NCBI RefSeq assembly: GCF_900103505.1
Contig: NZ_FNIA01000007.1
Location: 124,001 to 188,000 of the forward strand
Reading direction: 5' to 3'
Length of the DNA stretch: 64,000 nucleotides
Source of the DNA: Haloarchaeobius iranensis
Lineage (GTDB): Archaea > Halobacteriota > Halobacteria > Halobacteriales > Natrialbaceae
The notes under the pieces are model-generated. The model worked only from the letters and a program-made list of their open reading frames with translations, searched no databases and was not told the DNA's origin. A program made the position numbers and the translations under genes. This document shows, in pieces, positions 1-64,000 of the stretch. Within the stretch, counting starts at the first letter, position 1, and each line of letters opens with the position of its first letter.

Positions 1-827
1 TGACCGGGACCGAGCACGAGGGCGGCGAGAGCCACGCGAGCATCTGGCCGTTCGTCCTCGGCGTCGGTGCCTTCCTCGTGCTGCTCGGACTCTCCGGGCT
101 CCAGCGCGGGTACTTCCCCGAGGGAACGATGGGCGGGATGTACATCGGGACCGCGGTCGTCGGCGGGGTGGTCGCGTTCGGCAGTCTCGTCGCGATGACC
201 CGCGAGAGGTTCCACGGGCCCGAGGGCCCGTTCGGGGAGAGCTGGCCGTTCACCACCGTCGAGAACACGAAGCTGGGGCTGTGGATCTTCCTCGCCTCCG
301 ACGTCATCCTGTTCGGAGCGTTCATCGGTGCGTACGTGTTCTCCCGCGTCGCGTACGGCTGGACCGACTGGCACCACCTCATCCCCGAGGCGCACGTGGT
401 GCTGCCGGGGCTCATCAACACCTACCTGCTGTTGACCAGCTCGTTCGCGGTCGTCATCGCGATGGAGTTCGCGGAGCGCGAGAACCGTCTCGGCGTCGTC
501 GGCTCGCTGGTGGCGACGGTCGGGCTCGGCATCGGCTTCCTCGTCAACAAGGGCATCGAGTGGCAGCACCTGTTCCACATCCACACCGAGGCGTTCCCGG
601 CCGGCTGGGACCCGGGGACGAACATCGCGTCGACGACGTTCTACGTCACCACGGGCCTGCACGCCCTGCACGTCATCGTCGGCCTCGTCATCGCCGGCTA
701 CATGATACTCAGGGCGTGGAACGGGGCGTACATGGGCGACGACGAGCCCATCGAGTACTTCGGCCTGTACTGGCACTTCGTCGACATCGTCTGGCTGTTC
801 CTGTTCCCGCTGTTCTACATCGTGTGA
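1..827 (+). CDS. coxC: Cytochrome c oxidase subunit III (5' end at window edge)
   Basis: Subunit III of a heme-copper terminal oxidase, a polytopic membrane protein packed against catalytic subunit I. 274 residues are visible in frame from base 3. About seven hydrophobic segments are present, and the protein ends in WHFVDIVWLFLFPLFYIV, the closing helix typical of the family. In the helix that normally carries the conserved Glu (E90 in mitochondrial numbering), this protein reads LASDVILFG, so Asp takes that place. Bases 1-2 are TG, so the codon cut by the window edge could be the real ATG/GTG start; the internal GTG at 78 is less likely because the upstream frame is coding-like and starts inside a hydrophobic stretch. 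Five bases separate it from the subunit IV gene. Confidence 0.93.
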   Translation, partial: TGTEHEGGESHASIWPFVLGVGAFLVLLGLSGLQRGYFPEGTMGGMYIGTAVVGGVVAFGSLVAMTRERFHGPEGPFGESWPFTTVENTKLGLWIFLASDVILFGAFIGAYVFSRVAYGWTDWHHLIPEAHVVLPGLINTYLLLTSSFAVVIAMEFAERENRLGVVGSLVATVGLGIGFLVNKGIEWQHLFHIHTEAFPAGWDPGTNIASTTFYVTTGLHALHVIVGLVIAGYMILRAWNGAYMGDDEPIEYFGLYWHFVDIVWLFLFPLFYIV

Positions 828-832
828 TACCC

Positions 833-1102
833 ATGTCCCGAGCAAAACTCTACACCGTGATATACGTCGTCCTGTTCGTGCTGGCGACCGTCCAGGTCGT
901 CGTCGAGCAGGCCGGCTACCTGGAGGAGTCGTACTGGATGGCGTTCTGGGCCATCATGGTCCTGTCGGCGGTCAAGGCCGTCGTCGTCGCGGGCTGGTAC
1001 CAGCACCTGCGCTGGGAGCCGCGCTCGGTGACGACGCTGATGCTGCTCGGCCTGCTCGGCGCGGTCGCGCTCACCGTCGCCGCGTCGTACTCCATCCTCT
1101 GA
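833..1102 (+). CDS. Cytochrome c oxidase subunit IV family protein
   Basis: Small membrane subunit (89 aa) of the prokaryotic COX4/CyoD type, thought to help assemble or stabilise the heme-copper oxidase. Three hydrophobic segments are visible, near residues 6-24, 33-55 and 64-87, with a WYQHLRWEPRS loop between the second and third, a pattern common in this family. It begins five bases after the subunit III stop, so both are surely in one operon. The ATG at 833 is chosen because the frame upstream lies inside the subunit III gene. It ends facing a convergent operon of unknown membrane proteins. Confidence 0.85.
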   Translation: MSRAKLYTVIYVVLFVLATVQVVVEQAGYLEESYWMAFWAIMVLSAVKAVVVAGWYQHLRWEPRSVTTLMLLGLLGAVALTVAASYSIL

Positions 1103-1234
1103 TCGCCGGGCCCGTTCTCGGGCTCTCGAAGCCGGCAGCGACGGCTGTCCGACCGCGACTCCGAGGAGGGGCCCTCGCCGTCGGGACCGCCGCGGTGGCG
1201 AAGGTGAGAGCCCACAGCCGTCGGCGAGTGCAGG

Positions 1235-1597
1235 TCACAGGCTCAACACCACCATGTAGACGAGGACGAGCACGGCGTACATGCCGGCGAGCGCCGCGAT
1301 GACCTTCAGGTGGTAGACGAACAGCTCGTCCGTCTCCGCCTCGAGGGCGTCCTCGTACCGCTCCCGTTCCCGCCCGGTCAGCGCCTCGGCGTGTACCTCA
1401 CCCAGGTGGAGGTCGTGGTGCATCGTCGTCGGGAACGGCCGGGCGCAGCGCTCGCAGGTCGCCGCCGGCTCCTCGCCGTCGGGGAGCTCGAACCCGGGCT
1501 GGCTGTGGCCCACCGGGTTCGTCGCCGACGACGAGGGGTCCGACGGCTCGTCGGTCGCGTTCGCCTCGTCCGTCGAGCGGTCCTGTGTCGTGGTCAT
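1235..1597 (-). CDS. Tail-anchored C2H2-type zinc-finger protein
   Basis: A 120-aa protein of unknown function. The first 45 residues are acidic and low-complexity. A single zinc-finger-like motif follows (CERC at about 48-51, then two His, spacing C-x2-C-x12-H-x4-H), then a charged helix, and a single C-terminal membrane segment (about residues 98-119) that ends the protein. This arrangement predicts a cytoplasmic zinc finger anchored in the membrane by its tail. Its ATG overlaps the stop of the upstream gene (ATGA), so it is translationally coupled as the last gene of a four-gene operon. Similar haloarchaeal proteins are annotated only as domains of unknown function; any link to the neighbouring oxidase is inference. 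Confidence 0.8.
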   Translation of the reverse strand: MTTTQDRSTDEANATDEPSDPSSSATNPVGHSQPGFELPDGEEPAATCERCARPFPTTMHHDLHLGEVHAEALTGRERERYEDALEAETDELFVYHLKVIAALAGMYAVLVLVYMVVLSL

Positions 1598-2967
1598 ACT
1601 GGCGGGGAGACGTACGGCTGGCCGAGCAGCCACATGCTGGTCATCGTGTAGAACACCATCACGAGCGCGAACGGGTACTGGCTGCGGATGGGCTGGAGCC
1701 GCCCGGTGAACGTCTCGAAGGCGATCGAGTGGGCGACCCAGATGGCGAGCAGGTGCCCGAGGACGACGAACGCCAGCCCAACCGAGCTGAACCAGGCGGG
1801 GAGCTCGGCGACCGGCACGTTCTGCGGCGGCGAGAACGGGTCGAGCGCGAGCACCTCGACGGCCGGGACGAAGGTGACGAAGTAGCCGAGGAAGTGCGCG
1901 AGGTGGTAGCCGGCCGCGATGGGCACCAGCGAGCCGACGAACCGGCGTTCGACGGTACCCGCGCTGACGTAGCTCCCGGCGGTCCGCCGGCCGACCAGCG
2001 CAGCGAGGCGGTAGACGCCGAGGAACAGCGCGTACCCCAGGACGACCGCCACGACGTACACCGCGAGCGCGGGCACGCCGAGGTCGGCGAGCCAGCGGAC
2101 CGTCCCGGCGAAAGCCGGCGTCGACACCAGGCCGTCGAAGGAGGTCGCCCAGACGAGCGCGACGACGAACAGTACGTCCGCCCAGGTCGCGCCGTCGGCG
2201 TCGTGGACGAGCCGCGAGCCGGGCAGCTCGACCGTGAACCCGTCCTCGGTCCGGCGGACCGGGGCGAGCCGGCCGTAGACGCCGAACACGCGCGAGATGG
2301 GGTCGACGGACTCGTACCACGCGGTGCCGAAGACGGCTGCTCCGGCGAGGGTGACGACGCTGTAGGCCAGTACGACCGCCGCGAGCAGGACGGGCTCGGC
2401 GGCGACCGGCGTGACGACCTCCAGCCAGACCATCACGAGCAGCCCGGCCGTCGGCGGCCACCCCTTGGCCCACGCCGGCAGGTCGCGGTCGCTCACGCGA
2501 GGGAGGACGCCGCTGATGGCCCGCCACGGGTTGAGCGCCGGCCAGCTGTTCCCCAGCAGGTACACCGACGCCGTGTAGCCGGCCCACCAGACGGCCCAGA
2601 CGCCGACGATGGCGAGGTTCCGGCGGGGGTCCGCAGGGGCGACGAACGCGACGACGAGCAACAGCCCGAGTGTGGCGACGCTCCCGAGACGGAGCCCGGC
2701 GACGGCCAGCTCCGAGAGCGACGCGGCCGGCGGGAGCCCGAGTCGCCGGTCGTTGAGCCACGCGATGAACTCGTGGTCGGTCGCGAAGCTCGTGAACAGG
2801 AACGACGCGCCGACGAGCCCGCCACCGGAGAGGGCGACCAGCCAGAACGGCACCGACGTCGAGGTGAGCGAGCCCGCCAGGGACCCCGAGTGCGCGAGCA
2901 CCGGATCCGCGGGCAGGGTCGCACCGACGGCGGCGAGGAGCGTGCGGCCGGCCTCACGCAGACGCAC
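1594..2967 (-). CDS. Polytopic membrane protein, 'fenitrothion hydrolase'-named family
   Basis: A 457-aa protein with ten or more hydrophobic segments. The N-terminus (LAHSGSL), NPWRAISG near residue 175, YHLAHFLGYF and GHLLAIWVAHS in the last third resemble, from memory, actinobacterial membrane proteins that databases call fenitrothion hydrolase. That name is almost certainly not the true role. Several His residues lie within membrane segments, which could fit heme or copper handling. The GTG start at 2967 gives a 14-bp overlap with the upstream gene. The conserved-looking N-terminal AHSG motif lies about 25 residues in, so a start slightly downstream is possible. Function unknown; context is the convergent cytochrome oxidase operon. 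Confidence 0.75.
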   Translation of the reverse strand: MRLREAGRTLLAAVGATLPADPVLAHSGSLAGSLTSTSVPFWLVALSGGGLVGASFLFTSFATDHEFIAWLNDRRLGLPPAASLSELAVAGLRLGSVATLGLLLVVAFVAPADPRRNLAIVGVWAVWWAGYTASVYLLGNSWPALNPWRAISGVLPRVSDRDLPAWAKGWPPTAGLLVMVWLEVVTPVAAEPVLLAAVVLAYSVVTLAGAAVFGTAWYESVDPISRVFGVYGRLAPVRRTEDGFTVELPGSRLVHDADGATWADVLFVVALVWATSFDGLVSTPAFAGTVRWLADLGVPALAVYVVAVVLGYALFLGVYRLAALVGRRTAGSYVSAGTVERRFVGSLVPIAAGYHLAHFLGYFVTFVPAVEVLALDPFSPPQNVPVAELPAWFSSVGLAFVVLGHLLAIWVAHSIAFETFTGRLQPIRSQYPFALVMVFYTMTSMWLLGQPYVSPPV

Positions 2968-3634
2968 GCAGGCTCACCCCTGGACGCCAGTAGAGTAGCG
3001 CGACCGCGACGACGAAGACGAGCGTCGAGGCGTCGAGCGAGAAGGCGTACACGGTGCCGAGCGCGGCTGTCGTGCTGCCGGTCAGACTCGCACCGACGGA
3101 GGAGACCACCGGGAGGGCACAGCTCACACAGGAAAACAGCCCCACCAGGCCGCCGACCGACGAGCTGGCGGCCTCGGCGACGGTCGCGTACACGAGGTAG
3201 GAGAGCGCGAGGTAGCCGAACACCCGGAACGGGACGAGCGTCACGTGTCCGAAAGGTGCGACGTAGGCCACGATGGGGCCCCAGCCGGGCGAGGCGAGTC
3301 GAACCGAGAGGCCGGTCGCCGCCGTACCCACGTCGTGGAGGCCGACGATGCCGACGAGCCAGGCCAGCAGTGCGAGGTAGCCGACGGCGACGGCGGCGGC
3401 GGCCGCCTTCGTCCGACGCGAGCCCGGGACCGGCGCGGTGTGGACCACCGCGTACGCGGCCACGTTGACCCAGACGAACGGGTAGACGACGTAGCGCAGG
3501 TCGAGCACGCGTTCGCCGGTCGCGACGAAGTACGCGGCGAGGGCGAGGAGCTCGACGGCGACCAGCAGCAGGAGCCAGAGCGTCCGCTCGCTCGGAAGGG
3601 TGTCCGACTCGACCGTCGCCGTGTTCGGGGCCAT
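2954..3634 (-). CDS. Membrane protein with intramembrane CxxC motif
   Basis: A 226-aa protein with six or seven predicted membrane segments and no recognised enzymatic domain. A striking LFSCVSCALPVVSSVG stretch places a CxxC pair plus a Pro inside a hydrophobic helix near residue 165-180, as in membrane thiol-redox or metal-transfer proteins such as the CcdA/DsbD and MerT types; that comparison is by pattern only. The ATG at 3634 lies two bases after the stop of the upstream gene. It overlaps the following gene and belongs to the same four-gene unit. Cu-transfer or thiol chemistry for oxidase assembly is an inference from motif and position. Confidence 0.75.
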   Translation of the reverse strand: MAPNTATVESDTLPSERTLWLLLLVAVELLALAAYFVATGERVLDLRYVVYPFVWVNVAAYAVVHTAPVPGSRRTKAAAAAVAVGYLALLAWLVGIVGLHDVGTAATGLSVRLASPGWGPIVAYVAPFGHVTLVPFRVFGYLALSYLVYATVAEAASSSVGGLVGLFSCVSCALPVVSSVGASLTGSTTAALGTVYAFSLDASTLVFVVAVALLYWRPGVSLRASA

Positions 3635-3636
3635 CG

Positions 3637-4050
3637 TCAGGCGAGCAGGAGGCTGGCGGTGATGGCGAACAGGAACAGGGTGCCGAGGGCCCACGCGCTG
3701 AGCATCGCCGCCACCGCGTTCGTGTGTCCGTGCGCGCGAGTCGAGGTGAACGTCCCGTAGCCGACGTAGCCGGCGAGCAGCAGTGCACCGACGCCGACCA
3801 GAACGCCGCTGACGAGCGCCTGCTGACCGGGCGGGCCGGAGACGAACACGACGACGCTCGCGGCGACCCCACCGACCACGAGCAGGAAGGAGAGGACCCA
3901 GACGAGCGGGCTTCCCTTGAGGGAGTGCAGGAGCGACCCTCCATCCCCGCCCTCGGGTGTGTATCCCTTCCAGGCACGACCCCCCAGGAAGGCGACGACG
4001 GCGGCGAGGAACACCGCCATCACCGCAGTAACCCCGACCAGATATGACAT
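3637..4050 (-). CDS. Small membrane protein, first gene of the oxidase-side operon
   Basis: A 137-aa protein with four hydrophobic segments (about residues 2-22, 48-70, 78-98 and 113-135). A short hydrophilic loop, RAWKGYTPEGGDGGSLLHSL, follows the first segment. I do not recognise a named family. It is the promoter-proximal gene of a four-gene minus-strand operon: a TATA-like box lies about 32 bases upstream of the ATG, which suits a short-leader transcript. The remaining genes follow with a 2-bp gap or overlaps, so they should be co-expressed. Confidence 0.75.
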   Translation of the reverse strand: MSYLVGVTAVMAVFLAAVVAFLGGRAWKGYTPEGGDGGSLLHSLKGSPLVWVLSFLLVVGGVAASVVVFVSGPPGQQALVSGVLVGVGALLLAGYVGYGTFTSTRAHGHTNAVAAMLSAWALGTLFLFAITASLLLA

Positions 4051-4077
4051 GGTATATGTTCACACTAAACAGGCACC

Positions 4078-4087
4078 CCATTTAAGA
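4078..4087 (-). promoter_or_regulatory. TATA-like box for the operon starting at 4050
   Basis: Minus strand reads CTTAAATGG, centred about 32 bases from the ATG at 4050. The spacing fits an archaeal promoter with a near-leaderless start. Confidence 0.5.
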
Positions 4088-4180
4088 TTGCCGTCCCGGT
4101 TCACCCGTGAGTGACACCGGGCGTCCGGTCGTGACCGCTGGAGCGGCCCGTCTCGTGTGACCAACCCACTTACTCGGAAA

Positions 4181-4206
4181 CGAATTAATTTGGGGAACTA
4201 TTAAGT
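4181..4206 (+). promoter_or_regulatory. AT-rich promoter region of the sugar ABC operon
   Basis: Two TATA-like boxes are seen: GAATTAATTT near 4181-4190 and CTATTAAGTA near 4197-4206. The first would place transcription start near 4213, the second near 4229, and this choice decides which of two in-frame ATGs is used. Confidence 0.45.
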
Positions 4207-4223
4207 AGGACCTTGCGTAAAGA

Positions 4224-5555
4224 ATGGGTACGTCTCACATAGAGACACGTGGTGGCATGACAGGACACGATTCGGACTCCGGCGTTTCGCGGCGTAGCGT
4301 ACTCAAGACAACCAGTGCTGTAGGTGCGGCTGGCATGGCCGGTCTCTCCGGCTGCCTCAGCGGCCTGAGTAGCGGCGACAGCGGGCCGCAGCCGCTCGAG
4401 CTCCTCCACGCGTGGAGCAACGGCGACGGCGCGGCAGCGATCGAGGCCCTGTTCGAGGGCTTCCAGGAACAGCACCCCGACGTCGAACTCGCGAGCGAGG
4501 GCATCTCCGGCGCAGCCACGCAGAACCTCGGGAGTGTCGTCAACGAGCGCATCCGTAACGACGATCCGCCGAGCACCTGGCAGAACTGGCCGGGTGCGGC
4601 ACTCACCCCGTACGTGGACTCGGACGCACTCGACGACATCACGGACTCCGTCTGGAGCGAGAACGACATGGAGTCGGCCTACCGGGAAGGGCCGAAAGAG
4701 CAGGCCAAGGGCACGACCGACCACTTCGTGTCGGTCCCCATCAACATCCACCGCATCAACAACCTGTTCTACAACAAGAGCGTCGTCGAGGAGGCCGGTG
4801 TCGACCCGACCAGCCTCTCCTCGCCCGCCGACGTGGTCGCCGCCTGCGAGACCATCGCCACCGAGACCGACGCCGTGCCGTTTGCCCAGCAGACCAAGGG
4901 CGCGTGGTCGACGGTCCAGCTCTGGGCTACTGTCCTTCTCGCCGACGCCGGCCACGAGGGGTATCGTAACTTCTACGAGGGCAACCCCGACCGCGAAGCA
5001 GTCGCCTCCGCCCTCGACCTCGTCGCCCAGCTCAGCGAGTACTACCCCAGTGAGGCCTCGACCATCGACTTCACGGACGCGAACAACATGGTCATCAACG
5101 GCGATGCCGCGTTCATCCACCAGGGCGACTGGGCGGCGGGCGCGTACCCCGACGACTTCGCCTACGGCGAGGACTGGAGCTACGTGCCGTTCCCCGGCAG
5201 CGACCACAGCTACCAGCTGAACATGGACTCGTTCCCGTACCCGGCGAACAACCCGACGCCCGAGGCGACGAAGACGTTCCTCCGCTACTGCGGGACGAAG
5301 GACGCACAGGTCCGGTTCAACAAGGCGAAGGGCTCCATCCCGCCGCGGGGCGACGTGGACCCCTCCGAGTTCCCGCAGTTCCAGCAGGACCAGATCGAGG
5401 ACTTCGGCAACGTCGACCACCAGCCGCCGTCGATCCACCACGGCCTCGCACTCGACCCCGAGCAGCGCACGAACGTCGTGGAGGCCATCAGCGCCTTCAT
5501 CGGGAGCTACAACGTGGACTCCGCTGCCGACGAGGTCGTCTCAGCGGTCCAGTAA
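4224..5555 (+). CDS. Sugar ABC transporter substrate-binding lipoprotein (CUT1)
   Basis: Extracellular solute-binding protein of a carbohydrate importer, 443 aa. A twin-arginine signal (RRSVLK, Arg 23-24) is followed by a hydrophobic stretch and a lipobox LSGC with Cys44, so it should be exported folded and held by a lipid anchor. The mature part (LELLHAWSNGDGAAAIEALF onward) is like glucose/mannose-type family 1 binding proteins. Substrate cannot be read from sequence. An in-frame ATG at 4257 follows a GGTGG stretch and still keeps the whole signal peptide, so the true protein may be 11 residues shorter. It is the first gene of a binding protein-permease-permease-ATPase operon; 24 bases separate it from the first permease. 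Confidence 0.9.
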   Translation: MGTSHIETRGGMTGHDSDSGVSRRSVLKTTSAVGAAGMAGLSGCLSGLSSGDSGPQPLELLHAWSNGDGAAAIEALFEGFQEQHPDVELASEGISGAATQNLGSVVNERIRNDDPPSTWQNWPGAALTPYVDSDALDDITDSVWSENDMESAYREGPKEQAKGTTDHFVSVPINIHRINNLFYNKSVVEEAGVDPTSLSSPADVVAACETIATETDAVPFAQQTKGAWSTVQLWATVLLADAGHEGYRNFYEGNPDREAVASALDLVAQLSEYYPSEASTIDFTDANNMVINGDAAFIHQGDWAAGAYPDDFAYGEDWSYVPFPGSDHSYQLNMDSFPYPANNPTPEATKTFLRYCGTKDAQVRFNKAKGSIPPRGDVDPSEFPQFQQDQIEDFGNVDHQPPSIHHGLALDPEQRTNVVEAISAFIGSYNVDSAADEVVSAVQ

Positions 5556-5579
5556 GTCCACCGCGCCAACAACGTTTCC

Positions 5580-6599
5580 ATGGACTCAGTACGCTCGTGG
5601 TTGCGGCGAAGGATCGACAGCGTCCGGTCGGAGCAGCGGCTCCGCACCGACGGCGGAACCGCATCGGACGCTGTACAGAGCGAGACGGGGACGGGACTCC
5701 GCCGGTACCTCGACAGTGACGCGGTCGAGTCCGCGCCGTTCTGGCTCCCCGCGTTCCTGCTCGTCGGGCTCTTCGTCTACGGGGCCATCGTCTGGAACGT
5801 CGTCATCTCGTTGACCGACTACGAGGGACTCGGCGACCCCGAGTACGGCAGCTTCGACCTGGAGAACTACCGGCTGATGCTCCAGGAGACCGGCTCGTAC
5901 TCCTTCACGAACGCGTTCGTGAACACGATCGTCCTGCTGGTGGCGTTCACGCTGGTCTGTCTCGTGTTCGGGCTGGTCGTCGCTATCCTCGTCGACCGGG
6001 ACATCCGCTTCGAGAACACGTTCCGGACGATCTACCTCCTGCCGATGAGCCTCTCGTTCGTCGTGACGGCGAAGATGTGGCTCTGGATGTACAGCTCGAA
6101 CGGCGGGTTCGTGAACCGCGCGCTCGGTGTCGTGGGCATCGGGCCGGTCAACTTCATCAGGAACCCGGACCCGAACGTCCAGCTCGCGGCGATAGTGTTC
6201 GCGCTCGTCTGGCAGTTCAGCGGCTACGCGATGGTCGTCTACCTCGCCGGGCTGCGAGCGATCCCCGACGAGCACTTCGAGGCGGCCCGCGTCGACGGCG
6301 CGAGCCTCGTGAAGATGTACTGGCGGGTCGTCATCCCGCAGTTGCGGACCGCGACGGTGAGCGCGTCGGTCGTCCTGATGGTGTTCGGACTGAAGGCGTT
6401 CGACTTCCTCCGTGCGCTGTACGGGAACGACACGCCGGCGGTCGGGACGGACATCCTCCCCACCTACATGGTCCGTGTCGCGTTCGGTGACGCCAGCCGC
6501 ATCGCCTACGGGTCGGCCGTCGCGGTCGTCCTGTTCGCGCTGGCGTTCTCCATCGTCCTGCCGTACCTCTACTCCGAGTACAGGCGGGGTGCATTATGA
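5580..6599 (+). CDS. Sugar ABC transporter permease 1
   Basis: Membrane channel subunit (339 aa) of the CUT1 sugar importer, MalF-like. About 50 polar N-terminal residues come before six membrane segments. The coupling (EAA) motif reads EAARVDGASLVKMYWR near residue 238 and would dock onto the ATPase. Its stop overlaps the next permease start (ATGA), showing tight translational coupling. Start 5580 is the first ATG after the binding-protein gene. Confidence 0.92.
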   Translation: MDSVRSWLRRRIDSVRSEQRLRTDGGTASDAVQSETGTGLRRYLDSDAVESAPFWLPAFLLVGLFVYGAIVWNVVISLTDYEGLGDPEYGSFDLENYRLMLQETGSYSFTNAFVNTIVLLVAFTLVCLVFGLVVAILVDRDIRFENTFRTIYLLPMSLSFVVTAKMWLWMYSSNGGFVNRALGVVGIGPVNFIRNPDPNVQLAAIVFALVWQFSGYAMVVYLAGLRAIPDEHFEAARVDGASLVKMYWRVVIPQLRTATVSASVVLMVFGLKAFDFLRALYGNDTPAVGTDILPTYMVRVAFGDASRIAYGSAVAVVLFALAFSIVLPYLYSEYRRGAL

Positions 6600-7483
6600 C
6601 TGACACGAAGCTCGCGGACGACGGTCTGTCGCTGAATCGTATCGGCCTCTACGCCGTGCTGCTGGGGCTCGTTGTGTTCTACCTCCTCCCGCTGGAGGCA
6701 GGTATCGTCACCTCGTTCAAGTCGATCCGAGCGTACGGCCAGACGGCACCGTTCCTGCCAGCGGTCGATGGATTCACCCTCGCACAGTGGTCGTCGGCGG
6801 TCGACCAGCTGTCCGGTAGCCTGTTCAACAGCGTCCTCATGGCGGTCCCCGCGACCGTCTTCTCGGCGCTGTTCGGGAGCATGGCGGCGTATGGACTGAC
6901 GAACATCGACTGGCGCGGACAGGTCGGCATCTACGTGCTGTTCGTCGCCGGCATCTTCGTGCCGTACCAGGCCGTCCTCGTCCCGCTCAAGCGGTTCTGG
7001 TCGCAGTGGGTCCCCCTCCACATCTGGCTGGAGCCGGTCTGGTATCTGACCGGGCTCGGGACCGACTACGCCGGGCTGCTGGCGCTGACCATCACGCACA
7101 TCGCGTACGGCATCCCCATCTGTACGCTGCTGTTCCGGTCGTACTACAAGTCGGTCTCCGACGAGATGGTCGAGGCCGCACGGCTCGACGGCGCGAGCAT
7201 TCGACGTATCTACCGGCGGATCATCCTCCCGCTGTCCATTCCGATGTTCGCGGTGACGCTCATCTACCAGTTCACCCAGATCTGGAACGACCTGCTGTTC
7301 GCGCTCATCATCGTCGGACCGGGTGACGCGTCGGTGATCACCCAGAGCCTGATCGGCATCGGCCAGTCGGAATCGGTGACCAACTTCCCGCTACAGATGG
7401 CGGCGGCGTTCGTCACCGCTCTGCCGACGTTGCTGGTGTACATCTTCTTCGGCGAACAGTTCGCGAAGGGAGTGACCGCATGA
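6596..7483 (+). CDS. Sugar ABC transporter permease 2
   Basis: Second channel subunit (295 aa) of the same CUT1 importer, MalG-like, with six membrane segments. The coupling motif EAARLDGASIRRIYRRIILP lies around residue 198, with the conserved Gly. It overlaps the upstream permease by four bases and precedes the ATPase gene by about 39 bases. The heterodimer with permease 1 forms the translocation path. Confidence 0.92.
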   Translation: MTDTKLADDGLSLNRIGLYAVLLGLVVFYLLPLEAGIVTSFKSIRAYGQTAPFLPAVDGFTLAQWSSAVDQLSGSLFNSVLMAVPATVFSALFGSMAAYGLTNIDWRGQVGIYVLFVAGIFVPYQAVLVPLKRFWSQWVPLHIWLEPVWYLTGLGTDYAGLLALTITHIAYGIPICTLLFRSYYKSVSDEMVEAARLDGASIRRIYRRIILPLSIPMFAVTLIYQFTQIWNDLLFALIIVGPGDASVITQSLIGIGQSESVTNFPLQMAAAFVTALPTLLVYIFFGEQFAKGVTA

Positions 7484-7522
7484 CTATGAACGCTTACACA
7501 CGCGGAGAACGGAGGTACACGC

Positions 7523-8671
7523 ATGGCTGAACTCGAACTCGACGGCCTCACCAAGGTGTTCGTCGAGGACGACGGGAACGAGATCGTGGCCGTCGACGAC
7601 ATCGACGTGACGGTCGCCGACGGCGAGTTCCTCGTCCTCGTCGGCCCCTCGGGCTGTGGGAAGTCCACGACGCTGCGGATGATCGCCGGTCTGGAGTCGA
7701 TCACGGCCGGCGAGCTGCGACTCGGCGGCCGGCGCATCAACGAGCGCAAGCCCGCCGAACGGAACACCGCGATGGTGTTCCAGTCCTACGCGCTCTACCC
7801 GCACATGACCGTCAAGCAGAACATGAGCTTCGGGCTGGAGGAGTCGACCGACATGCCCGCCGCCGAGATCGCCGAGACGGTCATCGAGGCTGCCGAGATG
7901 ATGGGCATCGGCGACCTGCTCGACCGGAAGCCCGGCGAGCTCTCGGGCGGCCAGCAGCAGCGCGTCGCGCTCGGCCGCGCCATCGTCCGTGACCCCGAGG
8001 TGTTCCTGATGGACGAGCCGCTGTCGAACCTCGACGCGAAGCTGCGCTCGAAGATGCGTACCGAGCTGCAGCGCCTCCAGGACGACCTCGGCGTGACGAC
8101 GATCTACGTCACCCACGACCAGACCGAGGCGATGACGATGGGCGACCGCATCGCGGTGCTCGACGACGGCATGCTCCAGCAGGTCGGCACCCCGCTGGAG
8201 TGCTATCACGAGCCCGCGAACCGCTTCGTCGCCGACTTCATCGGCGAGCCGTCGATGAACTTCTTCGAGGTCGAGGTCCAGGGCGACCGCCTGCTGGCCG
8301 ACGACTTCGCCTACCCGCTCTCGAACGAGACGCTCTCGACTGTCGGCGACCGGACCGAGCTGACCCTCGGCATCCGGCCGGAGGACATCGAGCTCCGGAC
8401 CGAAGCGACCGGTCCGCACGACTTCGAGACCGTCGTCGACGTCGTCGAGCCGACGGGTGACGAGAACAACCTCTACCTGACGTTCGACCCCGACGCGAGC
8501 GAACCGGACACGTTCATCGCCACGACCGGTGGCATGAACCGTATCGAGGCCGGCCAGCCCCTCGTCGCCCACGTCCCGGAGGACGCGATCCACCTGTTCG
8601 ACCCCGACACCGGGCGGGCGGTCAAGAACCGCTCGCTGGACGACGCCGAGACGCTCGGTCGCGCGGTCTGA
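7523..8671 (+). CDS. Sugar ABC transporter ATP-binding protein (UgpC/MalK type)
   Basis: Cytoplasmic ATPase (382 aa) that powers the importer. Walker A GPSGCGKST is at residues 41-49, the Q-loop in VFQSYALYPH near 85-94, the signature LSGGQQQR at 140-147, Walker B FLMDEP at 161-166 and the switch His in THD near 197. The C-terminal 150 residues form the TOBE regulatory domain of the MalK/UgpC group. It is the last gene of the operon and ends four bases before a convergent gene. The gene order matches haloarchaeal tsg-type sugar operons, but the sugar is not known. Confidence 0.93.
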   Translation: MAELELDGLTKVFVEDDGNEIVAVDDIDVTVADGEFLVLVGPSGCGKSTTLRMIAGLESITAGELRLGGRRINERKPAERNTAMVFQSYALYPHMTVKQNMSFGLEESTDMPAAEIAETVIEAAEMMGIGDLLDRKPGELSGGQQQRVALGRAIVRDPEVFLMDEPLSNLDAKLRSKMRTELQRLQDDLGVTTIYVTHDQTEAMTMGDRIAVLDDGMLQQVGTPLECYHEPANRFVADFIGEPSMNFFEVEVQGDRLLADDFAYPLSNETLSTVGDRTELTLGIRPEDIELRTEATGPHDFETVVDVVEPTGDENNLYLTFDPDASEPDTFIATTGGMNRIEAGQPLVAHVPEDAIHLFDPDTGRAVKNRSLDDAETLGRAV

Positions 8672-8675
8672 GCGG

Positions 8676-10289
8676 TCAGCTCCCCCTTCGTTCTCGCCCC
8701 TGGAGCTCCAGGTGGAGCCTGTCACGAAGTGTCCGCTGCAGCGTGGCCGCCGTCCCGGCGTCGATGTCGAACGCGGTCGGCGTCGCCCGAACGAGCGTGC
8801 TCGAGCTGGCGGTGTCCACGACGAGCGAGGCGAGCGCGAGCCGTCGCTGGAACACCGACGCCTGTCGGATGACGGTCTGGAGCCGGTAGTACGGGACGAC
8901 CTGCGTGCGCCGCCGCCAGAAGCCGGTGCGGACGACGACGGTGTGGTCACCGACGTGGTAGCCGCGGTTCGCCCACTTCAGATGCGCTGCCGGCGGCACG
9001 AGCAGGAACAGGACCGCCGGCAGGTACCAGAGCGTGAACCCGGCGACGACGGTCGAGGCGCCGTACAGGACCGCGAGGAGGCCGGCGACGACCAGCCCGT
9101 ATCGGACGCCGTAGCGCCGACGGGCACGTTTCGGCGGCCGTTCGAAGTCCGGGTCCGAGAACTCCCCGAGGTCGCGCGCGAGTTCGACGACGCGGGACCG
9201 CTCCGCGACCGGGATTGCCGACTGGCTCCCCTGTTCGGCCCGCTGACCGGCGTAGCCCGCCGTCTCGACGTCGAGGGCGGCGTAGCCGAGCAGTCGCATG
9301 GGGAGCGACTCCCGGAGCGTGACGGTCTGTATCTTGTCGCTCGGGATGGAGCCGGAGTACCGCTGGAGCAGGCCGCGTTCGTAGACGAGGTCGGTGCCGC
9401 TGCGTGCCAGCTGGAAGCCGTAGTAGCCGACGGCGGAGAGCACGCCGCTGACGAGGTACGAGCTGACGAGCACGAGCGGCAGCGAGACGACCGCGAGCAC
9501 GAGCAGCTCGTCGGCGGTCGCCCCGGGGAGGTCCATCGTCTCGGGGCCGCCGAACGGGTCCGCGGCGGCGAGGAGGAACTCGCCGGCCAGCTCCGGCAGG
9601 ACGGGGAGGCCGATGATGACGAGCACGATGGCCCCCGGCCGGAACCGGGTGATGGAGAGCACGGCCAGTTCGACGGGCGTGATGGTGAACAGCGGCTCCA
9701 GGACCCCCGAATCGCCAGTCGTGGCCGCTCCGTCAGCCGTCGACGACCCGGTTGGCGCGTCCTCGGCGGGTGCCTCCTCGTCGGTCTCGGCCGCCGCGGG
9801 CTCGGCCTCGGTGGCGCGCCGCGAGCTGTCCCGTCGTTCGCGGATCTCGCGCTGGAGCCGGTTGGCCTCGCCGAGCGAGACGACCGAGAGCTCGGCCTCG
9901 GTCCCGCCACCGCCGGCGGTCTCGATGCGGACGACGGCCACGCCGAGCAGGCGGTGCCAGAGGTTCTGGGAGATGTCGACGTTCTGGATGCGTCGCAGGG
10001 GGATCTCGCGCTCGGTCCGACCGACGACCCCGGCGGCGAAGTCGAACGTGTCCTCGGTCAGCTCGTACTCGAACCGGAGGTAGGTCGCGACCCCGTAGCC
10101 GGCCCCGAGCAGTCCGAACAGCGGCGCGACCACGAACAGGAGGTCGATGACGCTCCCGCCGAAGTCCATCCCGAGGGCCGCCTCGAGACCGGTCGACCCG
10201 ACGAGCAGGAAGAAGAAGGGTATCGAGAGGCCGTTGACGCCGTACTGCAGCGCCCGCACGACCCCCGTGACTGCGTGGAGCCGCTTCAT
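8676..10289 (-). CDS. Bacterial PH-domain membrane protein (YdbT-like)
   Basis: A 537-aa membrane protein with repeated bacterial pleckstrin-homology (bPH2/DUF304) domains separated by membrane segments. Each PH unit shows the family pattern, for example ELTEDTFDFAAGVVGRTERE then IPLRRIQNVDISQNLWHRLL, and again DLVYERGLLQRYSGSIPSDK then IQTVTLRESLP. A low-complexity acidic linker (about residues 150-200, rich in E, A, T) follows the first PH domain. The ATG at 10289 overlaps the stop of the smaller PH gene (ATGA). The two form the YdbS/YdbT-type pair seen in many bacteria and archaea; the role is unknown, perhaps in envelope organisation. Confidence 0.82.
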   Translation of the reverse strand: MKRLHAVTGVVRALQYGVNGLSIPFFFLLVGSTGLEAALGMDFGGSVIDLLFVVAPLFGLLGAGYGVATYLRFEYELTEDTFDFAAGVVGRTEREIPLRRIQNVDISQNLWHRLLGVAVVRIETAGGGGTEAELSVVSLGEANRLQREIRERRDSSRRATEAEPAAAETDEEAPAEDAPTGSSTADGAATTGDSGVLEPLFTITPVELAVLSITRFRPGAIVLVIIGLPVLPELAGEFLLAAADPFGGPETMDLPGATADELLVLAVVSLPLVLVSSYLVSGVLSAVGYYGFQLARSGTDLVYERGLLQRYSGSIPSDKIQTVTLRESLPMRLLGYAALDVETAGYAGQRAEQGSQSAIPVAERSRVVELARDLGEFSDPDFERPPKRARRRYGVRYGLVVAGLLAVLYGASTVVAGFTLWYLPAVLFLLVPPAAHLKWANRGYHVGDHTVVVRTGFWRRRTQVVPYYRLQTVIRQASVFQRRLALASLVVDTASSSTLVRATPTAFDIDAGTAATLQRTLRDRLHLELQGRERRGS

Positions 10290-10768
10290 ACGGCGTCCTC
10301 CGGCTCGCTCTCGACCGCGAGCTCCCGGAGCTCGTTCCGCAGGCGCTTCGCTCGCTCGGGCGTGAGGCCGGGCACGGTCACGTCCGCGCCGCGCGACCCG
10401 GCCGTGTAGACGACGACCGAGGAGAGGCCGAGCGAGCGGTCGACCGGCGAACGCTGCGTGTCGACGTGCTGGACCCGGACGTACGGTACCGCGGTCTCGA
10501 CCCGGGTGAGGACGCCGCGTTCGAGGTAGAGCGCGTCGTCCTGCAGCTCGAAGCGCCAGTCGCGGTACAGCAGGACGGCGTGTGCGGTGCCGAACAGCAG
10601 TCCCAGGACCGCGACGAGGAGCCCGGGGAGGAACGTCCAGACGCCTGCGTCGGCGAGTCGCTCCTCGAAGAACACTGCTGCGGCCGTGACGACGACGGCC
10701 AGCAGGACGGCACCGACGAGGCCCCGGAGGACCCACCTGATTCGAACTCTCGCGTGAAGGGCTTCCAT
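10286..10768 (-). CDS. Bacterial PH-domain membrane protein (YdbS-like)
   Basis: A 160-aa protein with two membrane segments (about residues 14-34 and 42-66) followed by one bPH2/DUF304 domain: LYLERGVLTRVETAVPYVRV and QHVDTQRSPVDRSLGLSSVV are typical. It is the upstream partner of the larger PH protein, whose start overlaps its stop. A TATA-like box about 27 bases before the ATG predicts a leaderless mRNA. Function unknown; membrane complex with its partner is a reasonable inference. Confidence 0.82.
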   Translation of the reverse strand: MEALHARVRIRWVLRGLVGAVLLAVVVTAAAVFFEERLADAGVWTFLPGLLVAVLGLLFGTAHAVLLYRDWRFELQDDALYLERGVLTRVETAVPYVRVQHVDTQRSPVDRSLGLSSVVVYTAGSRGADVTVPGLTPERAKRLRNELRELAVESEPEDAV

Positions 10769-10790
10769 AGCGTGGGGGTCGGACCGGGCA

Positions 10791-10799
10791 CACTAATAG
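10791..10799 (-). promoter_or_regulatory. TATA-like box for the PH-domain gene pair
   Basis: Minus strand reads CTATTAGTG, centred about 27 bases upstream of the ATG at 10768. Confidence 0.45.
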
Positions 10800-10827
10800 C
10801 GGCGGGGTCGGCTGCTGGCTCTGTGAA

Positions 10828-11073
10828 TCAGCCCGCCGCTTCCTCGGGTGCGTAGGTCTTGAGCTCCAGTGCGTGGATGTCCGTCGTCATGTGCTCCCCG
10901 AGGGCGTCGTACACCAGCTCGTGCTGCTGGACCAGCGGCAGGCCCTCGAACGCGGGCGAGACGACCGTCGCCCGCAGGTGGTCGTCGTCGTGCTCGCCGC
11001 GGGCACGCTCGACGGTTGCTTCGCAGTCCTCGATGCCAGCCTCGATGAGTGTCGCGACCTCGTCCGGTTCCAT
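10828..11073 (-). CDS. BolA family protein
   Basis: Small (81 aa) BolA-like protein. BolA proteins act with monothiol glutaredoxins or iron-sulfur carriers in iron and redox control and fold as a class-II KH-like domain. The family pattern is visible: an N-terminal helix (EVATLIEAGIEDCEATVERA), the strand LRATVVSPAFEGLPLVQQHE in place of the usual VSxxFxGKxxxxRHR, then VYDALGEHMTTDIHALELKT. Start ATG 11073 is preferred to an upstream ATG at 11154 because only the shorter form matches BolA length. Haloarchaeal partners are not established. Confidence 0.85.
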   Translation of the reverse strand: MEPDEVATLIEAGIEDCEATVERARGEHDDDHLRATVVSPAFEGLPLVQQHELVYDALGEHMTTDIHALELKTYAPEEAAG

Positions 11074-11196
11074 GTCTGTCTCTGGGGCGTTGGAGGGCAA
11101 AAGACCACCGTCCCGAACCGGCCGGGCGACCGCCCGGTCCAGCCAGCCGTACACGCACCCGTTCCATCCGGCCGCGACGGACCCGACGGCCGGGGG

Positions 11197-11364
11197 TTAG
11201 TCCGGATACACGGCGGCGAGGTTGGCGAACGGAACGTACGCGATCCGTTCCATGGTGCCGCCGTCGAGCTTGCGCTTGAGGTGGACGCCGCTCGACCCCT
11301 CGTGGACCTCGTTGACGTCGTCGATCTCGGTACCGTCCTCCAGCCGCGCAATCATGCTCACCAT
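11197..11364 (-). CDS. Small conserved-looking protein of unknown function
   Basis: A 55-aa acidic protein beginning MVSMIARLEDGTEIDDVNEV and ending FANLAAVYPD. The pattern of alternating strands suggests a small beta domain, but I do not recognise it. The frame is open further upstream to 11421, yet coding-like sequence begins near 11364; ATG 11355 is an equally good start. It lies between bolA and fen on the same strand with gaps above 100 bases on both sides. Confidence 0.55.
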   Translation of the reverse strand: MVSMIARLEDGTEIDDVNEVHEGSSGVHLKRKLDGGTMERIAYVPFANLAAVYPD

Positions 11365-11481
11365 GGACGAACGTAGCGGCTGCGGAGGGATACGTTCACG
11401 GTCGAGCTGGAACCAGTTCACGGTCGGTACACGAGCCTGCAGGACGTCACACTCCCGCGTCGACCGGGACGCCAGCCTCGG

Positions 11482-12462
11482 TCACGTCCAGCGGTCGAGG
11501 CCGGTCTGGGTGAGCGCGTCCTCGATGCGCTCGAAGCCGCGCTCGACCTCGCTCTCGTCGACCTCCCACTCGTCGACGACGTAGGCGCGGGCGGCCTCGA
11601 TGTCGGGATCGAGGTCGACGTCGAACGAGTACTCGTCGGTCACGTTCGGGTTCCGGAACAGCTCGCGAACCAGGTCGGCGTTCTCAACGTAGACGTCCTC
11701 CTGTTCGAACACGGCCCAGAGGTCGCCGTGCGCTTTCACCTTCTTCAGGGCGGTCTTCGGGCCGTAGCCGTGGACGCCCTCGTTGAAGTCGGTGCCACAG
11801 AGGATGGCCACGTCGACGAGCTGTTCGAGCGAGAGGTCGAGCGCCGCGAGCGTCTCGTCGAGGGTCATGCGCTCGGGGTCGCCCTTGCTCGTCAGCTGCC
11901 GGAGCGTCGTGGGGGCACCGAACAGCAGGGCGTCGTAGTCCTCGGTCCCGACGTACTCGGCGTCACCGCGCTTGGCGATGTGGGCGCACTGCGCCTCGCC
12001 CTCCGCTGGCGCCTCGACGAACGGGATGTCGAGCAGTTCGAGCAGCTCGCGACTCGTCTCCTGGATGACCGGTGTGAGCCGCTGCGTGGCGGATTCGAGC
12101 CGGGCGACCTCGACGGCGTCGCCCGCCTCGCGGGCGTCCTCCAACTGCGACTCGTACTTCTCGCGCTGTTCGCGCCGGTCGGCTATCTCGTCGGCCTTCA
12201 GCTCGGACGGACCGCCGTCGAACACCATCACGGGGTTCAGGTCGTGTTCGAGGAACTTCGGCAGTCCCTGGACGATACCCACCAGGTTCGCCACCTCGTC
12301 GCCGTCGCTGGTGGTGTAGATGTCGTCGTTCGTCCACCGGACGGTCGTCGTGAGGTAGCGGTAGAGCCAGTTGTGGGCGTCGACCGCCACGACGCCGGGG
12401 TCCAGCTCGTCGAACGGTACCGTCTCGAGGTGTGCGAGGTCCCGGAGGTCTGCGTTACCCAT
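11482..12462 (-). CDS. fen: Flap endonuclease 1
   Basis: Structure-specific 5' nuclease (326 aa) that removes 5' flaps during Okazaki-fragment maturation and repair. The N domain has Asp28 in [11 protein letters not shown] and Asp82 in FDGGPSELK. The I domain carries [17 protein letters not shown] and [10 protein letters not shown], and the helix-hairpin-helix region reads [17 protein letters not shown], all standard FEN-1/XPG metal and DNA-binding motifs. The last residues, QTGLDRWT (319-326), match a PCNA-interacting peptide (QxxLxxW-). Full length for an archaeal FEN-1. DNA ligase, its partner in nick sealing, is also in the window (48.2-49.9 kb) but not linked. Confidence 0.95.
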
Positions 12463-12487
12463 CGGTCACCCTACGGCCTGGGTGGCT

Positions 12488-13147
12488 TCAATCCTGGCGG
12501 TCCCGGTCGGGCGTGTCGCCGCCATCGCCCGTCGCTGGCGGCCCGCGCTCCCGCTTGCGCGCGACGAACTCGCGTTCACCCGCGGAGAGGTCGTCGCGTC
12601 GGCCGAGGACGTCGAGCCCGGCGCGGTAGCGGTCGGCGGACCGGTCGCCGGGTCGTTCGAGGACGAGTTCGGCGAGGCCGGTCTCGTCGCCCGTGAAGCC
12701 GAAGCCCGCCCGGTACAGCGCCTCGTAGGAGTACGGGTTGTTCACGGCGATGCGGACGCGCTCGTAGCCGCGCTCGCGGGCCCGGTCGTACGCGAACCGC
12801 ACGAGCCGGGGGCCGAGTCCCTCACCGCGCTGGTCCTCGCGGACGGTCACGTACCGGAGCCAGAGCGCTTCGGGGTCGGTGCGGTCCTCGTTGAACGCGA
12901 CCGCGGCGAGGACGTGGTCGTCGTACTCGCCGCCGGCATCGGGGTCGACCCCCGCGTCGCGAACCACGGCCTTCCCGGTCGAGGACATCACGAACTTCCC
13001 GGCGTAGCTGAACCGTCGGTAGTCGAGCCGGAGCGTCGGCCCGTCCTCGGGCCAGCCGAGCACTGCGAGTTCGACGTCGCTCACGACGGGAGCGACGGCC
13101 GGTCGGTACAACGGTCTTTCGACGGCGGTCGGCTGGGTGACTCTCAC
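12488..13147 (-). CDS. GNAT family N-acetyltransferase
   Basis: Putative acetyl-CoA-dependent acetyltransferase (about 219 aa). The acetyl-CoA loop is seen in VREDQRGEGLGPRLVRFAYD, matching R-x-x-G-x-G/A, with ALYRAGFGFTGDETG as the last core strand and helix. Substrate unknown. Two GTG starts are possible: 13147 and 13084. I prefer 13147 because the 21 intervening codons keep G/C third positions and encode an orderly VERPLYRPAVAP segment. The basic, Asp/Arg-rich C-terminal 40 residues look disordered. It is divergent from the secreted nucleotidase gene. Confidence 0.75.
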   Translation of the reverse strand: MRVTQPTAVERPLYRPAVAPVVSDVELAVLGWPEDGPTLRLDYRRFSYAGKFVMSSTGKAVVRDAGVDPDAGGEYDDHVLAAVAFNEDRTDPEALWLRYVTVREDQRGEGLGPRLVRFAYDRARERGYERVRIAVNNPYSYEALYRAGFGFTGDETGLAELVLERPGDRSADRYRAGLDVLGRRDDLSAGEREFVARKRERGPPATGDGGDTPDRDRQD

Positions 13148-13203
13148 GAGCGGACTGTCGTGCAACTGTGACAACAGTACCCGACGGTGATAGTCTTTGG
13201 CAG

Positions 13204-13210
13204 GTTTTAT
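13204..13210 (+). promoter_or_regulatory. TATA-like box for the 5'-nucleotidase-like gene
   Basis: GTTTTATG centred about 32 bases upstream of the ATG at 13239; compatible with a very short leader. Confidence 0.4.
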
Positions 13211-13238
13211 GGGCCGATGCCCGCCTTGACTTCGGTGT

Positions 13239-15341
13239 ATGCGCCGATTCATTGCGATCGTCCTCGCGCTCGCGGTCGTCGCCGCCGGGCTGCCGGTGGC
13301 GTCGGGCGCGGCCGCACCGACAGGGGCCGACACCGCCGAAGCGGTGTCCGGTACGACAGCTACCGCGACGGGGTCGACGGTGGCCCCGACCGACAACGAG
13401 TCAAACAACTCGACGACGGTCACGCTCCTGACGTACAACGACATCCAGACGGCGATGGCACAGAACACGACCGTCCCGCGGATGGTCCACCTCGTCAACG
13501 AGCGCCGCGCTGCCCACGACAACCCCACCGTCGTGGTCGGCGGCGGCGACCAGGTCAGCCCGCACTCGCTCGCGCCGGTGAGCCAGTGGCGGCTGCCCGT
13601 CGAGGTGCTCAACGTGCTCCAGCCCGACGTGGAGGTCGTCGGCAACCACGACCTCGACTACGGCTTCGGGCCGGTCGCGAACTACTCCGACGCCTCGACG
13701 TTCCCGTGGGTCATGGCGAACATCGTGCAGGCCGACTCCGGCGAACCCATCCCGGGCACCGAGCCGTACACCGTCGTCGAGCGCGACGGCGTCCGCGTCG
13801 GCGTCATCGGCCTCGCGGACGAGAAGATACTGGGCAAGACCGCCGTGGACTTCGACGAACAGGGCTACGAGCTGCGCGACTACGCCGAGACCGGCCAGGA
13901 GTACGCCACCCAGCTCCGCGAGGAGGAGAACGTCGACGTGGTCGTCGTCGCCGGCCACTTCGGCGTCCCGGTCGCACGGGACCTCGCGAACCGGACGTCG
14001 GGTATCGACGCCGTCGTCGTCGGCGACGACGAGATCGAGTACCCGCCGCAGGCGACCAACGGCACCGTCATCGTCGAGGCCGAGGCACGCGCCGAGCACG
14101 TCGGCGAGGTGAACCTCACCGTCGCCGAGGGCGAGGTCACGAGCTGGAACGGCCGGCTCCTCTCGGTCACCGAGAACACGACGAAGAACGCGACCGCCGA
14201 CCGCATCATCACCGAGACGCGCGGCGAGGCGCTCTTGCAGGTCGTCGGCGAGACGCGGACCGAACTCGACGCCCGATTCGCGTCGAACTACCACGACGAG
14301 ACCGCGCTCGGGAACCTCGTCACCGACGCCTTCCGCTGGAAGGAGGGCTCCGACATCGCCATCACCAACGCCGGTGGCATCCGCTCGAACTCGGTGTACG
14401 GCCCCGGTGAGGTCACCGTCGGCGACGTGTACAACATGCTACCCTTCGGCAACACGCTCGTCACGGTCGAGCTGACCGGCGACGAGGTGACACAGCTGCT
14501 GGAGAGCCAGGTCGTGACGGTGGAGAGCGAGACCGGCCAGCAGTACGGTGCCGAACCGCAGCTCCAGGTGTCCGGCATCACCTACGAGTACGTCCCCCAC
14601 GAGGACGTACCCGCGGACCAGCGCATCCAGGACGTCTGGGTCAACGGCGAGCCGCTCGCCGAGGACGAGACGTACACCGTCACCGTGAACTCCTACATGG
14701 CCGGCTGGGAGGGCTCGGTGCTGGAGAACGCGACCCGTGTCAGCGAGACGCAGGACCTCTACGGCACGGTCACGCTGGAGTACATCCAGGCGCACAGCCC
14801 CGTCTCGCCGACCGACGCGGACCGCATCCGGCGCGTGAACCACCTCGCGGGACAGGACCCTGTCACGCTCGACGGCGCGGGGACGGTGACCGCCGAGTTC
14901 GCCCTGCCCGAGAACGCGACCGAACTCCGGTCGTTCTACGCGACCGCGAACGCCTCGACGATGGTCGCGGCACAGACTGTCGAGGTCGGCGAGGAGACGG
15001 TCACGGTCACCTTCTCGGACCACGAGCTCCGCCAGCTCGCGGACGGGGACGCCGAACTCCAGGTGTACGGCAGCTACAACAGCAGCAGCGTCGACCCCGT
15101 CTACTTCGACGGTCTCCGGATGGCGGGCGACCTCGATGTGACACTCGAATCGCCGGAGACGGCGACGGCGACTGCGACGCCGACCGCCGCACCCACCACG
15201 GCGGCAGGCACGACGGCCGCCGGGACGACCGAGGAGGCACCCGCGACGACGGCGGAGAGCGACGACGGCGGCTCGCCCGGCTTCGGCCCGGGGGTCGCGC
15301 TCGTCGCGCTCGTCGCGCTCGTCGCCGTCCGCCGGCGGTAG
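13239..15341 (+). CDS. Secreted 5'-nucleotidase/metallophosphoesterase with PGF-CTERM tail
   Basis: Cell-surface nucleotidase-family protein (700 aa). A Sec-type signal (residues 1-25) is followed by a Thr-rich linker and a metallophosphoesterase domain with NDIQ (Asp68), GGGDQ (Asp104), GNHDLDYG (Asn136) and AGHFG (His240). The C-terminal 5'-nucleotidase domain has ALGNLVTDAF, NAGGIRSN and MLPFGNTL. Compared with UshA, the first His ligand is Gln70 and the GHxQ/H pair is replaced by Asp263-Asp-Glu265, so the metal site is altered. A Thr/Ala-rich stalk leads to SPGFGPG, a hydrophobic helix and RRR, the PGF-CTERM signal for archaeosortase processing and lipid anchoring. It would release phosphate or nucleosides outside the cell. 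Confidence 0.85.
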   Translation: MRRFIAIVLALAVVAAGLPVASGAAAPTGADTAEAVSGTTATATGSTVAPTDNESNNSTTVTLLTYNDIQTAMAQNTTVPRMVHLVNERRAAHDNPTVVVGGGDQVSPHSLAPVSQWRLPVEVLNVLQPDVEVVGNHDLDYGFGPVANYSDASTFPWVMANIVQADSGEPIPGTEPYTVVERDGVRVGVIGLADEKILGKTAVDFDEQGYELRDYAETGQEYATQLREEENVDVVVVAGHFGVPVARDLANRTSGIDAVVVGDDEIEYPPQATNGTVIVEAEARAEHVGEVNLTVAEGEVTSWNGRLLSVTENTTKNATADRIITETRGEALLQVVGETRTELDARFASNYHDETALGNLVTDAFRWKEGSDIAITNAGGIRSNSVYGPGEVTVGDVYNMLPFGNTLVTVELTGDEVTQLLESQVVTVESETGQQYGAEPQLQVSGITYEYVPHEDVPADQRIQDVWVNGEPLAEDETYTVTVNSYMAGWEGSVLENATRVSETQDLYGTVTLEYIQAHSPVSPTDADRIRRVNHLAGQDPVTLDGAGTVTAEFALPENATELRSFYATANASTMVAAQTVEVGEETVTVTFSDHELRQLADGDAELQVYGSYNSSSVDPVYFDGLRMAGDLDVTLESPETATATATPTAAPTTAAGTTAAGTTEEAPATTAESDDGGSPGFGPGVALVALVALVAVRRR

Positions 15342-15416
15342 CGGCGACTCGAACCGGAGCCGACGACGGGGACCGGTTCCGACGCACATTTTTCGGTCCC
15401 ACGCCAACACCCAGCC

Positions 15417-16442
15417 GTGACGCTCCCCGTCGCACTCGTGACGCTCCAGGCCGGCATCGAAAGCGTCCCGCTCGACCTGCTGGTCTCGGTGCTGCGCCGG
15501 GTGCTCTCCATACTCGTCTTCATCGGTATCGGTCTCACTCTCGCGAACCTCGCGGTCGAGTTCGGGCTGGTCGAGTACGTCGCCGTCTTCTCCCGCCCGC
15601 TCACAGCGCCCGCGAACCTGCCCGACGAGGTCGGCACCGCCATCCTCTCGACGGCCGCCTCGCCGACTGCCGGCTACGGCATGCTCGCCGAGTTCCGCGA
15701 GGAGGGCATCCTCGGCGACCGGGCGACGCTGGTGGCGGTCACCATCAACACGTTCTTCGGCTTCGTCCAGCACATCTTCACGTTCTACGTCCCGGTGCTC
15801 ATCCCCATCCTCGGCCTGCGCGTGGGGCTGCTGTACGTCGGCTCCCGCGCCGCGATCTCGCTGGGCATCACGCTGACGGGCATCGTCGCCGGGGCAGTCC
15901 TCCTCTCGCCGGCGGACGACGCGGCAGACGACACGCCCGAGGGAGTCGCCAGCGACGGCGGCCCCGGCGTCGATGACGACGAGGAGCCCCGCACCCGCCG
16001 GGAGACCGTCGTGGACGCGCTGCTGAGCACTCGCGACAAGCTCCGGGACATCGCTCCGCGGCTCGTCCTCGTCTACACGGTCGTCACCGTACTCACCGCG
16101 AGCGTGGACATCTCGCAGTTCACCGTCGTCGCCGAGCCCGTGACGGGCCTCCTCGGGCTGCCCGGCGAGGCCGCCGCCGTCGTCGCGGTCTTCGCCATCG
16201 ACACCACCAGCGGCGCGGCGTTCATCGCCCCCATGCTCGGCGACCCGTTCACGCCCGAGGCCGCCGTCGCCACGATGCTCGTCGGCGGCATCGTCTCGTT
16301 CGCCTTCTCGACGTTCAAGCGCTCCATCCCGTTCCAGTTCGGCATCTGGGGGCCCGAGTTCGGGACGAAGGTGGTGGTCGTGAACACCGTGCTGAAGGTG
16401 GTGTTCATCGCTGCGGCGCTGGCCGTGTTGCTCGTTCCCTGA
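15417..16442 (+). CDS. Nucleoside-recognition (Gate) domain membrane protein
   Basis: A 341-aa membrane protein of the nucleoside recognition/Gate superfamily, found in nucleoside transporters, FeoB and spore maturation proteins. About eight to nine membrane segments are visible; the two Gate-like halves carry STAASPTAGYGMLAEFREEG and FAIDTTSGAAFIAPMLGDPF. A hydrophilic, acidic central loop (about residues 165-200) separates the halves. The GTG start at 15417 follows the nucleotidase gene by 75 bases on the same strand, which suggests, but does not prove, a role in moving nucleosides or another small solute. Confidence 0.78.
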   Translation: MTLPVALVTLQAGIESVPLDLLVSVLRRVLSILVFIGIGLTLANLAVEFGLVEYVAVFSRPLTAPANLPDEVGTAILSTAASPTAGYGMLAEFREEGILGDRATLVAVTINTFFGFVQHIFTFYVPVLIPILGLRVGLLYVGSRAAISLGITLTGIVAGAVLLSPADDAADDTPEGVASDGGPGVDDDEEPRTRRETVVDALLSTRDKLRDIAPRLVLVYTVVTVLTASVDISQFTVVAEPVTGLLGLPGEAAAVVAVFAIDTTSGAAFIAPMLGDPFTPEAAVATMLVGGIVSFAFSTFKRSIPFQFGIWGPEFGTKVVVVNTVLKVVFIAAALAVLLVP

Positions 16443-16468
16443 ACCACCCTGGGCGACCCGGAGATGGC

Positions 16469-16480
16469 AATTATTTTATT
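16469..16480 (+). promoter_or_regulatory. TATA box for the 16503 gene
   Basis: AATTATTTTATT centred about 28 bases upstream of the GTG at 16503, predicting a leaderless transcript. Confidence 0.5.
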
Positions 16481-16502
16481 CCGAAGCTGATACGTTACGC
16501 GC

Positions 16503-17363
16503 GTGCCCTCCCTCGATACCAAGCTCGGTCTCGCGGTCGGCTCCTACGTCGGCCTCCTCGTCGCGTTCGGCGTCGGTCTGGTTGTGGACGCCGGTGTCTT
16601 CGACCCGACCGTCCAGGCAACCGGTCTCCTCTCCTGTCTGCTCGTTGGGGGCGTGTTCGCGTCCCGCCCGTCCCTCGCCTCGCCAGTCGTCGAGCGGCAC
16701 GTCCTCTCCGCCGTGCTTGGACTCCACGTCGGCGGCATCCTCGCGCTGCTCGCGCTCGCCGGGAACGACGAGGCGACCGGGGCCCACCCGTTGGTGTTCC
16801 CGTTCATCGTCAGCGCCCTCGTCGGTCTCGTCGCGTTCGTCCTCGTCCGCGACCGCCACGTCGAGACCGTCTTCGGTGGCAAGGTCGCCCGCGTCAGCTG
16901 GTACGGGGGTCCGCACCCGCGAACGGTCAGGCGGATGCGCATCGTCGCCGTCCTCGCCGGCGTGACGGTGATCGGCGCTCCGCTCGCCGGCGTCGCCGTC
17001 ATCCCGCACCGGGCTACCTGGATCGAGTCGACACGCGCCTGGACGCTCCTCGCCGAAGTCGGGCCGACCATCGTCGGTGGCGTCCTCGGGGCGTCCATCG
17101 GAACCTTCCTCATGCCGGACCGTGAGAGGCGGTTCACCGTCTACGACGGCGGCATCGTGGTCCAGAACGGCCGCTCCGGTCTCCGGTCGCGGCTCTCCTG
17201 GTGGTACGTCCGCGGCTACGAGCTGACCGACCGCGAGCTCGTCGTCCACACCTGGTTCCCGCTCCAGGCATACCGGTTCGACCGGGACCACTTCGAACAG
17301 CCCGACCGAGTGGCCGACATCCTCGCCGAGTACGCGCCCGAGAGGGAGGCCACGTGGCTCTGA
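16503..17363 (+). CDS. Membrane protein of unknown function
   Basis: A 286-aa protein with seven hydrophobic segments in the first 205 residues, then a soluble C-terminal domain (about 210-286) with alternating strands, RFTVYDGGIVVQNG and LSWWYVRGYELTDRELVVHT. This C-terminal part resembles small PH-like or YcxB-like domains in pattern only. I do not recognise the family. The GTG start at 16503 is supported by a TATA box 28 bases upstream. It precedes the tRNA-Gly locus, which is on the other strand. Confidence 0.7.
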   Translation: MPSLDTKLGLAVGSYVGLLVAFGVGLVVDAGVFDPTVQATGLLSCLLVGGVFASRPSLASPVVERHVLSAVLGLHVGGILALLALAGNDEATGAHPLVFPFIVSALVGLVAFVLVRDRHVETVFGGKVARVSWYGGPHPRTVRRMRIVAVLAGVTVIGAPLAGVAVIPHRATWIESTRAWTLLAEVGPTIVGGVLGASIGTFLMPDRERRFTVYDGGIVVQNGRSGLRSRLSWWYVRGYELTDRELVVHTWFPLQAYRFDRDHFEQPDRVADILAEYAPEREATWL

Positions 17364-17397
17364 ATCGCTGTCGCTCCTCGTTCACTGGTCCGAGAGA

Positions 17398-17420
17398 ATG
17401 CGCCGGCCGGGATTTGAACC
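17398..17420. repeat. Partial copy of the tRNA-Gly 3' end
   Basis: These 23 bases are identical to 17501-17523, the 3' acceptor and T-arm end of the tRNA-Gly gene (with one flanking base), 103 bases away. The rest of the tRNA is absent here. Such tRNA-end copies are the usual scars of integrases that target tRNA genes, or of local duplication. Confidence 0.85.
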
Positions 17421-17501
17421 ACGGTCGCTCCACTTCGTTCCGCTCCCTGATTCAAACCCCGGTGAGACCCAGACACGCCTCTCACTGCGTTCGAGTCGGT
17501 A

Positions 17502-17572
17502 TGCGCCGGCCGGGATTTGAACCCGGGCCATGAGCTTGGAAGGCTCAGGTCCTACCACTAGACCACCGGCGC
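17502..17572 (-). tRNA. tRNA-Gly (anticodon UCC)
   Basis: A 71-nt cloverleaf on the minus strand. The acceptor stem GCGCCGG pairs with CCGGCGC, followed by discriminator A and no encoded CCA. The anticodon arm reads GAGCC-TTCCAAG-CTC, giving anticodon TCC for Gly GGA/GGG codons. The T-arm GGGTTCAAATCCC is canonical and there is no intron. The TATA-like box sits about 93 bases upstream rather than the usual 30-40, because a segment carrying a 5'-end copy of the tRNA lies between. Confidence 0.95.
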
Positions 17573-17624
17573 TCGCTGACTGCGTTCGCTCGCCCCGAGC
17601 GCCACGTCGCTACGCTCCGTGGCA

Positions 17625-17637
17625 CACCGGCGCTCGC
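17625..17637. repeat. Partial copy of the tRNA-Gly 5' end
   Basis: CACCGGCGCTCGC here repeats 17564-17576, which covers the first nine bases of the tRNA-Gly gene plus four upstream bases (minus strand GCGAGCGCCGGTG). The shift is 61 bases. It places a false tRNA 5' end between the promoter and the real gene. Confidence 0.75.
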
Positions 17638-17660
17638 AACACTTCTTCGTTGTCGCGCCG

Positions 17661-17670
17661 CATAATAAGA
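17661..17670 (-). promoter_or_regulatory. TATA-like box upstream of tRNA-Gly
   Basis: Minus strand TCTTATTATG. It lies about 32 bases from the partial tRNA 5' end at 17633 but 93 bases from the true 5' end at 17572. Confidence 0.45.
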
Positions 17671-17844
17671 CTCCTTCGGAAGCCGACGCCGCACCGGACC
17701 GCGAACCGGGCCGGTAGGGAGTGTTCGAAAGCGGTGATGAAAGCCATCACCGAAGACGCCCGAGCGAGCCGTGCGCGAGGGCCCACAGGGGCACGCGAAT
17801 CCCACACCAACGGGTGTGCGCAAAGAGTACTTCTTCGCGGCGAC
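17671..17844. other. Non-coding stretch between tRNA-Gly and the methyltransferase
   Basis: No protein or RNA gene is visible. The sequence includes short GC-rich repeats and a 12-bp dyad-like GGTGATGAAAGCCATCACC near 17732-17750 (GGTGATG/CATCACC with a 5-nt loop), which could act as a transcription-end hairpin for the methyltransferase gene on the minus strand. Confidence 0.4.
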
Positions 17845-18558
17845 TTAAGGTCTTTTCTGTTCGGTGACGGTTGCATAGCAGTTGCCCGAGGAGACCCGTG
17901 ACGACACGACCGCGAGGTCGCTGGCGCCGAGGTCCTCGTCGAACTCCGCCGGGCTGTAGACGTGGTAGAACCGCGGGACGGTCTCGCCGCCGGGCAGGGT
18001 CCAGTCGACCGTCGTATCGAACCCCGTGTCGCGGCGTCGCGGGTCGCTCCGCTCCCCGGCCGGGCTGTCCGAGGAGCCGCCGCTCCGCTCCGGCTCTTCG
18101 CCGTCGAATCTGTCGTGGGCGGTGCTCCAGGCGGAGACGAGGCCGGTCCCGTCGGGCGAGAGCACGCGGGCGAGCTCGTCGAGACTGCGGCGGCGGGCCT
18201 CCCGGGTCGGCAGATGGTGTACGGTGGCGACGTACACCGCGAGGTCGACGCTGCCCGTCGCCAGCGGGAGCCGTGCGGCGTCGGCCTGCACGAGTTCGAC
18301 GCCGAAGTCACGCTCGCGGGCGCGCTCCTGGGCGGTAGCGAGCAGCCCACCCGAGATATCGAGACCGACCACGCTGTCACAGCGGGCCGCGAGGAGCTCG
18401 GCGTGCCGCCCGTTGCCACAGCCGAGGTCGAGGCCCACGACGCCCTCCCGGTTCTCGAGGAAGGACTCGACCTCCGGCCAGGCGTACTCGCGGGTCTGGG
18501 CGAAGTGGTCGGCGATTCGGTCGTACGTCGACCGCGTGCCGCGCGGCGACCGGTCCAT
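17845..18558 (-). CDS. Class I SAM methyltransferase, Trm9/ALKBH8-like
   Basis: Probable tRNA wobble-uridine methyltransferase of the Trm9 type (237 aa). The start TYDRIADHFAQTREYAWPEV matches the Trm9/ALKBH8 N-terminus in pattern, motif I is LDLGCGNGR at 43-51, VHHLPTREARRRSLDELARV is the family's motif IV-VI region, and FYHVYSPAEF near residue 200 matches the conserved tyrosine-histidine segment. Yeast Trm9 works with Trm112 on U34 of tRNA-Arg(UCU) and tRNA-Gly(UCC). An Asp/Ser/Arg-rich insert lies around 150-178. It sits beside tRNA-Gly(UCC). The target in haloarchaea is inferred, not shown. Confidence 0.8.
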   Translation of the reverse strand: MDRSPRGTRSTYDRIADHFAQTREYAWPEVESFLENREGVVGLDLGCGNGRHAELLAARCDSVVGLDISGGLLATAQERARERDFGVELVQADAARLPLATGSVDLAVYVATVHHLPTREARRRSLDELARVLSPDGTGLVSAWSTAHDRFDGEEPERSGGSSDSPAGERSDPRRRDTGFDTTVDWTLPGGETVPRFYHVYSPAEFDEDLGASDLAVVSSRVSSGNCYATVTEQKRP

Positions 18559-18600
18559 GGGCGGACCGTCGGCCCACAGTCGGTTAGCGGTTCCGTTCGC

Positions 18601-20754
18601 TCACGGGCCAGGGATGAGCAGGAGGAAGCAGGCGTAGGCCAGCGCGACGAGGATGGCGGCGTGCTTCGCTCCGGTGCGGACGTCACCCGAGGAGAGCTGA
18701 CCGGCGATGAACCCGGAGAGCAGCCCCTGGAGGACGGTCGTGTGGAAGAACACCAGCGTGTACTCCGCCTTGTCGATACCGCCGGTGGCACCGATGCCCC
18801 CGACCGCGGGAACGCCCGAGGCCCCGGACTGCCCCGCGCCCGTGCCGTTGATGACGGTACCGGTACCGCTGTCCGGCAGGTTCGGGATGAGGACCGTCGA
18901 GAGCACGACGATGATGAACAGGAAGACGAAGAAGGCGATGTAGACGACCGCCATGTAGGTCAGCATCTCCTGTCTACGTGCGCGCTTCAGCCGCCGGTCC
19001 GACTTCGCCTGGCCCGCCGCGATGCGCAGGACGCTCGCGAGGTCGCCGCTGGCGTTCATCGCCTGCGTCGTCAGCGTGACGACCCGTGAGATGATGGACG
19101 TCCGCAGCCGGGACTCGAACCGCTTGAGGGCGGTCTCGACGTCCGCCCCCCAGCGGATGTCCGCCCAGACGCGCTCCAGCTCGACGTCCAGCGCACCGAG
19201 TTCGCTCCGGCGGACCCGTTCGATTGACTCGACGACGGTCATCCCGGCCTCGTTGACGCTGGCGAGACGGTCGAGCAGGTCCGGCACCGCCGACTCGATT
19301 GCCTCCGCGCGCCGTCGGTGGACCTCGAAGGCGATCGCGAACGTCCCGACCACGAACAGGAGCGTCTGGATGAGCACGTCGTCGAACGACCGGATGTCGA
19401 GTCCGGTCGCAGTGAGGCTCTGCGGGAGTCGGAACGCGACGATGAGCAGTGCGACCGGGAGCGTCACCCAGAGCACCGTCACTGGCCGTTCGATGACGGT
19501 TCGGGCCGGGTTGCCGAGCTTGCCACGGAGCCACCGGAACCGCCGGTAGGCCTCCAGCCGGTTCCGGTTCGCGGCGGTTCGGTCCGCACTCGACTCGGCC
19601 TGTTCGTAGCCGCCGTCGGTCTGTGCGTTCGAGGCGGCAGCGCCGTCGCTGAGGCGGACCCCCGCGAGCCCGTCCACCGGCGCATCGACGTCCTCGTAGC
19701 CGCGCTGGGTGGACAGCGTGTCGGTCACCGAGAGCAGGTAGACGAGGAACGCCAGGTTCGACGCCGGGAGGATGACGTAGACGAACACACGGAGGGGTTC
19801 GAGCGTGTTGCCGACCGCGATACCCATGACGACCAGGATGGTGATGAGGAACAGGGGGCCGGCGACCAGGACCGTCACGTACGCCTCCGCGAGCGTCGCG
19901 AGCAGGTCCAGCAGTTTCTCCTGCTGGGACTCGGCTTCCTCCTGGAAGTCGCGGTACTGCTGCTCCAGGAACGTAGAGAGGGACCGGCCGGACTGGAGCA
20001 CGCTCGCGAGGTTCTCAGAGAACTCCTTGAACTGCGAGCTCGGCGAGCGCCGGGCCATCGTCTGGATGGCCGTGATCATGTCCTGTCCGAACATGTCCAT
20101 GTTCCTGACCGCGACGCGGACCTCGTTGGCGGACTCGCCGTAGATACCGTCGTTCTCGGCGAGGATGCGCAGCACCTTCGGGAACTCCATGCCCGAGCGC
20201 GACAGCGCGTAGATGAACGCGATGGTCCTCGGGAGCGACGCCTCGATGCGGCGTTCGCGCTCGTCGGCGACGTACTGCGGATACCACCAGCGCAGCCAGT
20301 AGGTCGCCCCGGCGAAGGCGACCCCGAGGGTCAGACTCGTCACGACCATCAGGCCGAACAGTTCGATCACGGTCAGGGAGGGCAGGCCGACGAAGTCGGT
20401 GAGGAAGTGCAGCTCCGGGGGGAACGTCTGGCGGATGGTCTCGGCGTCGATGGCGAGCAGGACCAGACCGAACCAGATGACGTACATCCCCATGATGGTG
20501 CCGGCGACGGCGAAGACCGCGCTGTACAGCATCGTCTTCGCCGAGTAGGTCCGGTACGTGGTCGGCATGTGCGCCGCCCGGAGCTGTTTCTTCCGGATAG
20601 CCTTGTTCCGGCCCTTCCGGTTCGCGTACGTCCCGAAGATGAGCAGGGCGAACCGGGAGACGACGCGGTCCGCGTGCACGCTCACCGGCGCGAGGAGCAC
20701 CGGCAGGACGATGAAGATCGCCAGCACCAGCGGAATCCAGCTCGTCCAGGCCAT
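18601..20754 (-). CDS. pilC: Type IV pilus assembly membrane protein PilC/TadC-like
   Basis: Inner-membrane platform protein (717 aa) of an archaeal type IV pilus or related secretion system. It holds two T2SSF-like domains, one around residues 180-400 (RIEASLPRTIAFIYALSRSG and SGRSLSTFLEQQYRDF) and one around 520-680 (AVPDLLDRLASVNEAGMTVV and WGADVETALKRFE), each followed by paired membrane helices. The double-domain length is usual for haloarchaeal PilC. The ATG lies one base after the PilB stop, so both are co-translated. A Gly/Thr-rich loop near residue 640-670 interrupts the last helices. Confidence 0.88.
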   Translation of the reverse strand: MAWTSWIPLVLAIFIVLPVLLAPVSVHADRVVSRFALLIFGTYANRKGRNKAIRKKQLRAAHMPTTYRTYSAKTMLYSAVFAVAGTIMGMYVIWFGLVLLAIDAETIRQTFPPELHFLTDFVGLPSLTVIELFGLMVVTSLTLGVAFAGATYWLRWWYPQYVADERERRIEASLPRTIAFIYALSRSGMEFPKVLRILAENDGIYGESANEVRVAVRNMDMFGQDMITAIQTMARRSPSSQFKEFSENLASVLQSGRSLSTFLEQQYRDFQEEAESQQEKLLDLLATLAEAYVTVLVAGPLFLITILVVMGIAVGNTLEPLRVFVYVILPASNLAFLVYLLSVTDTLSTQRGYEDVDAPVDGLAGVRLSDGAAASNAQTDGGYEQAESSADRTAANRNRLEAYRRFRWLRGKLGNPARTVIERPVTVLWVTLPVALLIVAFRLPQSLTATGLDIRSFDDVLIQTLLFVVGTFAIAFEVHRRRAEAIESAVPDLLDRLASVNEAGMTVVESIERVRRSELGALDVELERVWADIRWGADVETALKRFESRLRTSIISRVVTLTTQAMNASGDLASVLRIAAGQAKSDRRLKRARRQEMLTYMAVVYIAFFVFLFIIVVLSTVLIPNLPDSGTGTVINGTGAGQSGASGVPAVGGIGATGGIDKAEYTLVFFHTTVLQGLLSGFIAGQLSSGDVRTGAKHAAILVALAYACFLLLIPGP

Positions 20755-20755
20755 A

Positions 20756-22453
20756 TCAGTCCGTCCCGGCCTCGGCGATCCCGGGCTCCTGGTCCATCGC
20801 CTCGATGCGCTCCAGTGCGGCCTCGGGGTCGGCGTAGTACTCGTTGATGAGCGCGGTGAACCGCCGGTAGTCGTCGATCCCCTGGTCGCGGAGGTACTCG
20901 AGGAAGCGGCGTCGGTTCCGGAGCTCCTGCAGGAGCTCCTGCTGGCTCCAGGCCCGCTCGTCGCGGATCTCGTCGAGCACCTGCGAGCCGGAGGAGCCGA
21001 ACGTGTCGTCCTCGGCGTTCCAGGTGAACGCCGTCGAGTAGTCGAGCTCGCCGGTCCGCTGGTCGATGCCCTCGATCTCCGCGATGGTCTTGTTCCGGCG
21101 GACGCGCTCGCTGTCGAAGCGGGTGAGCGTCTGGACACAGAGGATGTCGAGGCTCTGGACCATCGACCGGGGGACGTTGATCGGCTCGTTCTCCAGCCGG
21201 TTGATGACGGTCCGCACGGAGTCCGCGTGCATCGTCGAGTACGTCGTGTGACCCGTGTTCATCGCCTGGAACAGCGTGATGGCCTCCTCCCCGCGGACCT
21301 CCCCGACGATGATGTACTCGGGGCGGTGGCGTAGCGCGGACCGCAGCAGGTCGTACATCGTCACGTCGGTCCCCTCGTGGAGCCGTTCGCGCGTGACCGA
21401 GGAGAGCCAGTTGTCGTGGTACAGCGTCAGCTCGCGGGTGTCCTCGATGGTCAGCACCTTCGAGCGCGGCGGGATGAACATCGAGATAGCGTTCATGCTC
21501 GTCGTCTTCCCGGACGCCGTCCCGCCGGCGAAGATGAGCGACTTGTTGCTCTCGATGGCCAGCCAGAGGTACGCCATCTGGTCGACGTTGAACGTGCCGT
21601 ACTCCAGCAGGTCGATGGGTGTGAACGGCTCCTCGGCGTACTTCCGGATGGTGAACGCGGAGCCACGCGGGGTCACCTCCTCGCCCAACGCCAGCTCGGC
21701 ACGCGAACCGTCCGGCAGCGTCGTCTCGACCATCGGGTCGCCGATGGAGATGTGTCGGCCCGAGTGCTGGGCCAGTCGGACGACGAAGTTGTCCAGCTCC
21801 TCCTGCGGGAAGGTGACGTTGGTCTCGATGTCGGTGTACTCGTCGTGGTAGACGAACAGCGGGAGGTCGTAGCCGTCACACGAGATGTCCTCGACGTGCG
21901 GGTCGTGCATCACGGGGTCGAGCTTGCCGTACCCACGGAACGCCCGCCAGAGGTAGTAGAACAGCTTGTGGTAGGTGGCCATGTCGACGTCGGCCCCGTA
22001 CCGTTCGAGGTGGTCCAGCAGCGCGTCGTCGAGCACGTCGTCCGGGTCGCCGTCGTCGATGTCCCGCTGGTAGACCAGCGGGTCGCGGACGTCCTCGAAC
22101 AGCGTCTCGAGCAGCGCGAGTTCGTACTCGTCGAGTTCGGGCTCGACGACGTGATACCGGAACTCGTTGGCGTCCTTGTCGTGGTTGATGCTGACGTACG
22201 CGTACGGGGCGTTGACCCAGTAGCGGTCGATCTCCTCCCAGCCGTCGAGCCCGTCGAAGGTGACGAGCTCCCCATGTTCGTCCGGGTAGTAGGGCTCGCG
22301 GGAGATGGTCGTCCCCCGGAGCATCTGGAGGGTGTGCTTGATTCGCTCGATCAGTGAGTCGCTCCGCCCCGAGGCGACCGCCCCGGGCGTGACGGTGCCG
22401 TCGCTCTCGTCGCTCGAGATAACGTTCGGTGCCTGCTGGCCTGGATCTGTCAT
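20756..22453 (-). CDS. pilB: Type IV pilus assembly ATPase PilB (GspE family)
   Basis: Cytoplasmic secretion ATPase (565 aa) that drives pilin polymerisation. The N-terminal 200 residues are acidic; the core has Walker A GGTASGKTT at 310-318, an Asp box IEDTREL at 337-343, Walker B-like YIIVGEVRGEE near 373, and a His box TGHTTYSTMHADS near 394. The last 90 residues are Glu/Arg-rich and helical. No pilin gene is adjacent. A TATA-like box at 22534-22543 implies a leader of about 55-60 bases if the ATG at 22453 is right; the upstream frame has no better start. Confidence 0.9.
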   Translation of the reverse strand: MTDPGQQAPNVISSDESDGTVTPGAVASGRSDSLIERIKHTLQMLRGTTISREPYYPDEHGELVTFDGLDGWEEIDRYWVNAPYAYVSINHDKDANEFRYHVVEPELDEYELALLETLFEDVRDPLVYQRDIDDGDPDDVLDDALLDHLERYGADVDMATYHKLFYYLWRAFRGYGKLDPVMHDPHVEDISCDGYDLPLFVYHDEYTDIETNVTFPQEELDNFVVRLAQHSGRHISIGDPMVETTLPDGSRAELALGEEVTPRGSAFTIRKYAEEPFTPIDLLEYGTFNVDQMAYLWLAIESNKSLIFAGGTASGKTTSMNAISMFIPPRSKVLTIEDTRELTLYHDNWLSSVTRERLHEGTDVTMYDLLRSALRHRPEYIIVGEVRGEEAITLFQAMNTGHTTYSTMHADSVRTVINRLENEPINVPRSMVQSLDILCVQTLTRFDSERVRRNKTIAEIEGIDQRTGELDYSTAFTWNAEDDTFGSSGSQVLDEIRDERAWSQQELLQELRNRRRFLEYLRDQGIDDYRRFTALINEYYADPEAALERIEAMDQEPGIAEAGTD

Positions 22454-22533
22454 CGTGTGTACGGTCGCCTCCCCTGGGACGGGCCCGTCCGACGGACCGA
22501 ACGGTGGTTCTTGAAATCGATTGGGGGCACCGA

Positions 22534-22543
22534 GACTTAAATG
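22534..22543 (-). promoter_or_regulatory. TATA-like box for pilB-pilC
   Basis: Minus strand CATTTAAGTC; transcription start expected near 22513. Confidence 0.4.
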
Positions 22544-22583
22544 AGGTGGCCAACCACGGAACGAGCGCAGATTCGCGATGGGC

Positions 22584-23117
22584 TCAGGCGCGGTCCGCGA
22601 ACAGGTCGAGGAGGCCGAACGCGTAGAAGAAGAGGACTCCGAGCAGTCCGATGGGGACGTACAGCCCCCAGCCCAGGATGTCCGCGGGCTGGTTGGCGTG
22701 GAGCTGGACCGCTGCTGCGGTGAACGCGATACCGAGTGCGAGCATCGACGCGCCGATGGCGTAGACGCCACCTCCGGGCAGCTTCTCGACCACGTCCGAT
22801 TCGAAGTACATCAGGATGCTCAGGACGACCGCGGCGACCAGGAGAACGGCTGCGACCGTCCACACGAGGTAGGCCGTCGCCTGTGCGGGGAACTGCCCGG
22901 CGTTGAGTGTGTAGTACTCCCAGGGCGTCCTGACGGTGGTCCCGTCGACGAGCCCCGTCCCGAACACGTACTGGATGCCGAAGAAGGGGAATCGGAGGAC
23001 GACGAGTTCCGCGCCCTCCGCGCTGGAGGCACGGACGACCGACCAGGGCAACAGGACCGATAGCCACGTCGTGAGCACCGCGAACTCCTCGACGTACTCG
23101 GAGCTGATCCATACCAT
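22584..23117 (-). CDS. Membrane protein upstream of pilB-pilC
   Basis: A 177-aa protein with four hydrophobic segments: near residues 14-30, 80-105, 115-140 and 148-170. Between segments one and two lies an extracellular-type loop of about 50 residues. Family not recognised. The ATG at 23117 is supported by a TATA-like GCTTTTACG about 27 bases upstream; the frame runs open to 23189 but that part looks non-coding. It points the same way as pilB-pilC with a 130-base gap, so a pilus connection is possible but unproved. Confidence 0.65.
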   Translation of the reverse strand: MVWISSEYVEEFAVLTTWLSVLLPWSVVRASSAEGAELVVLRFPFFGIQYVFGTGLVDGTTVRTPWEYYTLNAGQFPAQATAYLVWTVAAVLLVAAVVLSILMYFESDVVEKLPGGGVYAIGASMLALGIAFTAAAVQLHANQPADILGWGLYVPIGLLGVLFFYAFGLLDLFADRA

Positions 23118-23287
23118 ATCCTCGAACCGACGCCGCCGAACGTAAAAGCTGTCGGTGCTGTTCCACGCCGCGTCGTTTCGACGTGTCAATATCTCTACAT
23201 GTCCGAAACCGCGACAGTGAGGCGGGGCTGCTTGCCTGCCCCGGTCGTTACGTTCATACTGCGTGAGACCGAAGATAGTGCTGTTGA

Positions 23288-23758
23288 ATGAGGCGTGACT
23301 ACTTCACTTTGCAGGTCAGCAACGTCGACTGGGTCGATGAGGACGGGCCCCCCGAACGGCCGACGGTAACCATCTCGTTCGAGGGACCAGTCGCCACACT
23401 GCGAGAGCGCCTCACGGGGCCGGCGGGCGAACCGCTGGACGCCGGCGAGACGGACGTCGCGTTCCGGCTCCAGACCGCGGTCGACGAGGAGGACGCGCAG
23501 GGGGTCGTCAGCGTCACGAACCGGATCACCGGTGACTTCGTCCTCGAACTCAACGAGTCCGCCGAGAACGTCCTGAAGTTCATCCGCGCCGCGCGGCGCT
23601 ACGGCGAACACGCGGGCGACGAGGGCGAGTACGGGGTCCACATCCTGCTCGACGACGAGGAGTTCGTCAGCTACGACAAGAGCACGTTCCTGGTCTACAA
23701 CGTCGACGGGAACCTCCTCCGCAACCAGAGTCTCATCCCGAGCGGCGTCGAACTCTAG
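23288..23758 (+). CDS. DUF5793-like conserved haloarchaeal protein
   Basis: A 156-aa acidic protein starting MRRDYFTLQVSNVDWVDEDG, a beginning I recognise from haloarchaeal DUF5793 proteins. Two acidic alpha-beta segments follow (TGDFVLELNESAENVLKFIR and YGVHILLDDEEFVSYDKS). No catalytic motif is evident and no function is known. Its last four bases overlap the 3' end of the convergent KaiC-like gene. Confidence 0.75.
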   Translation: MRRDYFTLQVSNVDWVDEDGPPERPTVTISFEGPVATLRERLTGPAGEPLDAGETDVAFRLQTAVDEEDAQGVVSVTNRITGDFVLELNESAENVLKFIRAARRYGEHAGDEGEYGVHILLDDEEFVSYDKSTFLVYNVDGNLLRNQSLIPSGVEL

Positions 23759-24381
23759 AACCGGGTCCACCCGGTCGCCGACTCCTCGATTCCGACGACT
23801 CGACACTCGCGCGAGTCGACGCCGTGTCTGGTCTCGACGACGCCGTCGAACAGCTGTCTCAGCGTGTTCATCGTCTGCTGGTCGTGTCCATCGTCGAGCG
23901 TCACGACTCCGAGGCCCGCGACGCCACTGAGACGCCCGGTGAGGATATGCGTGAACCGGAACACGGTCTTCACGTCGGCCTCCAGCAGCATGGTCGAGAG
24001 CGAGTGCAACCCGAGCCGGGTGTCCGTCCCCCGCCCGTCCGCCCGGGCGAGGAACTCGGACGCAGCCATGCCGATGCTGCTGAAGTCCGATGGCGACGCG
24101 ACGTACTCGGTGTCGGGGTTCCGGGGAGTCGACCCGCCACGACGCTCGGAGACGCAGTCCACGACCGACAGGCTGGGGTCCGCAGTCGCGGTCCTGCCTG
24201 AGATGTCGTCACGGACGGCCGGCGCGCTCTGGCTGGTCGAGACCACGACGCCGCGTTGCCCGCGTTCGATGCCCGTCGCGAGCAGGTCACAGAGCAGTTC
24301 GTACTTGCCGACGCCCTGCGGGCCGGTTACGAGGAGGTTCGTCCCGGGTCTGAGTTCGTCGACCGGTAGGTGGTCGCTCAC
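23755..24381 (-). CDS. RecA/KaiC-superfamily protein with altered Walker A
   Basis: A 208-aa protein of the haloarchaeal KaiC/RecA-like group (often DUF7504). It starts DHLPVDELRPGTNLLVTGPQ; the P-loop GPQGVGKY has Tyr where Ser/Thr should bind Mg-ATP, and GVVTLDDG is Walker B-like. Such proteins are thought to be signalling ATPase relatives, but no function is established. The GTG at 24381 is chosen because its GTGA overlaps the stop of a 15-codon leaderless mini-ORF; GTG 24390 is the alternative. A distant relative without any P-loop lies at 62940. Confidence 0.65.
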   Translation of the reverse strand: MSDHLPVDELRPGTNLLVTGPQGVGKYELLCDLLATGIERGQRGVVVSTSQSAPAVRDDISGRTATADPSLSVVDCVSERRGGSTPRNPDTEYVASPSDFSSIGMAASEFLARADGRGTDTRLGLHSLSTMLLEADVKTVFRFTHILTGRLSGVAGLGVVTLDDGHDQQTMNTLRQLFDGVVETRHGVDSRECRVVGIEESATGWTRF

Positions 24382-24425
24382 GTCGTGCACGGAGCAACCA
24401 CACCTCGAAACCGGCTTCCAGACAT
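24378..24425 (-). CDS. Possible 15-aa upstream mini-ORF
   Basis: MSGSRFRGVVAPCTT. Its ATG lies about 30 bases after the TATA-like box at 24451-24460, as expected for a leaderless start, and its TGA overlaps the GTG of the KaiC-like gene. It may couple translation or regulate it; it may also be chance. Confidence 0.35.
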   Translation of the reverse strand: MSGSRFRGVVAPCTT

Positions 24426-24450
24426 GGCGACAGCGTACGTGACCGGCTCG

Positions 24451-24460
24451 CTTAAAGCCC
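24451..24460 (-). promoter_or_regulatory. TATA-like box upstream of the mini-ORF and KaiC-like gene
   Basis: Minus strand GGGCTTTAAG; transcription start expected near 24428. Confidence 0.45.
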
Positions 24461-24488
24461 GGGCCCGCCGTCCGACGGGCGTATGCCA

Positions 24489-24498
24489 CAAATTAAGT
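24489..24498 (+). promoter_or_regulatory. TATA-like box for the phosphohexomutase gene
   Basis: CAAATTAAGT, centred about 28 bases before the ATG at 24522, predicting a leaderless mRNA. Confidence 0.5.
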
Positions 24499-24521
24499 GG
24501 GCCTCGGGGCAACCCCCCGGT

Positions 24522-25898
24522 ATGACACTGTTCGGGACGGCGGGAATCCGAGGACCGGTCGCTGAGCGCGTCACACCGGAGCTGGCGATGGCGGTCGGAC
24601 GGGCGGCCGGCCGCGACGGTGACCGGTTCGTCGTCGGCCGCGACGGGCGCGACACTGGGCCCGCGCTGTCGGCCGCGATGGAGGCCGGACTGGAGAGCGC
24701 CGGCGCGACCGTGGTCCGGGTCGGCCAGCTCCCGACGCCGGCGCTCGCGTTCGCCTCGCGGGGCCGTCGCGGCGTGATGCTGACCGCCAGTCACAACCCA
24801 CCGGAGGACAACGGCATCAAGCTGTTCGACGACGGTGTCGAGTACGCGCGCGACGCCGAGGAGCGAATCGAGGAACGCGTCGACGGCGAGAACGACACCG
24901 TCCCGTGGGACGAGTGGGGAGACGGCCACACCGGGGCGATCCTCGACGACTACCGGGACGCCGTGGCGGCCTACGCCCGAGGTCTGGGTGCTGGTGACTC
25001 TGAGAGGGAGCCGCTGGCGGGCCTCCGGATCGCGGTGGACTGCGGCAACGGCATGGGGAGCCTCGCGACGCCACAGGTGCTCCGGGCGCTCGGAGCCGAG
25101 GTCGTCGCGGTCAACGCCAACGTCGACGGCCGGTTCCCGGGTCGACCGTCGAAGCCGACGCCGGAGACGCTCACGGAGTTCCTGTCGCTGCTCGAGGCCG
25201 GCACGTTCGACCTCGGTATCGCACACGACGGCGACGCGGACCGCATCGTCGTCGCGACCGGCGACGGCGAGGTCGTCCACGAGGACACCGTGCTGGCGAT
25301 GCTCGCCGGCCACTACACCGAGCTGAGCGACGCCGAGGACCCCGTCGTGGTGACGACCCCCAACGCGTCTGCGCGCATCGACGAACGCGTGGAAGCCGGC
25401 GGCGGTCGCGTCGAGCGGGTCCGGCTGGGTGCGCTGCACGAGGGCATCGCCCGCGAGCGGTCGGCAGGTGACGAGCACACCGAAGTTGTGTTCGCCGCCG
25501 AGCCGTGGAAGCACATCCACACCGCATTCGGCGGCTGGATCGACGGGGTCACGAGTGCCGCTGTCGTTTCGACGTTGGTCGCCGAGGCGGGCGGGCTGGC
25601 CGCACTCCGCGAACCCATCACCGAACGCCCGTACCGGAAGGTGAGCGTCGACTGTCCGGACGAGGCGAAGACGGGTGCGATGGAACGGCTCGGGACGAAC
25701 CTCCCGGAGGCGTTCCCGGAGGGCGACGTGGACACCGACTACGGCGTCCGCATCGACCTCACCGACGGCTCCTGGGTGCTGGTCCGGCCGAGCGGGACCG
25801 AGCCCTACGTCCGGGTGTACGCCGAGAGCGACGACGTGGACGCCCTCGTCGACGAGGCCACCTCGGTCGTGGAGACGGCGGTCGCCGCCGAGCGCTGA
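24522..25898 (+). CDS. Phosphohexomutase (phosphomannomutase/phosphoglucosamine mutase family)
   Basis: Alpha-D-phosphohexomutase (458 aa) that moves phosphate between C1 and C6 of a hexose for sugar-nucleotide synthesis. All four family loops are present: phosphoserine loop TASHNPPEDNGIK with Ser90, Mg loop DGDADR in the second domain, sugar loop AAEPWKHIHTAFGGW, and phosphate loop RPSGTEPYVRVY. The sugar loop has AEPWKH rather than the GEPSG/GEQSG seen in standard GlmM or ManB enzymes, so the substrate is uncertain. The start MTLFGTAGIRG matches the family and is supported by the TATA spacing; the longer frame from 24483 begins upstream of the expected transcript. Confidence 0.88.
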   Translation: MTLFGTAGIRGPVAERVTPELAMAVGRAAGRDGDRFVVGRDGRDTGPALSAAMEAGLESAGATVVRVGQLPTPALAFASRGRRGVMLTASHNPPEDNGIKLFDDGVEYARDAEERIEERVDGENDTVPWDEWGDGHTGAILDDYRDAVAAYARGLGAGDSEREPLAGLRIAVDCGNGMGSLATPQVLRALGAEVVAVNANVDGRFPGRPSKPTPETLTEFLSLLEAGTFDLGIAHDGDADRIVVATGDGEVVHEDTVLAMLAGHYTELSDAEDPVVVTTPNASARIDERVEAGGGRVERVRLGALHEGIARERSAGDEHTEVVFAAEPWKHIHTAFGGWIDGVTSAAVVSTLVAEAGGLAALREPITERPYRKVSVDCPDEAKTGAMERLGTNLPEAFPEGDVDTDYGVRIDLTDGSWVLVRPSGTEPYVRVYAESDDVDALVDEATSVVETAVAAER

Positions 25899-25945
25899 CC
25901 GACGGTCCGAGACAGACGGCCCGTTTTCATTCTCCCCAGAGTCGT

Positions 25946-25960
25946 ATTTAATTTATATAG
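25946..25960 (+). promoter_or_regulatory. AT-rich promoter element of the nucleoside operon
   Basis: ATTTAATTTATATAG is the clearest TATA-like stretch between the phosphohexomutase and the lipoprotein gene; it predicts a leader of about 65 bases that includes an AAAGGTGG ribosome-binding sequence. Confidence 0.5.
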
Positions 25961-26044
25961 CCGGCGTATTCCCTCCCGAGACGCCCGCTACTGGCCGTCT
26001 CGCATTCCAAAGAGTTTTTTCGTGTGGTTGCAAAGGTGGTCTCC

Positions 26045-27193
26045 ATGAGCCCGAACAGTGGTAGGCGGCGGTTCCTGAAGGGTACCGGTGCGGCCGGCAC
26101 CATCGCGCTCGCAGGGTGTATCAGCAGCACAGACAACGATGGAGACGGCACGGACACCCCGACCGAGGGGAGCGACTCGACGGAGACCGAGTCGGGCGAC
26201 GGCACCGAGACCCAGACCGAGGACGGGAGCGACGCCGGCGCCGACGTGAACGTCGGGATGGTGTACGCGACCGGCGGCCTCGGCGACAAGTCGTTCAACG
26301 ACATGGCCCAGCAGGGTGCGCTCCAGGCCGAAGAGCAGCTCGGCATCTCGTTCGAGGAGGCACAGCCGGAGCAGAACTCCGACTTCATCCCAGCACAGCG
26401 ACAGTTCGCGGAGTCGGGGGACTACGATCTCATCTCCTGCATCGGGTTCGCACAGACGGACGCGCTCACGGAGAACGCGGACCGCTACTCCGACCAGCAC
26501 TTCCAGATCGTCGACTCCGTCGTCGACACCGATAACGTCGCGAGCTACGTCTTCAAGGAGGAGGAGGGCTCGTTCCAGGTCGGCCACCTGGCCGGGCTGC
26601 TGACGAGCCAGTCGTTCGAGGCCGGACAGGGCTCGACGGACTCCGACTCGACGAACGTCGGCTTCGTCGGGGGTGTCAACGCACCGCTCATCCAGAAGTT
26701 CCAGGCGGGCTTCGAGGCTGGCGTCTCGTACGCGAACGAGGACGTCGACGTCCAGAGCTCCTACGTCGGCTCGTTCAACGACGCCGCGACCGCACGTGAA
26801 GCCGCACTCTCTATGTACGACTCCGGCGCGGACATCATCTACCACGCCTCCGGTGCGTCCGGCCTCGGCGTGTTCCAGGCGGCACAGGAGCGTGGCAAGT
26901 TCGCCATCGGCGTCGACGCCGACCAGTCCCGCAGCGAACCCGACTTCGCCGACTCGATCGTCGCGAGCATGGTCAAGCGCGTCGACACCGCGGTGTTCAC
27001 CGCAATCGAGAACGAGGTCAACGGGGAGTTCAACGGTGGCAGCGTCACGACGCTCGGCCTGGAGTCCGACGGTGTGGCCTGCGTCTACGGCGACGCGCTC
27101 GGCGACGCCATCCCGCAGGACGTCAAGGACCAGATCGACGCCTCCCGACAGGCCATCATCGACGGCGAAATCACCGTCCCGACCGAGCCCTGA
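26045..27193 (+). CDS. BMP-family nucleoside-binding lipoprotein
   Basis: Substrate-binding protein (382 aa) of the basic membrane protein/PnrA type, which binds purine and other nucleosides for import. A twin-arginine signal (GRRRFLKG, residues 6-13) and lipobox LAGC (Cys25) lead into a Thr/Glu/Asp-rich linker, then VGMVYATGGLGDKSFNDMAQ, the family's opening motif. FVGGVNAPLIQKFQAGFEAG and IYHASGASGLGVF are further family blocks. ATG 26045 is preferred over GTG 26024 because it follows GGTGG by a normal spacing and puts the Arg pair near the N-terminus. It heads a four-gene transporter operon. Confidence 0.92.
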   Translation: MSPNSGRRRFLKGTGAAGTIALAGCISSTDNDGDGTDTPTEGSDSTETESGDGTETQTEDGSDAGADVNVGMVYATGGLGDKSFNDMAQQGALQAEEQLGISFEEAQPEQNSDFIPAQRQFAESGDYDLISCIGFAQTDALTENADRYSDQHFQIVDSVVDTDNVASYVFKEEEGSFQVGHLAGLLTSQSFEAGQGSTDSDSTNVGFVGGVNAPLIQKFQAGFEAGVSYANEDVDVQSSYVGSFNDAATAREAALSMYDSGADIIYHASGASGLGVFQAAQERGKFAIGVDADQSRSEPDFADSIVASMVKRVDTAVFTAIENEVNGEFNGGSVTTLGLESDGVACVYGDALGDAIPQDVKDQIDASRQAIIDGEITVPTEP

Positions 27194-27230
27194 GCCCGGT
27201 CCCAGATGAACCACGTTCCATCGGATAGCA

Positions 27231-28787
27231 ATGAGTAACACAGCAGTCAGACTGGCAGGTATCACGAAGCGGTTCCCCGGTGTCGTCGCGAACGACCAGG
27301 TCGATCTGACCGTGGAGAAGGGGTCGGTGCACGCACTGCTGGGAGAGAACGGGGCGGGGAAAACAACGCTGATGAACGTGCTCTACGGGCTGCTCCAGCC
27401 CGAAGAGGGCGACGTGTACGTCGATGGCGAGCGCCGCGACTTCCGGTCGCCGCGCGACGCCATCGACGCGGGCATCGGCATGATCCACCAGCACTTCATG
27501 CTAGTCGACCCCATGGAGATATGGGCGAACATCGTCCTCGGCCAGGAGCCCCGGAAGTACTTCGGACTCACCGTCGACGAACAGCAGGCCATTCAGGAGG
27601 TCCGGGACCTGAGCGAACGGTACGGCTTCGACGTCGACCCGACCGAGACCGTCGAGGACGTCAGCGTCGGCGTCCAGCAGCGCGTCGAGATCCTGAAGGC
27701 GCTCTACCGCGGTGCCGACGTGCTCATCCTCGACGAGCCGACGGCGGTGCTCACACCGCAGGAGGTCGAGGACCTCTACGGGGTGCTCGACGAGCTGACC
27801 GCACAGGGTAAGACGGTCATCTTCATCACGCACAAGCTCGGTGAGGCGATGCACTCCGCGGACGACATCACCGTCCTCCGTGACGGCGAGAGCATCGCCA
27901 CCGTGCCCGCCGACGAGACCAACCAGGACGAGCTCGCGGAGATGATGGTCGGCCGGGAGGTGCTGCTCGAGGTCGACGTGCCCGAGCACGAACCCGGCGA
28001 GACCACCCTCGCCGTGGACGACGTCACCGTCACCGACAGCGACGACATCGACCGCGTGAAAGACGTCTCGTTCGAGGTCCGGGGTGGCGAGGTGTTCGGC
28101 ATCGCCGGTGTCGACGGCAACGGACAGTCCGAGCTGGTCGAGGCTATCACCGGTCTCGAGTCACCCACGTCCGGCCGAATCGTGATCGAAGGCGAGGACG
28201 TCACCGGCCACTCCCGCCGCCAGCGCATCGAGGACGGGATGGCGTACATCCCGGAGGACCGCCACGAGCGCGGGCTCGTGATGGACTTCGACCTCGTCGA
28301 GAACGGACTGCTCGGGAGCCAGCACTCCGAGCCGTATTCGAAGAGCGGTCGCATCGAGTGGGACACCGTCAGGGGACACGCCGAGGACATCATCGAGACG
28401 TACGACGTGCGGCCCCCGAACGCCGACGCAGACGCACACTCGCTGTCCGGTGGGAACCAGCAGAAGTTCATCGTCGGTCGCGAGTTCGAACGGGACCCAT
28501 CGGTCGTCGTCGCCACGCACCCGACCCGTGGCGTCGACATCGGTTCGACGGAGTTCATCCACGAGGAGCTGCTCGACCTGCGACAGCGCGACCGCGCCGT
28601 GTTGCTCATCTCCTCGAAGCTCGACGAGGTGCGACAGCTCTCGGACCGACTCGGCGTGATGTACGAGGGCGAACTCGTCGACATCGTCGACCCCGAGGAG
28701 ACCTCCGAGGAGGAGATCGGCCTACTGATGGCCGGTGAACGCCCCGACGGCATCGAGACGGTGCGGAAGACAGGAGGCAAGCCATGA
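27231..28787 (+). CDS. Nucleoside ABC transporter ATPase (double domain)
   Basis: Tandem ATPase (518 aa) of the RbsA/NupA type that powers nucleoside uptake. Domain 1 has Walker A GENGAGKTT at 38-46, signature SVGVQQR and Walker B LILDEP. In domain 2 the P-loop is degenerate (GVDGNGQSE, no Lys), normal for this family, while LSGGNQQK is intact. The last base group overlaps the first permease start (ATGA). It works with the two permeases and the BMP lipoprotein. Confidence 0.93.
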   Translation: MSNTAVRLAGITKRFPGVVANDQVDLTVEKGSVHALLGENGAGKTTLMNVLYGLLQPEEGDVYVDGERRDFRSPRDAIDAGIGMIHQHFMLVDPMEIWANIVLGQEPRKYFGLTVDEQQAIQEVRDLSERYGFDVDPTETVEDVSVGVQQRVEILKALYRGADVLILDEPTAVLTPQEVEDLYGVLDELTAQGKTVIFITHKLGEAMHSADDITVLRDGESIATVPADETNQDELAEMMVGREVLLEVDVPEHEPGETTLAVDDVTVTDSDDIDRVKDVSFEVRGGEVFGIAGVDGNGQSELVEAITGLESPTSGRIVIEGEDVTGHSRRQRIEDGMAYIPEDRHERGLVMDFDLVENGLLGSQHSEPYSKSGRIEWDTVRGHAEDIIETYDVRPPNADADAHSLSGGNQQKFIVGREFERDPSVVVATHPTRGVDIGSTEFIHEELLDLRQRDRAVLLISSKLDEVRQLSDRLGVMYEGELVDIVDPEETSEEEIGLLMAGERPDGIETVRKTGGKP

Positions 28788-30082
28788 GCCGGGCCCGCGA
28801 CGTGCTCGAACGGCTCGTCGGTGCCTCCGGGGCCGAACGGGCCGTCATCAGTGTGGCTGCGCTCGCACTCTCGATCGTCGTCGGTGGTCTCATCGTGTTC
28901 GTCTCCGGACTCGGTGCGGCCTGCGAGGCCGGTGCCAACTACCACATCGCCATCCCGCTGCCGGGGAGCTTCGAGATTCTGCTGTTCGACGGCCGGCTCT
29001 CGATGTTCGGCTTCCAGTCCTGCTACGACCCGATCAACGTCTACGAGAAGCTCTTCATCGGGGCCATCGGTGGCCTCCCGTGGGAGAGCGGCTGGCAGCC
29101 GACGAACTTCTCGATGGAGGTGTTCCTCCAGCGGGCGACGCTGCTGCTGTTCACCGGGCTCTCCGTCGCAGTCGCGTTCCGTGCGGGGCTGTTCAACATC
29201 GGCACGCAGGGGCAGATGGTCTGGGGCGCGCTCACGTCCGCGGTCGCCGTCCTCTTCGTCGCGGACTTCGTGCCCGCCGGCGTCGCCGGCACGGTCATCC
29301 TGCTGCCCCTCGCGCTGTTCGCCGGCGCGGTCGCCGGCGGCATCTGGGGGGCAATCCCCGGCGCGTTGAAGGCCTACGCCGACGCGAACGAGGTCATCAC
29401 GACGATCATGCTGAACTTCGTGGCGTACTACGCGACCACGCTGTTGGTCCGGGAGTTCTTCCAGGACCCACAGTCGACGGGCGGGACCCAGACCCGGATG
29501 GTGCCGGTCAACTCGCTCCTCCCGAGCATCCCGTTGGGGTTCCAGGAGTCGAGATTCTCCATCCTCGCGCTGGTGCTCGCGCTGGTGCTCGCAGCCGTGG
29601 TCTACTACGTGCTCTGGGGCACATCGTTCGGCTTCGACGTCCGGACGAGCGGGCTCCAGCCGGAGGCGGCGACGTACGCAGGCGTCGACGCGGAGCGCAC
29701 CATCGTCAGGAGCATGACCATCTCCGGGGCGCTCGGCGGTATCGCCGGCGCGCTGTGGGTGCTCCTGGCCAACGGCAGGTTCCTGACCGGCCAGGAGGTT
29801 CCGAGCCTGGGCTTCGACGGCATCACGGTGTCCGTCCTCGCCGGAAACAACCCCATCGGCGTCGTCTTCGGCTCGGTGCTGTTCGGGGTGCTCAAGAGCG
29901 GTGGGAACACGCTGAACTTCCAGACGGACGTCCCGCCGGAGCTCGTCAACGTGCTCTCGGGGCTCATCATCCTGTTCGTCGCCATGCCGGAGTTCTTCCG
30001 TCTCATCGGCAAGTACCTCGGCGTCGGCGACGAGCCGGCTCCCGCCGCCGCCACGACCGACGGAGGTGAGGAGGATGGATAG
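28784..30082 (+). CDS. Nucleoside ABC transporter permease 1
   Basis: Channel subunit (432 aa) of the BPD_transp_2 family (YufP/NupP-like). About ten membrane segments are visible. FRAGLFNIGTQGQMVWGAL and ANEVITTIMLNFVAYYA are the family's conserved inner helices, the second being typical of nucleoside permeases. A long extracellular-type loop around residues 35-105 is unusual in size. It overlaps the ATPase gene by four bases and the next permease by eight. Confidence 0.92.
   Translation: MSRARDVLERLVGASGAERAVISVAALALSIVVGGLIVFVSGLGAACEAGANYHIAIPLPGSFEILLFDGRLSMFGFQSCYDPINVYEKLFIGAIGGLPWESGWQPTNFSMEVFLQRATLLLFTGLSVAVAFRAGLFNIGTQGQMVWGALTSAVAVLFVADFVPAGVAGTVILLPLALFAGAVAGGIWGAIPGALKAYADANEVITTIMLNFVAYYATTLLVREFFQDPQSTGGTQTRMVPVNSLLPSIPLGFQESRFSILALVLALVLAAVVYYVLWGTSFGFDVRTSGLQPEAATYAGVDAERTIVRSMTISGALGGIAGALWVLLANGRFLTGQEVPSLGFDGITVSVLAGNNPIGVVFGSVLFGVLKSGGNTLNFQTDVPPELVNVLSGLIILFVAMPEFFRLIGKYLGVGDEPAPAAATTDGGEEDG
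30063..30070 (+). promoter_or_regulatory. Strong ribosome binding site for permease 2
   Basis: GGAGGTGA is fully complementary to the haloarchaeal 16S rRNA 3' end and lies four bases before the ATG at 30075, inside the end of the upstream gene. It decides this start over the in-frame GTG at 30066. Confidence 0.65.
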
Positions 30083-31199
30083 GACCGGGCTCAGACGCAG
30101 GGCGACCGGCGTGACGGTGGCACTGCTGGCCATCGTCTCCATCTGGGGTATCCTCCAGCCGGAGTCGGCGGCCGGCGAACTGTTCTGGACAGCGACCGAG
30201 ACCGGCACCATCGAGTCCTCGCTTCGACTCGCAGTCCCCATCGCGCTGACCGCTATCGGTGGCCTCTACGCCGAGAAGAGCGGCATCATCAACATCGGTC
30301 TCGAGGGACTGCTCATCATCTCGGCGTTCGTCAGCGTCCTCGTCACGGACCTGCTCGGCCCGGGTCAGTCGACGGGGATTCCGCCGGTCGTCACGTTCGA
30401 CCTCGGGGGAAGCACCTACACCATCGACCCAGGGCTCCAGCTCCTGATCCCGAACATCTGGGTCGGACTCGCCGGCGGGGTCGTCGCGAGCATGCTGCTC
30501 GCGTTCCTCTTCGGTGTCATCTGTATCCGTTACCAGGCGGATCAGATAATCGCCGGGCTGGCCGTCTGGCTCATCGCCCTCGGGCTCGCCCCGTTCGCGG
30601 CGAAGGTCGTCTACGGGCAGCCCTCGACCGCCCAGGTCGGGACGTTCGACAACTGGACGATACCGGTTCTCTCGGAGATCCCTGTCGCCGGGGAGATACT
30701 GTTCGACGCGAGCCCGATGGTCATCATCATGCTCGTTTCGGTCCCCGTCGCCTGGTACGGGCTCAATCGGACCAGCTTCGGATACTGGGTCCGCGCCAGC
30801 GGGGAGAACCCGAAGGCGCTGGACACCGTCGGCGTGAACGTCGACCGCGTGCGCTACGCGGCAGTGCTCATCTCCGGGTTCTTTTCGGGGATCGGCGGGA
30901 CGGCGCTCTCGCTCGGCGCGGTCGGGAGCTTCAGCGGAGCCGGCCAGACGATGGTCGACGGCCGCGGGTTCATCGCCATCGCGGCGTACCTGTTCGGCAA
31001 CTACAACCCGTTCGGGGCGTTCGCCGCGTCGTACCTGTTCTCCGGGCTGCAGGCGCTCCAGATCCGGCTCCAGGGAATCGCCCCGACGGAGGTGTTCCTG
31101 ATGCTGCCGTACCTCGTGGTCGTCATCGTCCTCGTACTGGTCGGCCGCACCCGACTGCCCGAGGCCGCCGGCGAGCACTACGAGTCCGGCGAGGACTGA
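30075..31199 (+). CDS. Nucleoside ABC transporter permease 2
   Basis: Second channel subunit (374 aa), YufQ/NupQ-like, with about nine membrane segments. GGLYAEKSGIINIGLEGLLI near residue 60 is the hallmark of this group, and YQADQIIAGLAVWLIALGL matches the nucleoside-type permeases. It closes the import operon; a GC-rich hairpin follows about 40 bases after the stop. The two nucleoside-breakdown genes come next on the same strand. Confidence 0.92.
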   Translation: MDRTGLRRRATGVTVALLAIVSIWGILQPESAAGELFWTATETGTIESSLRLAVPIALTAIGGLYAEKSGIINIGLEGLLIISAFVSVLVTDLLGPGQSTGIPPVVTFDLGGSTYTIDPGLQLLIPNIWVGLAGGVVASMLLAFLFGVICIRYQADQIIAGLAVWLIALGLAPFAAKVVYGQPSTAQVGTFDNWTIPVLSEIPVAGEILFDASPMVIIMLVSVPVAWYGLNRTSFGYWVRASGENPKALDTVGVNVDRVRYAAVLISGFFSGIGGTALSLGAVGSFSGAGQTMVDGRGFIAIAAYLFGNYNPFGAFAASYLFSGLQALQIRLQGIAPTEVFLMLPYLVVVIVLVLVGRTRLPEAAGEHYESGED

Positions 31200-31240
31200 C
31201 TGGCGTTTCGAGCGGTCCACAACACCGCCTTCTCCCGAAC

Positions 31241-31260
31241 GCCCCCGAAAAGCCGGGGGC
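31241..31260 (+). terminator. GC-rich hairpin after the nucleoside permease operon
   Basis: GCCCCCG-AAAAGC-CGGGGGC forms a perfect 7-bp stem with a 6-nt loop, 41 bases after the permease stop and 30 bases before the cytidine deaminase start. No T-run follows, so it could be an end-of-transcript structure or a processing/attenuation site. Confidence 0.4.
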
Positions 31261-31290
31261 TACTTCACCCTGGCCCGGGTACCGTGGGCC

Positions 31291-31689
31291 ATGGACGACG
31301 CTGACCTCGTCGAGCGGGCGCGAACGGCACAGGAGAACGCGTACGCGCCGTACTCGGAGTACACCGTCGGCGCCGCGTTGTTGACCGCCGACGGCACCGT
31401 CTACGCCGGCTGCAACATCGAGAACGCGAACTACTCGAACAGCCTGCACGCGGAGGAGGTCGCCGTCGGCAAGGCGGTCTCCGACGGCCAGCAGGAGTTC
31501 GAGCGCGTCGCGGTCTCCTCCGGCGAACAGGACGGTGTTACCCCCTGCGGGATGTGCCGGCAGACGCTCTCGGAGTTCGCGGACGACGACATGGTCGTGG
31601 TCTGTGACGAGGGGGACACGAACCGGTCGTATTCACTCGGCAGCCTCCTCCCCGACGCCATCTCCGCGAAGACCCTGGGACGGGAGTGA
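31291..31689 (+). CDS. cdd: Cytidine deaminase
   Basis: Converts cytidine and deoxycytidine to uridine and deoxyuridine (132 aa, usual homotetramer length). Zinc-site residues are His53 and catalytic Glu55 in HAEE, with Cys86 and Cys89 in PCGMC. YAPYSEYTVGAALLT and GCNIENANYSNSLHAE are the family's substrate motifs. The enzyme has His rather than Cys as first ligand of the CAE/HAE motif, an accepted variant. It feeds uridine to the phosphorylase encoded 35 bases downstream, and its own substrate is probably delivered by the upstream ABC importer. Confidence 0.95.
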   Translation: MDDADLVERARTAQENAYAPYSEYTVGAALLTADGTVYAGCNIENANYSNSLHAEEVAVGKAVSDGQQEFERVAVSSGEQDGVTPCGMCRQTLSEFADDDMVVVCDEGDTNRSYSLGSLLPDAISAKTLGRE

Positions 31690-31724
31690 ACAGACCTTTC
31701 TTGTCGGACGGTGAAGGCGGGGCC

Positions 31725-32546
31725 ATGACTGACGCGAGCGAAGACCCGAACCAGGAGATGCAGTACCACGTGGAGCTGACGCCTGGCGACGTGGCCGACA
31801 CCGTCCTGCTGCCGGGCAACCCGGAGCGAGTCGACAAGATAACTGGCTTCTGGGACGACGCCGAGGAGGTCGCCTATCACCGCGAGTACCGCACCGCGAC
31901 GGGCACCTACGACGGCGAGCCCATCTCGGTCACCTCGACGGGTATCGGCTCGCCGTCGGCCGCCATCGCGGTCGAGGAGCTGGCTCGGGTCGGCGCGGAC
32001 ACGTTCATCCGCGTCGGTTCCTGTGGGGCCATCCAGCCCGAGATGGAGGTGGGTGACCTCGTCATCACCACCGGCGGGATGCGACAGGAGGGAACCAGCA
32101 AGGCGTACGTCCGGGACGAGTACCCCGCGACGGCCGACTTCGAGGTCGTCAGCGCGCTCGTCGCCGCCGCCGAGCGCCTCGACTACGACTACCACACCGG
32201 CGTCACGATGTCGGCCGACTCGTTCTACTCCGGGCAGGGTCGCCCCGGCTTCGAGGGCTTCATGGCCGAGGGCGCGGAGGACCTCGTCGACCACCTGCAG
32301 GAGGCCAACGTGAAGAACATCGAGATGGAGGCCGCGGCCATCATGACCATCGCCAACATCTACGGGCTCCGGGCGGGGGCGGTCTGCTCGGTGTACGCCA
32401 ACCGCGTCACCGGCGAGTTCCGCACCGAGGGCGAGCGTCGCGCCTCGGAGACCGCGTCGCTGGCGACGAAGCTGCTGGCGAAGATGGACGAGGTGAAAGC
32501 CGAGGCCGGCGTCGACCGCTGGCACGCCGGGCTCTCCATCGACTGA
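31725..32546 (+). CDS. udp: Uridine phosphorylase
   Basis: Nucleoside phosphorylase of the PNP/UDP family (273 aa), cleaving uridine with phosphate to uracil and ribose-1-phosphate. TVLLPGNPERVDKI (phosphate-binding), FIRVGSCGAIQPEMEVGDLV and NIEMEAAAIMTIANIYGLRA (ribose-binding MExA) are all present. The ATG at 31725 starts the conserved region; an ATG at 31686 overlapping cdd would add an unlikely extension. It completes an import-deaminate-phosphorolyse route that yields ribose-1-phosphate for the archaeal pentose-bisphosphate pathway (pathway link is established knowledge; use here is inference). Confidence 0.93.
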   Translation: MTDASEDPNQEMQYHVELTPGDVADTVLLPGNPERVDKITGFWDDAEEVAYHREYRTATGTYDGEPISVTSTGIGSPSAAIAVEELARVGADTFIRVGSCGAIQPEMEVGDLVITTGGMRQEGTSKAYVRDEYPATADFEVVSALVAAAERLDYDYHTGVTMSADSFYSGQGRPGFEGFMAEGAEDLVDHLQEANVKNIEMEAAAIMTIANIYGLRAGAVCSVYANRVTGEFRTEGERRASETASLATKLLAKMDEVKAEAGVDRWHAGLSID

Positions 32547-32602
32547 GTCGACGCGGCGACCGCGAACCGCGGTAGCGAACAGGTGACAGCACCGCGAGCG
32601 TG

Positions 32603-32619
32603 GGGTGTGTCACACACCC
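32603..32619. repeat. Perfect 17-nt palindrome between convergent genes
   Basis: GGGTGTGTCACACACCC is a perfect inverted repeat (8-bp arms, 1-nt centre) 57 bases after the uridine phosphorylase stop. It could form a hairpin in RNA from either strand, or be a protein-binding site. The rest of the 170-base gap shows a TATA-like GATATAAAG near 32678 with no gene to serve. Confidence 0.5.
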
Positions 32620-32716
32620 GCCTCGTCCCCCACGCCGTCGTCGTTCAGGACACGACGGCTCTGGGTGCGGTTTCGGATATAAAGGATCGGAGCGAGCGAG
32701 GAGCGTTCGGTCCGCG

Positions 32717-33877
32717 TTACAGCGCGTCCCAGGCGTTCCAGGCGCGCTTGTACGAGGTCAGGTCGGCGATCCAGCGCGCTGCGATGCCCTTCTTGAGCAT
32801 CTTCGCGGGGAGGCCGCCGAAGGTAGTGATGGGAGAGATGTAGACGTCGTGGGCGACGGCGCTCTCGCCGACGGAGACGACTGTCCCCTTGTCCTCGTGC
32901 GTCCACGTCTCGAGCCGCTGGCCGTTGATAGCGCGGACGACGTTGTCGGCGACGACTTCGGCGGCCTGCCAGGCGGCCTGGGCCGTCGGCGGGGCGGGAT
33001 GCTCGCCGGGCTGGTCGACGACGGCGGAGTCACCGAGGGCGAACACGCGCTCGTCGGAGGTCTGGAAGTCCATCTCGGCGTTGAGACGGTTGTGCTCGTT
33101 CTCCACGTCGACGCCGTCCATGGCGTCGCGACCGGTGACGCCGCCGGTCCAGAGGAACACGTCGAAGTCGATGGGGTCGCGCTCGTCGAAGTGGATGGTG
33201 TCCTCCTCGGCCTCCGTGATGGGGTCGTCGGTGAGGATCTCGATGTCGTTCTCCTGCAGGCGCTTGCGGAGCGCACCCTGGATCTCCGGGTCGCCCGGCG
33301 GGAAGATTTCCTCCAGCGCCTCGACGAGGTAGATGTCCATCGGCGCGCGGTGCTTGTCGCGGAACTCCGCGATCTCGCCCGCGGACTGGATGCCCGAGAG
33401 GCCGGCACCGCCGACGACCACCTGCGCCCGGTCGTCACGGGTGGCGTCCTGTGCGGCGTCCTTGACGGCCTCGTGGATCTCGAGCGCGTCGTCGAGGCTC
33501 TTGAGCGTATGGGAGTGCTCCTCGAGTCCGGGGATGCCGTAGTAGGCGGTCTGACTGCCCAGCGCGACGACGGCGTAGTCGTAGTCGACCGTCGTCTCGC
33601 CGTCGTCGACCTCGACGACGCGTTCGTCGGTGTCGAGGCCGGTGACCTCGCCCCGCACGAACTCGGTGCCGGGGTCGGCGATCTCGCCGACGGGAATCGT
33701 GATCTTGTGCTGAACCGACGGGTCCCGGATGACGCGGTGGGACTCGTGGAGAACGAGGTGGTAGTCGACGTCGGCCACCCACGTCAGTTCGATGCCCTGG
33801 CCCAACTGCTTCTGTAAGTCCTTGACCGTGCCAGCGCCCGCGTACCCCGCGCCGAGCACGACGACCTTCGTAGCCAT
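32717..33877 (-). CDS. Type II NADH dehydrogenase (FAD/NAD(P) oxidoreductase)
   Basis: Single-subunit, non-pumping NADH:quinone oxidoreductase (386 aa). The first Rossmann motif, LGAGYAGAG near residues 8-16, binds FAD; VVVGGAGLSGIQSAGEIAE near residue 153 binds NADH; VFALGDSAV near 285 completes the FAD site. The C-terminal 60 residues (PAKMLKKGIAARWIADLTSY) form an amphipathic region that likely attaches to the membrane, as in other NDH-2. A TATA-like box 28 bases upstream predicts leaderless translation from 33877. The winged-helix gene lies 81 bases upstream. Confidence 0.85.
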   Translation of the reverse strand: MATKVVVLGAGYAGAGTVKDLQKQLGQGIELTWVADVDYHLVLHESHRVIRDPSVQHKITIPVGEIADPGTEFVRGEVTGLDTDERVVEVDDGETTVDYDYAVVALGSQTAYYGIPGLEEHSHTLKSLDDALEIHEAVKDAAQDATRDDRAQVVVGGAGLSGIQSAGEIAEFRDKHRAPMDIYLVEALEEIFPPGDPEIQGALRKRLQENDIEILTDDPITEAEEDTIHFDERDPIDFDVFLWTGGVTGRDAMDGVDVENEHNRLNAEMDFQTSDERVFALGDSAVVDQPGEHPAPPTAQAAWQAAEVVADNVVRAINGQRLETWTHEDKGTVVSVGESAVAHDVYISPITTFGGLPAKMLKKGIAARWIADLTSYKRAWNAWDAL

Positions 33878-33899
33878 ACGGGAGCTTCAGAAACCGACC

Positions 33900-33909
33900 G
33901 ATACAAAGG
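33900..33909 (-). promoter_or_regulatory. TATA-like box for the NADH dehydrogenase gene
   Basis: Minus strand CCTTTGTATC, centred about 28 bases from the ATG at 33877. Confidence 0.45.
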
Positions 33910-33958
33910 TGTTGAAACCCCGACGGGCGTGCGAGAGATTGTCAGGATAGAAGTCGCA

Positions 33959-34492
33959 TCAGTGTTCGGGCTCTTCCGACGGCGCCGTCATCTCGCCGAT
34001 ACGGAGGATGATGATGTTGTTCGTGTCGTCCTTGCCGTCGACGGTGCCCTCGATGCGGAGCTTCGAGAGCGGCGTCGGGCCCACGATGACCTCGTCGCCC
34101 TCGTGGATGTCCCGGACCGAACCCTGCACGTGGATCTCGGCACGGCAGAGCTCCGGATGGTGGACCGACGAGAGGTCGATCTCCTCGACGATGGCCCCCT
34201 CGACGCTCTCGCCCTCGTGGCGGAACGGGACCGTCGCCGGCTCGTCCATCTGCTGGATCTCCAGTGCCTCGTAGGCGGCCGCTGTCGGCTTGTATCCACC
34301 TTTCGGCCCCGGTACACCTTCGACCAGCTGCAGCGCCTTCAGGCTCTGCATCTGGTTCCGGATGGTGCCCGCGTTCCGGTCGACCCGCTGTGCGATGTCC
34401 TCCCCCTTTACTGCGCTTTCGTCCTCCCGGTGTAGGTTGATCAGCGCCTGCAAGATGTTTTTCTGGCTCGGCGTTAGTTCGATAGACGACAT
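33959..34492 (-). CDS. Winged-helix transcriptional regulator
   Basis: A 177-aa regulator. Residues 6-70 form a winged helix: LTPSQKNILQALINLHRED, then VKGEDIAQRVDRNAGTIRNQ as recognition helices, and VEGVPGPKGGYKPTAAAYEA as the wing. The C-terminal half (90-170) is a beta-rich domain with EEIDLSSVHHPELCRAEIHV and GPTPLSKLRIEGTVDGKD, conserved among haloarchaea as I recall, but without a named ligand. The single Cys beside a His pair could sense metal or redox state (inference). A TATA-like box lies 28 bases upstream of ATG 34492. It may control the NADH dehydrogenase just downstream. Confidence 0.75.
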   Translation of the reverse strand: MSSIELTPSQKNILQALINLHREDESAVKGEDIAQRVDRNAGTIRNQMQSLKALQLVEGVPGPKGGYKPTAAAYEALEIQQMDEPATVPFRHEGESVEGAIVEEIDLSSVHHPELCRAEIHVQGSVRDIHEGDEVIVGPTPLSKLRIEGTVDGKDDTNNIIILRIGEMTAPSEEPEH

Positions 34493-34515
34493 AGCGTCCG
34501 ATTGGTCGCTCGCGT

Positions 34516-34525
34516 CCTTAAATCC
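34516..34525 (-). promoter_or_regulatory. TATA-like box for the winged-helix gene
   Basis: Minus strand GGATTTAAGG, about 28 bases upstream of the ATG at 34492. Confidence 0.5.
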
Positions 34526-34619
34526 GTGGGATGCCCCTGCACACCCCGAGAAGACGGGCTGGGGCCTCACGGAGCCGTGAAGCGACAATGCTACAACCCG
34601 AGCCATCGAACGCGGCTGT

Positions 34620-35552
34620 ATGAACGGCAACCGGGTCCTCGTGACGGGGGGCGCTGGCTTCATCGGGTCGAACCTCGCGAACCACCTCGCCGCCGACAAC
34701 GAGGTGGTCGTCGTCGACGACTGCTACCTCGGCACGCCCGACAACCTCGACGACAGTGTCGAGTTCCACGAGCAGAGCGTGCTCGACGATGACCTCCCGA
34801 CCGACGGCGTCGACGCGGTGTTCCACCTCGCCGCCCTCTCTTCGCTGAAGATGCACGAGGACTCACGCGAGAACCTCTGTACCGGACTGCGGGTGAACGT
34901 CGAGGGCTTCACCAACACCGTCGAGCAGGCCCGGGAGGACGGCTGTGACACCGTGGTCTACGCCTCGACCTCCTCCATCTACGGCGACCGGACCGAGCCG
35001 TCACCGGAGTCGATGGCGGTCGAGGCGAACACGGGCTACGAGGCGTCGAAGCTCGCCCGGGAGCGCTACGCCGAGTACTTCCACAACTACCACGACATGT
35101 CGATGGCGGGGCTTCGCTTCTTCTCGGTGTACCAGGGCTACCGGGGCGCAGAGGAACACAAGGGCGAGTTCGCGAACATCATCGCGCAGTTCGCCGACGA
35201 CGTCGCGAACGGCGAGTCGCCGGTCATCTACGGCGACGGCACGCACTCGCGGGACTTCACGCACGTCCGGGACATCGTTCGGGGCATCGAGCTCGCTGCC
35301 GACCACGAGCTCCAGGGCATCTACAACCTCGGGACTGGCGAGCAGTACACCGCGAACGAGGTCGTCGAACGGCTCTGTTCGATTCTGGAAAGCGACGTCG
35401 AACCGGAACACGTCGAGAGCCCCATCGACGAGGACGTGTTCGTCCAGGACACGATGGCGGACGCGACGAAGATGCAGGAGGCGACGGGCTGGACGCCCGA
35501 TATATCGTTCGATGAGGGGCTGGAGCGGGTCTGTGCGCCGTATCTGGAGTAG
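34620..35552 (+). CDS. NAD-dependent epimerase/dehydratase (UDP-glucose 4-epimerase-like)
   Basis: Short-chain dehydrogenase of the extended sugar-nucleotide type (310 aa). The NAD-binding GGAGFIGS is at 10-17, the catalytic Ser/Thr segment YASTSSIYGD near 114-123, and the YxxxK pair is Tyr140 and Lys144 (YEASK). GDGTHSRDFTHVRDIVRG is the typical substrate loop of GalE/RmlB-type enzymes. Exact sugar unknown; cell-surface glycan synthesis is likely, and a phosphohexomutase is encoded 9 kb away. Its stop abuts the stop of the next gene on the other strand with no gap. Confidence 0.85.
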   Translation: MNGNRVLVTGGAGFIGSNLANHLAADNEVVVVDDCYLGTPDNLDDSVEFHEQSVLDDDLPTDGVDAVFHLAALSSLKMHEDSRENLCTGLRVNVEGFTNTVEQAREDGCDTVVYASTSSIYGDRTEPSPESMAVEANTGYEASKLARERYAEYFHNYHDMSMAGLRFFSVYQGYRGAEEHKGEFANIIAQFADDVANGESPVIYGDGTHSRDFTHVRDIVRGIELAADHELQGIYNLGTGEQYTANEVVERLCSILESDVEPEHVESPIDEDVFVQDTMADATKMQEATGWTPDISFDEGLERVCAPYLE

Positions 35553-35930
35553 TCAGTCGAAGTCGCGGTCTTCCGTGATGCGCTCCCAGTTGCGGGCCTC
35601 CTCGTACTCGGCCTGCTCGGTGGCGTAGGTCATCAGCCTGACCACGACGAGCGGCAGGCTGTACATCCCGATGAAGCCGGCCGAGGCGACGAAGACGATG
35701 GCGACGACGTCGTGACGGGCGACGAAGATGGTCCAGAAGAAGAAGCTCCCGAGGACGGCCAGCGTCCCGAGCCGGATGGCCACCTGTTCCGCTCTGAGCT
35801 GGCGAAGGTCGTACAGCGAGTTGTTGTCGAAAACCCGACCCAGCAGTATCACTGCGAGTACCCAGACGACGAAGCGGAGAAGGAGGCTGCTCCGGCCGTC
35901 CTCGTCCGAGTGATACTCTTCCGTGCTCAT
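35553..35930 (-). CDS. Small membrane protein of unknown function
   Basis: A 125-aa protein with about four hydrophobic segments (about residues 18-35, 50-70, 73-90, 94-108) and charged ends, MSTEEYHSDEDGRSS at the start and EEARNWERITEDRDFD at the stop. Family not recognised. ATG 35930 is chosen because the TATA-like GCTATAAGGT sits about 28 bases upstream, inside the longer frame that begins with GTG at 35966. Confidence 0.65.
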   Translation of the reverse strand: MSTEEYHSDEDGRSSLLLRFVVWVLAVILLGRVFDNNSLYDLRQLRAEQVAIRLGTLAVLGSFFFWTIFVARHDVVAIVFVASAGFIGMYSLPLVVVRLMTYATEQAEYEEARNWERITEDRDFD

Positions 35931-35952
35931 GTAGTTCGGATTCTCCGTTGGG

Positions 35953-35962
35953 ACCTTATAGC
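35953..35962 (-). promoter_or_regulatory. TATA-like box for the 35930 gene
   Basis: Minus strand GCTATAAGGT, about 28 bases upstream of ATG 35930. A second TATA-like TTAAAT near 35975 could serve the arginase gene on the plus strand. Confidence 0.45.
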
Positions 35963-36040
35963 TCACCGTAGGTTAAATGTTCACCGTTGTCACGCAACCG
36001 GACCGGACTGTTCTTACCCGGCCCGTGAGAAGGCCGGTCT

Positions 36041-36967
36041 ATGGAACGAGAAGTCCGTATCATCGGCGCACCGACAGACTACGGGGCGAACCGACGCGGC
36101 GTCGACATGGGACCGTCGGCCATCCGATACGCCGGGTTGGCGGACGAGCTTCGGGCGGCTGGCGCGGACGTGACCGACACCGGTGACCTGCTGGTACCGA
36201 CGGCCGAGACCCGGGACCCGAGCGTCGACGAGCCCAAGGAGGAGGGTCGGAACGCGAAGTTCGTCCGCGAGGTCGAGGACGTCTCGCTCCGGCTGGCGGA
36301 CCAGGTCGCCGAGGCCATCGACGACGGTGGCGTCCCGCTCGTCCTGGGTGGCGACCACTCGATCGCCATCGGCTGCCTCTCGGGGTCCGGCCGCGACGCG
36401 GACATCGGTGCCATCTGGTTCGACGCGCACGGCGACTACAACACGCCGGAGACCTCGCCGAGCGGCAACATCCACGGGATGCCGCTGGCGGCGGCACTCG
36501 CCCACCGCGACCTGGCCGACGTGGAGTGGGCCAACGCGCCCGGCCTGCAGGAGGAGAACGTCGTCTGGGTGGGCCTTCGCTCCCTCGACGAGGCGGAGCG
36601 GAAGGGCATCCGCGAGAGCGAGGCGACCGCGTTCACCATGTCGGACATCGACGAACACGGCATGAGCGAGATCATCGACCAGGCGCTCGAGATCGCAACG
36701 GACGGCGTCGACGGTATCCACGTCAGTCTCGACCTCGACTGGCTCGATCCGAACGAGGCACCGGGGGTCGGCACGCCGGTCCACGGCGGTGCGACCTACC
36801 GCGAGGCACACTACGCGCTCGAACGGGTGGCCGAGTACGACGAGGAGCACGACGTGCTCCGGTCGATGGACGCCGTCGAGGTCAACCCGGTGCTCGACGA
36901 GCACAACCAGACGGCGAAGCTGGCGACGGAGCTCGCAGCGAGCGCGCTCGGAAAACGCATCCTGTAG
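36041..36967 (+). CDS. rocF: Arginase family enzyme
   Basis: Ureohydrolase (308 aa) that hydrolyses arginine to ornithine and urea. Manganese ligands are His106 in GGDHS, Asp128, His130 and Asp132 in FDAHGDYN, and the DxD pair in SLDLDWLDP. TSPSGNIHGMPL carries the SGN-x-HG motif that distinguishes arginases from agmatinases. The acidic, shortened loop before residue 75 is unremarkable. The ATG follows a Pyr-rich spacer; no partner genes for arginine catabolism are adjacent. One base separates its stop from the convergent membrane gene. Confidence 0.9.
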   Translation: MEREVRIIGAPTDYGANRRGVDMGPSAIRYAGLADELRAAGADVTDTGDLLVPTAETRDPSVDEPKEEGRNAKFVREVEDVSLRLADQVAEAIDDGGVPLVLGGDHSIAIGCLSGSGRDADIGAIWFDAHGDYNTPETSPSGNIHGMPLAAALAHRDLADVEWANAPGLQEENVVWVGLRSLDEAERKGIRESEATAFTMSDIDEHGMSEIIDQALEIATDGVDGIHVSLDLDWLDPNEAPGVGTPVHGGATYREAHYALERVAEYDEEHDVLRSMDAVEVNPVLDEHNQTAKLATELAASALGKRIL

Positions 36968-36968
36968 T

Positions 36969-37331
36969 TCAGGGACCGCGTGGACCCGTTGGTGCCCAGG
37001 AACGCGAGCTCGGCCCTTTCTCCTTGACGAGGTATCCGACGACGAGTAGCGAGACGAGCGCCCCGCCCATCCCGATACTCCGGCCGTCCATGAACAGCAT
37101 CGCGTTCACGACGAACGCGAGGAACGAACCGAGGATACCCCCCGTCAGCCCCCAGTCCCTGCCGGCGAGGAGACCGAAGCCGACGACCACCATCGCGACA
37201 CCGACAACGAGAGCGAACTGTCCAAGCCCCTGGTCCGTGGCCCCCAGCCCGACCGAGCCGAACGCGAGCGCGCTCAGCACGAAGTACGCGCCGATGAGAC
37301 GAACACCAACTGACGTATGGTTGACAGCCAT
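36969..37331 (-). CDS. Small membrane protein of unknown function
   Basis: A 120-aa protein with four closely spaced hydrophobic segments covering residues 10-102, then a short polar tail (KGPSSRSWAPTGPRGP). This is the composition of many small haloarchaeal membrane proteins, with no motif that tells function. It lies downstream of gyrA in the opposite order (gyrA ends 87 bases before its start), and both are on the minus strand. Confidence 0.6.
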   Translation of the reverse strand: MAVNHTSVGVRLIGAYFVLSALAFGSVGLGATDQGLGQFALVVGVAMVVVGFGLLAGRDWGLTGGILGSFLAFVVNAMLFMDGRSIGMGGALVSLLVVGYLVKEKGPSSRSWAPTGPRGP

Positions 37332-37418
37332 ATCATTCGGTTCAGGTTCGATTGGAAAAAGGTGCTGGTGTGGTCGGCGACGGACGGTGTCTCCCCCGTC
37401 TTGCGGACCGTCGTCCGG

Positions 37419-39902
37419 TCAGTTCTCCTCGGTGTCGGCTGCGTCGTCCGCTTCAGGCGTCGGGATGACGTCGACCGTCGCGACGGCGTCGTCCTCGACG
37501 ACGTCCATCACGGTGACTCCCATGGTGTTGCGGCCCTGCAGCGAGATGTCGGACACGCGGGTCCGCATGATCTGCCCCTGCTCGGACATGACGACGAGGT
37601 GGTCGTCCTCGTCGACGGCCTTGACCGACGTGACGTGGCCGTTCCGCTCGTTGGTCTTGATGTCGATGAGGCCCTTGCCGTACCGGGACTGCCGCCGGTA
37701 GTTCGACAGCAGGGTACGCTTGCCGTAGCCGCGTTTGGTCACGGTCAGCAGCGCACCGTCGTCGTCCTCGTCGGTGGCGACGAGTCCGGCGACGTGGTCG
37801 TCCTCGGCGAGCTTGATGCCCCGGACGCCGCGGGCGTTCCGACCCATCGTCCGCACCTCGTCCTCGTCGAACCGGATGGTCATCCCCTGCTCGGTGGCGA
37901 TGACGAGGTCCTTCGTGCCGTCGGTGACGTCGACGTCGACGAGCTCGTCGTCCTCGTCGAGCTTGGCGGCGATGATACCGGTCGAGAGGATGTTCTGGAA
38001 GTCCTCGGTCTTCGTGCGCTTCACGTAGCCGTTCCGGGTGACCATCGTGATGGCCTCGTCCGGCTCGAAGTCGTCGGTGTTGACGACGGCGGTGATCTCC
38101 TCGCCGTCGTCGAGTTTCAGGATGTTCACCGCGGACTTCCCGCGGGCCGTGCGGGACATCTCCGGAATCTGGTAGGCCTTCAGCTGGTACACCTGCCCGT
38201 GGTTGGTGAAGCAGAGCAGGTAGTCGTGGGTGCTCGCGCGGAACACCTTCGAGACGCGGTCGTCCTCCTTGATGTCGCCGCCGATGATGCCCTTCCCACC
38301 GCGGTTCTGGGCGTCGAAGGCGTCGGCTGGCATCCGCTTGACGTAGTCGTCCTCGGTGACGACGACGAGCACGTCCTCCTCCGGGATGAGGTCCTCGTGG
38401 GTGACCTCGCCGGTGTCCTCGACGAAGGACGTGCGGCGGTCGTCGTCGTACTCCTCCTTGACGTCGCGGAGCTCGTCCTTGATGACGCCGAGGAGCTTCT
38501 CCTCGTTCTCGAGGACGGACTGGAGGTAGTCGATGGTCTCCTGGACGCTCTCGTACTCCTGCTCGATCTCCGTGCGCTCCATGCTCGTCAGCGAGCCGAG
38601 CTGCATCCGGACGATGTGCTCGGTCTGGGCCTCGGAGAGCTCGTACTCCTCCCGCAGCCCCGCCTTCGCTGCGTCGCGGTCGTCGGAGTTGCGGATGAGC
38701 TCGACCACGTCGTCGACGTTGTCGAGCGCGATGAGCCGTCCCTCGAGGATGTGCGCGCGGTCCTCGGCCTCGTCGAGTTCGAACTGGGAACGCCGGCGAA
38801 CGACCTCCCTCCGGTGGTCGATGTAGTGCTCCAGCGTCTCCTTCAGCGAGAGCACCTTCGGCTGGCCGTCCACCAGTGCGAGGTTGATGACGCCGAACGT
38901 CTTCTCGAGGTGGTGCTCGATGAGCTGGTTCTTCACCACGTCGACGTTCGCGCCGCGCTTGAGGTCGATGGCGATGCGGACGCCGTTGCGGTCGGACTCG
39001 TCGCGCAGGTCAGAGATGTCCTCGAGCTTGCCCTCGTTGACGTTCTCGGCGATGCGCTCGACGAGTCTGGCCTTGTTCTCCTGGTAGGGAAGCTCGGTGA
39101 TGACGATGCGCTTGCGGTCTTTCTTCCACTCCTCGACCTCGAACTCGGCACGGACGCGGAGCCGACCACGGCCGGTCGCGTACGCCTTCCGGACGGCGTT
39201 GCGGCCGACGATGTTCGCCCCCGTCGGGAAGTCCGGGCCCTTGACGTGCTCCATCAGGTCGTTGACGTCGCAGTCGGGGTTGTCGATGAGTTCGATGGTC
39301 GCGTCGATGACCTCCCCGAGGTTGTGCGGCGGGATGTTCGTCGACATGCCGACCGCGATGCCGGTGCTGCCGTTGACCAGCAGGTTCGGGTACGCCGCCG
39401 GCAGCACGTCGGGCTCGGTCAGTCGGTCGTCGTAGTTGCCCGAGAAGTCGACGGTGTCCTTCTCGATGTCCTCGAGGAGCGTCTCGGCGATGGGCGACAT
39501 CCGAGCCTCGGTGTACCGCATGGCCGCGGCCGGGTCGCCGTCCATCGAGCCGAAGTTCCCCTGGCCGTCGACGAGCGGGTAGCGCATCGAGAACTCCTGT
39601 GCCATGCCGACGAGCGTGTCGTAGATGGCCTGGTCGCCGTGGGGGTGGTAGTCACCCATCGTCTCGCCGACGATGGAGGAGCTCTTTCGGTGGCTGGTCC
39701 GGCTGGTGACGCCCATCTCGTGCATCGCGTAGAGGATGCGCCGATGGACTGGCTTGAGGCCGTCACGGACGTCGGGCAGCGCGCGCCCGACGATGACGGA
39801 CATCGCGTAGTCGATGTAGCTCTGCTCCATCTCGTCCTCGATGCGGACGTGCTCGACGCGGTCCGCCGGGACGTCGGGGGCGTCAGGTGCTTCCGAGCTC
39901 AT
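37419..39902 (-). CDS. gyrA: DNA gyrase subunit A
   Basis: Breakage-reunion subunit (827 aa) of the supercoiling type II topoisomerase. The active-site Tyr130 lies in RYTEARMS; the DNA-gate QRDR reads [11 protein letters not shown], where Gln91 sits at the position of E. coli Ser83 and Asp95 matches Asp87. The C-terminal half holds the beta-pinwheel repeats (for example GRNTMGVTV near the end, [10 protein letters not shown] and ARGKSAVNI), including a GyrA-box-like segment NRGGKGI. The tail is short and acidic. ATG 39902 overlaps the gyrB stop (ATGA), so A and B are made in fixed ratio. Confidence 0.96.
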
Positions 39903-41812
39903 ATGTCCACCCAGTTCGCCTCAGGCGCGTGGTCCTTGATGAACTGCTTGCGCGGCCCGACGGCGTCGCCCATCAGCACGGAGAACATCTTGTCCGCCGC
40001 GGCGGCGTCCTCGATGTCGATGCGTTTGAGGACGCGGTTGTCGGGGTCCATCGTGGTCGACCAGAGCTGCTTCGGGTTCATCTCGCCGAGGCCCTTGAAC
40101 CGCTGGACCTGCGTCGGGTTCCCGTTGCACTTCTCCGCGACGACCTCCTCGCGCTCGGCCTCGGTCATCACGTCGTACGTGTTGCCGTCGTACCGGATGC
40201 GGTACAGCGGCGGCTTCGTCGCGTAGACGTAGCCGGCCTCGATGAGCGGGCGCATGTGCCGGTAGAGGAAGGTCAACAGGAGCGTCCGGATGTGCGCGCC
40301 GTCGACGTCGGCGTCGGTCGCCATGATGATCTTCTCGTAGCGCGCCTCCTCGATGTCGAACTCGTCGCCGATGCCCGTGCCGATGGCGGTGATGAGGTTG
40401 CGGATCTGCTCGTTCTCGAGGATGCGGTCGAGGCGGTGCTTCTCGACGTTCAGCACCTTCCCGCGGATGGGGAGGACGGCCTGGAACTCGGGGTTCCGGG
40501 CCTGCTTCGCGCTGCCGCCCGCGGAGTCGCCCTCGACGATGAACAGCTCTGCCTCCGAGGGCTCCTTCGTCTGGCAGTCCGAGAGCTTCCCCGGGAGCGC
40601 GGTGTTCTCCAGTGCGCTCTTCCGCCGGGTCAGCTCCTCGGCCTTCTTCGCGGCCTTGCGGGCCTTCGCGGCCTCGACGGCCTTGCCGATGATGGCCTCG
40701 GCCGTGTTCGGGTGCTCCTCGAAGTAGGTGTCGAGGTGTTCGTGCATCGCACTCTCGACGATACCCCGGACCTCGGAGTTCCCGAGCTTCGTCTTCGTCT
40801 GGCCCTCGAACTGCGGGTCGGGATGCTTGATAGAGATGACCGCGGTCAGCCCCTCGCGGATGTCGTCGCCCGTGAGGGTGTCGTCGAGGTCCTTCAGCAT
40901 CCCGTTGGTCGTCGCGTAGTCGTTGACGACCCGCGTGAGTGCGGTCTTGAACCCGGTGAGGTGGCTGCCGCCCTCGCGCGTGTTGATGTTGTTCGCGAAG
41001 GCGTGGATGGAGCCCTGGAGCTCGTCCGTGGCCTGCATCGCGACCTCGACCTGGATGTTCTGCTCCTCGTCCTCGAAGTAGATGACATCCTCGTGGAGCG
41101 CCGTCTTGGTCTCGTTGAGGTAGCGGACGAACGCCTTGATGCCGCCCTCGTAGTGGAACGTCTCCGACTCGCCGTCGCGCTCGTCGACGATGCCGATGTT
41201 GACGCCGGAGTTGAGGAACGCGAGCTCCCGCAGGCGGTTCGCGAGCGTCTTGTAGGAGAAGTCCTGCGTCTCGAACACCTCGGTATCGGGCCAGAACCGG
41301 ATGGTCGTCCCGGTCTCCTCGTCGGCGTCCATGTCGCGGACCCGGTCGAGTTCTCCCTTCGGGACGCCGCGTTTGAACGCCTGTTTCCAGACGGCGCCAT
41401 CGCGGGTCACCTCGACCTCGAGGCGCTTCGACAGCGCGTTGACGACGCTGACGCCGACGCCGTGGAGGCCGCCGGACACCTGGTAGGACTTGTTGTCGAA
41501 CTTCCCGCCGGCGTGGAGGATGGTCATGATGACCTCCAGTGCGGGCATGTCGTGCTCTTCGTGCGTATCCACGGGGATACCGCGCCCGTCGTCGGAGACG
41601 CTCACGGACTCGTCCTCGTGGATGGTCACGGTGATGTCGTCGCAGTAGCCGGCGAGGGCCTCGTCGATCGAGTTGTCGACCACCTCGTAGACGAGGTGAT
41701 GGAGGCCTCGAGAGTCTGTAGAACCGATGTACATCGCCGGCCGTTTTCGGACGGCCTCCAGGCCCTCGAGGACCTGGATTTGACCGGCGCTGTACTCATT
41801 TTCGTTGGACAT
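39899..41812 (-). CDS. gyrB: DNA gyrase subunit B
   Basis: ATPase subunit (637 aa) of DNA gyrase. The GHKL ATPase has ENSID-type [27 protein letters not shown] and [15 protein letters not shown]. The TOPRIM domain has [14 protein letters not shown] and [17 protein letters not shown], and the tail has [13 protein letters not shown]. The length is the compact type without the large insertion seen in E. coli. In haloarchaea gyrase is the target of novobiocin. It is transcribed away from top6BA, with a TATA-like box about 35 bases before the ATG. Confidence 0.97.
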
Positions 41813-41842
41813 GAAAACCTGATTCCGGGTAGATGACGTGGG

Positions 41843-41852
41843 GTAATAAAAG
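41843..41852 (-). promoter_or_regulatory. TATA-like box for gyrB-gyrA
   Basis: Minus strand CTTTTATTAC, centred about 35 bases upstream of the ATG at 41812. The remaining 150 bases up to the next gene show no further clear feature. Confidence 0.5.
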
Positions 41853-42001
41853 TCACGTGTGCGCGCTCGCGCGTAACCAACATTCGTTGCACTCCCCTGT
41901 CAGGATTCTCGTCGGACGGACGCCTCAGCCGGGCCGAACGAAGCTCAGAGGTGGGTGACGCCGAACACCGCACACGGCAGTGGGGGACTGCCGCAGGACG
42001 G

Positions 42002-42325
42002 TCAGCGATTCCCTCGAACGTCCGCCGTGTGGGTGACTACCCATCGATAGGAGCCGAGGGCGGCGAGCATCACCCCGGCCCCGGCGAACAACAGCGGTCC
42101 CGGCACGGGCCGGTCCGACGCCAGCAGGTAGCCGGTGAGCACGACGAGCAGGAGGGCGTTGGCCTCGCAGACGGCTACCCCGGCCGAGAGCCACGGTCTG
42201 GCGTCCCCGAAGCCACGGCGCTGGACGAGCAGCATCGCCGTCCGCGTCGCCAGGACCAGCGCGACGAGGGCCATCCCGGTCAGGAGCACGCCGTAGCCGG
42301 GGTCACCCGCCGTGGAGACGACCAT
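42002..42325 (-). CDS. Small membrane protein between gyrB and top6B
   Basis: A 107-aa protein with three or four hydrophobic segments (residues 12-30, 45-65, 72-92) and a short polar tail ending TADVRGNR. Not recognised. A TATA-like stretch (AATCAAATC near 42355 on the minus strand) sits about 30 bases before ATG 42325, which argues against the longer frame from GTG 42388. Divergent from top6B, so the two share a promoter region. Confidence 0.65.
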   Translation of the reverse strand: MVVSTAGDPGYGVLLTGMALVALVLATRTAMLLVQRRGFGDARPWLSAGVAVCEANALLLVVLTGYLLASDRPVPGPLLFAGAGVMLAALGSYRWVVTHTADVRGNR

Positions 42326-42403
42326 CTCTTGTTCCGTTGATACGAAGGGTCGTGATTTGATTCTGCCGGCCGTTCGTTCCACTTTCACTCCGCCAGCGTA
42401 CCC

Positions 42404-42412
42404 CTTTTAACC
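42404..42412 (+). promoter_or_regulatory. TATA-like box for top6B-top6A
   Basis: CTTTTAACC, centred about 31 bases upstream of the ATG at 42439; near-leaderless start expected. Confidence 0.5.
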
Positions 42413-42438
42413 TCGGCCGCGGAAAGAGGGAGTACAGA

Positions 42439-44907
42439 ATGACGTCCTTCCAGCAGACACTCGGCGAGGAGGCGGGCATCGCCGAGGAGTTGGCCGAGAG
42501 CCAGCGGGCCATCTCCATCGCCGAGTTCTTCGAGAAGAACAAGCAGATGCTCGGGTTCGACTCCGAGGCCCGGGCGCTCGTCACGGCCGTCAAGGAGGCC
42601 GTCGACAACGCGCTGGACGCCACGGAGGAGGCCCGGATTCGACCGAACATCTCGGTCGAGATAACGGAGTCCGGCGACTACTACCGGCTCGCCGTCGAGG
42701 ACAACGGCCCCGGCATCACGAGAGAGCAGATCCCGAAGATCTTCGGCAAGCTGCTGTACGGTAGCCGGTTCCACGCTCGCGAGCAGTCCCGCGGGCAGCA
42801 GGGCATCGGTATCTCCGCTGCGGTGCTCTACTCCCAGCTGACCAGCGGGAAACCCGCCAAGATCACCTCCCGGACGAAGGGATCGGAGACGGTGATGGAG
42901 TTCGAGCTCGTCATCGACACCGACGACAACGAGCCCGAGATCCGCGAGGAGCGCGAGCTCACACCGGGAGAGTCCGACCTCGGCGATACGCACGGCACAC
43001 GCATCGAACTGGAGATGGCTGCGAACATGCGCGCCCGGCAGCAGCTCCAGGACTACATCAAGCACACCGCGGTCGTCAACCCGCACGCGACCATCTCCTT
43101 CTCGGAGCCGAACCAGGAGTTCGTCGCCAAAGCCGACTACGACGCCGACCTCCCCGAGGAGACCGAGGAGATCCGCCCGCACCCACACGGGGTCGAGCTC
43201 GGGAACGTCCTCAAGATGCTGAAGGCGACCGACTCGCACTCGGTGTCGGGCTTCCTCCAGACCGAGTTCACCCGCGTCGGCCGCAAGACCGCGGACAACA
43301 TCGTCGACGCGTTCCGCGACCGCCACTACGGCCGCGAGATGGCGTGGTCGCTGCCCGACGACGACGGCGTGACCGCGGCAGTCACAGAGGCGGTGAACAA
43401 CAAGCCCGCCGAGGCCGTCGGCGCGTTCGCGGACCAGGTCGTCGGCGAACTCGACGACCGCGCTGTCGACGGTCGCGTCGCACACCATCAGGTCGCCGCG
43501 GCGGTCGAGGCGGCCGCGGAGGGCGTCGAGGCCGAGGCCCAGTTCGGCTCCACCGTCCGCGAGAACGTCGTCGAGGGTGTCTGGGCCGCCATCACGGGCT
43601 ACGGTGCCACCAGCGAGGACGAGGAGACGGACGACGGCGCGCGCATCCGCGACGACGTGCGTGCCCACGCCGACGCCGCAACCTCGGTCCAGAAGGACGA
43701 CGCGGTCGTGGTCGCGTTCGCCGACCGGCTGGCCGCGAAGTTCGTCCCCGAGGCCGAGGACCCGGACCTCCGCCGGAACCGGCTCCACAGGGACACCGTC
43801 CGCGACTACGTCGACCGCGCCGCGGACATGACCGAGGAGCGCGAGGACGCCACCTTCGGCGATACGGCCCGGGAGAACGTCGTCGAGGAGCTGTGGGGGA
43901 CGATGGTGACGGTCCCGGACGACCCGCCGAAGGTCAGCGACCTCGCCGCCGACAGGCAGGGCGTCGGCGACCTCGTCGCTGCGATGCGGATGACCGACAT
44001 CATCGCGCCGCCGACCTCCTGTCTCTCGCCCATCTCGGCCGAACTCGTCGAGGCGGGCCTCCGCAAGGAGTTCGACGCGGAGTTCTACTCGGCGGCGACA
44101 CGCGACGCCGAGGTGACGGCCGGCGACCCGTTCGTCGTGGAGGCCGGCATCGCCTACGGCGGCGACATCGAGGCCGAGGGACAGGCCCGGTTACTCCGCT
44201 ACGCGAACCGCGTCCCGCTCGTCTACAAACGGGGCGGCTGTGCCATCACGCAGGTCATCCAGGACATCGGCTGGCGGAACTACAACCTCGACCAGCCGGG
44301 CGGCCGCGGCGTCCCGAACGGCCCCGTCGTCATCATGGTCCACGTCGCCTCGACGAACGTCCCCTTCACGAGCGAGTCGAAGGACGCCGTCGCCTCGGTC
44401 CCGGAGATCGAGGACGAGATCGAGCTCGCCGTGCGGGAGGCCGCACGCGACCTCAAGTCGTACCTGAAGAAGCAGCGCTCGATGCGGAAACGCAAACAGA
44501 AGCAGAACGTCCTCGCGGACATCCTGCCGCGCATGGCGACGAAGGTCGCAGAGGTGACGGGCCGACCGGAGCCGAACTACGACGACGCGCTGGCCCGCAT
44601 CATGAACAACGTCCTCGTCGAGCGCGAGACGAAGGAGAACGGCGACAGCCAGACCGTGACCGTCCGCATCGAGAACAACGCCTCGACGAAGGAGTTGCCG
44701 GAGCTGACGGACATCGTCACCGCCGAACCCTCGAACCTGACCGACGGCGCGAGCGTCGTGGAGATGGACGGCGAGTGGTTCGTCAAGTGGCAGCCGGAGG
44801 TGAGCTCGGGCGACGAGGCCGTCCTCGAGTACACCGTCGCCACCGACGCATCGTTCGACCTCTCCGTCAGCGGGGTCGAGGGACCGAAACTCACCGTGAC
44901 CAACTGA
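42439..44907 (+). CDS. top6B: DNA topoisomerase VI subunit B
   Basis: ATPase subunit of the archaeal type IIB topoisomerase (822 aa, against 530-620 aa in many non-halophiles). The GHKL site has [33 protein letters not shown] and [15 protein letters not shown]. The H2tH region is split: [16 protein letters not shown]-like sequence on one side and [19 protein letters not shown] on the other, with an Ala/Glu/Asp-rich insertion of about 180 residues between that contains two similar units ([15 protein letters not shown] and [15 protein letters not shown]). The transducer domain has [19 protein letters not shown]. One base separates its stop from top6A. Confidence 0.95.
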
Positions 44908-44908
44908 T

Positions 44909-46000
44909 ATGAGCACCGACACAGACGCAGACGCACGACAGCAACTCATCGACCTCGCCGCGGAGTTCTACGACCAGTTCGAGCGCGGGGACGTCCCGTC
45001 GATGACGCTCCCGACCCGGACGAAGTCCAACATCGAGTACGACGAGGCGAGCGACGTGTGGGTGTACGGCGACCGCACGTCCACCCGCTCGGCGAACTCC
45101 GTCCGGGGCGCACGCAAGCTCCTGAAGGCGATCTACACCATCGAGTTCCTCGCCAGACAGCTCGACGAGGATCGCTCGTCGACCCTGCGTGAGCTGTACT
45201 ACCTCTCCGAGTCCTGGGACGCCGAGGAGGCGCAGTTCAACGGGCAGGACGAGTCGAACAAGCTCGTCGAGGACCTGGAGATCGTCAGCGAGGTCAAGCG
45301 CGAGGACTTCCACATGCGACCGGAGGAGTCCGGCGCGACCCTCATCGGTCCGCTCGAACTCATCGAGCAGACCCGGCGCGGCGAGCGCCAGATTCACTGC
45401 CAGCAGGACGTCGGCGAGGGCGGCTACCAGATCCCCAACAACCCGGACACCATCCAGTTCACCGATCACGACATCGACTTCGTCCTCTGCGTGGAGACCG
45501 GCGGGATGCGCGACCGGCTCGTCGAGAACGGCTTCGACACCGAATACAACTGCCTCATCGTCCACCTGAAGGGCCAGCCTGCCCGGGCGACCCGTCGCGT
45601 CACGAAACGTCTGCACGACGAACTCGACCTCCCGGTGCTGGTGTTCACCGACGGCGACCCGTGGTCGTACCGCATCTTCGGCTCGGTCGCGTACGGCTCC
45701 ATCAAGTCCGCACACCTCTCGAAGTACCTCGCGACGCCGGAAGCGAGGTACGTCGGCATCCGCCCGCAGGACATCGTGGAGTACGACCTGCCGACGGACC
45801 CGCTCGCCGACTCCGACGTGAACGCGCTCGAATCGGAGCTGGAGGACCCTCGCTTCCAGGACGAGTTCTGGACCGAACAGATCGAGCTCCAGCTCGACAT
45901 CGACAAGAAGGCCGAGCAGCAGGCACTGGCGGCCAACGGCCTCGACTTCGTCACCGACACGTACCTGCCCGAGCGGCTCACCGACATGGGCGTCCTCTGA
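44909..46000 (+). CDS. top6A: DNA topoisomerase VI subunit A
   Basis: DNA-cleaving subunit (363 aa), homologous to meiotic Spo11. The winged-helix active site reads [12 protein letters not shown] with Tyr97/Tyr98 at the catalytic position, and the TOPRIM fold has [11 protein letters not shown] (Glu) and [19 protein letters not shown] (DxD). With subunit B it forms an A2B2 enzyme that decatenates and relaxes DNA. Full family length. It starts one base after the top6B stop, so the subunits are translated together. Confidence 0.96.
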
Positions 46001-46083
46001 CCTGGCTCGGCGGGCGCTGTCGGGTGGTGGCCGCGCTTCCCGCCGTTGGGAACGGGTATGCCGACCCCCGTCGTGCGAGCGTC

Positions 46084-46779
46084 ATGGCACGAGGGACACT
46101 CGTTTTGGTCGTACTGACAGTGCTGCTCGCCGGTTGCGTCGGCGGTGTGAAAGTCGATGACGGCGCCACGACGGTCGCGACCACCAGCAGTAGCGGCACC
46201 GGGAGCGGTGGCGGCGGCAGTGGTGGTGGGGGTAGCGGCGGCAGCAGCGCCGACCTCGAACCCGGGAGCTGGAACGTCCTCGAGTTCGGCCAGCCCGCGA
46301 CGTACACCTACGATATCTTCGTCGAGGGTGACGGCGAGGGTTCGCTCGTCTTGGACGTCCAGGAGGTCGACGGCGACTCCATCACCGTCCGGGCGGTGTA
46401 CGAACTCGGCCAGGAGCGGCACGAGTCGACCGTGACCGGCACGAAGGAGACGGTCCAGTCACAGCTCTACGCGAACCCCGCGGGTATCCTGCTGCTGACG
46501 ACGATGCTCACGCCCTCGGCCTGGTACGGCGGTCAGGAGCTCGAAGTGGGGTCCGGCTGGTCGTACCAGACCCAAGCGGGCTCCGCGAGCTTCGAGGTGA
46601 CCGGTGTCGAGACGTACGCCGGTGTCGACTGCTTCGACTCGGAGATGGTCGTCGACGGCACGACGCTGCACGAGGGCTGCTTCTCGCCCGGCCTCGGACT
46701 GGCTCCCTACACAGCGTACTACGACGAGGACGGGAGTCTCTCGATGGAGATGGCGCTCGTCAGCTACGAGCCGAACTAG
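46084..46779 (+). CDS. Putative lipoprotein with Gly/Ser linker
   Basis: A 231-aa exported protein. The signal [20 protein letters not shown] ends in lipobox LAGC (Cys18) but has no twin Arg, so Sec export is likely. A Thr/Ser segment and a low-complexity [15 protein letters not shown] linker follow, then a beta-rich domain ([40 protein letters not shown]) with two Cys that may pair. The domain resembles no named enzyme; a surface-bound binding or structural role is all that can be said. Its stop overlaps the stop of the convergent MBL gene by four bases. Confidence 0.75.
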
Positions 46780-47528
46780 TTCTCGTCCAGCACGACCGGG
46801 ACGCCACGGCCAGCCACGTCGGCCCCGAACGCGCCGGAGTCGGTCGTGAGGATGTCGATGGTGTTGTAGTGGACAGGCAGGACCAGGTCGGGGTCCATGC
46901 GCTCGGCCAGGGCCGCCGCCTCGCGGCGGTCGCTGACGACCGTGCCGCCGATGTTGGCGAGGAACAGCGACACGTCGAGTTCGGCGAACCCGTCGAGAGC
47001 GTCGGAGTCACCGGGCCAGAAGACGGTCACGTCGGCCACCGAGAGCAGGAAGCCACAGCCGAAGCCCGGCGGGTGGGTGACGGAGCCGTCGGGGCCGGCG
47101 CGCGGCCCGTCGGGGTCGTTGTACGCCGGGACGCTCCAGCACTCGACTCCGGCAGCGGACAGGTGGTCCTCGCCGGTGACGCGGACGACCTCGTAGGGGA
47201 GCTCGTCGACCGGCGTCACGTCGCGGTCGATGTTCGCGGCGTCGACGCCCTCGTAGACGACGACCGTCGCCTCCTGCTTCGCCACGCGCTGGATTGCGTC
47301 GGTGTCGTAGTGGTGGTCGTGCGTGACACAGACGAGGTCGCCGTCCTTCGGGTAGTCGTCCTGCGGTGCCGGGTGGGGCGGGGCCTCCTCGCCCGGCGGT
47401 GTCCACTCGCCCGAGAGGACGCCGTACCGGCCGGGGTCGAGGTAGACGACGGTCCCGTCCGGTGCTTCGATGCGCGTGGTCGCGTAGCCGAGCCAGTCGA
47501 CGAGCAGGCCGTCGTGGCGGATCGTCAT
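46776..47528 (-). CDS. Metallo-beta-lactamase-fold hydrolase
   Basis: A 250-aa MBL-superfamily protein related to the UlaG/NAPE-PLD-like group. VDWLGYATTRIEAPDGTVVY opens the fold; the metal motif reads THDHHYDTD (residues 69-77), later WPGDSDALDGF and VLPVHYNTIDI supply Asp and His ligands. The usual HxHxDH is changed: after H70-D-H72 come His73-Tyr74-Asp75-Thr76, so the Asp is shifted by one and the last His is missing. Substrate unknown. Independent of its neighbours apart from the overlapping convergent end. Confidence 0.8.
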   Translation of the reverse strand: MTIRHDGLLVDWLGYATTRIEAPDGTVVYLDPGRYGVLSGEWTPPGEEAPPHPAPQDDYPKDGDLVCVTHDHHYDTDAIQRVAKQEATVVVYEGVDAANIDRDVTPVDELPYEVVRVTGEDHLSAAGVECWSVPAYNDPDGPRAGPDGSVTHPPGFGCGFLLSVADVTVFWPGDSDALDGFAELDVSLFLANIGGTVVSDRREAAALAERMDPDLVLPVHYNTIDILTTDSGAFGADVAGRGVPVVLDEN

Positions 47529-47588
47529 GGCTGCCCGTTGGTACGGCCGGGAGAAAACGACGGCGGATACGGGTCGGGGCGGCGCGGC

Positions 47589-48107
47589 TCAGTCGACCGT
47601 CGTCCACGAGTGCCGTGTGTCCTTGTCGACGACCTCGTACACCTCGTCGTCGAGCCCGTCGAGCGTCGTGTCGAAGGCGCGACGGCAGACCTCCGCGGCG
47701 AGACAGGCGTCCGCGGACGGCACCGGCTCGTCGTAGCGGACCGCGATGCCGGTCGTGCCGTCCAGTTCGACCACCAGCCGGTGTTCGTCCGCGAGCGTCC
47801 GCACGACCTCGCGAACGCCGTCGGTGACATCTCGTGTGTAGTGTGTTCCCTTCACGTAGTCGTAGCGTCCGGTCGGCCCGTCGTAGATCTGGACGCGGTA
47901 GTGGTCGGAGAGCATCGGCCGACCGAGATGTGCGTCGAACAGCTTCGCGAGGCGCGTGCGGTGTTCGTCCACCGTGGCGACACCGCCCGTCTTCTCCTCC
48001 AGAAAATCCCAGACGGTGGCGGGTTGGACGTCGAGGTCGTCGGCACGTTCGCGAACCCACTCGGGTTTGTCGTCGCCGATGTCGTCCGGCGGTGCGCCGA
48101 TTCCCAT
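47589..48107 (-). CDS. Conserved-looking hypothetical protein
   Basis: A 172-aa protein not recognised by any motif. The N-terminal 55 residues (DKPEWVRERADDLDVQPATV and WDFLEEKTGG) look like a small helical domain, the rest alternates strands and helices: YRVQIYDGPTGRYDYVKGTH and ADEHRLVVELDGTTGIAVRY. Three Cys occur; two are near the end (ACLAAEVCRRAFD). No signal or membrane segment, so cytoplasmic. It lies between the MBL gene and DNA ligase on the same strand with gaps of 60 and 94 bases. Confidence 0.65.
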   Translation of the reverse strand: MGIGAPPDDIGDDKPEWVRERADDLDVQPATVWDFLEEKTGGVATVDEHRTRLAKLFDAHLGRPMLSDHYRVQIYDGPTGRYDYVKGTHYTRDVTDGVREVVRTLADEHRLVVELDGTTGIAVRYDEPVPSADACLAAEVCRRAFDTTLDGLDDEVYEVVDKDTRHSWTTVD

Positions 48108-48201
48108 ACAGCCACGAAGGGATACCGACGGACAAAAGCGTGTTTGCCGAATCGTCGGTCGGCCCGACCGACAGCTGACGGAACCAGGGAGATGCGAGGC
48201 G

Positions 48202-49854
48202 TCACTGCGACTCGGCGAGCCGTTCGAGCCGGGTCAGCGAGTCCGCGTCCGCGGGTGCCTTGTCGTCGCGGACGGAGACGAACCGCGGGAACCGGAGCGC
48301 GTAGCCCGACTCGTACGTCGGCGAGGTCTGTATCTCCTCGTAGCCGACCTCGAAGACGACGGCCGGCTCGAACGTCACGTCGCGACCGGATTGGGTGGCG
48401 ACGTGCTGTTCGAGTCGTTCGGTGAGCTCGGCCAGTTCCTCGTCGGTGATACCGGTGGCGACCTTCCCGACCGGCAGGTGGTCGTCGCCGTCACGCACCG
48501 CGATGTGGAACGTCCCGAAGAGGTTCGCGCGCCGCCCCTCACCCCACTCCGCCCCGACGACGACGCAGTCGAGCGTCTCCACGTCGGGTTTGCGCTTGAG
48601 CCAGTTCTGCCCGCGCTTGCCGGGCGAGTACGTCGACTCGGGGTCCTTGAGCATGATACCCTCGTGGCCCGCGGCCAGGGCGTCGGCCTCGTGGGCCGCG
48701 ACCACGTCCGGGTCGTCGGTCAGGAGCAGGTCCCCGACACCGGCGTCGATGGTCTCGCGGAGGCGGTCGTACCGCTCGCGGAGGGGCACGTCGAGCAGGT
48801 CGTCGCCCCCGGCGTGCAGGCAGTCGAAGGCCCGCAGCTCGACGGTCACCCGTTCTCTGGCCTGTGCCACGTCGTGCTTCCGGCGGAACCGGCGGAGCAC
48901 CTGCTGGAACGGCAACGGCTCGCCGTCGTCGGCCACGGCGACGACCTCGCCGTCGAGTATCGCCGGCGCGTCGCAGTGCTCGCGGACGAACTCGCCGACC
49001 TCCGGGAGTGCGTCGGTCACGTCTTCCATGTTCCGCGAGTACACCGAGACCTCCTCCCCGTCCCAGTGGACCTGCACGCGTGCGCCGTCGAACTTGGTCT
49101 CGACAGCGGCGGTTCCCCACTCCGCCAGCGCGTCGCTCGCGGTGCCGGCCTGGGCGAGCATCGGCTGGACGGGACGGCCGACTTCGAGGTCCATCGCGGC
49201 CACGCCGCCCTCACCCTCCTCCCGGGCCGTCTCCGCGACAAGCCCGTAGTCGTTCGACACCTGGAGCGCCCGCTCGACGGCGTCGACCGGCACGTCGAAG
49301 GCGTCCGCGATGGCGTCCCTGACGGTCCCCTCACCGACGCCGATGCGCATCTCCGCGAGGACGAGGCGCGCGAGGTACCGGGCCTCCCGCCGCTCGCTCT
49401 CGTTGAACAGCCCGAACAGCCGGTCCACCTTCGCGCTCTCGCTCCCCGCGCCCTCGGTCGACGCGAGGGCGACCAGGTCCTCGTAGACCGACGCCACGGT
49501 CCGGTCGTCCCCGCCGCCCCCGGCACCGAACGCGCCGAGTCCGGTCTGGCCGCCGAACTCGTACTCCTCGGCGACGGCACCGACCTCACCGACCTCGGCG
49601 ACGCGTGCCTCCACGTCGTCGGCGTCGACGTTCGGGCCGGCCGCGCGGGCGATAGCGGTGTAGCACGTGCTCGGCCCCACGTCGAGCGTGCGCTCGTCCC
49701 ACGCCGGGAACACGCGGCCCTGCACGAACCGTGCGACGACGGCGAGGTCGTCCTCGGCCGCCGCGAACAGATCGCTGACGAGGGCGACCGTCTCGAGGTC
49801 CGCCGGCTCCGCCTCCATTGCCGCCGCACGCTCGGCGAACGACGCGAACTTCAT
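48202..49854 (-). CDS. ligA: ATP-dependent DNA ligase
   Basis: Seals nicks in replication and repair (550 aa). The N-terminal DNA-binding domain (1-220) is followed by the nucleotidyltransferase core with AMP-accepting Lys254 in ETKFDGARVQ, and motifs AILDGEVVAV, ELRAFDCLH, HEGIMLKDPES and NWLKRKPD. The OB domain ends the protein (EPAVVFEVGYEEIQTSPTYE, LRFPRFVSVRDDK). Full length for archaeal ligase I; a Gly-rich loop at 108-116 is the only odd segment. TATA-like spacing supports ATG 49854 with a leaderless start. The partner FEN-1 is at 11.5 kb. Confidence 0.96.
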   Translation of the reverse strand: MKFASFAERAAAMEAEPADLETVALVSDLFAAAEDDLAVVARFVQGRVFPAWDERTLDVGPSTCYTAIARAAGPNVDADDVEARVAEVGEVGAVAEEYEFGGQTGLGAFGAGGGGDDRTVASVYEDLVALASTEGAGSESAKVDRLFGLFNESERREARYLARLVLAEMRIGVGEGTVRDAIADAFDVPVDAVERALQVSNDYGLVAETAREEGEGGVAAMDLEVGRPVQPMLAQAGTASDALAEWGTAAVETKFDGARVQVHWDGEEVSVYSRNMEDVTDALPEVGEFVREHCDAPAILDGEVVAVADDGEPLPFQQVLRRFRRKHDVAQARERVTVELRAFDCLHAGGDDLLDVPLRERYDRLRETIDAGVGDLLLTDDPDVVAAHEADALAAGHEGIMLKDPESTYSPGKRGQNWLKRKPDVETLDCVVVGAEWGEGRRANLFGTFHIAVRDGDDHLPVGKVATGITDEELAELTERLEQHVATQSGRDVTFEPAVVFEVGYEEIQTSPTYESGYALRFPRFVSVRDDKAPADADSLTRLERLAESQ

Positions 49855-49879
49855 CGACCGAGCGTACCGGTGACTGGGG

Positions 49880-49887
49880 GATAAACC
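49880..49887 (-). promoter_or_regulatory. TATA-like box for the DNA ligase gene
   Basis: Minus strand GGTTTATC centred about 30 bases from the ATG at 49854. Confidence 0.5.
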
Positions 49888-50052
49888 GGTCGGATTCCGA
49901 CGGCAACCGCGGCCCGACCTTTTTCAATGAGGGCGGGGGCAACGTCGGCGTGCCAGACCGAACGGCCCGAGGGGGAGGGCGGGTGCGCGACACGGTCCCT
50001 CGGGAGCGGCCAGTGTCGCCTGCTCGCCACAGACGCCAACCTGCTGACCCAC

Positions 50053-50063
50053 GGGTTTTTAGA
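50053..50063 (+). promoter_or_regulatory. TATA-like box for the GCS2-like gene
   Basis: GGGTTTTTAGA centred about 29 bases before the ATG at 50087. The rest of the 232-base divergent gap with ligase shows no gene. Confidence 0.45.
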
Positions 50064-50086
50064 GCGCACCCGTCCGACTGTCCCCC

Positions 50087-51649
50087 ATGCCAGACGACGA
50101 CCTCGCCGAACGAGTCGAGTCGGCGTTGGCCGTCGACCGCGAGGCGTTCCAGTCCGAGGTCGACGACGACGTCGCGGTGCTGAAGGAGGAGTTGAAGGCG
50201 GGGACGTTCGACAACCCCCAGGCCATCCTCGGGCTGGAGTACGAGTTCTACGCGGTCTCGGAGCCCGACGCCGAGGGACACGGGATTGCCGCCGACTACC
50301 CCCTGCGCCGCGTCCCGCGTCGACTGCTCGAGTTCATCGGCTTCGAGAAGGAGCTCGGCCTCCACAACGCCGAGATGACGACGAGTCCCCAGCCGTTCAA
50401 CCGTCACGGCCTGCTCGCCCAGGAGCACGAGGTGCTGGCGAGACTCCAGACCGCCCTCGACTGCACCCGACCGGAGGGGATGCGCCTCGTCAGCGACGCG
50501 CTGTGGACCATCCCGCCGGAGGGCGAGTCGGCGAGCCAGTACCTCACCGACAGCGTCGAGGACCGCGGCATCCGCATCGCGACGAACATGAGCGACTCGG
50601 CGCGCTATCACGCGATGGCGAACACCGACCGGGCGACGACCGCGGGGATGCGCCTCGACGCACCGAACGTCGACCTCGAGGCCGACACGGTGCTGCCGGA
50701 GAGCCTCATCACCTCCATCCAGCCGCACTACCAGGTGTCCCACGCCGCCGACCTCCCGACGTTCTTCCGCTACGCGCTCCGCGTCGCCGGGCCGCTCCTC
50801 GCGCTCGGGGTCAACTCGCCGTTCTTCCCGCCGGAGCTGTACGACGAGTCGGTCGACGCCGAGACCATCCTCGACGACGCGTGGATGGAGCACCGCATCG
50901 GCGTCTTCGAGACGGTGCTCAACGCCGCCGCCGACACCGCCGGCAAGGTCCGGTTCCCGCGGGACATCGAGACTGTCGAGCAGGCGGTCGACCGTATCGC
51001 CGAGGACGACACGTTCGTCCCCCTGGAGGTCGAGGAGACCAACCGGTTCGACGACAAGTTCGCCCACTTCCGGACCAAACACGGCACGTACTGGCGGTGG
51101 GTCCGCCCGGTGTTCGGCGGCCCGACGCGCTCGGCCGCCAACGCGCGCATCGAGTTCCGCCCCATCGCCGCCCAGCCGACGGTCCGCGACAGCCTCGCGT
51201 TCCAGGCGGCGTTCGCCGGGCTGATGGAGGCCCTGCCGAAGCTCGAACATCCCGTCGCGGACCTCGACTGGGAGCTCGCCCACGACAACTTCTACCGGGC
51301 GATGCGGGACGGTCTCGACGCCGACTTCACCTGGATCACCAACGACGGCAAGCAGGTGACCGACACGGTCGCAATCTACGAGGACATCCTCGACCACGCG
51401 GAGCAGGGGCTGCAGAACCGGGGACTCAGCGACGACGACACGGCGACGTTCCTCTACCCGCTCCGTGTGCGTGTGCGCCAGCACACGACGCCGGCGCGCT
51501 GGAAGCACGACCGCGTCCGCGAGCTGGTCGACGACGGCACCGCGTTCGACGAGGCTGTGTACGACGCCCAACGGGAGTACATCGAGGCCCAGGAGGAGAC
51601 GCTCCTCGCCGGGAGCTTCGCGGACTGGCTCCGGGAAGGCCGGAACTGA
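50087..51649 (+). CDS. GCS2-like carboxylate-amine ligase family protein
   Basis: A 520-aa cytoplasmic protein resembling glutamate-cysteine ligase type 2 enzymes, which join an amino acid to a carboxylate with [13 protein letters not shown] near residue 49, [15 protein letters not shown] near 87 and [18 protein letters not shown] near 348 are E-rich segments in the places expected for nucleotide and metal binding in this fold. It is longer than the YbdK-like GshA that makes gamma-glutamylcysteine in haloarchaea, so a different product is possible. It is followed by cofD after 29 bases, with a separate TATA-like box. Confidence 0.7.
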
Positions 51650-51656
51650 TTATAGT
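51648..51656 (+). promoter_or_regulatory. TATA-like box for cofD
   Basis: GATTATAGT overlaps the upstream stop codon and is about 27 bases before the ATG at 51679. Confidence 0.5.
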
Positions 51657-51678
51657 CCCGACCCAGAACGGTTCGTCC

Positions 51679-52671
51679 ATGGTGACGTTCCTCTCCGGTG
51701 GCACCGGAACACCGAAACTGCTCGACGGTGCCGCTGCTGCGTTCTCCCCCGACGACACGACGGTCATCGCGAACACCGGAGACGACATCGAACTCGGCGG
51801 CCTGTTCATCTGTCCCGACGTCGACACGCTCGTCTTTCAGGGCGGTGGGCTCCTCGACCGCGACCGCTGGTGGGGTATCGAGGGTGACACCACACGGACC
51901 CACGATGCGCTCACCGATATCGCCAACGCCGTCGGCCTGCAGGGTGGGCCCCAGTACCTTCCGGACGACCGTCAGACTGAGGGGCGAGATATCGCACGCT
52001 GGCGGCGCTTCTCGGGGGTCGCGGAGTTCATGGAGATCGGCGATAGAGACCGTGCGGTCCACGTGACACGCACCAGCCTGCTCGACCAGGGCGAGACACT
52101 CGCCGAGGTCACGGAGCGACTCGCCTCCGGCTTCGGGCTGACCATCGACCTGCTGCCGATGACGAACGACCCGGTCGCCAGCCTCATCCACACGCCGGAC
52201 GGGATGATGCACTTCCAGGAGTTCTGGGTGGCCCACGGCGGGGAGCCGACGGTCGAGAACGTCGAGTTCCGCGGCTCCTCGAAGGCAGAGCCGGCCCCGG
52301 GTGTGCTCGACGCGCTCGACGACACGGTCGTCATCGGGCCGTCGAACCCGGTGACGAGCATCGGACCGATGCTGTCGATTCCGGGCTTCGGCGCCGCACT
52401 CAACGACACGACCGTCGTCGCGGTCTCGCCGTTCCTCGGCGACGAGGCGTTCTCCGGGCCGGCCGGGAAGCTGATGCAGGCGGTCAACGCCGAGCCGAGC
52501 ACCGAGGGGCTGGCGACGGCGTACCCCTTCGCCGACGCGTTCGTCGTCGACGAGAGCGACGGGGCCGATTTCGACGAGCCGGTCGAACGAACCGACATCC
52601 GGATCGACGACCGCACGGACGCCGGGCGGGTCTGCAAAGCGGTGGCTCGCGCCATCGAGGCCGTCGAGTGA
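51679..52671 (+). CDS. cofD: 2-phospho-L-lactate transferase (coenzyme F420)
   Basis: Transfers the phospholactyl group from LPPG to Fo to make F420-0 (330 aa). [15 protein letters not shown] opens the protein, [20 protein letters not shown] and WWGIEGDT follow, and [18 protein letters not shown] is the conserved third block; all are CofD hallmarks. Start ATG 51679 is backed by the TATA spacing; the same frame runs open upstream but only as shadow. Its TGA shares a base with the ATG of the next gene, a dihydrouridine-synthase-like protein, so the cofactor genes are co-translated. Confidence 0.95.
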
Positions 52672-53411
52672 TGTTCGAGCCACGGGTGGCGCTCGCGAGT
52701 CTCAGCGGTGAGGCCGACGCCGACTGGGCCCGGGCGGGCAGCGAGTACGCGGGACTGGCCTTCCTGGGCGGTATCGCGCTGGACACGGCGAGCCGCGAGG
52801 CCGCCCGCGAGCTGGTCGCCCGCGACCGGAACGAGTTCCTCCCCGACGACCCGCTCGCATTCATCGATGCAGAGCTGGCGTCGCTCGCCGACGCCGCCAT
52901 CGAGCCGGCGTTCAACGTCCGGAGCGCGACCGTCGAGCCGGTCCGCGAGGCGGCCCGTGTCTGTGCCGACCACGACGCGGTCGTCGAGGTGAACGCCCAC
53001 TGCCGTCAGGACGAGCTGTGCGCCGTCGGCTGTGGCGAGTCGCTGCTCCGGGAGACGGACCGCCTGGCCGAGTACGTGACGGCGGCCGCCGAGAGCGGTG
53101 CGACCGTCTCGGTGAAGCTCCGAGCAGAGGTCGCGGGCGTCGACCTCGTCGCGACCGCCAGCCGGCTGGAGACCGCCGGTGCGGACGTGCTCCACGTGGA
53201 CGCGATGGACTCGGAGGCGGTAGTCGCAGACGTCGTGGACGCGACGGACTGCTTCGTCGTCGCGAACAACGGGGTCCGCGACCGGGACAGCGTTCGGCAG
53301 TACCTCGAGTACGGTGCCGACGCGGTGAGTGTCGGCCGCCCGAGCGACGACCCGCGTGTGCTCGAGCGGGTGCGCGACGCGACCGTCGAGTGGTTCGCGT
53401 CGCCCGCCTGA
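52671..53411 (+). CDS. Dihydrouridine synthase-like TIM-barrel protein
   Basis: A 246-aa FMN-binding barrel of the MJ0144-like branch, shorter than genuine tRNA-dihydrouridine synthases (about 310 aa). EPRVALASLSGEADADWARA opens the barrel, and VEVNAHCRQDELCAVGCGES is the equivalent of the DUS NxGCP segment, with Cys-rich spacing. DCFVVANNGVRDRDSVRQYL and AVSVGRPS are the phosphate-binding end strands. tRNA reduction is not certain; a redox step in cofactor metabolism is equally possible given cofD. It is coupled to cofD (TGATG). Confidence 0.72.
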   Translation: MFEPRVALASLSGEADADWARAGSEYAGLAFLGGIALDTASREAARELVARDRNEFLPDDPLAFIDAELASLADAAIEPAFNVRSATVEPVREAARVCADHDAVVEVNAHCRQDELCAVGCGESLLRETDRLAEYVTAAAESGATVSVKLRAEVAGVDLVATASRLETAGADVLHVDAMDSEAVVADVVDATDCFVVANNGVRDRDSVRQYLEYGADAVSVGRPSDDPRVLERVRDATVEWFASPA

Positions 53412-53420
53412 GGCGACCGG

Positions 53421-53811
53421 TCAGGCCGGTTCGACGCCACCGACCCCGACCCGTGCGCCCCCTCGTCGATGGTGACCGTCCAGCCGTGGGCCGCCGCGAG
53501 CTGGCGGACGGCCGGCAGGCCGAACCCGGGACGAACGGGATGTGCTCGTTGCGTTCGCGCGCGAGCGACAGGAAGTCGAGACCGTCGACCGCCGGCAGCC
53601 GGGAGTCGCCGACGATGCAGTCGAACTCGTGGATGCGGTCGATGGCGCTGGTCGGGCCCGCGAAGGCGGCGACCGTGAACTCCTCGCGTAGCTTTTCGAG
53701 GTACGTCTTCGTCAGCTCACGGAAGTGGGCGTCGTCGTCCACGTGTAAGACGCGTATCTGCTCGGCGCCACCAGAACCGAGCGTTCTCCCGTCGAACCCG
53801 CCGTCAGTCAT
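53421..53811 (-). pseudogene. Remnant of a response-regulator/histidine-kinase gene with internal deletion
   Basis: Minus strand. The 5' part (about 76 codons) encodes a receiver domain, IRVLHVDDDAHFRELTKTYL, with the phospho-Asp segment CIVGDSRLPAVDGLDFL and ERNEHIPFV. It then jumps, out of frame near 53540, to what is clearly the end of a kinase ATPase domain in another frame (GFGLPAVRQLAAAHGWTVTI, then after a second frame change GGARVGVGGVEPA and stop at 53421). The PAS, dimerisation and most of the ATPase region are missing. The remnant is convergent with the barrel gene and separates the cofD pair from the CitG-like gene. Confidence 0.75.
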
Positions 53812-53900
53812 GCGCGAGCCTCGTCGGGGGGTTACAAGAAGGATTCCTGCCCGTCTCCGGTGGCGCGACTTTCATACCGACCTGGGTCGAACTGGTTCCC

Positions 53901-54737
53901 ATGCGGACAGCACAGCACGCCCAACTCGCCCTCCTGCTCGAGGTCGCTGGCACGCCGAAACCGGGGAACGTCGACCGGCGTCGCGACTTCGACGACCTGC
54001 GGTTCGAGCACTTCCTCACGGGGGCGGTGGGCGCGTGCGACGGACTCGAGGCGGCCGCGGCCGGTGAGCCGGTCGGTGAATCGTTCGACACCGCCGTCGC
54101 GGGGATGAGCCAGCAACGCGGCGGCAACGCACAGTTCGGCGCGTTGCTCCTGCTCGTGCCGCTGGTGCGAGCGGCGACGACGTGGGGCCTCACGCCCGAG
54201 GAGGCATCCGCCACCGTCGAGGCGACGACCGTCGACGACGCGGCCGGCTTCTACCGGGCGTTCGAGCACGTCGACGTGTTCGTGGAGGAGCCACCGCCGG
54301 AGGCCGAGGACCTCGACGTCCGCCGGGGTGCCGACGCGATTCCGGCGCTTCGGGACCGGGAGCTGACCCTCTACGACGTGATGGAGCTGAGCGCCCCAGA
54401 GGACGGAGTCGCGGCCGAGTGGACGAACGACTTCCGGCGGACGTTCGCGGCCGCGGAGACGGTCCGGGACGGCGACGGACCGGTCCCGGACCGTGTCGCC
54501 GAGGCGTTCATCGAACTGCTCGCCCGGGAGCCGGACACGATGGTCGCGAAACAACACGGTCCCGCGGTCGCCGAGTCCGTCCGCGAGCGGGCAGCGATGC
54601 TCCGCCACGCGGCTCGGGACGAGCGCGAGGCGTTCGCGGACGAGCTGGTCGAACGCGGCGTGAACCCGGGGACGATGGCGGACATCACGGCGGCGGCGAC
54701 GTTCGTCGCGCTGGAACGTGACGGGGTGGTGCCGTGA
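53901..54737 (+). CDS. CitG/MdcB-like triphosphoribosyl-dephospho-CoA synthase family protein
   Basis: A 278-aa protein of the CitG family, whose bacterial members attach a triphosphoribosyl group from ATP to dephospho-CoA for acyl-carrier proteins. EVAGTPKPGNVDRRRDFDDL replaces the bacterial xxPKPGLVDxxxxGAHxDM, and GVNPGTMADITAAATFVAL is the C-terminal block. Haloarchaea have no citrate lyase in view, so the substrate must differ. The gene overlaps DUF447 (GTGA) and lies downstream of cofD across a pseudogene; the same neighbours occur in archaeal cofactor clusters as I recall. Confidence 0.8.
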   Translation: MRTAQHAQLALLLEVAGTPKPGNVDRRRDFDDLRFEHFLTGAVGACDGLEAAAAGEPVGESFDTAVAGMSQQRGGNAQFGALLLLVPLVRAATTWGLTPEEASATVEATTVDDAAGFYRAFEHVDVFVEEPPPEAEDLDVRRGADAIPALRDRELTLYDVMELSAPEDGVAAEWTNDFRRTFAAAETVRDGDGPVPDRVAEAFIELLAREPDTMVAKQHGPAVAESVRERAAMLRHAARDEREAFADELVERGVNPGTMADITAAATFVALERDGVVP

Positions 54738-55339
54738 GCGCCGGGGAGCCGACCGACGCCGACTGGCCGCTCGCCCTCCGGGGGGTCACCGAGTCGGTCG
54801 TCGCGACGGAGGGCCCGAACGGCCGCTGGAACCTGGCCGCGCTCGGGCTCCACGCCGGCGACCCGGTGACCGCTCGGACGTGGGGGCGGACCCGGACCAG
54901 GCTGAACTTCGACCGACGCGGCGGTGGTGTCGTGCAGTTCACCCGCGACCCGGTCGACTTCACCCGCGCGGCGCTCGACGTGTACGAGCGCCAGGAGCCG
55001 GTGCTCGACAGCGCACGAGCCTGGGCCCGCGTCGAGGCTGAACGCGTCACGACCGGCGACGACGGGAGCACCGAGTGGGCCGACTGGCGGCTCCACCCGG
55101 TCGAGTCGGCGGTCGAATCGCGGTCCGTCGAGCCGGTGAACCGCGCGTTCGGTGCCGTCGTCGAGGCGACAGTCGCCGCGTCCAGGCTCGACGTGCCGTC
55201 GTACGACGAGACGACGCTCCGACAGCGACTCTCGTACTTCGAGGCCGTGGTCGAGCGCTGTGGAGGCAAGCGCGAGCGCGAGGCGATGGCGCTCATCGGC
55301 TCGCTGACGGACTGGAAGACGGAGAACGAATCATTTTAG
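54734..55339 (+). CDS. DUF447 family protein
   Basis: A 201-aa protein of the archaeal DUF447 group, which has a flavin-reductase-like split-barrel fold in structure work on methanogen homologues. The N-terminal ALRGVTESVVATEGPNGRWN and WGRTRTRLNFDRRGGGVVQF are the barrel, and LRQRLSYFEAVVERCGGKRE ends the helical tail. Function unknown; its neighbourhood in archaea is with C1/cofactor biosynthesis genes. GTG start 54734 is set by overlap with the CitG-like gene. Confidence 0.75.
   Translation: MSAGEPTDADWPLALRGVTESVVATEGPNGRWNLAALGLHAGDPVTARTWGRTRTRLNFDRRGGGVVQFTRDPVDFTRAALDVYERQEPVLDSARAWARVEAERVTTGDDGSTEWADWRLHPVESAVESRSVEPVNRAFGAVVEATVAASRLDVPSYDETTLRQRLSYFEAVVERCGGKREREAMALIGSLTDWKTENESF
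55331..55339 (+). promoter_or_regulatory. TATA-like box for rps17e
   Basis: TCATTTTAG overlaps the DUF447 stop codon and is about 29 bases before the ATG at 55364. Confidence 0.5.
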
Positions 55340-55363
55340 GGGGCGAACGAGGAACGAAGGGGT

Positions 55364-55558
55364 ATGGCAATCAAGCCCGACTACGTGAAGAAGACGGGGA
55401 ACATCCTCCTCGAGCGATACCCCAACGCGTTCACAGACGACTTCGACATGAACAAAAAGAGCGTCACGAAGCTCACCAACATCGAGTCTAAGGGCGTCCG
55501 GAACCGCATCGCGGGCTACGTCGCCCGGAAGAGGGGTAACGCGGCCGCCGAACAGTAA
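55364..55558 (+). CDS. rps17e: 30S ribosomal protein S17e
   Basis: Small-subunit ribosomal protein shared by archaea and eukaryotes (64 aa). MAIKPDYVKKTGNILLERYP, then FDMNKKSVTKLTNIESKGVR, is the conserved core, and the C-terminal extension seen in eukaryotes is absent, as usual in archaea. It has its own promoter and is followed by two GC-rich hairpins. Confidence 0.96.
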   Translation: MAIKPDYVKKTGNILLERYPNAFTDDFDMNKKSVTKLTNIESKGVRNRIAGYVARKRGNAAAEQ

Positions 55559-55593
55559 CTGCGACTCTCTCTGCGGACGTAGGTGCGGTCCCA

Positions 55594-55643
55594 GCCCGCG
55601 GGCAGGGCGACCCGCGGGCGACACGAGCCGTCTCCACGACGGC
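55594..55643 (+). terminator. Two consecutive hairpins after rps17e
   Basis: GCCCGCGG (55594-55601) pairs with CCGCGGGC (55612-55619); GCCGTC (55627-55632) pairs with GACGGC (55638-55643). They lie 35-85 bases past the S17e stop. No T-tract is present, so this is a structural suggestion only. Confidence 0.35.
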
Positions 55644-55700
55644 AGCAATCACTGACAACACCCGAAGGGTTTTCTCCCGCCGGGGCCGAGGGCATCAGCA

Positions 55701-56741
55701 ATGACCGTACAGGTAGGCATCCTCGGCGCGACGGGTGCCGTCGGCCAGCGCCTCGTACAGCTCCTCGCACCACACGACGACTTCGAGCTCGCCGCGCTCA
55801 CGGCGAGTACGGCCAGTGCCGGTGAACTGTACCGCGACGCCGCCAAGTGGCGCGTCGACGCCCCCATCCCGGACCACGTGGCCGAGATGACCGTCACCGA
55901 GACCGACCCCGACGCCGTCCCCGACGACGTGGCCCTGCTGTTCTCCTCGCTCCCCTCTTCGGTCGGTGCCGACGTCGAGCCCGCGTTCTGCGAGGCGGGC
56001 TACGTCCTCTCCTCGAACTCCTCGAACGCCCGGATGGCCGACGACGTGCCGCTGGTCGTCCCGGAGGTCAACGCCGGCCACCTCGACCTGCTGGAGGTCC
56101 AGCGCGATGAACGCGGCTGGGACGGCGCGCTGGTGAAGAACCCGAACTGCTCGACCATCACCTTCGTGCCGACGCTCGCCGCGCTCGCCGACGCCGGCCA
56201 CGACCTCGAGCGCGTCCACGTCGCGACGCTCCAGGCCGTCTCCGGCGCGGGCTACGACGGCGTCAGCTCGATGGAGATCATCGACAACGCGGTCCCCCAC
56301 ATCGGCGGCGAGGAGGAGAAGCTGGAGACCGAGTCCCGCAAGCTCCTCGGCGAGTTCGACGGCGTCACCGTCGACGAGCACGACGTCGGCGTCTCGGCGT
56401 CCTGCAACCGCATCCCGACCATCGACGGCCACCTGGAGAACGTCTGGGTCGAGGCCGCGGAGGAGCTCACGCCCGCCGACGCGACGGACGCGATGGCGGC
56501 GTACCCGAGCCTCGACCTGCCGTCCTCCCCCGAGCCGCTCATCCACGTGTTCGACGAGCCGGACCGGCCCCAGCCCCGGCTCGACCGCACCGTGGGCGGC
56601 GGCATGGCCGTCGCGGCCGGCGGCTTCCAGGAGTCGACGTTCGGCCTCCAGTACAACTGCCTCGCGCACAACACCATCCGCGGTGCGGCCGGCGCGAGCG
56701 TGCTGAACGGGGAACTGCTGCTCTCGGAAGGCTACCTGTAG
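55701..56741 (+). CDS. asd: Aspartate-semialdehyde dehydrogenase
   Basis: Reduces aspartyl-phosphate to aspartate semialdehyde for threonine, methionine and lysine synthesis (346 aa). NADP-binding GATGAVG is at 9-15, the catalytic Cys150 is in KNPNCSTI, and VSGAGYDGVSSMEIIDNAVP and SASCNRIPTIDGH are the archaeal/fungal-type ASADH motifs. A TATA-like GGGTTTTCT about 29 bases before the ATG suggests a leaderless mRNA. It stands alone, not next to aspartate kinase. Confidence 0.94.
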   Translation: MTVQVGILGATGAVGQRLVQLLAPHDDFELAALTASTASAGELYRDAAKWRVDAPIPDHVAEMTVTETDPDAVPDDVALLFSSLPSSVGADVEPAFCEAGYVLSSNSSNARMADDVPLVVPEVNAGHLDLLEVQRDERGWDGALVKNPNCSTITFVPTLAALADAGHDLERVHVATLQAVSGAGYDGVSSMEIIDNAVPHIGGEEEKLETESRKLLGEFDGVTVDEHDVGVSASCNRIPTIDGHLENVWVEAAEELTPADATDAMAAYPSLDLPSSPEPLIHVFDEPDRPQPRLDRTVGGGMAVAAGGFQESTFGLQYNCLAHNTIRGAAGASVLNGELLLSEGYL

Positions 56742-56783
56742 CGGTCGGAAAGACATACATGGCAGCGGTGTACAGCTCGTGAT

Positions 56784-57197
56784 ATGTCCGATTCGGACGA
56801 GGAACGGTTCTTCCCCCGTGAGACCGTCGTCCACGTCAACATCGTCGTCGGTGCTTGGGCGCTGCTGACGCTGGTTTCCGCCATGGTCAGCGGCCCCGCC
56901 GTCTCCACCGCTGTCTCGGTCGGATTCGCCGCCATCGCGTTCGGTGGCTCCCACCTCTACCTCTGGTTCCGTGGCGAGGACGGCGAGGTGCCGGTCGGTT
57001 CACGCGCCCGCTGGGTGCTGACCCTGTACGCCATCGTCGCGCTCTTCTTCATCTTCAACTACTTCGGTGATTCGATACACGGCATCGTCGGTTTGGACCC
57101 CGGGGACCTCGGGTTCGCAACCGGGTTGTTGCTCCTCGTCGGCTACTTCGTCGTGGAGGGCCGCGCCGCCTATCGCGATAGCTATCCGGAGGAGTGA
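56784..57197 (+). CDS. Small membrane protein of unknown function
   Basis: A 137-aa protein with four hydrophobic segments (about residues 19-37, 42-60, 75-95 and 108-126) and charged termini (MSDSDEERFFPRE, AYRDSYPEE). No recognised family. A possible AT-rich promoter ACATACAT lies near 56753. On the plus strand 42 bases after asd, it could be an operon tail or independent. Confidence 0.65.
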   Translation: MSDSDEERFFPRETVVHVNIVVGAWALLTLVSAMVSGPAVSTAVSVGFAAIAFGGSHLYLWFRGEDGEVPVGSRARWVLTLYAIVALFFIFNYFGDSIHGIVGLDPGDLGFATGLLLLVGYFVVEGRAAYRDSYPEE

Positions 57198-57222
57198 ACA
57201 CGGATGTCTCTCCAACCTGAAC

Positions 57223-57253
57223 CCTACAGCGGCACCTGGTTCGCGAGCCCGTC
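57223..57253. repeat. Displaced copy of the D-2-hydroxyacid dehydrogenase gene end
   Basis: These 31 bases are identical to 57416-57446, which encode the last residues (DGLANQVPL) and stop of the dehydrogenase gene on the minus strand. The copy is 193 bases beyond the real end. The segment between contains GC-rich palindromic stretches such as CCTCGCTGCGCTCGCTCGGG and no gene. Confidence 0.85.
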
Positions 57254-57416
57254 CGGACCATCTCTTTCGTCGTCGGGTTCCCTCGCTGCGCTCGCTCGGG
57301 AACCGCTCCTCGAAAAACATGGATGAAAAAGGCCGGCGACTCGCGGTGCTCGTCGCCGGGGAACCGTGCTCACTCCGTTCGCGCGGACGATTCCGCACCG
57401 CCGCGCTATCTGGGTC

Positions 57417-58385
57417 CTACAGCGGCACCTGGTTCGCGAGCCCGTCGTACTCCCCGGACTCGGTGACGTGGCGGACGTTCGAGGCGACGATGTCTGCGAG
57501 GCGCCCGTAGTACTCGGGGGTGTGGCCGGCGTTGTGCGGCGTTATCTGGACGTTCCCGAGGTCCCAGAGTTCGTGGTCCGCCGGCAGCGGCTCCGGGTCG
57601 GTCACGTCGAGCGACGCGCCGCGGATCCAGCCGCGCTGGAGCGCGGTGACGAGCGCGTCGGTGTCGAGGACGGGGCCACGGGCGACGTTGACGACGACGG
57701 CCTCGGGCGGCAGGGTGACCAGCTCTGAGGTGCCGATGAGCCCCTGCGTCGTCTCGGTCAGGGGGCAGGCGAGCACGAGGTACTCCGTCTCGGCGAGGGC
57801 ATCGTGGAGGTCGTCGTCCTCGAAGCCCACGACGCGGTCGGTCGGGCCGCCCTTCTCCGGCGAGTAGCGCACACCGATGGTCTCCACGTCGAAGCCTGCG
57901 AGTCGGTTGACCGTCGATTCGCCGATTGCGCCGAGGCCCACCACGGTGACGGTCGAGCCCTGGAGCTCGTGGGTCTCGAACGACCGCCACTCGTTGCGCC
58001 GCTGTCGGCGGAAGCCCTCGTGGAAGCGCCGGGAGAACGCGAGGATGGCGCCGAGGACGTGCTCGCCGATGTTCGGGCCGTGGACGCCCGAGGCGTTGGT
58101 GACGGTCACGTCGAGCTGGGCCAGGCGCTCGCGCGGGAGGTGGCCCGTGCCGGCGTAGCCGCAGGCGAACAGCCGCAGCGCCTCGGCCTCGTCCAGCAGG
58201 TCGTCGGTGAGCCACATTCCCGTGACGATCTCGGCGTCGCGGATCCCCTCGCGCTCCTGTTCGGGGGTGCGTGCGAGCGTGACCTCGTGGTGGGGGAGCC
58301 GCTCCCGCAACGCCGCAGCGTACTGCTCGATGGGCATCCCGTGGGCGGCCTTCCGGAGGACGAGGACGTCGGGCCTGTCGGTCAT
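57417..58385 (-). CDS. D-2-hydroxyacid dehydrogenase
   Basis: NAD-dependent oxidoreductase of the phosphoglycerate dehydrogenase superfamily (322 aa), acting on 2-keto or D-2-hydroxy acids. TVVGLGAIGESTVNRLAGFD binds the nucleotide; catalytic residues are the Arg in NVARGPVLD, Glu in DPEPLPADHEL and His in ITPHNAGHTP. The substrate-binding loop FACGYAGTGHLP is not specific enough to name the acid. TATA spacing favours ATG 58385 over GTG 58397. Its 3' end is duplicated downstream (see repeat at 57223). Confidence 0.88.
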   Translation of the reverse strand: MTDRPDVLVLRKAAHGMPIEQYAAALRERLPHHEVTLARTPEQEREGIRDAEIVTGMWLTDDLLDEAEALRLFACGYAGTGHLPRERLAQLDVTVTNASGVHGPNIGEHVLGAILAFSRRFHEGFRRQRRNEWRSFETHELQGSTVTVVGLGAIGESTVNRLAGFDVETIGVRYSPEKGGPTDRVVGFEDDDLHDALAETEYLVLACPLTETTQGLIGTSELVTLPPEAVVVNVARGPVLDTDALVTALQRGWIRGASLDVTDPEPLPADHELWDLGNVQITPHNAGHTPEYYGRLADIVASNVRHVTESGEYDGLANQVPL

Positions 58386-58407
58386 GCTCGCACCCACTCG
58401 GGGCGGC

Positions 58408-58416
58408 TACAAAACT
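58408..58416 (-). promoter_or_regulatory. TATA-like box for the D-2-hydroxyacid dehydrogenase gene
   Basis: Minus strand AGTTTTGTA centred about 27 bases from ATG 58385. Confidence 0.45.
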
Positions 58417-58448
58417 CTCCGCCCTAGCAGGGTTGCCCGATTGCGTGG

Positions 58449-58457
58449 CTTTATGCG
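58449..58457 (+). promoter_or_regulatory. TATA-like box for the YbaK-like gene
   Basis: GCTTTATGC centred about 29 bases before ATG 58481; it supports that start over the longer open frame from 58433. Confidence 0.45.
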
Positions 58458-58480
58458 GGGCTGTACCACACCGGTACGGT

Positions 58481-58966
58481 ATGCACTCGACTGCAGCCCG
58501 GTTCGCGGACCGTGCACGCGAGGAGTACGGGTTCGACCCCGAGGTGACGGAGTTCCCGGAGGGGACGAAGACCGCCGCCGACGCGGCGGCAGCCATCGGC
58601 TGTGAGGTCGCACAGATCGGGAGCAGCATCGTCCTCGTCGTCGACGCCGACACGGACGACGAGCAGGTGGTCGTCTCGGTCACCTCGGGTGCGAACCGCG
58701 TGGACACCGACAAGCTGGCCGACCTCGTGGGCGGTGAGACTGCCCGGATGGCCGAGCCAGCGGAGGTGAAGGCGGCGACTGGCTGGAGCATCGGCGGCGT
58801 CCCGCCGTTCTGCCACGAGGGCGACCTGCCGGTGTTCGTCGACGAGACGCTGCAGGAGTTCGAGACGGTGTGGGTGGCCGCCGGGACGCCCGACGCGGTG
58901 TTCCCGCTTTCACCCGGCGAGCTCGCCGAGCTGTCCGGTGGGACCGTCGCCCACGTGGCCGAGTAG
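58481..58966 (+). CDS. YbaK/EbsC-type aminoacyl-tRNA deacylase
   Basis: A 161-aa protein of the YbaK/ProX editing family, which hydrolyses mischarged aminoacyl-tRNAs such as Cys-tRNA-Pro or Ala-tRNA-Pro. The pattern is clear: TEFPEGTKTAADAAAAIGCE, then VAQIGSSIVLVVDADTDDEQ with the core strand, and ATGWSIGGVPPFCHEGDLPV, the conserved GGVPPxGH segment, where Cys-His follows Phe. The catalytic Lys of YbaK is expected in KLADLVGGETARM. Start 58481 rests on TATA spacing. Specificity is unknown. Confidence 0.85.
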   Translation: MHSTAARFADRAREEYGFDPEVTEFPEGTKTAADAAAAIGCEVAQIGSSIVLVVDADTDDEQVVVSVTSGANRVDTDKLADLVGGETARMAEPAEVKAATGWSIGGVPPFCHEGDLPVFVDETLQEFETVWVAAGTPDAVFPLSPGELAELSGGTVAHVAE

Positions 58967-59003
58967 CATCACGAACCACGGTCTGTTCCGACGACGGATA
59001 CGT

Positions 59004-59012
59004 ACATTTATC
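59004..59012 (+). promoter_or_regulatory. TATA box for the acetyl-CoA synthetase operon
   Basis: ACATTTATC centred about 30 bases before the ATG at 59038. Confidence 0.5.
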
Positions 59013-59037
59013 GGCGAGCCGACTGTCGGTTCGAACG

Positions 59038-61134
59038 ATGGGAACGCTGTCAGGACTGTTCGCGCCGGAGCGTGTCGCCGTGGTCGGAGCGACCGACCGC
59101 GAGGGCTCGGTCGGGCGTGCGATACTGGAGAACCTCGGCGCGTTCGACGGTGACGTCGTCGCCGTGAACCCGAACCGCGAGGACGTGCTCGGCTACCGCT
59201 GCTACGCCGACGTGGCGAGCGTCGGCGAGCCCGTGGACCTCGCGGTCGTGGTCGTGCCACCGTCGATCGCCGTCCCGGTGGTGCGTGAGGCCGCCGAGGC
59301 CGGGGTCGAGAACGTCGTCGTCGTCACCGCCGGGTTCAGCGAGACCGGCGCGGACGGCGCGTCGCGCGAGGGAGAGCTGAAGGCCGTCGCCGCGGAGTAC
59401 GACCTCAACCTCGTCGGCCCGAACTGCCTCGGCGTGATGAACACGACCGTCGACATGAACGCGACGTTCGGCCCGGAGATGGCGCTGCCCGGCTCGGTGT
59501 CGTTCATGAGCCAGTCGGGGGCGTTCATCACGGCCGTCCTGGACTGGGCGGCGGACCAGGGTATCGGCTTCAAGGACGTCGTCTCGCTGGGGAACAAGGC
59601 GGTCCTCGACGAGACTGACTTCGTCCGCGAGTGGGGCGACGACCCCGACACGGACGTGGTGCTCGGCTACCTGGAGAGCGTCCAGGACGGCCAGGAGTTC
59701 CTCGAGGCGGCCCGCGAGACGACCCGGGAGACCCCCGTGGCCGTCGTCAAGTCGGGCCGTACCGACGCCGGCGCGAAGGCGGCGTCGAGCCACACCGGCG
59801 CGATCGCCGGGAGCGAGGCCGCCTACGAGGCGGGGCTGGAGCAGGCGGGCGTGCTCCGGGCCGACTCGGTGCAGGAGCTGTTCGACTCGGCGCGCGCGCT
59901 CTCGGGGCTGCCGCTGCCAGATTCGGACGACGTGGCCGTGGTCACGAACGCCGGCGGGCCGGGAGTGATGGCGACGGACGCCATCGGCGACTCGACGCTG
60001 TCGCTCGCGAGCTTCGGCGACGACACGCTCGACACCTTCCGCGAGGTGCTGCCGGAGGAGGCGAACATCTACAACCCGGTCGACGTCATCGGTGACGCCT
60101 CCGTCGAACGGTTCACGACGGCGGTCGACGCCGCGCTCTCCGACCCGAACGTCTCCTCGGCTGTCGTCGTCAGCGCACCGACCGCCGTGCTCGACTTCGA
60201 GGAACTCGCCGAGGCGCTCGTCGACGTGCAGGCCGAACACGGGAAACCGGTCGTCGCGAGCCTGATGGGCGGCTCTCGGACCGAGCCGGCGGTCGAGAAA
60301 CTGCGGACGGCGGGCATCCCGAACTACTTCGACCCTGCACGAGCCGTCGACAGCCTCGACGCGCTCGCACGCCAGCGCCGCATCACCGAGCGCGAGTACG
60401 TCGAGCCGACCACGTTCGACGTGGACCGCGAGGCCGCACGTGATATCCTCATGGACGCAAAGGAGCGGGACGACAACCGCCTCGGCGTGGAGGCGATGGG
60501 ACTGCTCGACGCCTACGGCATCGAGACGCCGGCCGGTGAGGTCGTCGACGAACCGGCGGACGCCGTGACCGTCGCAGAGAACATCGACGGGCCGGTCGTG
60601 ATGAAGATCGTCAGCCCGGACATCCTCCACAAGTCGGACATCGGCGGCGTGAAGGTCGGCGTGGCGAACGAGAACGTCTACGACGCCTACGAGGACCTGG
60701 TCGCCCGGGCGACGAACTACCAGCCCGACGCGACCATCCTCGGCGTACAGGTCCAGGAGATGGTCGACCTCGACGACGGCACCGAGACGATCGTCGGCGT
60801 CAACCGCGACCCGCAGTTCGGCCCGCTCGTGCTGTTCGGTCTCGGCGGCATCTTCGTCGAGGTGCTGGAGGACACGACGCTCCGGGTCGCGCCCGTCTCC
60901 GAACCGGAGGCCCGCGAGATGATAGACGAGGTGAAGGCGGCACCGCTGCTCCGCGGGGCGCGGGGTCGGACCCCCGCCGACGTGGAGGGCGTCATCGAGA
61001 CCATCCAGCGACTCTCACAGCTCGTCACCGACTTCCCCGCGATACTGGAACTGGACATCAACCCACTCGTCGCCGGTCCGGACGGGGTCCGGGCGGTCGA
61101 CGTCAGACTCACGGTCGACACCGATCAACTATGA
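59038..61134 (+). CDS. acd: Acetyl-CoA synthetase (ADP-forming), fused alpha-beta
   Basis: Converts acetyl-CoA, ADP and phosphate to acetate, CoA and ATP, the main overflow/fermentative ATP step in haloarchaea (698 aa). The alpha part has CoA-binding RVAVVGATDREGSVGRAIL and LVGPNCLGVMN; the phosphorylated His252 lies in SSHTGAIAGSEAAYEAG. The beta part, from about residue 460, is an ATP-grasp domain with VVMKIVSPDILHKSDIGGVK and LFGLGGIFVEVLEDTTLRVA. The single-chain alpha-beta form is normal for haloarchaea. A longer open frame begins at 58870 but is not coding-like. Its stop overlaps the next gene (ATGA). Confidence 0.93.
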   Translation: MGTLSGLFAPERVAVVGATDREGSVGRAILENLGAFDGDVVAVNPNREDVLGYRCYADVASVGEPVDLAVVVVPPSIAVPVVREAAEAGVENVVVVTAGFSETGADGASREGELKAVAAEYDLNLVGPNCLGVMNTTVDMNATFGPEMALPGSVSFMSQSGAFITAVLDWAADQGIGFKDVVSLGNKAVLDETDFVREWGDDPDTDVVLGYLESVQDGQEFLEAARETTRETPVAVVKSGRTDAGAKAASSHTGAIAGSEAAYEAGLEQAGVLRADSVQELFDSARALSGLPLPDSDDVAVVTNAGGPGVMATDAIGDSTLSLASFGDDTLDTFREVLPEEANIYNPVDVIGDASVERFTTAVDAALSDPNVSSAVVVSAPTAVLDFEELAEALVDVQAEHGKPVVASLMGGSRTEPAVEKLRTAGIPNYFDPARAVDSLDALARQRRITEREYVEPTTFDVDREAARDILMDAKERDDNRLGVEAMGLLDAYGIETPAGEVVDEPADAVTVAENIDGPVVMKIVSPDILHKSDIGGVKVGVANENVYDAYEDLVARATNYQPDATILGVQVQEMVDLDDGTETIVGVNRDPQFGPLVLFGLGGIFVEVLEDTTLRVAPVSEPEAREMIDEVKAAPLLRGARGRTPADVEGVIETIQRLSQLVTDFPAILELDINPLVAGPDGVRAVDVRLTVDTDQL

Positions 61135-62186
61135 ACCCGTTACTCGTCACCGCGAACGAAGAGAGCACCGGCAAGACGGCGGTCACGCTCGCACTCGCCC
61201 AGGCGGCGCGCGAGCGAGGCACCGACGTCGGCTACATGAAACCCAAGGGCACCCGGCTCCAGTCGAACGTCGGCAAGACGCTCGACGAGGACCCGATGCT
61301 CGCCCGCGAACTGCTCGACCTCGACGCCGAGATGCACGAGCTCGAACCCGTCGTCTACTCGCCGACGTTCGTCCAGGAGGCCATCCGGGGCCGCGAGACA
61401 GCCACCGAGGTCCGAGAGCGCATCCAGGAGGCGTACGACGGGCTCGCCGCGGACCACGACCGGCTGTTCGTCGAGGGGGGCGGCCTGACCGCCGGCAAGG
61501 TGCTCGACATCGCCGACGGCGACCTGGCCGAGCTGCTCGACGCGTCGGTCCTGCTCGTCTGCCCGTACGACTCGGTGACGGACGTGGACGACGTGCTCGC
61601 GGCGGTCGACGACCTGGATGGCTCGCTCTCGGGCGTGCTGTTCAACCGGGTCTCCGAGTCGGCGTACGACCAGCTACAGGAGGACGTGGTGCCGTTCCTC
61701 GAGGGGCGTGGCATCACGGTCCACGGCGTGCTCCCGCGAGAGCGCGAACTCGCCGGCGTCACCGTCGGCGAGCTGGCGGACGACCTCGGTGCCGACCTGC
61801 TGACCGACGTGCCGACCGACGCGTTCGTCGAACGGTTCAGCGTCGCCGCGATGGGGCCCGACGCCGCGCTCCGCGGCCTGCGGCGGACGAAGGACACCGC
61901 CGTCATCACCGGCGGCGACCGCTCCGAGATTCACACCGCCGCGCTCGAGGCGCCGGGCGTGAAGTGTCTCATCCTGACGGGTGGCCACCGGCCGTCGGGC
62001 GCGGTGCTCGGGAAGGCCGCCGAGAAGGGCGTCCCCGTCATGGTGGTCAACTCGAACACCCTCACGACCATCGAGCGGGCAGAGGACGTGGTCCGCGTCG
62101 GGCGGACGCGCGACGCGGGGACCGTCGAGCGGATGGGCGAACTGCTGGCGGGGCACGCAGACCTCGACGGCATCCTCGGCGACTGA
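61131..62186 (+). CDS. P-loop plus DRTGG domain protein (Pta regulatory-domain-like)
   Basis: A 351-aa cytoplasmic protein. The first 200 residues are a BioD-like P-loop fold (LLVTANEESTGKTAVTLALA, DRLFVEGGGLTAGKVLDIAD, LSGVLFNRVSESAYDQLQED), followed by a DRTGG domain (TKDTAVITGGDRSEIHTAAL, LTGGHRPSGAVLGKAAEKGV). Together they equal the N-terminal regulatory half of large bacterial phosphotransacetylase; the catalytic Pta domain is absent. It overlaps acd by four bases (ATGA), so it is made with the acetyl-CoA synthetase. A regulator or partner of that enzyme is inferred. Confidence 0.85.
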   Translation: MNPLLVTANEESTGKTAVTLALAQAARERGTDVGYMKPKGTRLQSNVGKTLDEDPMLARELLDLDAEMHELEPVVYSPTFVQEAIRGRETATEVRERIQEAYDGLAADHDRLFVEGGGLTAGKVLDIADGDLAELLDASVLLVCPYDSVTDVDDVLAAVDDLDGSLSGVLFNRVSESAYDQLQEDVVPFLEGRGITVHGVLPRERELAGVTVGELADDLGADLLTDVPTDAFVERFSVAAMGPDAALRGLRRTKDTAVITGGDRSEIHTAALEAPGVKCLILTGGHRPSGAVLGKAAEKGVPVMVVNSNTLTTIERAEDVVRVGRTRDAGTVERMGELLAGHADLDGILGD

Positions 62187-62252
62187 GGTCACAACGTTTT
62201 TCAGAACGCCACGCTCACGGGAACCAGTGACACGGATGGTGGGTGATTGCTG

Positions 62253-62570
62253 ATGTTGTCGGCCGAGACGTACTGGTTCGTCGTCCAGCTACTCTCGCTG
62301 GCAAACGTGCTGGTGCTGACGGTGGCGTTCTGTCTCTCCCTGGTGGCGGTCCGTGGTTTCGCCGGGGCCCCGATCAACGGGATGCTCAAGCCCCTCCCGG
62401 TCGCGTTCGGTGGGTTCGTCCTCGTCAACATCCCCTGGGTGGTGTTCGGGGTTGCGAGGCTCCCGGGGTACACGGTCGCCTACGCGGCCACCTTCTCCGT
62501 CGCCACGCTTGCCGCCGTCGTGGCCGCCATCAGGGCGATGGTGCTGCTGACCGAACGGAGGGACCTCTGA
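62253..62570 (+). CDS. Small membrane protein, first gene of a three-gene module
   Basis: A 105-aa protein with three hydrophobic segments (about residues 10-31, 45-62 and 70-95). ATG 62253 is chosen over the in-frame TTG at 62247. A tiny frame ATG GTG GGT GAT TGC TGA ends on the same bases (TGATG), which may couple translation, or be chance. Its stop shares a base with the next start, so the three genes are one operon. Family not recognised; haloarchaeal proteins of this kind are listed only as DUFs. Confidence 0.65.
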   Translation: MLSAETYWFVVQLLSLANVLVLTVAFCLSLVAVRGFAGAPINGMLKPLPVAFGGFVLVNIPWVVFGVARLPGYTVAYAATFSVATLAAVVAAIRAMVLLTERRDL

Positions 62571-62956
62571 TGGTGGTCGACGTGCTACTGGGGAACCCCC
62601 GGGCGGTGGTGAGCAGCATCCAGATCGCAGCGTTACTGACGGCGACCGCCCTGCTGCTCTACCCTGTGGTGGCCTACGCCGAGAACGTCGCCTACATCGA
62701 GGGGCTGGTCGGGCTCGCGCTCGCACTGCTGCTGTTGACCCTGTCGAACTTCGTCGGACTGCTCATCGACGCCGGCCTCGTGCCGTCGCTGGACCGTTCG
62801 GTGTTCGTCCGGACCAGCATCAACCTGGGCGCGAGCCTCTGTGGCACGGCCGGCATCTACTACTTCGCCAGACAGTTCATCGACACCGCCGGCGACGAGT
62901 TCCCGACGGCCGAGACCGAGCACACAGGAGGGTTCGAGGATGCCGATGACGACTGA
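62570..62956 (+). CDS. Small membrane protein, second gene of the module
   Basis: A 128-aa protein with three or four hydrophobic segments (residues 15-37, 40-68, 86-104) and an acidic tail (TAETEHTGGFEDADDD). The LLYPVVAYAENVAYIEGLVG stretch breaks the first helical pair. ATG 62570 overlaps the previous stop by one base; its own end overlaps the third gene by 17 bases. Function unknown. Confidence 0.65.
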   Translation: MVVDVLLGNPRAVVSSIQIAALLTATALLLYPVVAYAENVAYIEGLVGLALALLLLTLSNFVGLLIDAGLVPSLDRSVFVRTSINLGASLCGTAGIYYFARQFIDTAGDEFPTAETEHTGGFEDADDD

Positions 62957-63482
62957 GCGCGACCCGTTCGACCGGCTCACGCCGGGGACGCAGGCGCTGG
63001 TGCTCACCCCCTCGCTGCGGTCGCCGCTCTCGACGCTCCCACCGGCAGCGTTCGAGAACCTGCTCGTCGTCTCGACGACGCGTCCGCCAGTCAAGGTCGA
63101 ACAGTTCGTGCGGGACCGCGGCGGCGACCCGAACAAGGTCGGCGTCGTCCCGGTCTCGGGGTCGCCGGTGGACTACGACGGGGCGCTGTGGACCACCTCG
63201 GTCGTACACCCGAACGACCTGACAGGCATCCACGACCGCTTCGAGCGCGCGCTGGTCCACGTCAAACCCGGCACGGGCTGGGTGGTGTTCGACAACGTCA
63301 ACGTGCTGTTGATGTACGCCGAGCGCTCGGCGGTCGGCCAGCTCGTGGACTCGGTGGCGGCGAGGACGCGCGAACGGGCGGCTCGCGGGGTGTTCGCACT
63401 GGTGCGCGACGCCGTAACCGACTCGACCTACGAGCGATTCGGCGGTGGGATGGACCTAGAAGTCGACTACCGCGGGCACTGA
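62940..63482 (+). CDS. Walker-A-less RecA/KaiC-like protein
   Basis: A 180-aa soluble protein whose fold order resembles RecA/KaiC-like proteins: LVLTPSLRSPLSTLP stands where the P-loop GxxGxGK should be, LLVVSTTRPPVKVEQFVRDR follows, and WVVFDNVNVLLMY is Walker B-like. Without the Lys it should not hydrolyse ATP in the normal way. A GGAGG lies eight bases before ATG 62940. Co-operonic with the two membrane proteins. A relative with a nearly intact P-loop is encoded at 23755-24381. Confidence 0.65.
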   Translation: MPMTTERDPFDRLTPGTQALVLTPSLRSPLSTLPPAAFENLLVVSTTRPPVKVEQFVRDRGGDPNKVGVVPVSGSPVDYDGALWTTSVVHPNDLTGIHDRFERALVHVKPGTGWVVFDNVNVLLMYAERSAVGQLVDSVAARTRERAARGVFALVRDAVTDSTYERFGGGMDLEVDYRGH

Positions 63483-63553
63483 GCGAGAAACCGGCGGTTA
63501 CTTCGCTCACACGTCGGTTACTGGGACAAATGAACAGGGAAAGAACCCTGTAC

Positions 63554-63582
63554 GACGGTCGGCCCGGGCACGGCCGACCGTC
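63554..63582 (+). terminator. Perfect 11-bp hairpin downstream of the three-gene module
   Basis: GACGGTCGGCC pairs exactly with GGCCGACCGTC around a 7-nt loop (CGGGCAC), 72 bases after the third gene's stop. No T-tract follows, so it may end transcription, protect the 3' end, or bind a protein. Confidence 0.45.
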
Positions 63583-63698
63583 GAGGGCCGGATTGTCAGA
63601 GGCACCCCGGCGTTCACCCGTAGCGTCCCCTCCCGTTTACACTCATCCCCTGGATGTAGTAGCGGGTAATGAACTATGATATAAATGTCTTCGCCTGA

Positions 63699-63707
63699 TT
63701 TATATAC
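63699..63707 (+). promoter_or_regulatory. TATA box for the aminotransferase gene
   Basis: TTTATATAC, predicting transcription start near 63730, about 32 bases before the GTG at 63762. Confidence 0.5.
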
Positions 63708-63761
63708 TCTGGTGCGTCACCGAACCGAACACTCAACACGCGAGCCGATGAGCCAGGGAAC

Positions 63762-64000
63762 GTGTTCCAGACTATCGCGTACCTCGACTGGATCGACGGA
63801 CGCCCGGCGGCCGCAGAGCACGACCTCGGGTCCAGCGACCTCCGTGGATCCAGCGGCGACAGGCGGGCCCCCATCCCGGGCCGCCTGGCGGGGCTCGCGG
63901 ACCCGCCCGCCTCGGTGTGCCTCGCCGAGCAGGTCGCGACGGCGTACGACGTCGACCCGGAGAACGTCCTCGTCACGGCGGGCGCCAGCATGGCGAACGT
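63762..64000 (+). CDS. PLP-dependent aminotransferase, class I/II (3' end beyond window)
   Basis: The first 79 residues of a fold-type I aminotransferase. GTG 63762 gives MFQTIAYLDWIDGRPAAAEH, then DLGSSDLR, a pattern of haloarchaeal class I/II aminotransferases, and AYDVDPENVLVTAGASMANV, the start of the large domain where the PLP phosphate-binding turn follows. The upstream frame has no ATG or GTG within the expected transcript. The amino-acid substrate cannot be told from this part. Confidence 0.75.
   Translation, partial: MFQTIAYLDWIDGRPAAAEHDLGSSDLRGSSGDRRAPIPGRLAGLADPPASVCLAEQVATAYDVDPENVLVTAGASMAN

Follow-up and report, generated by a model that had tools for sequence, protein, structure and literature searches.

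Hairpin-forming repeat units at haloarchaeal tRNA 3′ ends, as seen from the tRNA-Gly(TCC) locus of Haloarchaeobius iranensis

The window, a 64,000-nt stretch of the Haloarchaeobius iranensis genome, carries a tRNA-Gly(TCC) gene flanked by partial copies of both of its ends (Table 1). The DNA is haloarchaeal, and a pattern scan for relatives of the neighbouring protein yielded a single one, 74% identical in its best segment, in Haloarchaeobius sp. FL176. A sequence-only reading of this DNA had reported a 23-bp exact copy of the tRNA 3′ end 103 bases downstream and a 13-bp exact copy of the 5′ end 61 bases upstream, and both were reproduced: ATGCGCCGGCCGGGATTTGAACC occurs exactly at 17398-17420 and 17501-17523 (spacing 103) and CACCGGCGCTCGC at 17564-17576 and 17625-17637 (spacing 61), the latter repeat comprising only 9 nt of the tRNA and 4 nt of its leader. 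The two 3′-end copies, D1 within the tRNA and D2 downstream, are separated by 80 bp, and a 19-bp part of the repeat has exactly two exact occurrences in the 3.77-Mb assembly, both at this locus. The boundary of D1 was set from the counts of own-end copies and from the start and end positions of D2 across tRNAs. None of three program-made open reading frames scanned over the unit matched a Pfam integrase at E ≤ 0.1. In an Rfam scan of the locus, the gathering score was reached by the tRNA alone, and the unit matched no known structured-RNA family. The downstream copy closes a hairpin-forming unit of ~100 bp and is not an isolated scar.

Table 1. Features at the tRNA-Gly(TCC) locus; positions are those of the window.
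Feature	Positions	Strand	Basis
tRNA-Gly(TCC) gene	17502..17572	minus	ARAGORN and Rfam RF00005, 71 bits
D1, last 22 nt of the tRNA (T-loop, 3′ strand of the T-stem, 3′ strand of the acceptor)	17502..17523	minus	
Spacer linking the tRNA to the inverted arm, with predicted hairpin HP1	17463..17501	minus	fold
I, inverted T-arm copy	17448..17462	minus	pairs with D2 in RNA and DNA folds; unit alignment
Core GGGAGCGGAACGAAGTGGAGCGACCG, drawable with a GNA triloop and GA/GA mismatches	17422..17447	minus	18-unit alignment; also found at other tRNAs
D2, direct copy of the tRNA 3′ end	17399..17420	minus	23 nt including the shared flanking T, 17398-17420
Match of covariance model R1 (whole I-core-D2 hairpin)	17394..17464	minus	88.2 bits, not independent, as this unit (G000:C45:141394-141464) is among the 18 used to build R1
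5′ direct copy of leader and tRNA start, GCGAGCGCCGGTG	17625..17637	minus	similar leaders in three related genomes
Leader hairpin GCCAC-GGAGCGTAGCGAC-GTGGC, between the 5′ copy and the tRNA	17601..17623	minus	

A BLAST search with the region returned partial matches in the same genome and in all 40 relatives searched. Many of these matches are tRNA genes themselves and many others cover only the stretch bearing the copy. We read 20 loci (351-1001 bp) and found this stretch behind tRNAs Glu, Thr, Lys, Gly-CCC, Arg, Ser, Val and Leu; one locus (L080) contains a unit with no tRNA called within its 501 bp. The units present an inverted copy of the T-arm, a core CAGGGAG...CGACCGTG and then the last ~22 nt of the tRNA in direct orientation. 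Aligned on the tRNA strand, 18 units follow the order GGGATTTGAAnCA - GGGAGCGGAACGAAGTGGAGCGACCG - TGGTTCAAATCCC, after which each unit continues with the local tRNA's acceptor strand. Pairwise identity averages 0.88 for the core, 0.43 for the acceptor part of D2 and 0.26 for the 5′ flank. The core value is partly due to the choice of units, all found by BLAST with the window's unit; the locality of the acceptor part is unaffected by it. The arms pair and covary in this alignment, and two sequences show changes on both sides of two core pairs. One way to draw the core is with Watson-Crick pairs alternating with GA/GA mismatches and a GNA triloop closing it; GNA-type loops form stable DNA mini-hairpins. 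By eye, many trailers read as D1, a first hairpin, I, the core hairpin and D2.

Perfect copies of 20 nt or more from a tRNA's own 3′ end (its last 26 nt) lie downstream of 9 of 44 tRNAs in the window's own genome (G000), 10 of 45 in a genome of the same genus (G001) and 16 of 43 in a genome of another family (G043). When tRNAs and trailers were swapped, such copies were found in 0 of 1888, 1 of 1976 and 3 of 1804 pairs, respectively. Given the two counts for G000, the 3′ copy at tRNA-Gly is far beyond chance. At a level of at least 18 of 22 matching bases, copies are present at 15/44, 15/45 and 21/43 tRNAs (2.0, 1.2 and 3.9% of the swapped pairs also reach this level), which means that between a third and a half of all tRNA genes in these three genomes bear a copy. 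Two or more copies at this level follow 1/44, 2/45 and 10/43 tRNAs, and behind tRNA-Leu-tag of G001 (L206) the tRNA-end copy recurs three times with a period of 26 bp. D2 mostly starts at tRNA base 51/52 and ends at base 73, and at some loci the copy extends into the trailer, by at least 16 nt past the tRNA end at Ser-cga of G001. Copies of the 5′ end of at least 12 nt are rare (1/44, 1/45 and 1/43).

The tRNAs of G000 were keyed by sequence (n=44), with two identical tRNA-Asp taken as one; an Ala-cgc call in L051 looks spurious. For G001, 17 tRNA calls of a dense tRNA array, in L160, L165, L166 and L215, were left out (from 62 to 45) of the copy counts and swapped pairs and of the T-arm, strand, mismatch, T4, fold, core and occupied/empty analyses; none of the 17 has a 3′-end copy of at least 14 nt. 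The array in L215 (G001:C2:921000-926500) is possibly of mobile origin.

The inverted arm is mostly local as well. In 39 of 54 units, four or fewer of the 40-44 other T-arms match it as well as the tRNA's own T-arm does (median 2), and in 14 units none does; it is less local in 15 units, where more than four other T-arms match equally well. A strict scan for the direct-inverted-direct arrangement detected 9 of 44 tRNA trailers, against two low-complexity stretches, probably coding, in 464 kb, and shuffled controls gave 0, 0, 1, 0 and 0. The scan misses the window's own unit, the inverted arm of which mismatches the exact reverse complement. In an untargeted hairpin test over 464 kb, GA/GA (with its complement TC/TC) was more frequent than any other mismatch pair, roughly double its level in shuffled sequence, and GNA loops did not stand out. 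The targeted GNA motif was enriched, with 24 matches vs 4 in the reversed-motif control, two of the 24 being the tRNA-Gly locus itself; 11 of the 24 have complementary flanks of at least 5, vs a mean of 1.8. We also noted hairpins of the form GA-NN-GNA-NN-GA with complementary flanks in the background stretches L109, L114, L115, L119, L121 and L125, above the reversed-motif control.

The covariance model R1, built from the 18 aligned units, gave 18 matches in G000, some of them outside the building set. Measured against 44 tRNA places, sixteen lie 32-193 bp downstream of the end of a same-strand tRNA (nominal binomial tail ~2e-45 for a 200-bp window, with matches treated as independent). The remaining two adjoin partial tRNA 3′ ends (13 nt of tRNA-Val-cac in one case, 36 nt of tRNA-Arg-ccg in the other). 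Next to each there is also an open reading frame resembling the phage integrase family; one of these frames scores narrowly above the Pfam cut-off and the other below it. We read these two units as ones that a later integrated element probably separated from their tRNA. All 12 matches of G043 at E ≤ 1e-5 are located 29-545 bp downstream of a same-strand tRNA; two of these tRNAs (Trp with an intron, and Pro) were recognised only on reading the loci. G043 has 23 matches in total at E ≤ 1e-3, with linkage examined in full for these 12; class-wide, the linkage was examined in G000 and for the same 12 matches. A genome search for other copies of the repeat, which the sequence-only reading had proposed, yielded six sites within 3 mismatches of the bare core in G000, all of them tRNA-linked R1 matches. 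The same reading held that its case would fall if related genomes carried the sequence at unrelated sites with no link to tRNA genes: this was not observed for the core, whereas shorter and looser GNA-type hairpins do occur elsewhere.

Of 116 genomes of the class, 112 have R1 matches at E ≤ 1e-3. Sampling the phylum gave matches at E ≤ 1e-5 in 19 of 148 genomes, all 19 within the window's order, and the absence outside the order rests on this tally and on the kinship of the 19. Among 73 copies found by the tRNA end alone, and hence free of the BLAST choice, 25 fit a loose pattern for the A-type core. Such cores stand behind 7 different tRNAs of G000 and 9 of G001; G043 has other types too. Lys-ttt of G000 and Ser-tga of G043 have a near-identical core (CCTGCCAGTCGCGCGCAGCG...GCACGTCTGG), and the sets of tRNAs bearing copies differ between genomes.

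We then compared loci between related genomes, as the sequence-only reading had suggested for empty and occupied sites. At tRNA-Gly-TCC, D2 is present by eye in all four genomes of the genus that were compared (G000, G001, G003 and G005): the unit is intact in G000 and G001, decayed with most of the core lost in G003, and carries a different core in G005. Five occupied/empty cases between G000 and G001 were called by script and yielded no clean pair; three of the five "empty" trailers resemble the start of the occupied unit and are probably decayed units, and the other two cases could not be aligned. The tRNA-Arg-ccg of G001 is followed directly by a trailer that, at the cut-off locus of G000, is preceded by D2. 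Unit and D2 add 130 bp in G000, and the trailers are identical at 77 of 84 columns, with no similarity beyond the trailer; the difference could equally be a loss in G001 or a gain in G000. The trailer shared by tRNA-Val-cac of G000 and G001 has a further copy behind D2 in the second cut-off unit, with 88% identity across 176 bp that include the tRNA end. Both cases suggest that the unit sits between the tRNA end and an older trailer. Searches for a mobile carrier returned none in viral contigs (one exact pattern) or in plasmids and phages (blastn).

Several signals bear on whether the units act as DNA or as RNA. The window's unit folds into the I:D2 hairpin as RNA and as DNA, with modest z-scores of -2.4 and -1.5. 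In minimum-free-energy folds of pre-tRNAs, from which tRNAs longer than 90 nt were skipped, the 5′ acceptor strand pairs with D2 in 35 of 48, the own acceptor stem is kept in 5 of 48 and the trailer pairs into its own T-arm in 16 of 48. D2, which replaces the tRNA's own acceptor strand in these predicted folds, may have an RNA role; however, the preference arises because the copies exist and is no proof of use. The strand with the GNA loop is usually the tRNA-sense strand (55 vs 13 downstream motif matches across the three genomes), which fits an RNA or a strand exposed in transcription. In 46 I:D2 stems we counted 50 G.U and 25 A.C mismatches, with the excess in the first three positions at the core edge; beyond it there are 26 G.U and 24 A.C, and equality is what a DNA-level process predicts. 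An RNA-strand signature in the stems was rejected, the G.U excess being confined to the core edge. Selection on one part of D2 was likewise discarded, as mismatches per site are 0.087 in the T-arm and 0.092 in the acceptor part (59 copies with at least 15/23 matches, a limit that 16-36% of swapped pairs also pass, so that the weakest rows may be chance). A terminator role was rejected as well, with T4 runs within 30 nt at 9 of 51 unit-bearing and 25 of 81 other tRNAs (p=0.105; 0.067 in G000, 0.24 in G001 and 1.0 in G043). The balanced G.U and A.C counts, the even D2 mismatches and the lack of a significant T4 link favour a DNA-level process, with an RNA role kept as a rival.

The 5′ copy belongs to a related but separate and smaller direct-inverted-direct structure, the leader hairpin, and taken alone it is weak evidence; it is below the 12-nt limit for tRNA copies. 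On the tRNA strand, the leader reads GCGAGCGCCGGTG - TGCCACGGAGCGTAGCGACGTGGC - GCTCGG... - GCGAGCGCCGGTGG. By eye, the copy of the tRNA start and the GGAGCGNAGCGAC hairpin precede tRNA-Gly in all four genomes of the genus compared. G001 and G003 share the leader hairpin of the window, and G005 has a stem CCTGC/GCAGG around the same kind of core, GGAGCGAAGCGAC. Across the leader (17564-17637), the core GGAGCGNAGCGAC persists though its stem is replaced in G005. We observed similar 5′ structures before Gly-ccc in G000 and G001 and before Gln-ctg in G043.

The units resemble several known systems in part. Archaeal tRNA-targeted integrative elements, as described in PMC8371274 and PMC9897764, insert at tRNA genes and leave a partial copy with the tRNA whole, and the unit likewise duplicates the tRNA 3′ end directly. 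It differs from them in being ~100 bp long and gene-free, with a recurring hairpin core, many tRNAs and an inverted as well as a direct copy: no Pfam integrase match was found in three frames scanned over the 80 bp between the copies, and the targets are not few, given the numbers of different tRNAs with A-type cores in G000 and G001. The PATEs, MITEs and small mobile repeats of Haloquadratum are, like the unit, short, non-coding, dispersed and built on palindromes or inverted repeats; according to PMC3119063, the movement of A-type small mobile repeats is called enigmatic, PATEs and small mobile repeats are without target duplication, and MITEs are transposon-related. In contrast to PATEs and small mobile repeats, the unit duplicates the ~22-bp tRNA end and its arms follow the target; terminal repeats common to all copies, as expected of PATEs, MITEs and small mobile repeats, are absent, since the arms vary by copy and the core is shared. 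The unit is also predicted, from folding and covariation alone, to form an imperfect single-strand hairpin. Integron cassettes with folded attC sites form arrays in which an imperfect hairpin ends each unit and insertion takes place beside a fixed site. The likeness to them lies in the arrays, the hairpin at the unit end and the fixed site, but the unit is gene-free and its arms match the tRNA separately at each locus. Quasi-palindrome mutation by template switching surrounds a hairpin with local sequence copied in both orientations, inverted and direct, yet alone it would not give one shared core at many loci and species. Among titles and the beginnings of abstracts, we found no description of such units, and an account elsewhere is possible.

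Units with shared cores and mostly locally copied arms are linked to tRNA genes, match the local tRNA in D2, occur in tandem at some tRNAs, and decay or change their core between genomes. The explanation that we favour, at a little short of an even chance, is that the downstream feature belongs to a family of small non-coding hairpins, found in haloarchaea, that home to the 3′ ends of tRNAs, and the results hint at an undescribed kind of tRNA-homing repeat. Such units would spread at the DNA level, where the near-universal T-arm motif GGTTCRAATCC would provide the same short homology in unit-bearing trailers. A strand carrying T-arm′-core-T-arm would pair at another tRNA, and at the T-loop copying would go back to the local template and repeat the tRNA end; because the end is repeated by copying, the tRNA would be left intact. 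Fold-back correction inside the hairpin would bring I into match with the local arm. Replication template switching, alone or helped by a recombinase, could drive these steps. Our confidence in homing is held back because a single pair supports presence and absence, and loss is possible there; that no enzyme, donor molecule or movement was seen for the units also counts against it. That D2 starts so uniformly, at base 51/52, might just as well reflect a recombinase site.

Alternatively, the units might be miniature non-autonomous integrative cassettes moved by a trans-acting tyrosine recombinase, with the T-loop to the 3′ end (D) as attachment site, the I-core-D2 hairpin as its folded or arm part, D1 and D2 as attL and attR, and tandem units as accretion arrays. 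D indeed runs from the T-stem/T-loop to, in most cases, the end of the tRNA, integrase targets include the tRNA 3′ end and the T stem-loop (review PMC8371274), tandem copies have differing cores, tRNA-Arg-ccg shows presence and absence, and integrase-like genes lie at partial tRNA ends in G000. This alternative nevertheless seems doubtful to us: one att sequence should not yield perfect local acceptor copies at many tRNAs, the inverted T-arm is mostly local too, the Ser-cga copy of G001 runs well beyond the tRNA end, and no carrier appeared in the searches of viral contigs, plasmids and phages. A further, rather unlikely reading has gene-free, integron-like hairpin cassettes anchored at tRNAs throughout the class, inserting into any tRNA's T-arm in the form of folded single-stranded DNA, with the end rebuilt and arrays formed.

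It is less probable still that the units are functional pre-tRNA trailers, transcribed hairpins for processing, termination or regulation with D2 as an alternative acceptor strand. The tRNA-sense bias of the GNA-loop strand, the pairing of the 5′ acceptor strand with D2 in the predicted folds, the leader hairpin whose core is kept while its stem is replaced, and the presence across the class are all consistent with such a role. However, copies stand at only a part of the tRNAs and at sets that differ between genomes, D2 mismatches are even, there is no G.U excess beyond the core edge, the link with T4 runs is not significant and the G003 ortholog is largely lost. The sequence-only reading took the end copies as marks of integration at the tRNA followed by loss of the element, or of a GC-rich repeat moving into the locus. 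The involvement of a GC-rich dispersed repeat is supported, and the sequence does behave as an insertion duplicating the tRNA 3′ end; what is not supported is the scar of one lost element. The tRNA 3′ end is directly repeated, probable tRNA-targeted integrated elements are present in G000, and a 22-bp partial tRNA duplication has been tied to a Haloquadratum prophage (PMC3119063). Against a scar, the unit is short and structured, the same core recurs with mostly local arms at many different tRNAs, the model matches nearly the whole class and the three frames scanned over the unit gave no Pfam integrase match. The recurring core makes a scar very unlikely. The case raised by that reading is real and is best described as one instance of a haloarchaeal tRNA-end hairpin repeat family.

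If the units move, they offer a natural system for how a repeat copies its target's own sequence into its arms. Partial tRNA copies from units can also pass for integration scars, and searches for haloarchaeal elements should discount them. Two probable integrated elements were noted in G000: one of ~14 kb downstream of tRNA-Val-cac (L231, G000:C62:31000-46200) and one at a partial tRNA-Arg-ccg (L232, G000:C22:103000-111292). In both, an integrase-like gene adjoins a partial tRNA 3′ end. Finally, the trailers of several G000 tRNAs without a unit (Met, Ala, Val-cac, Tyr and Arg-tcg) open, by eye, a similar small reading frame of the form ~MS[AT]E...GIS (L034, L036, L048, L054 and, more loosely, L050), which is perhaps the end of one family of integrated elements.
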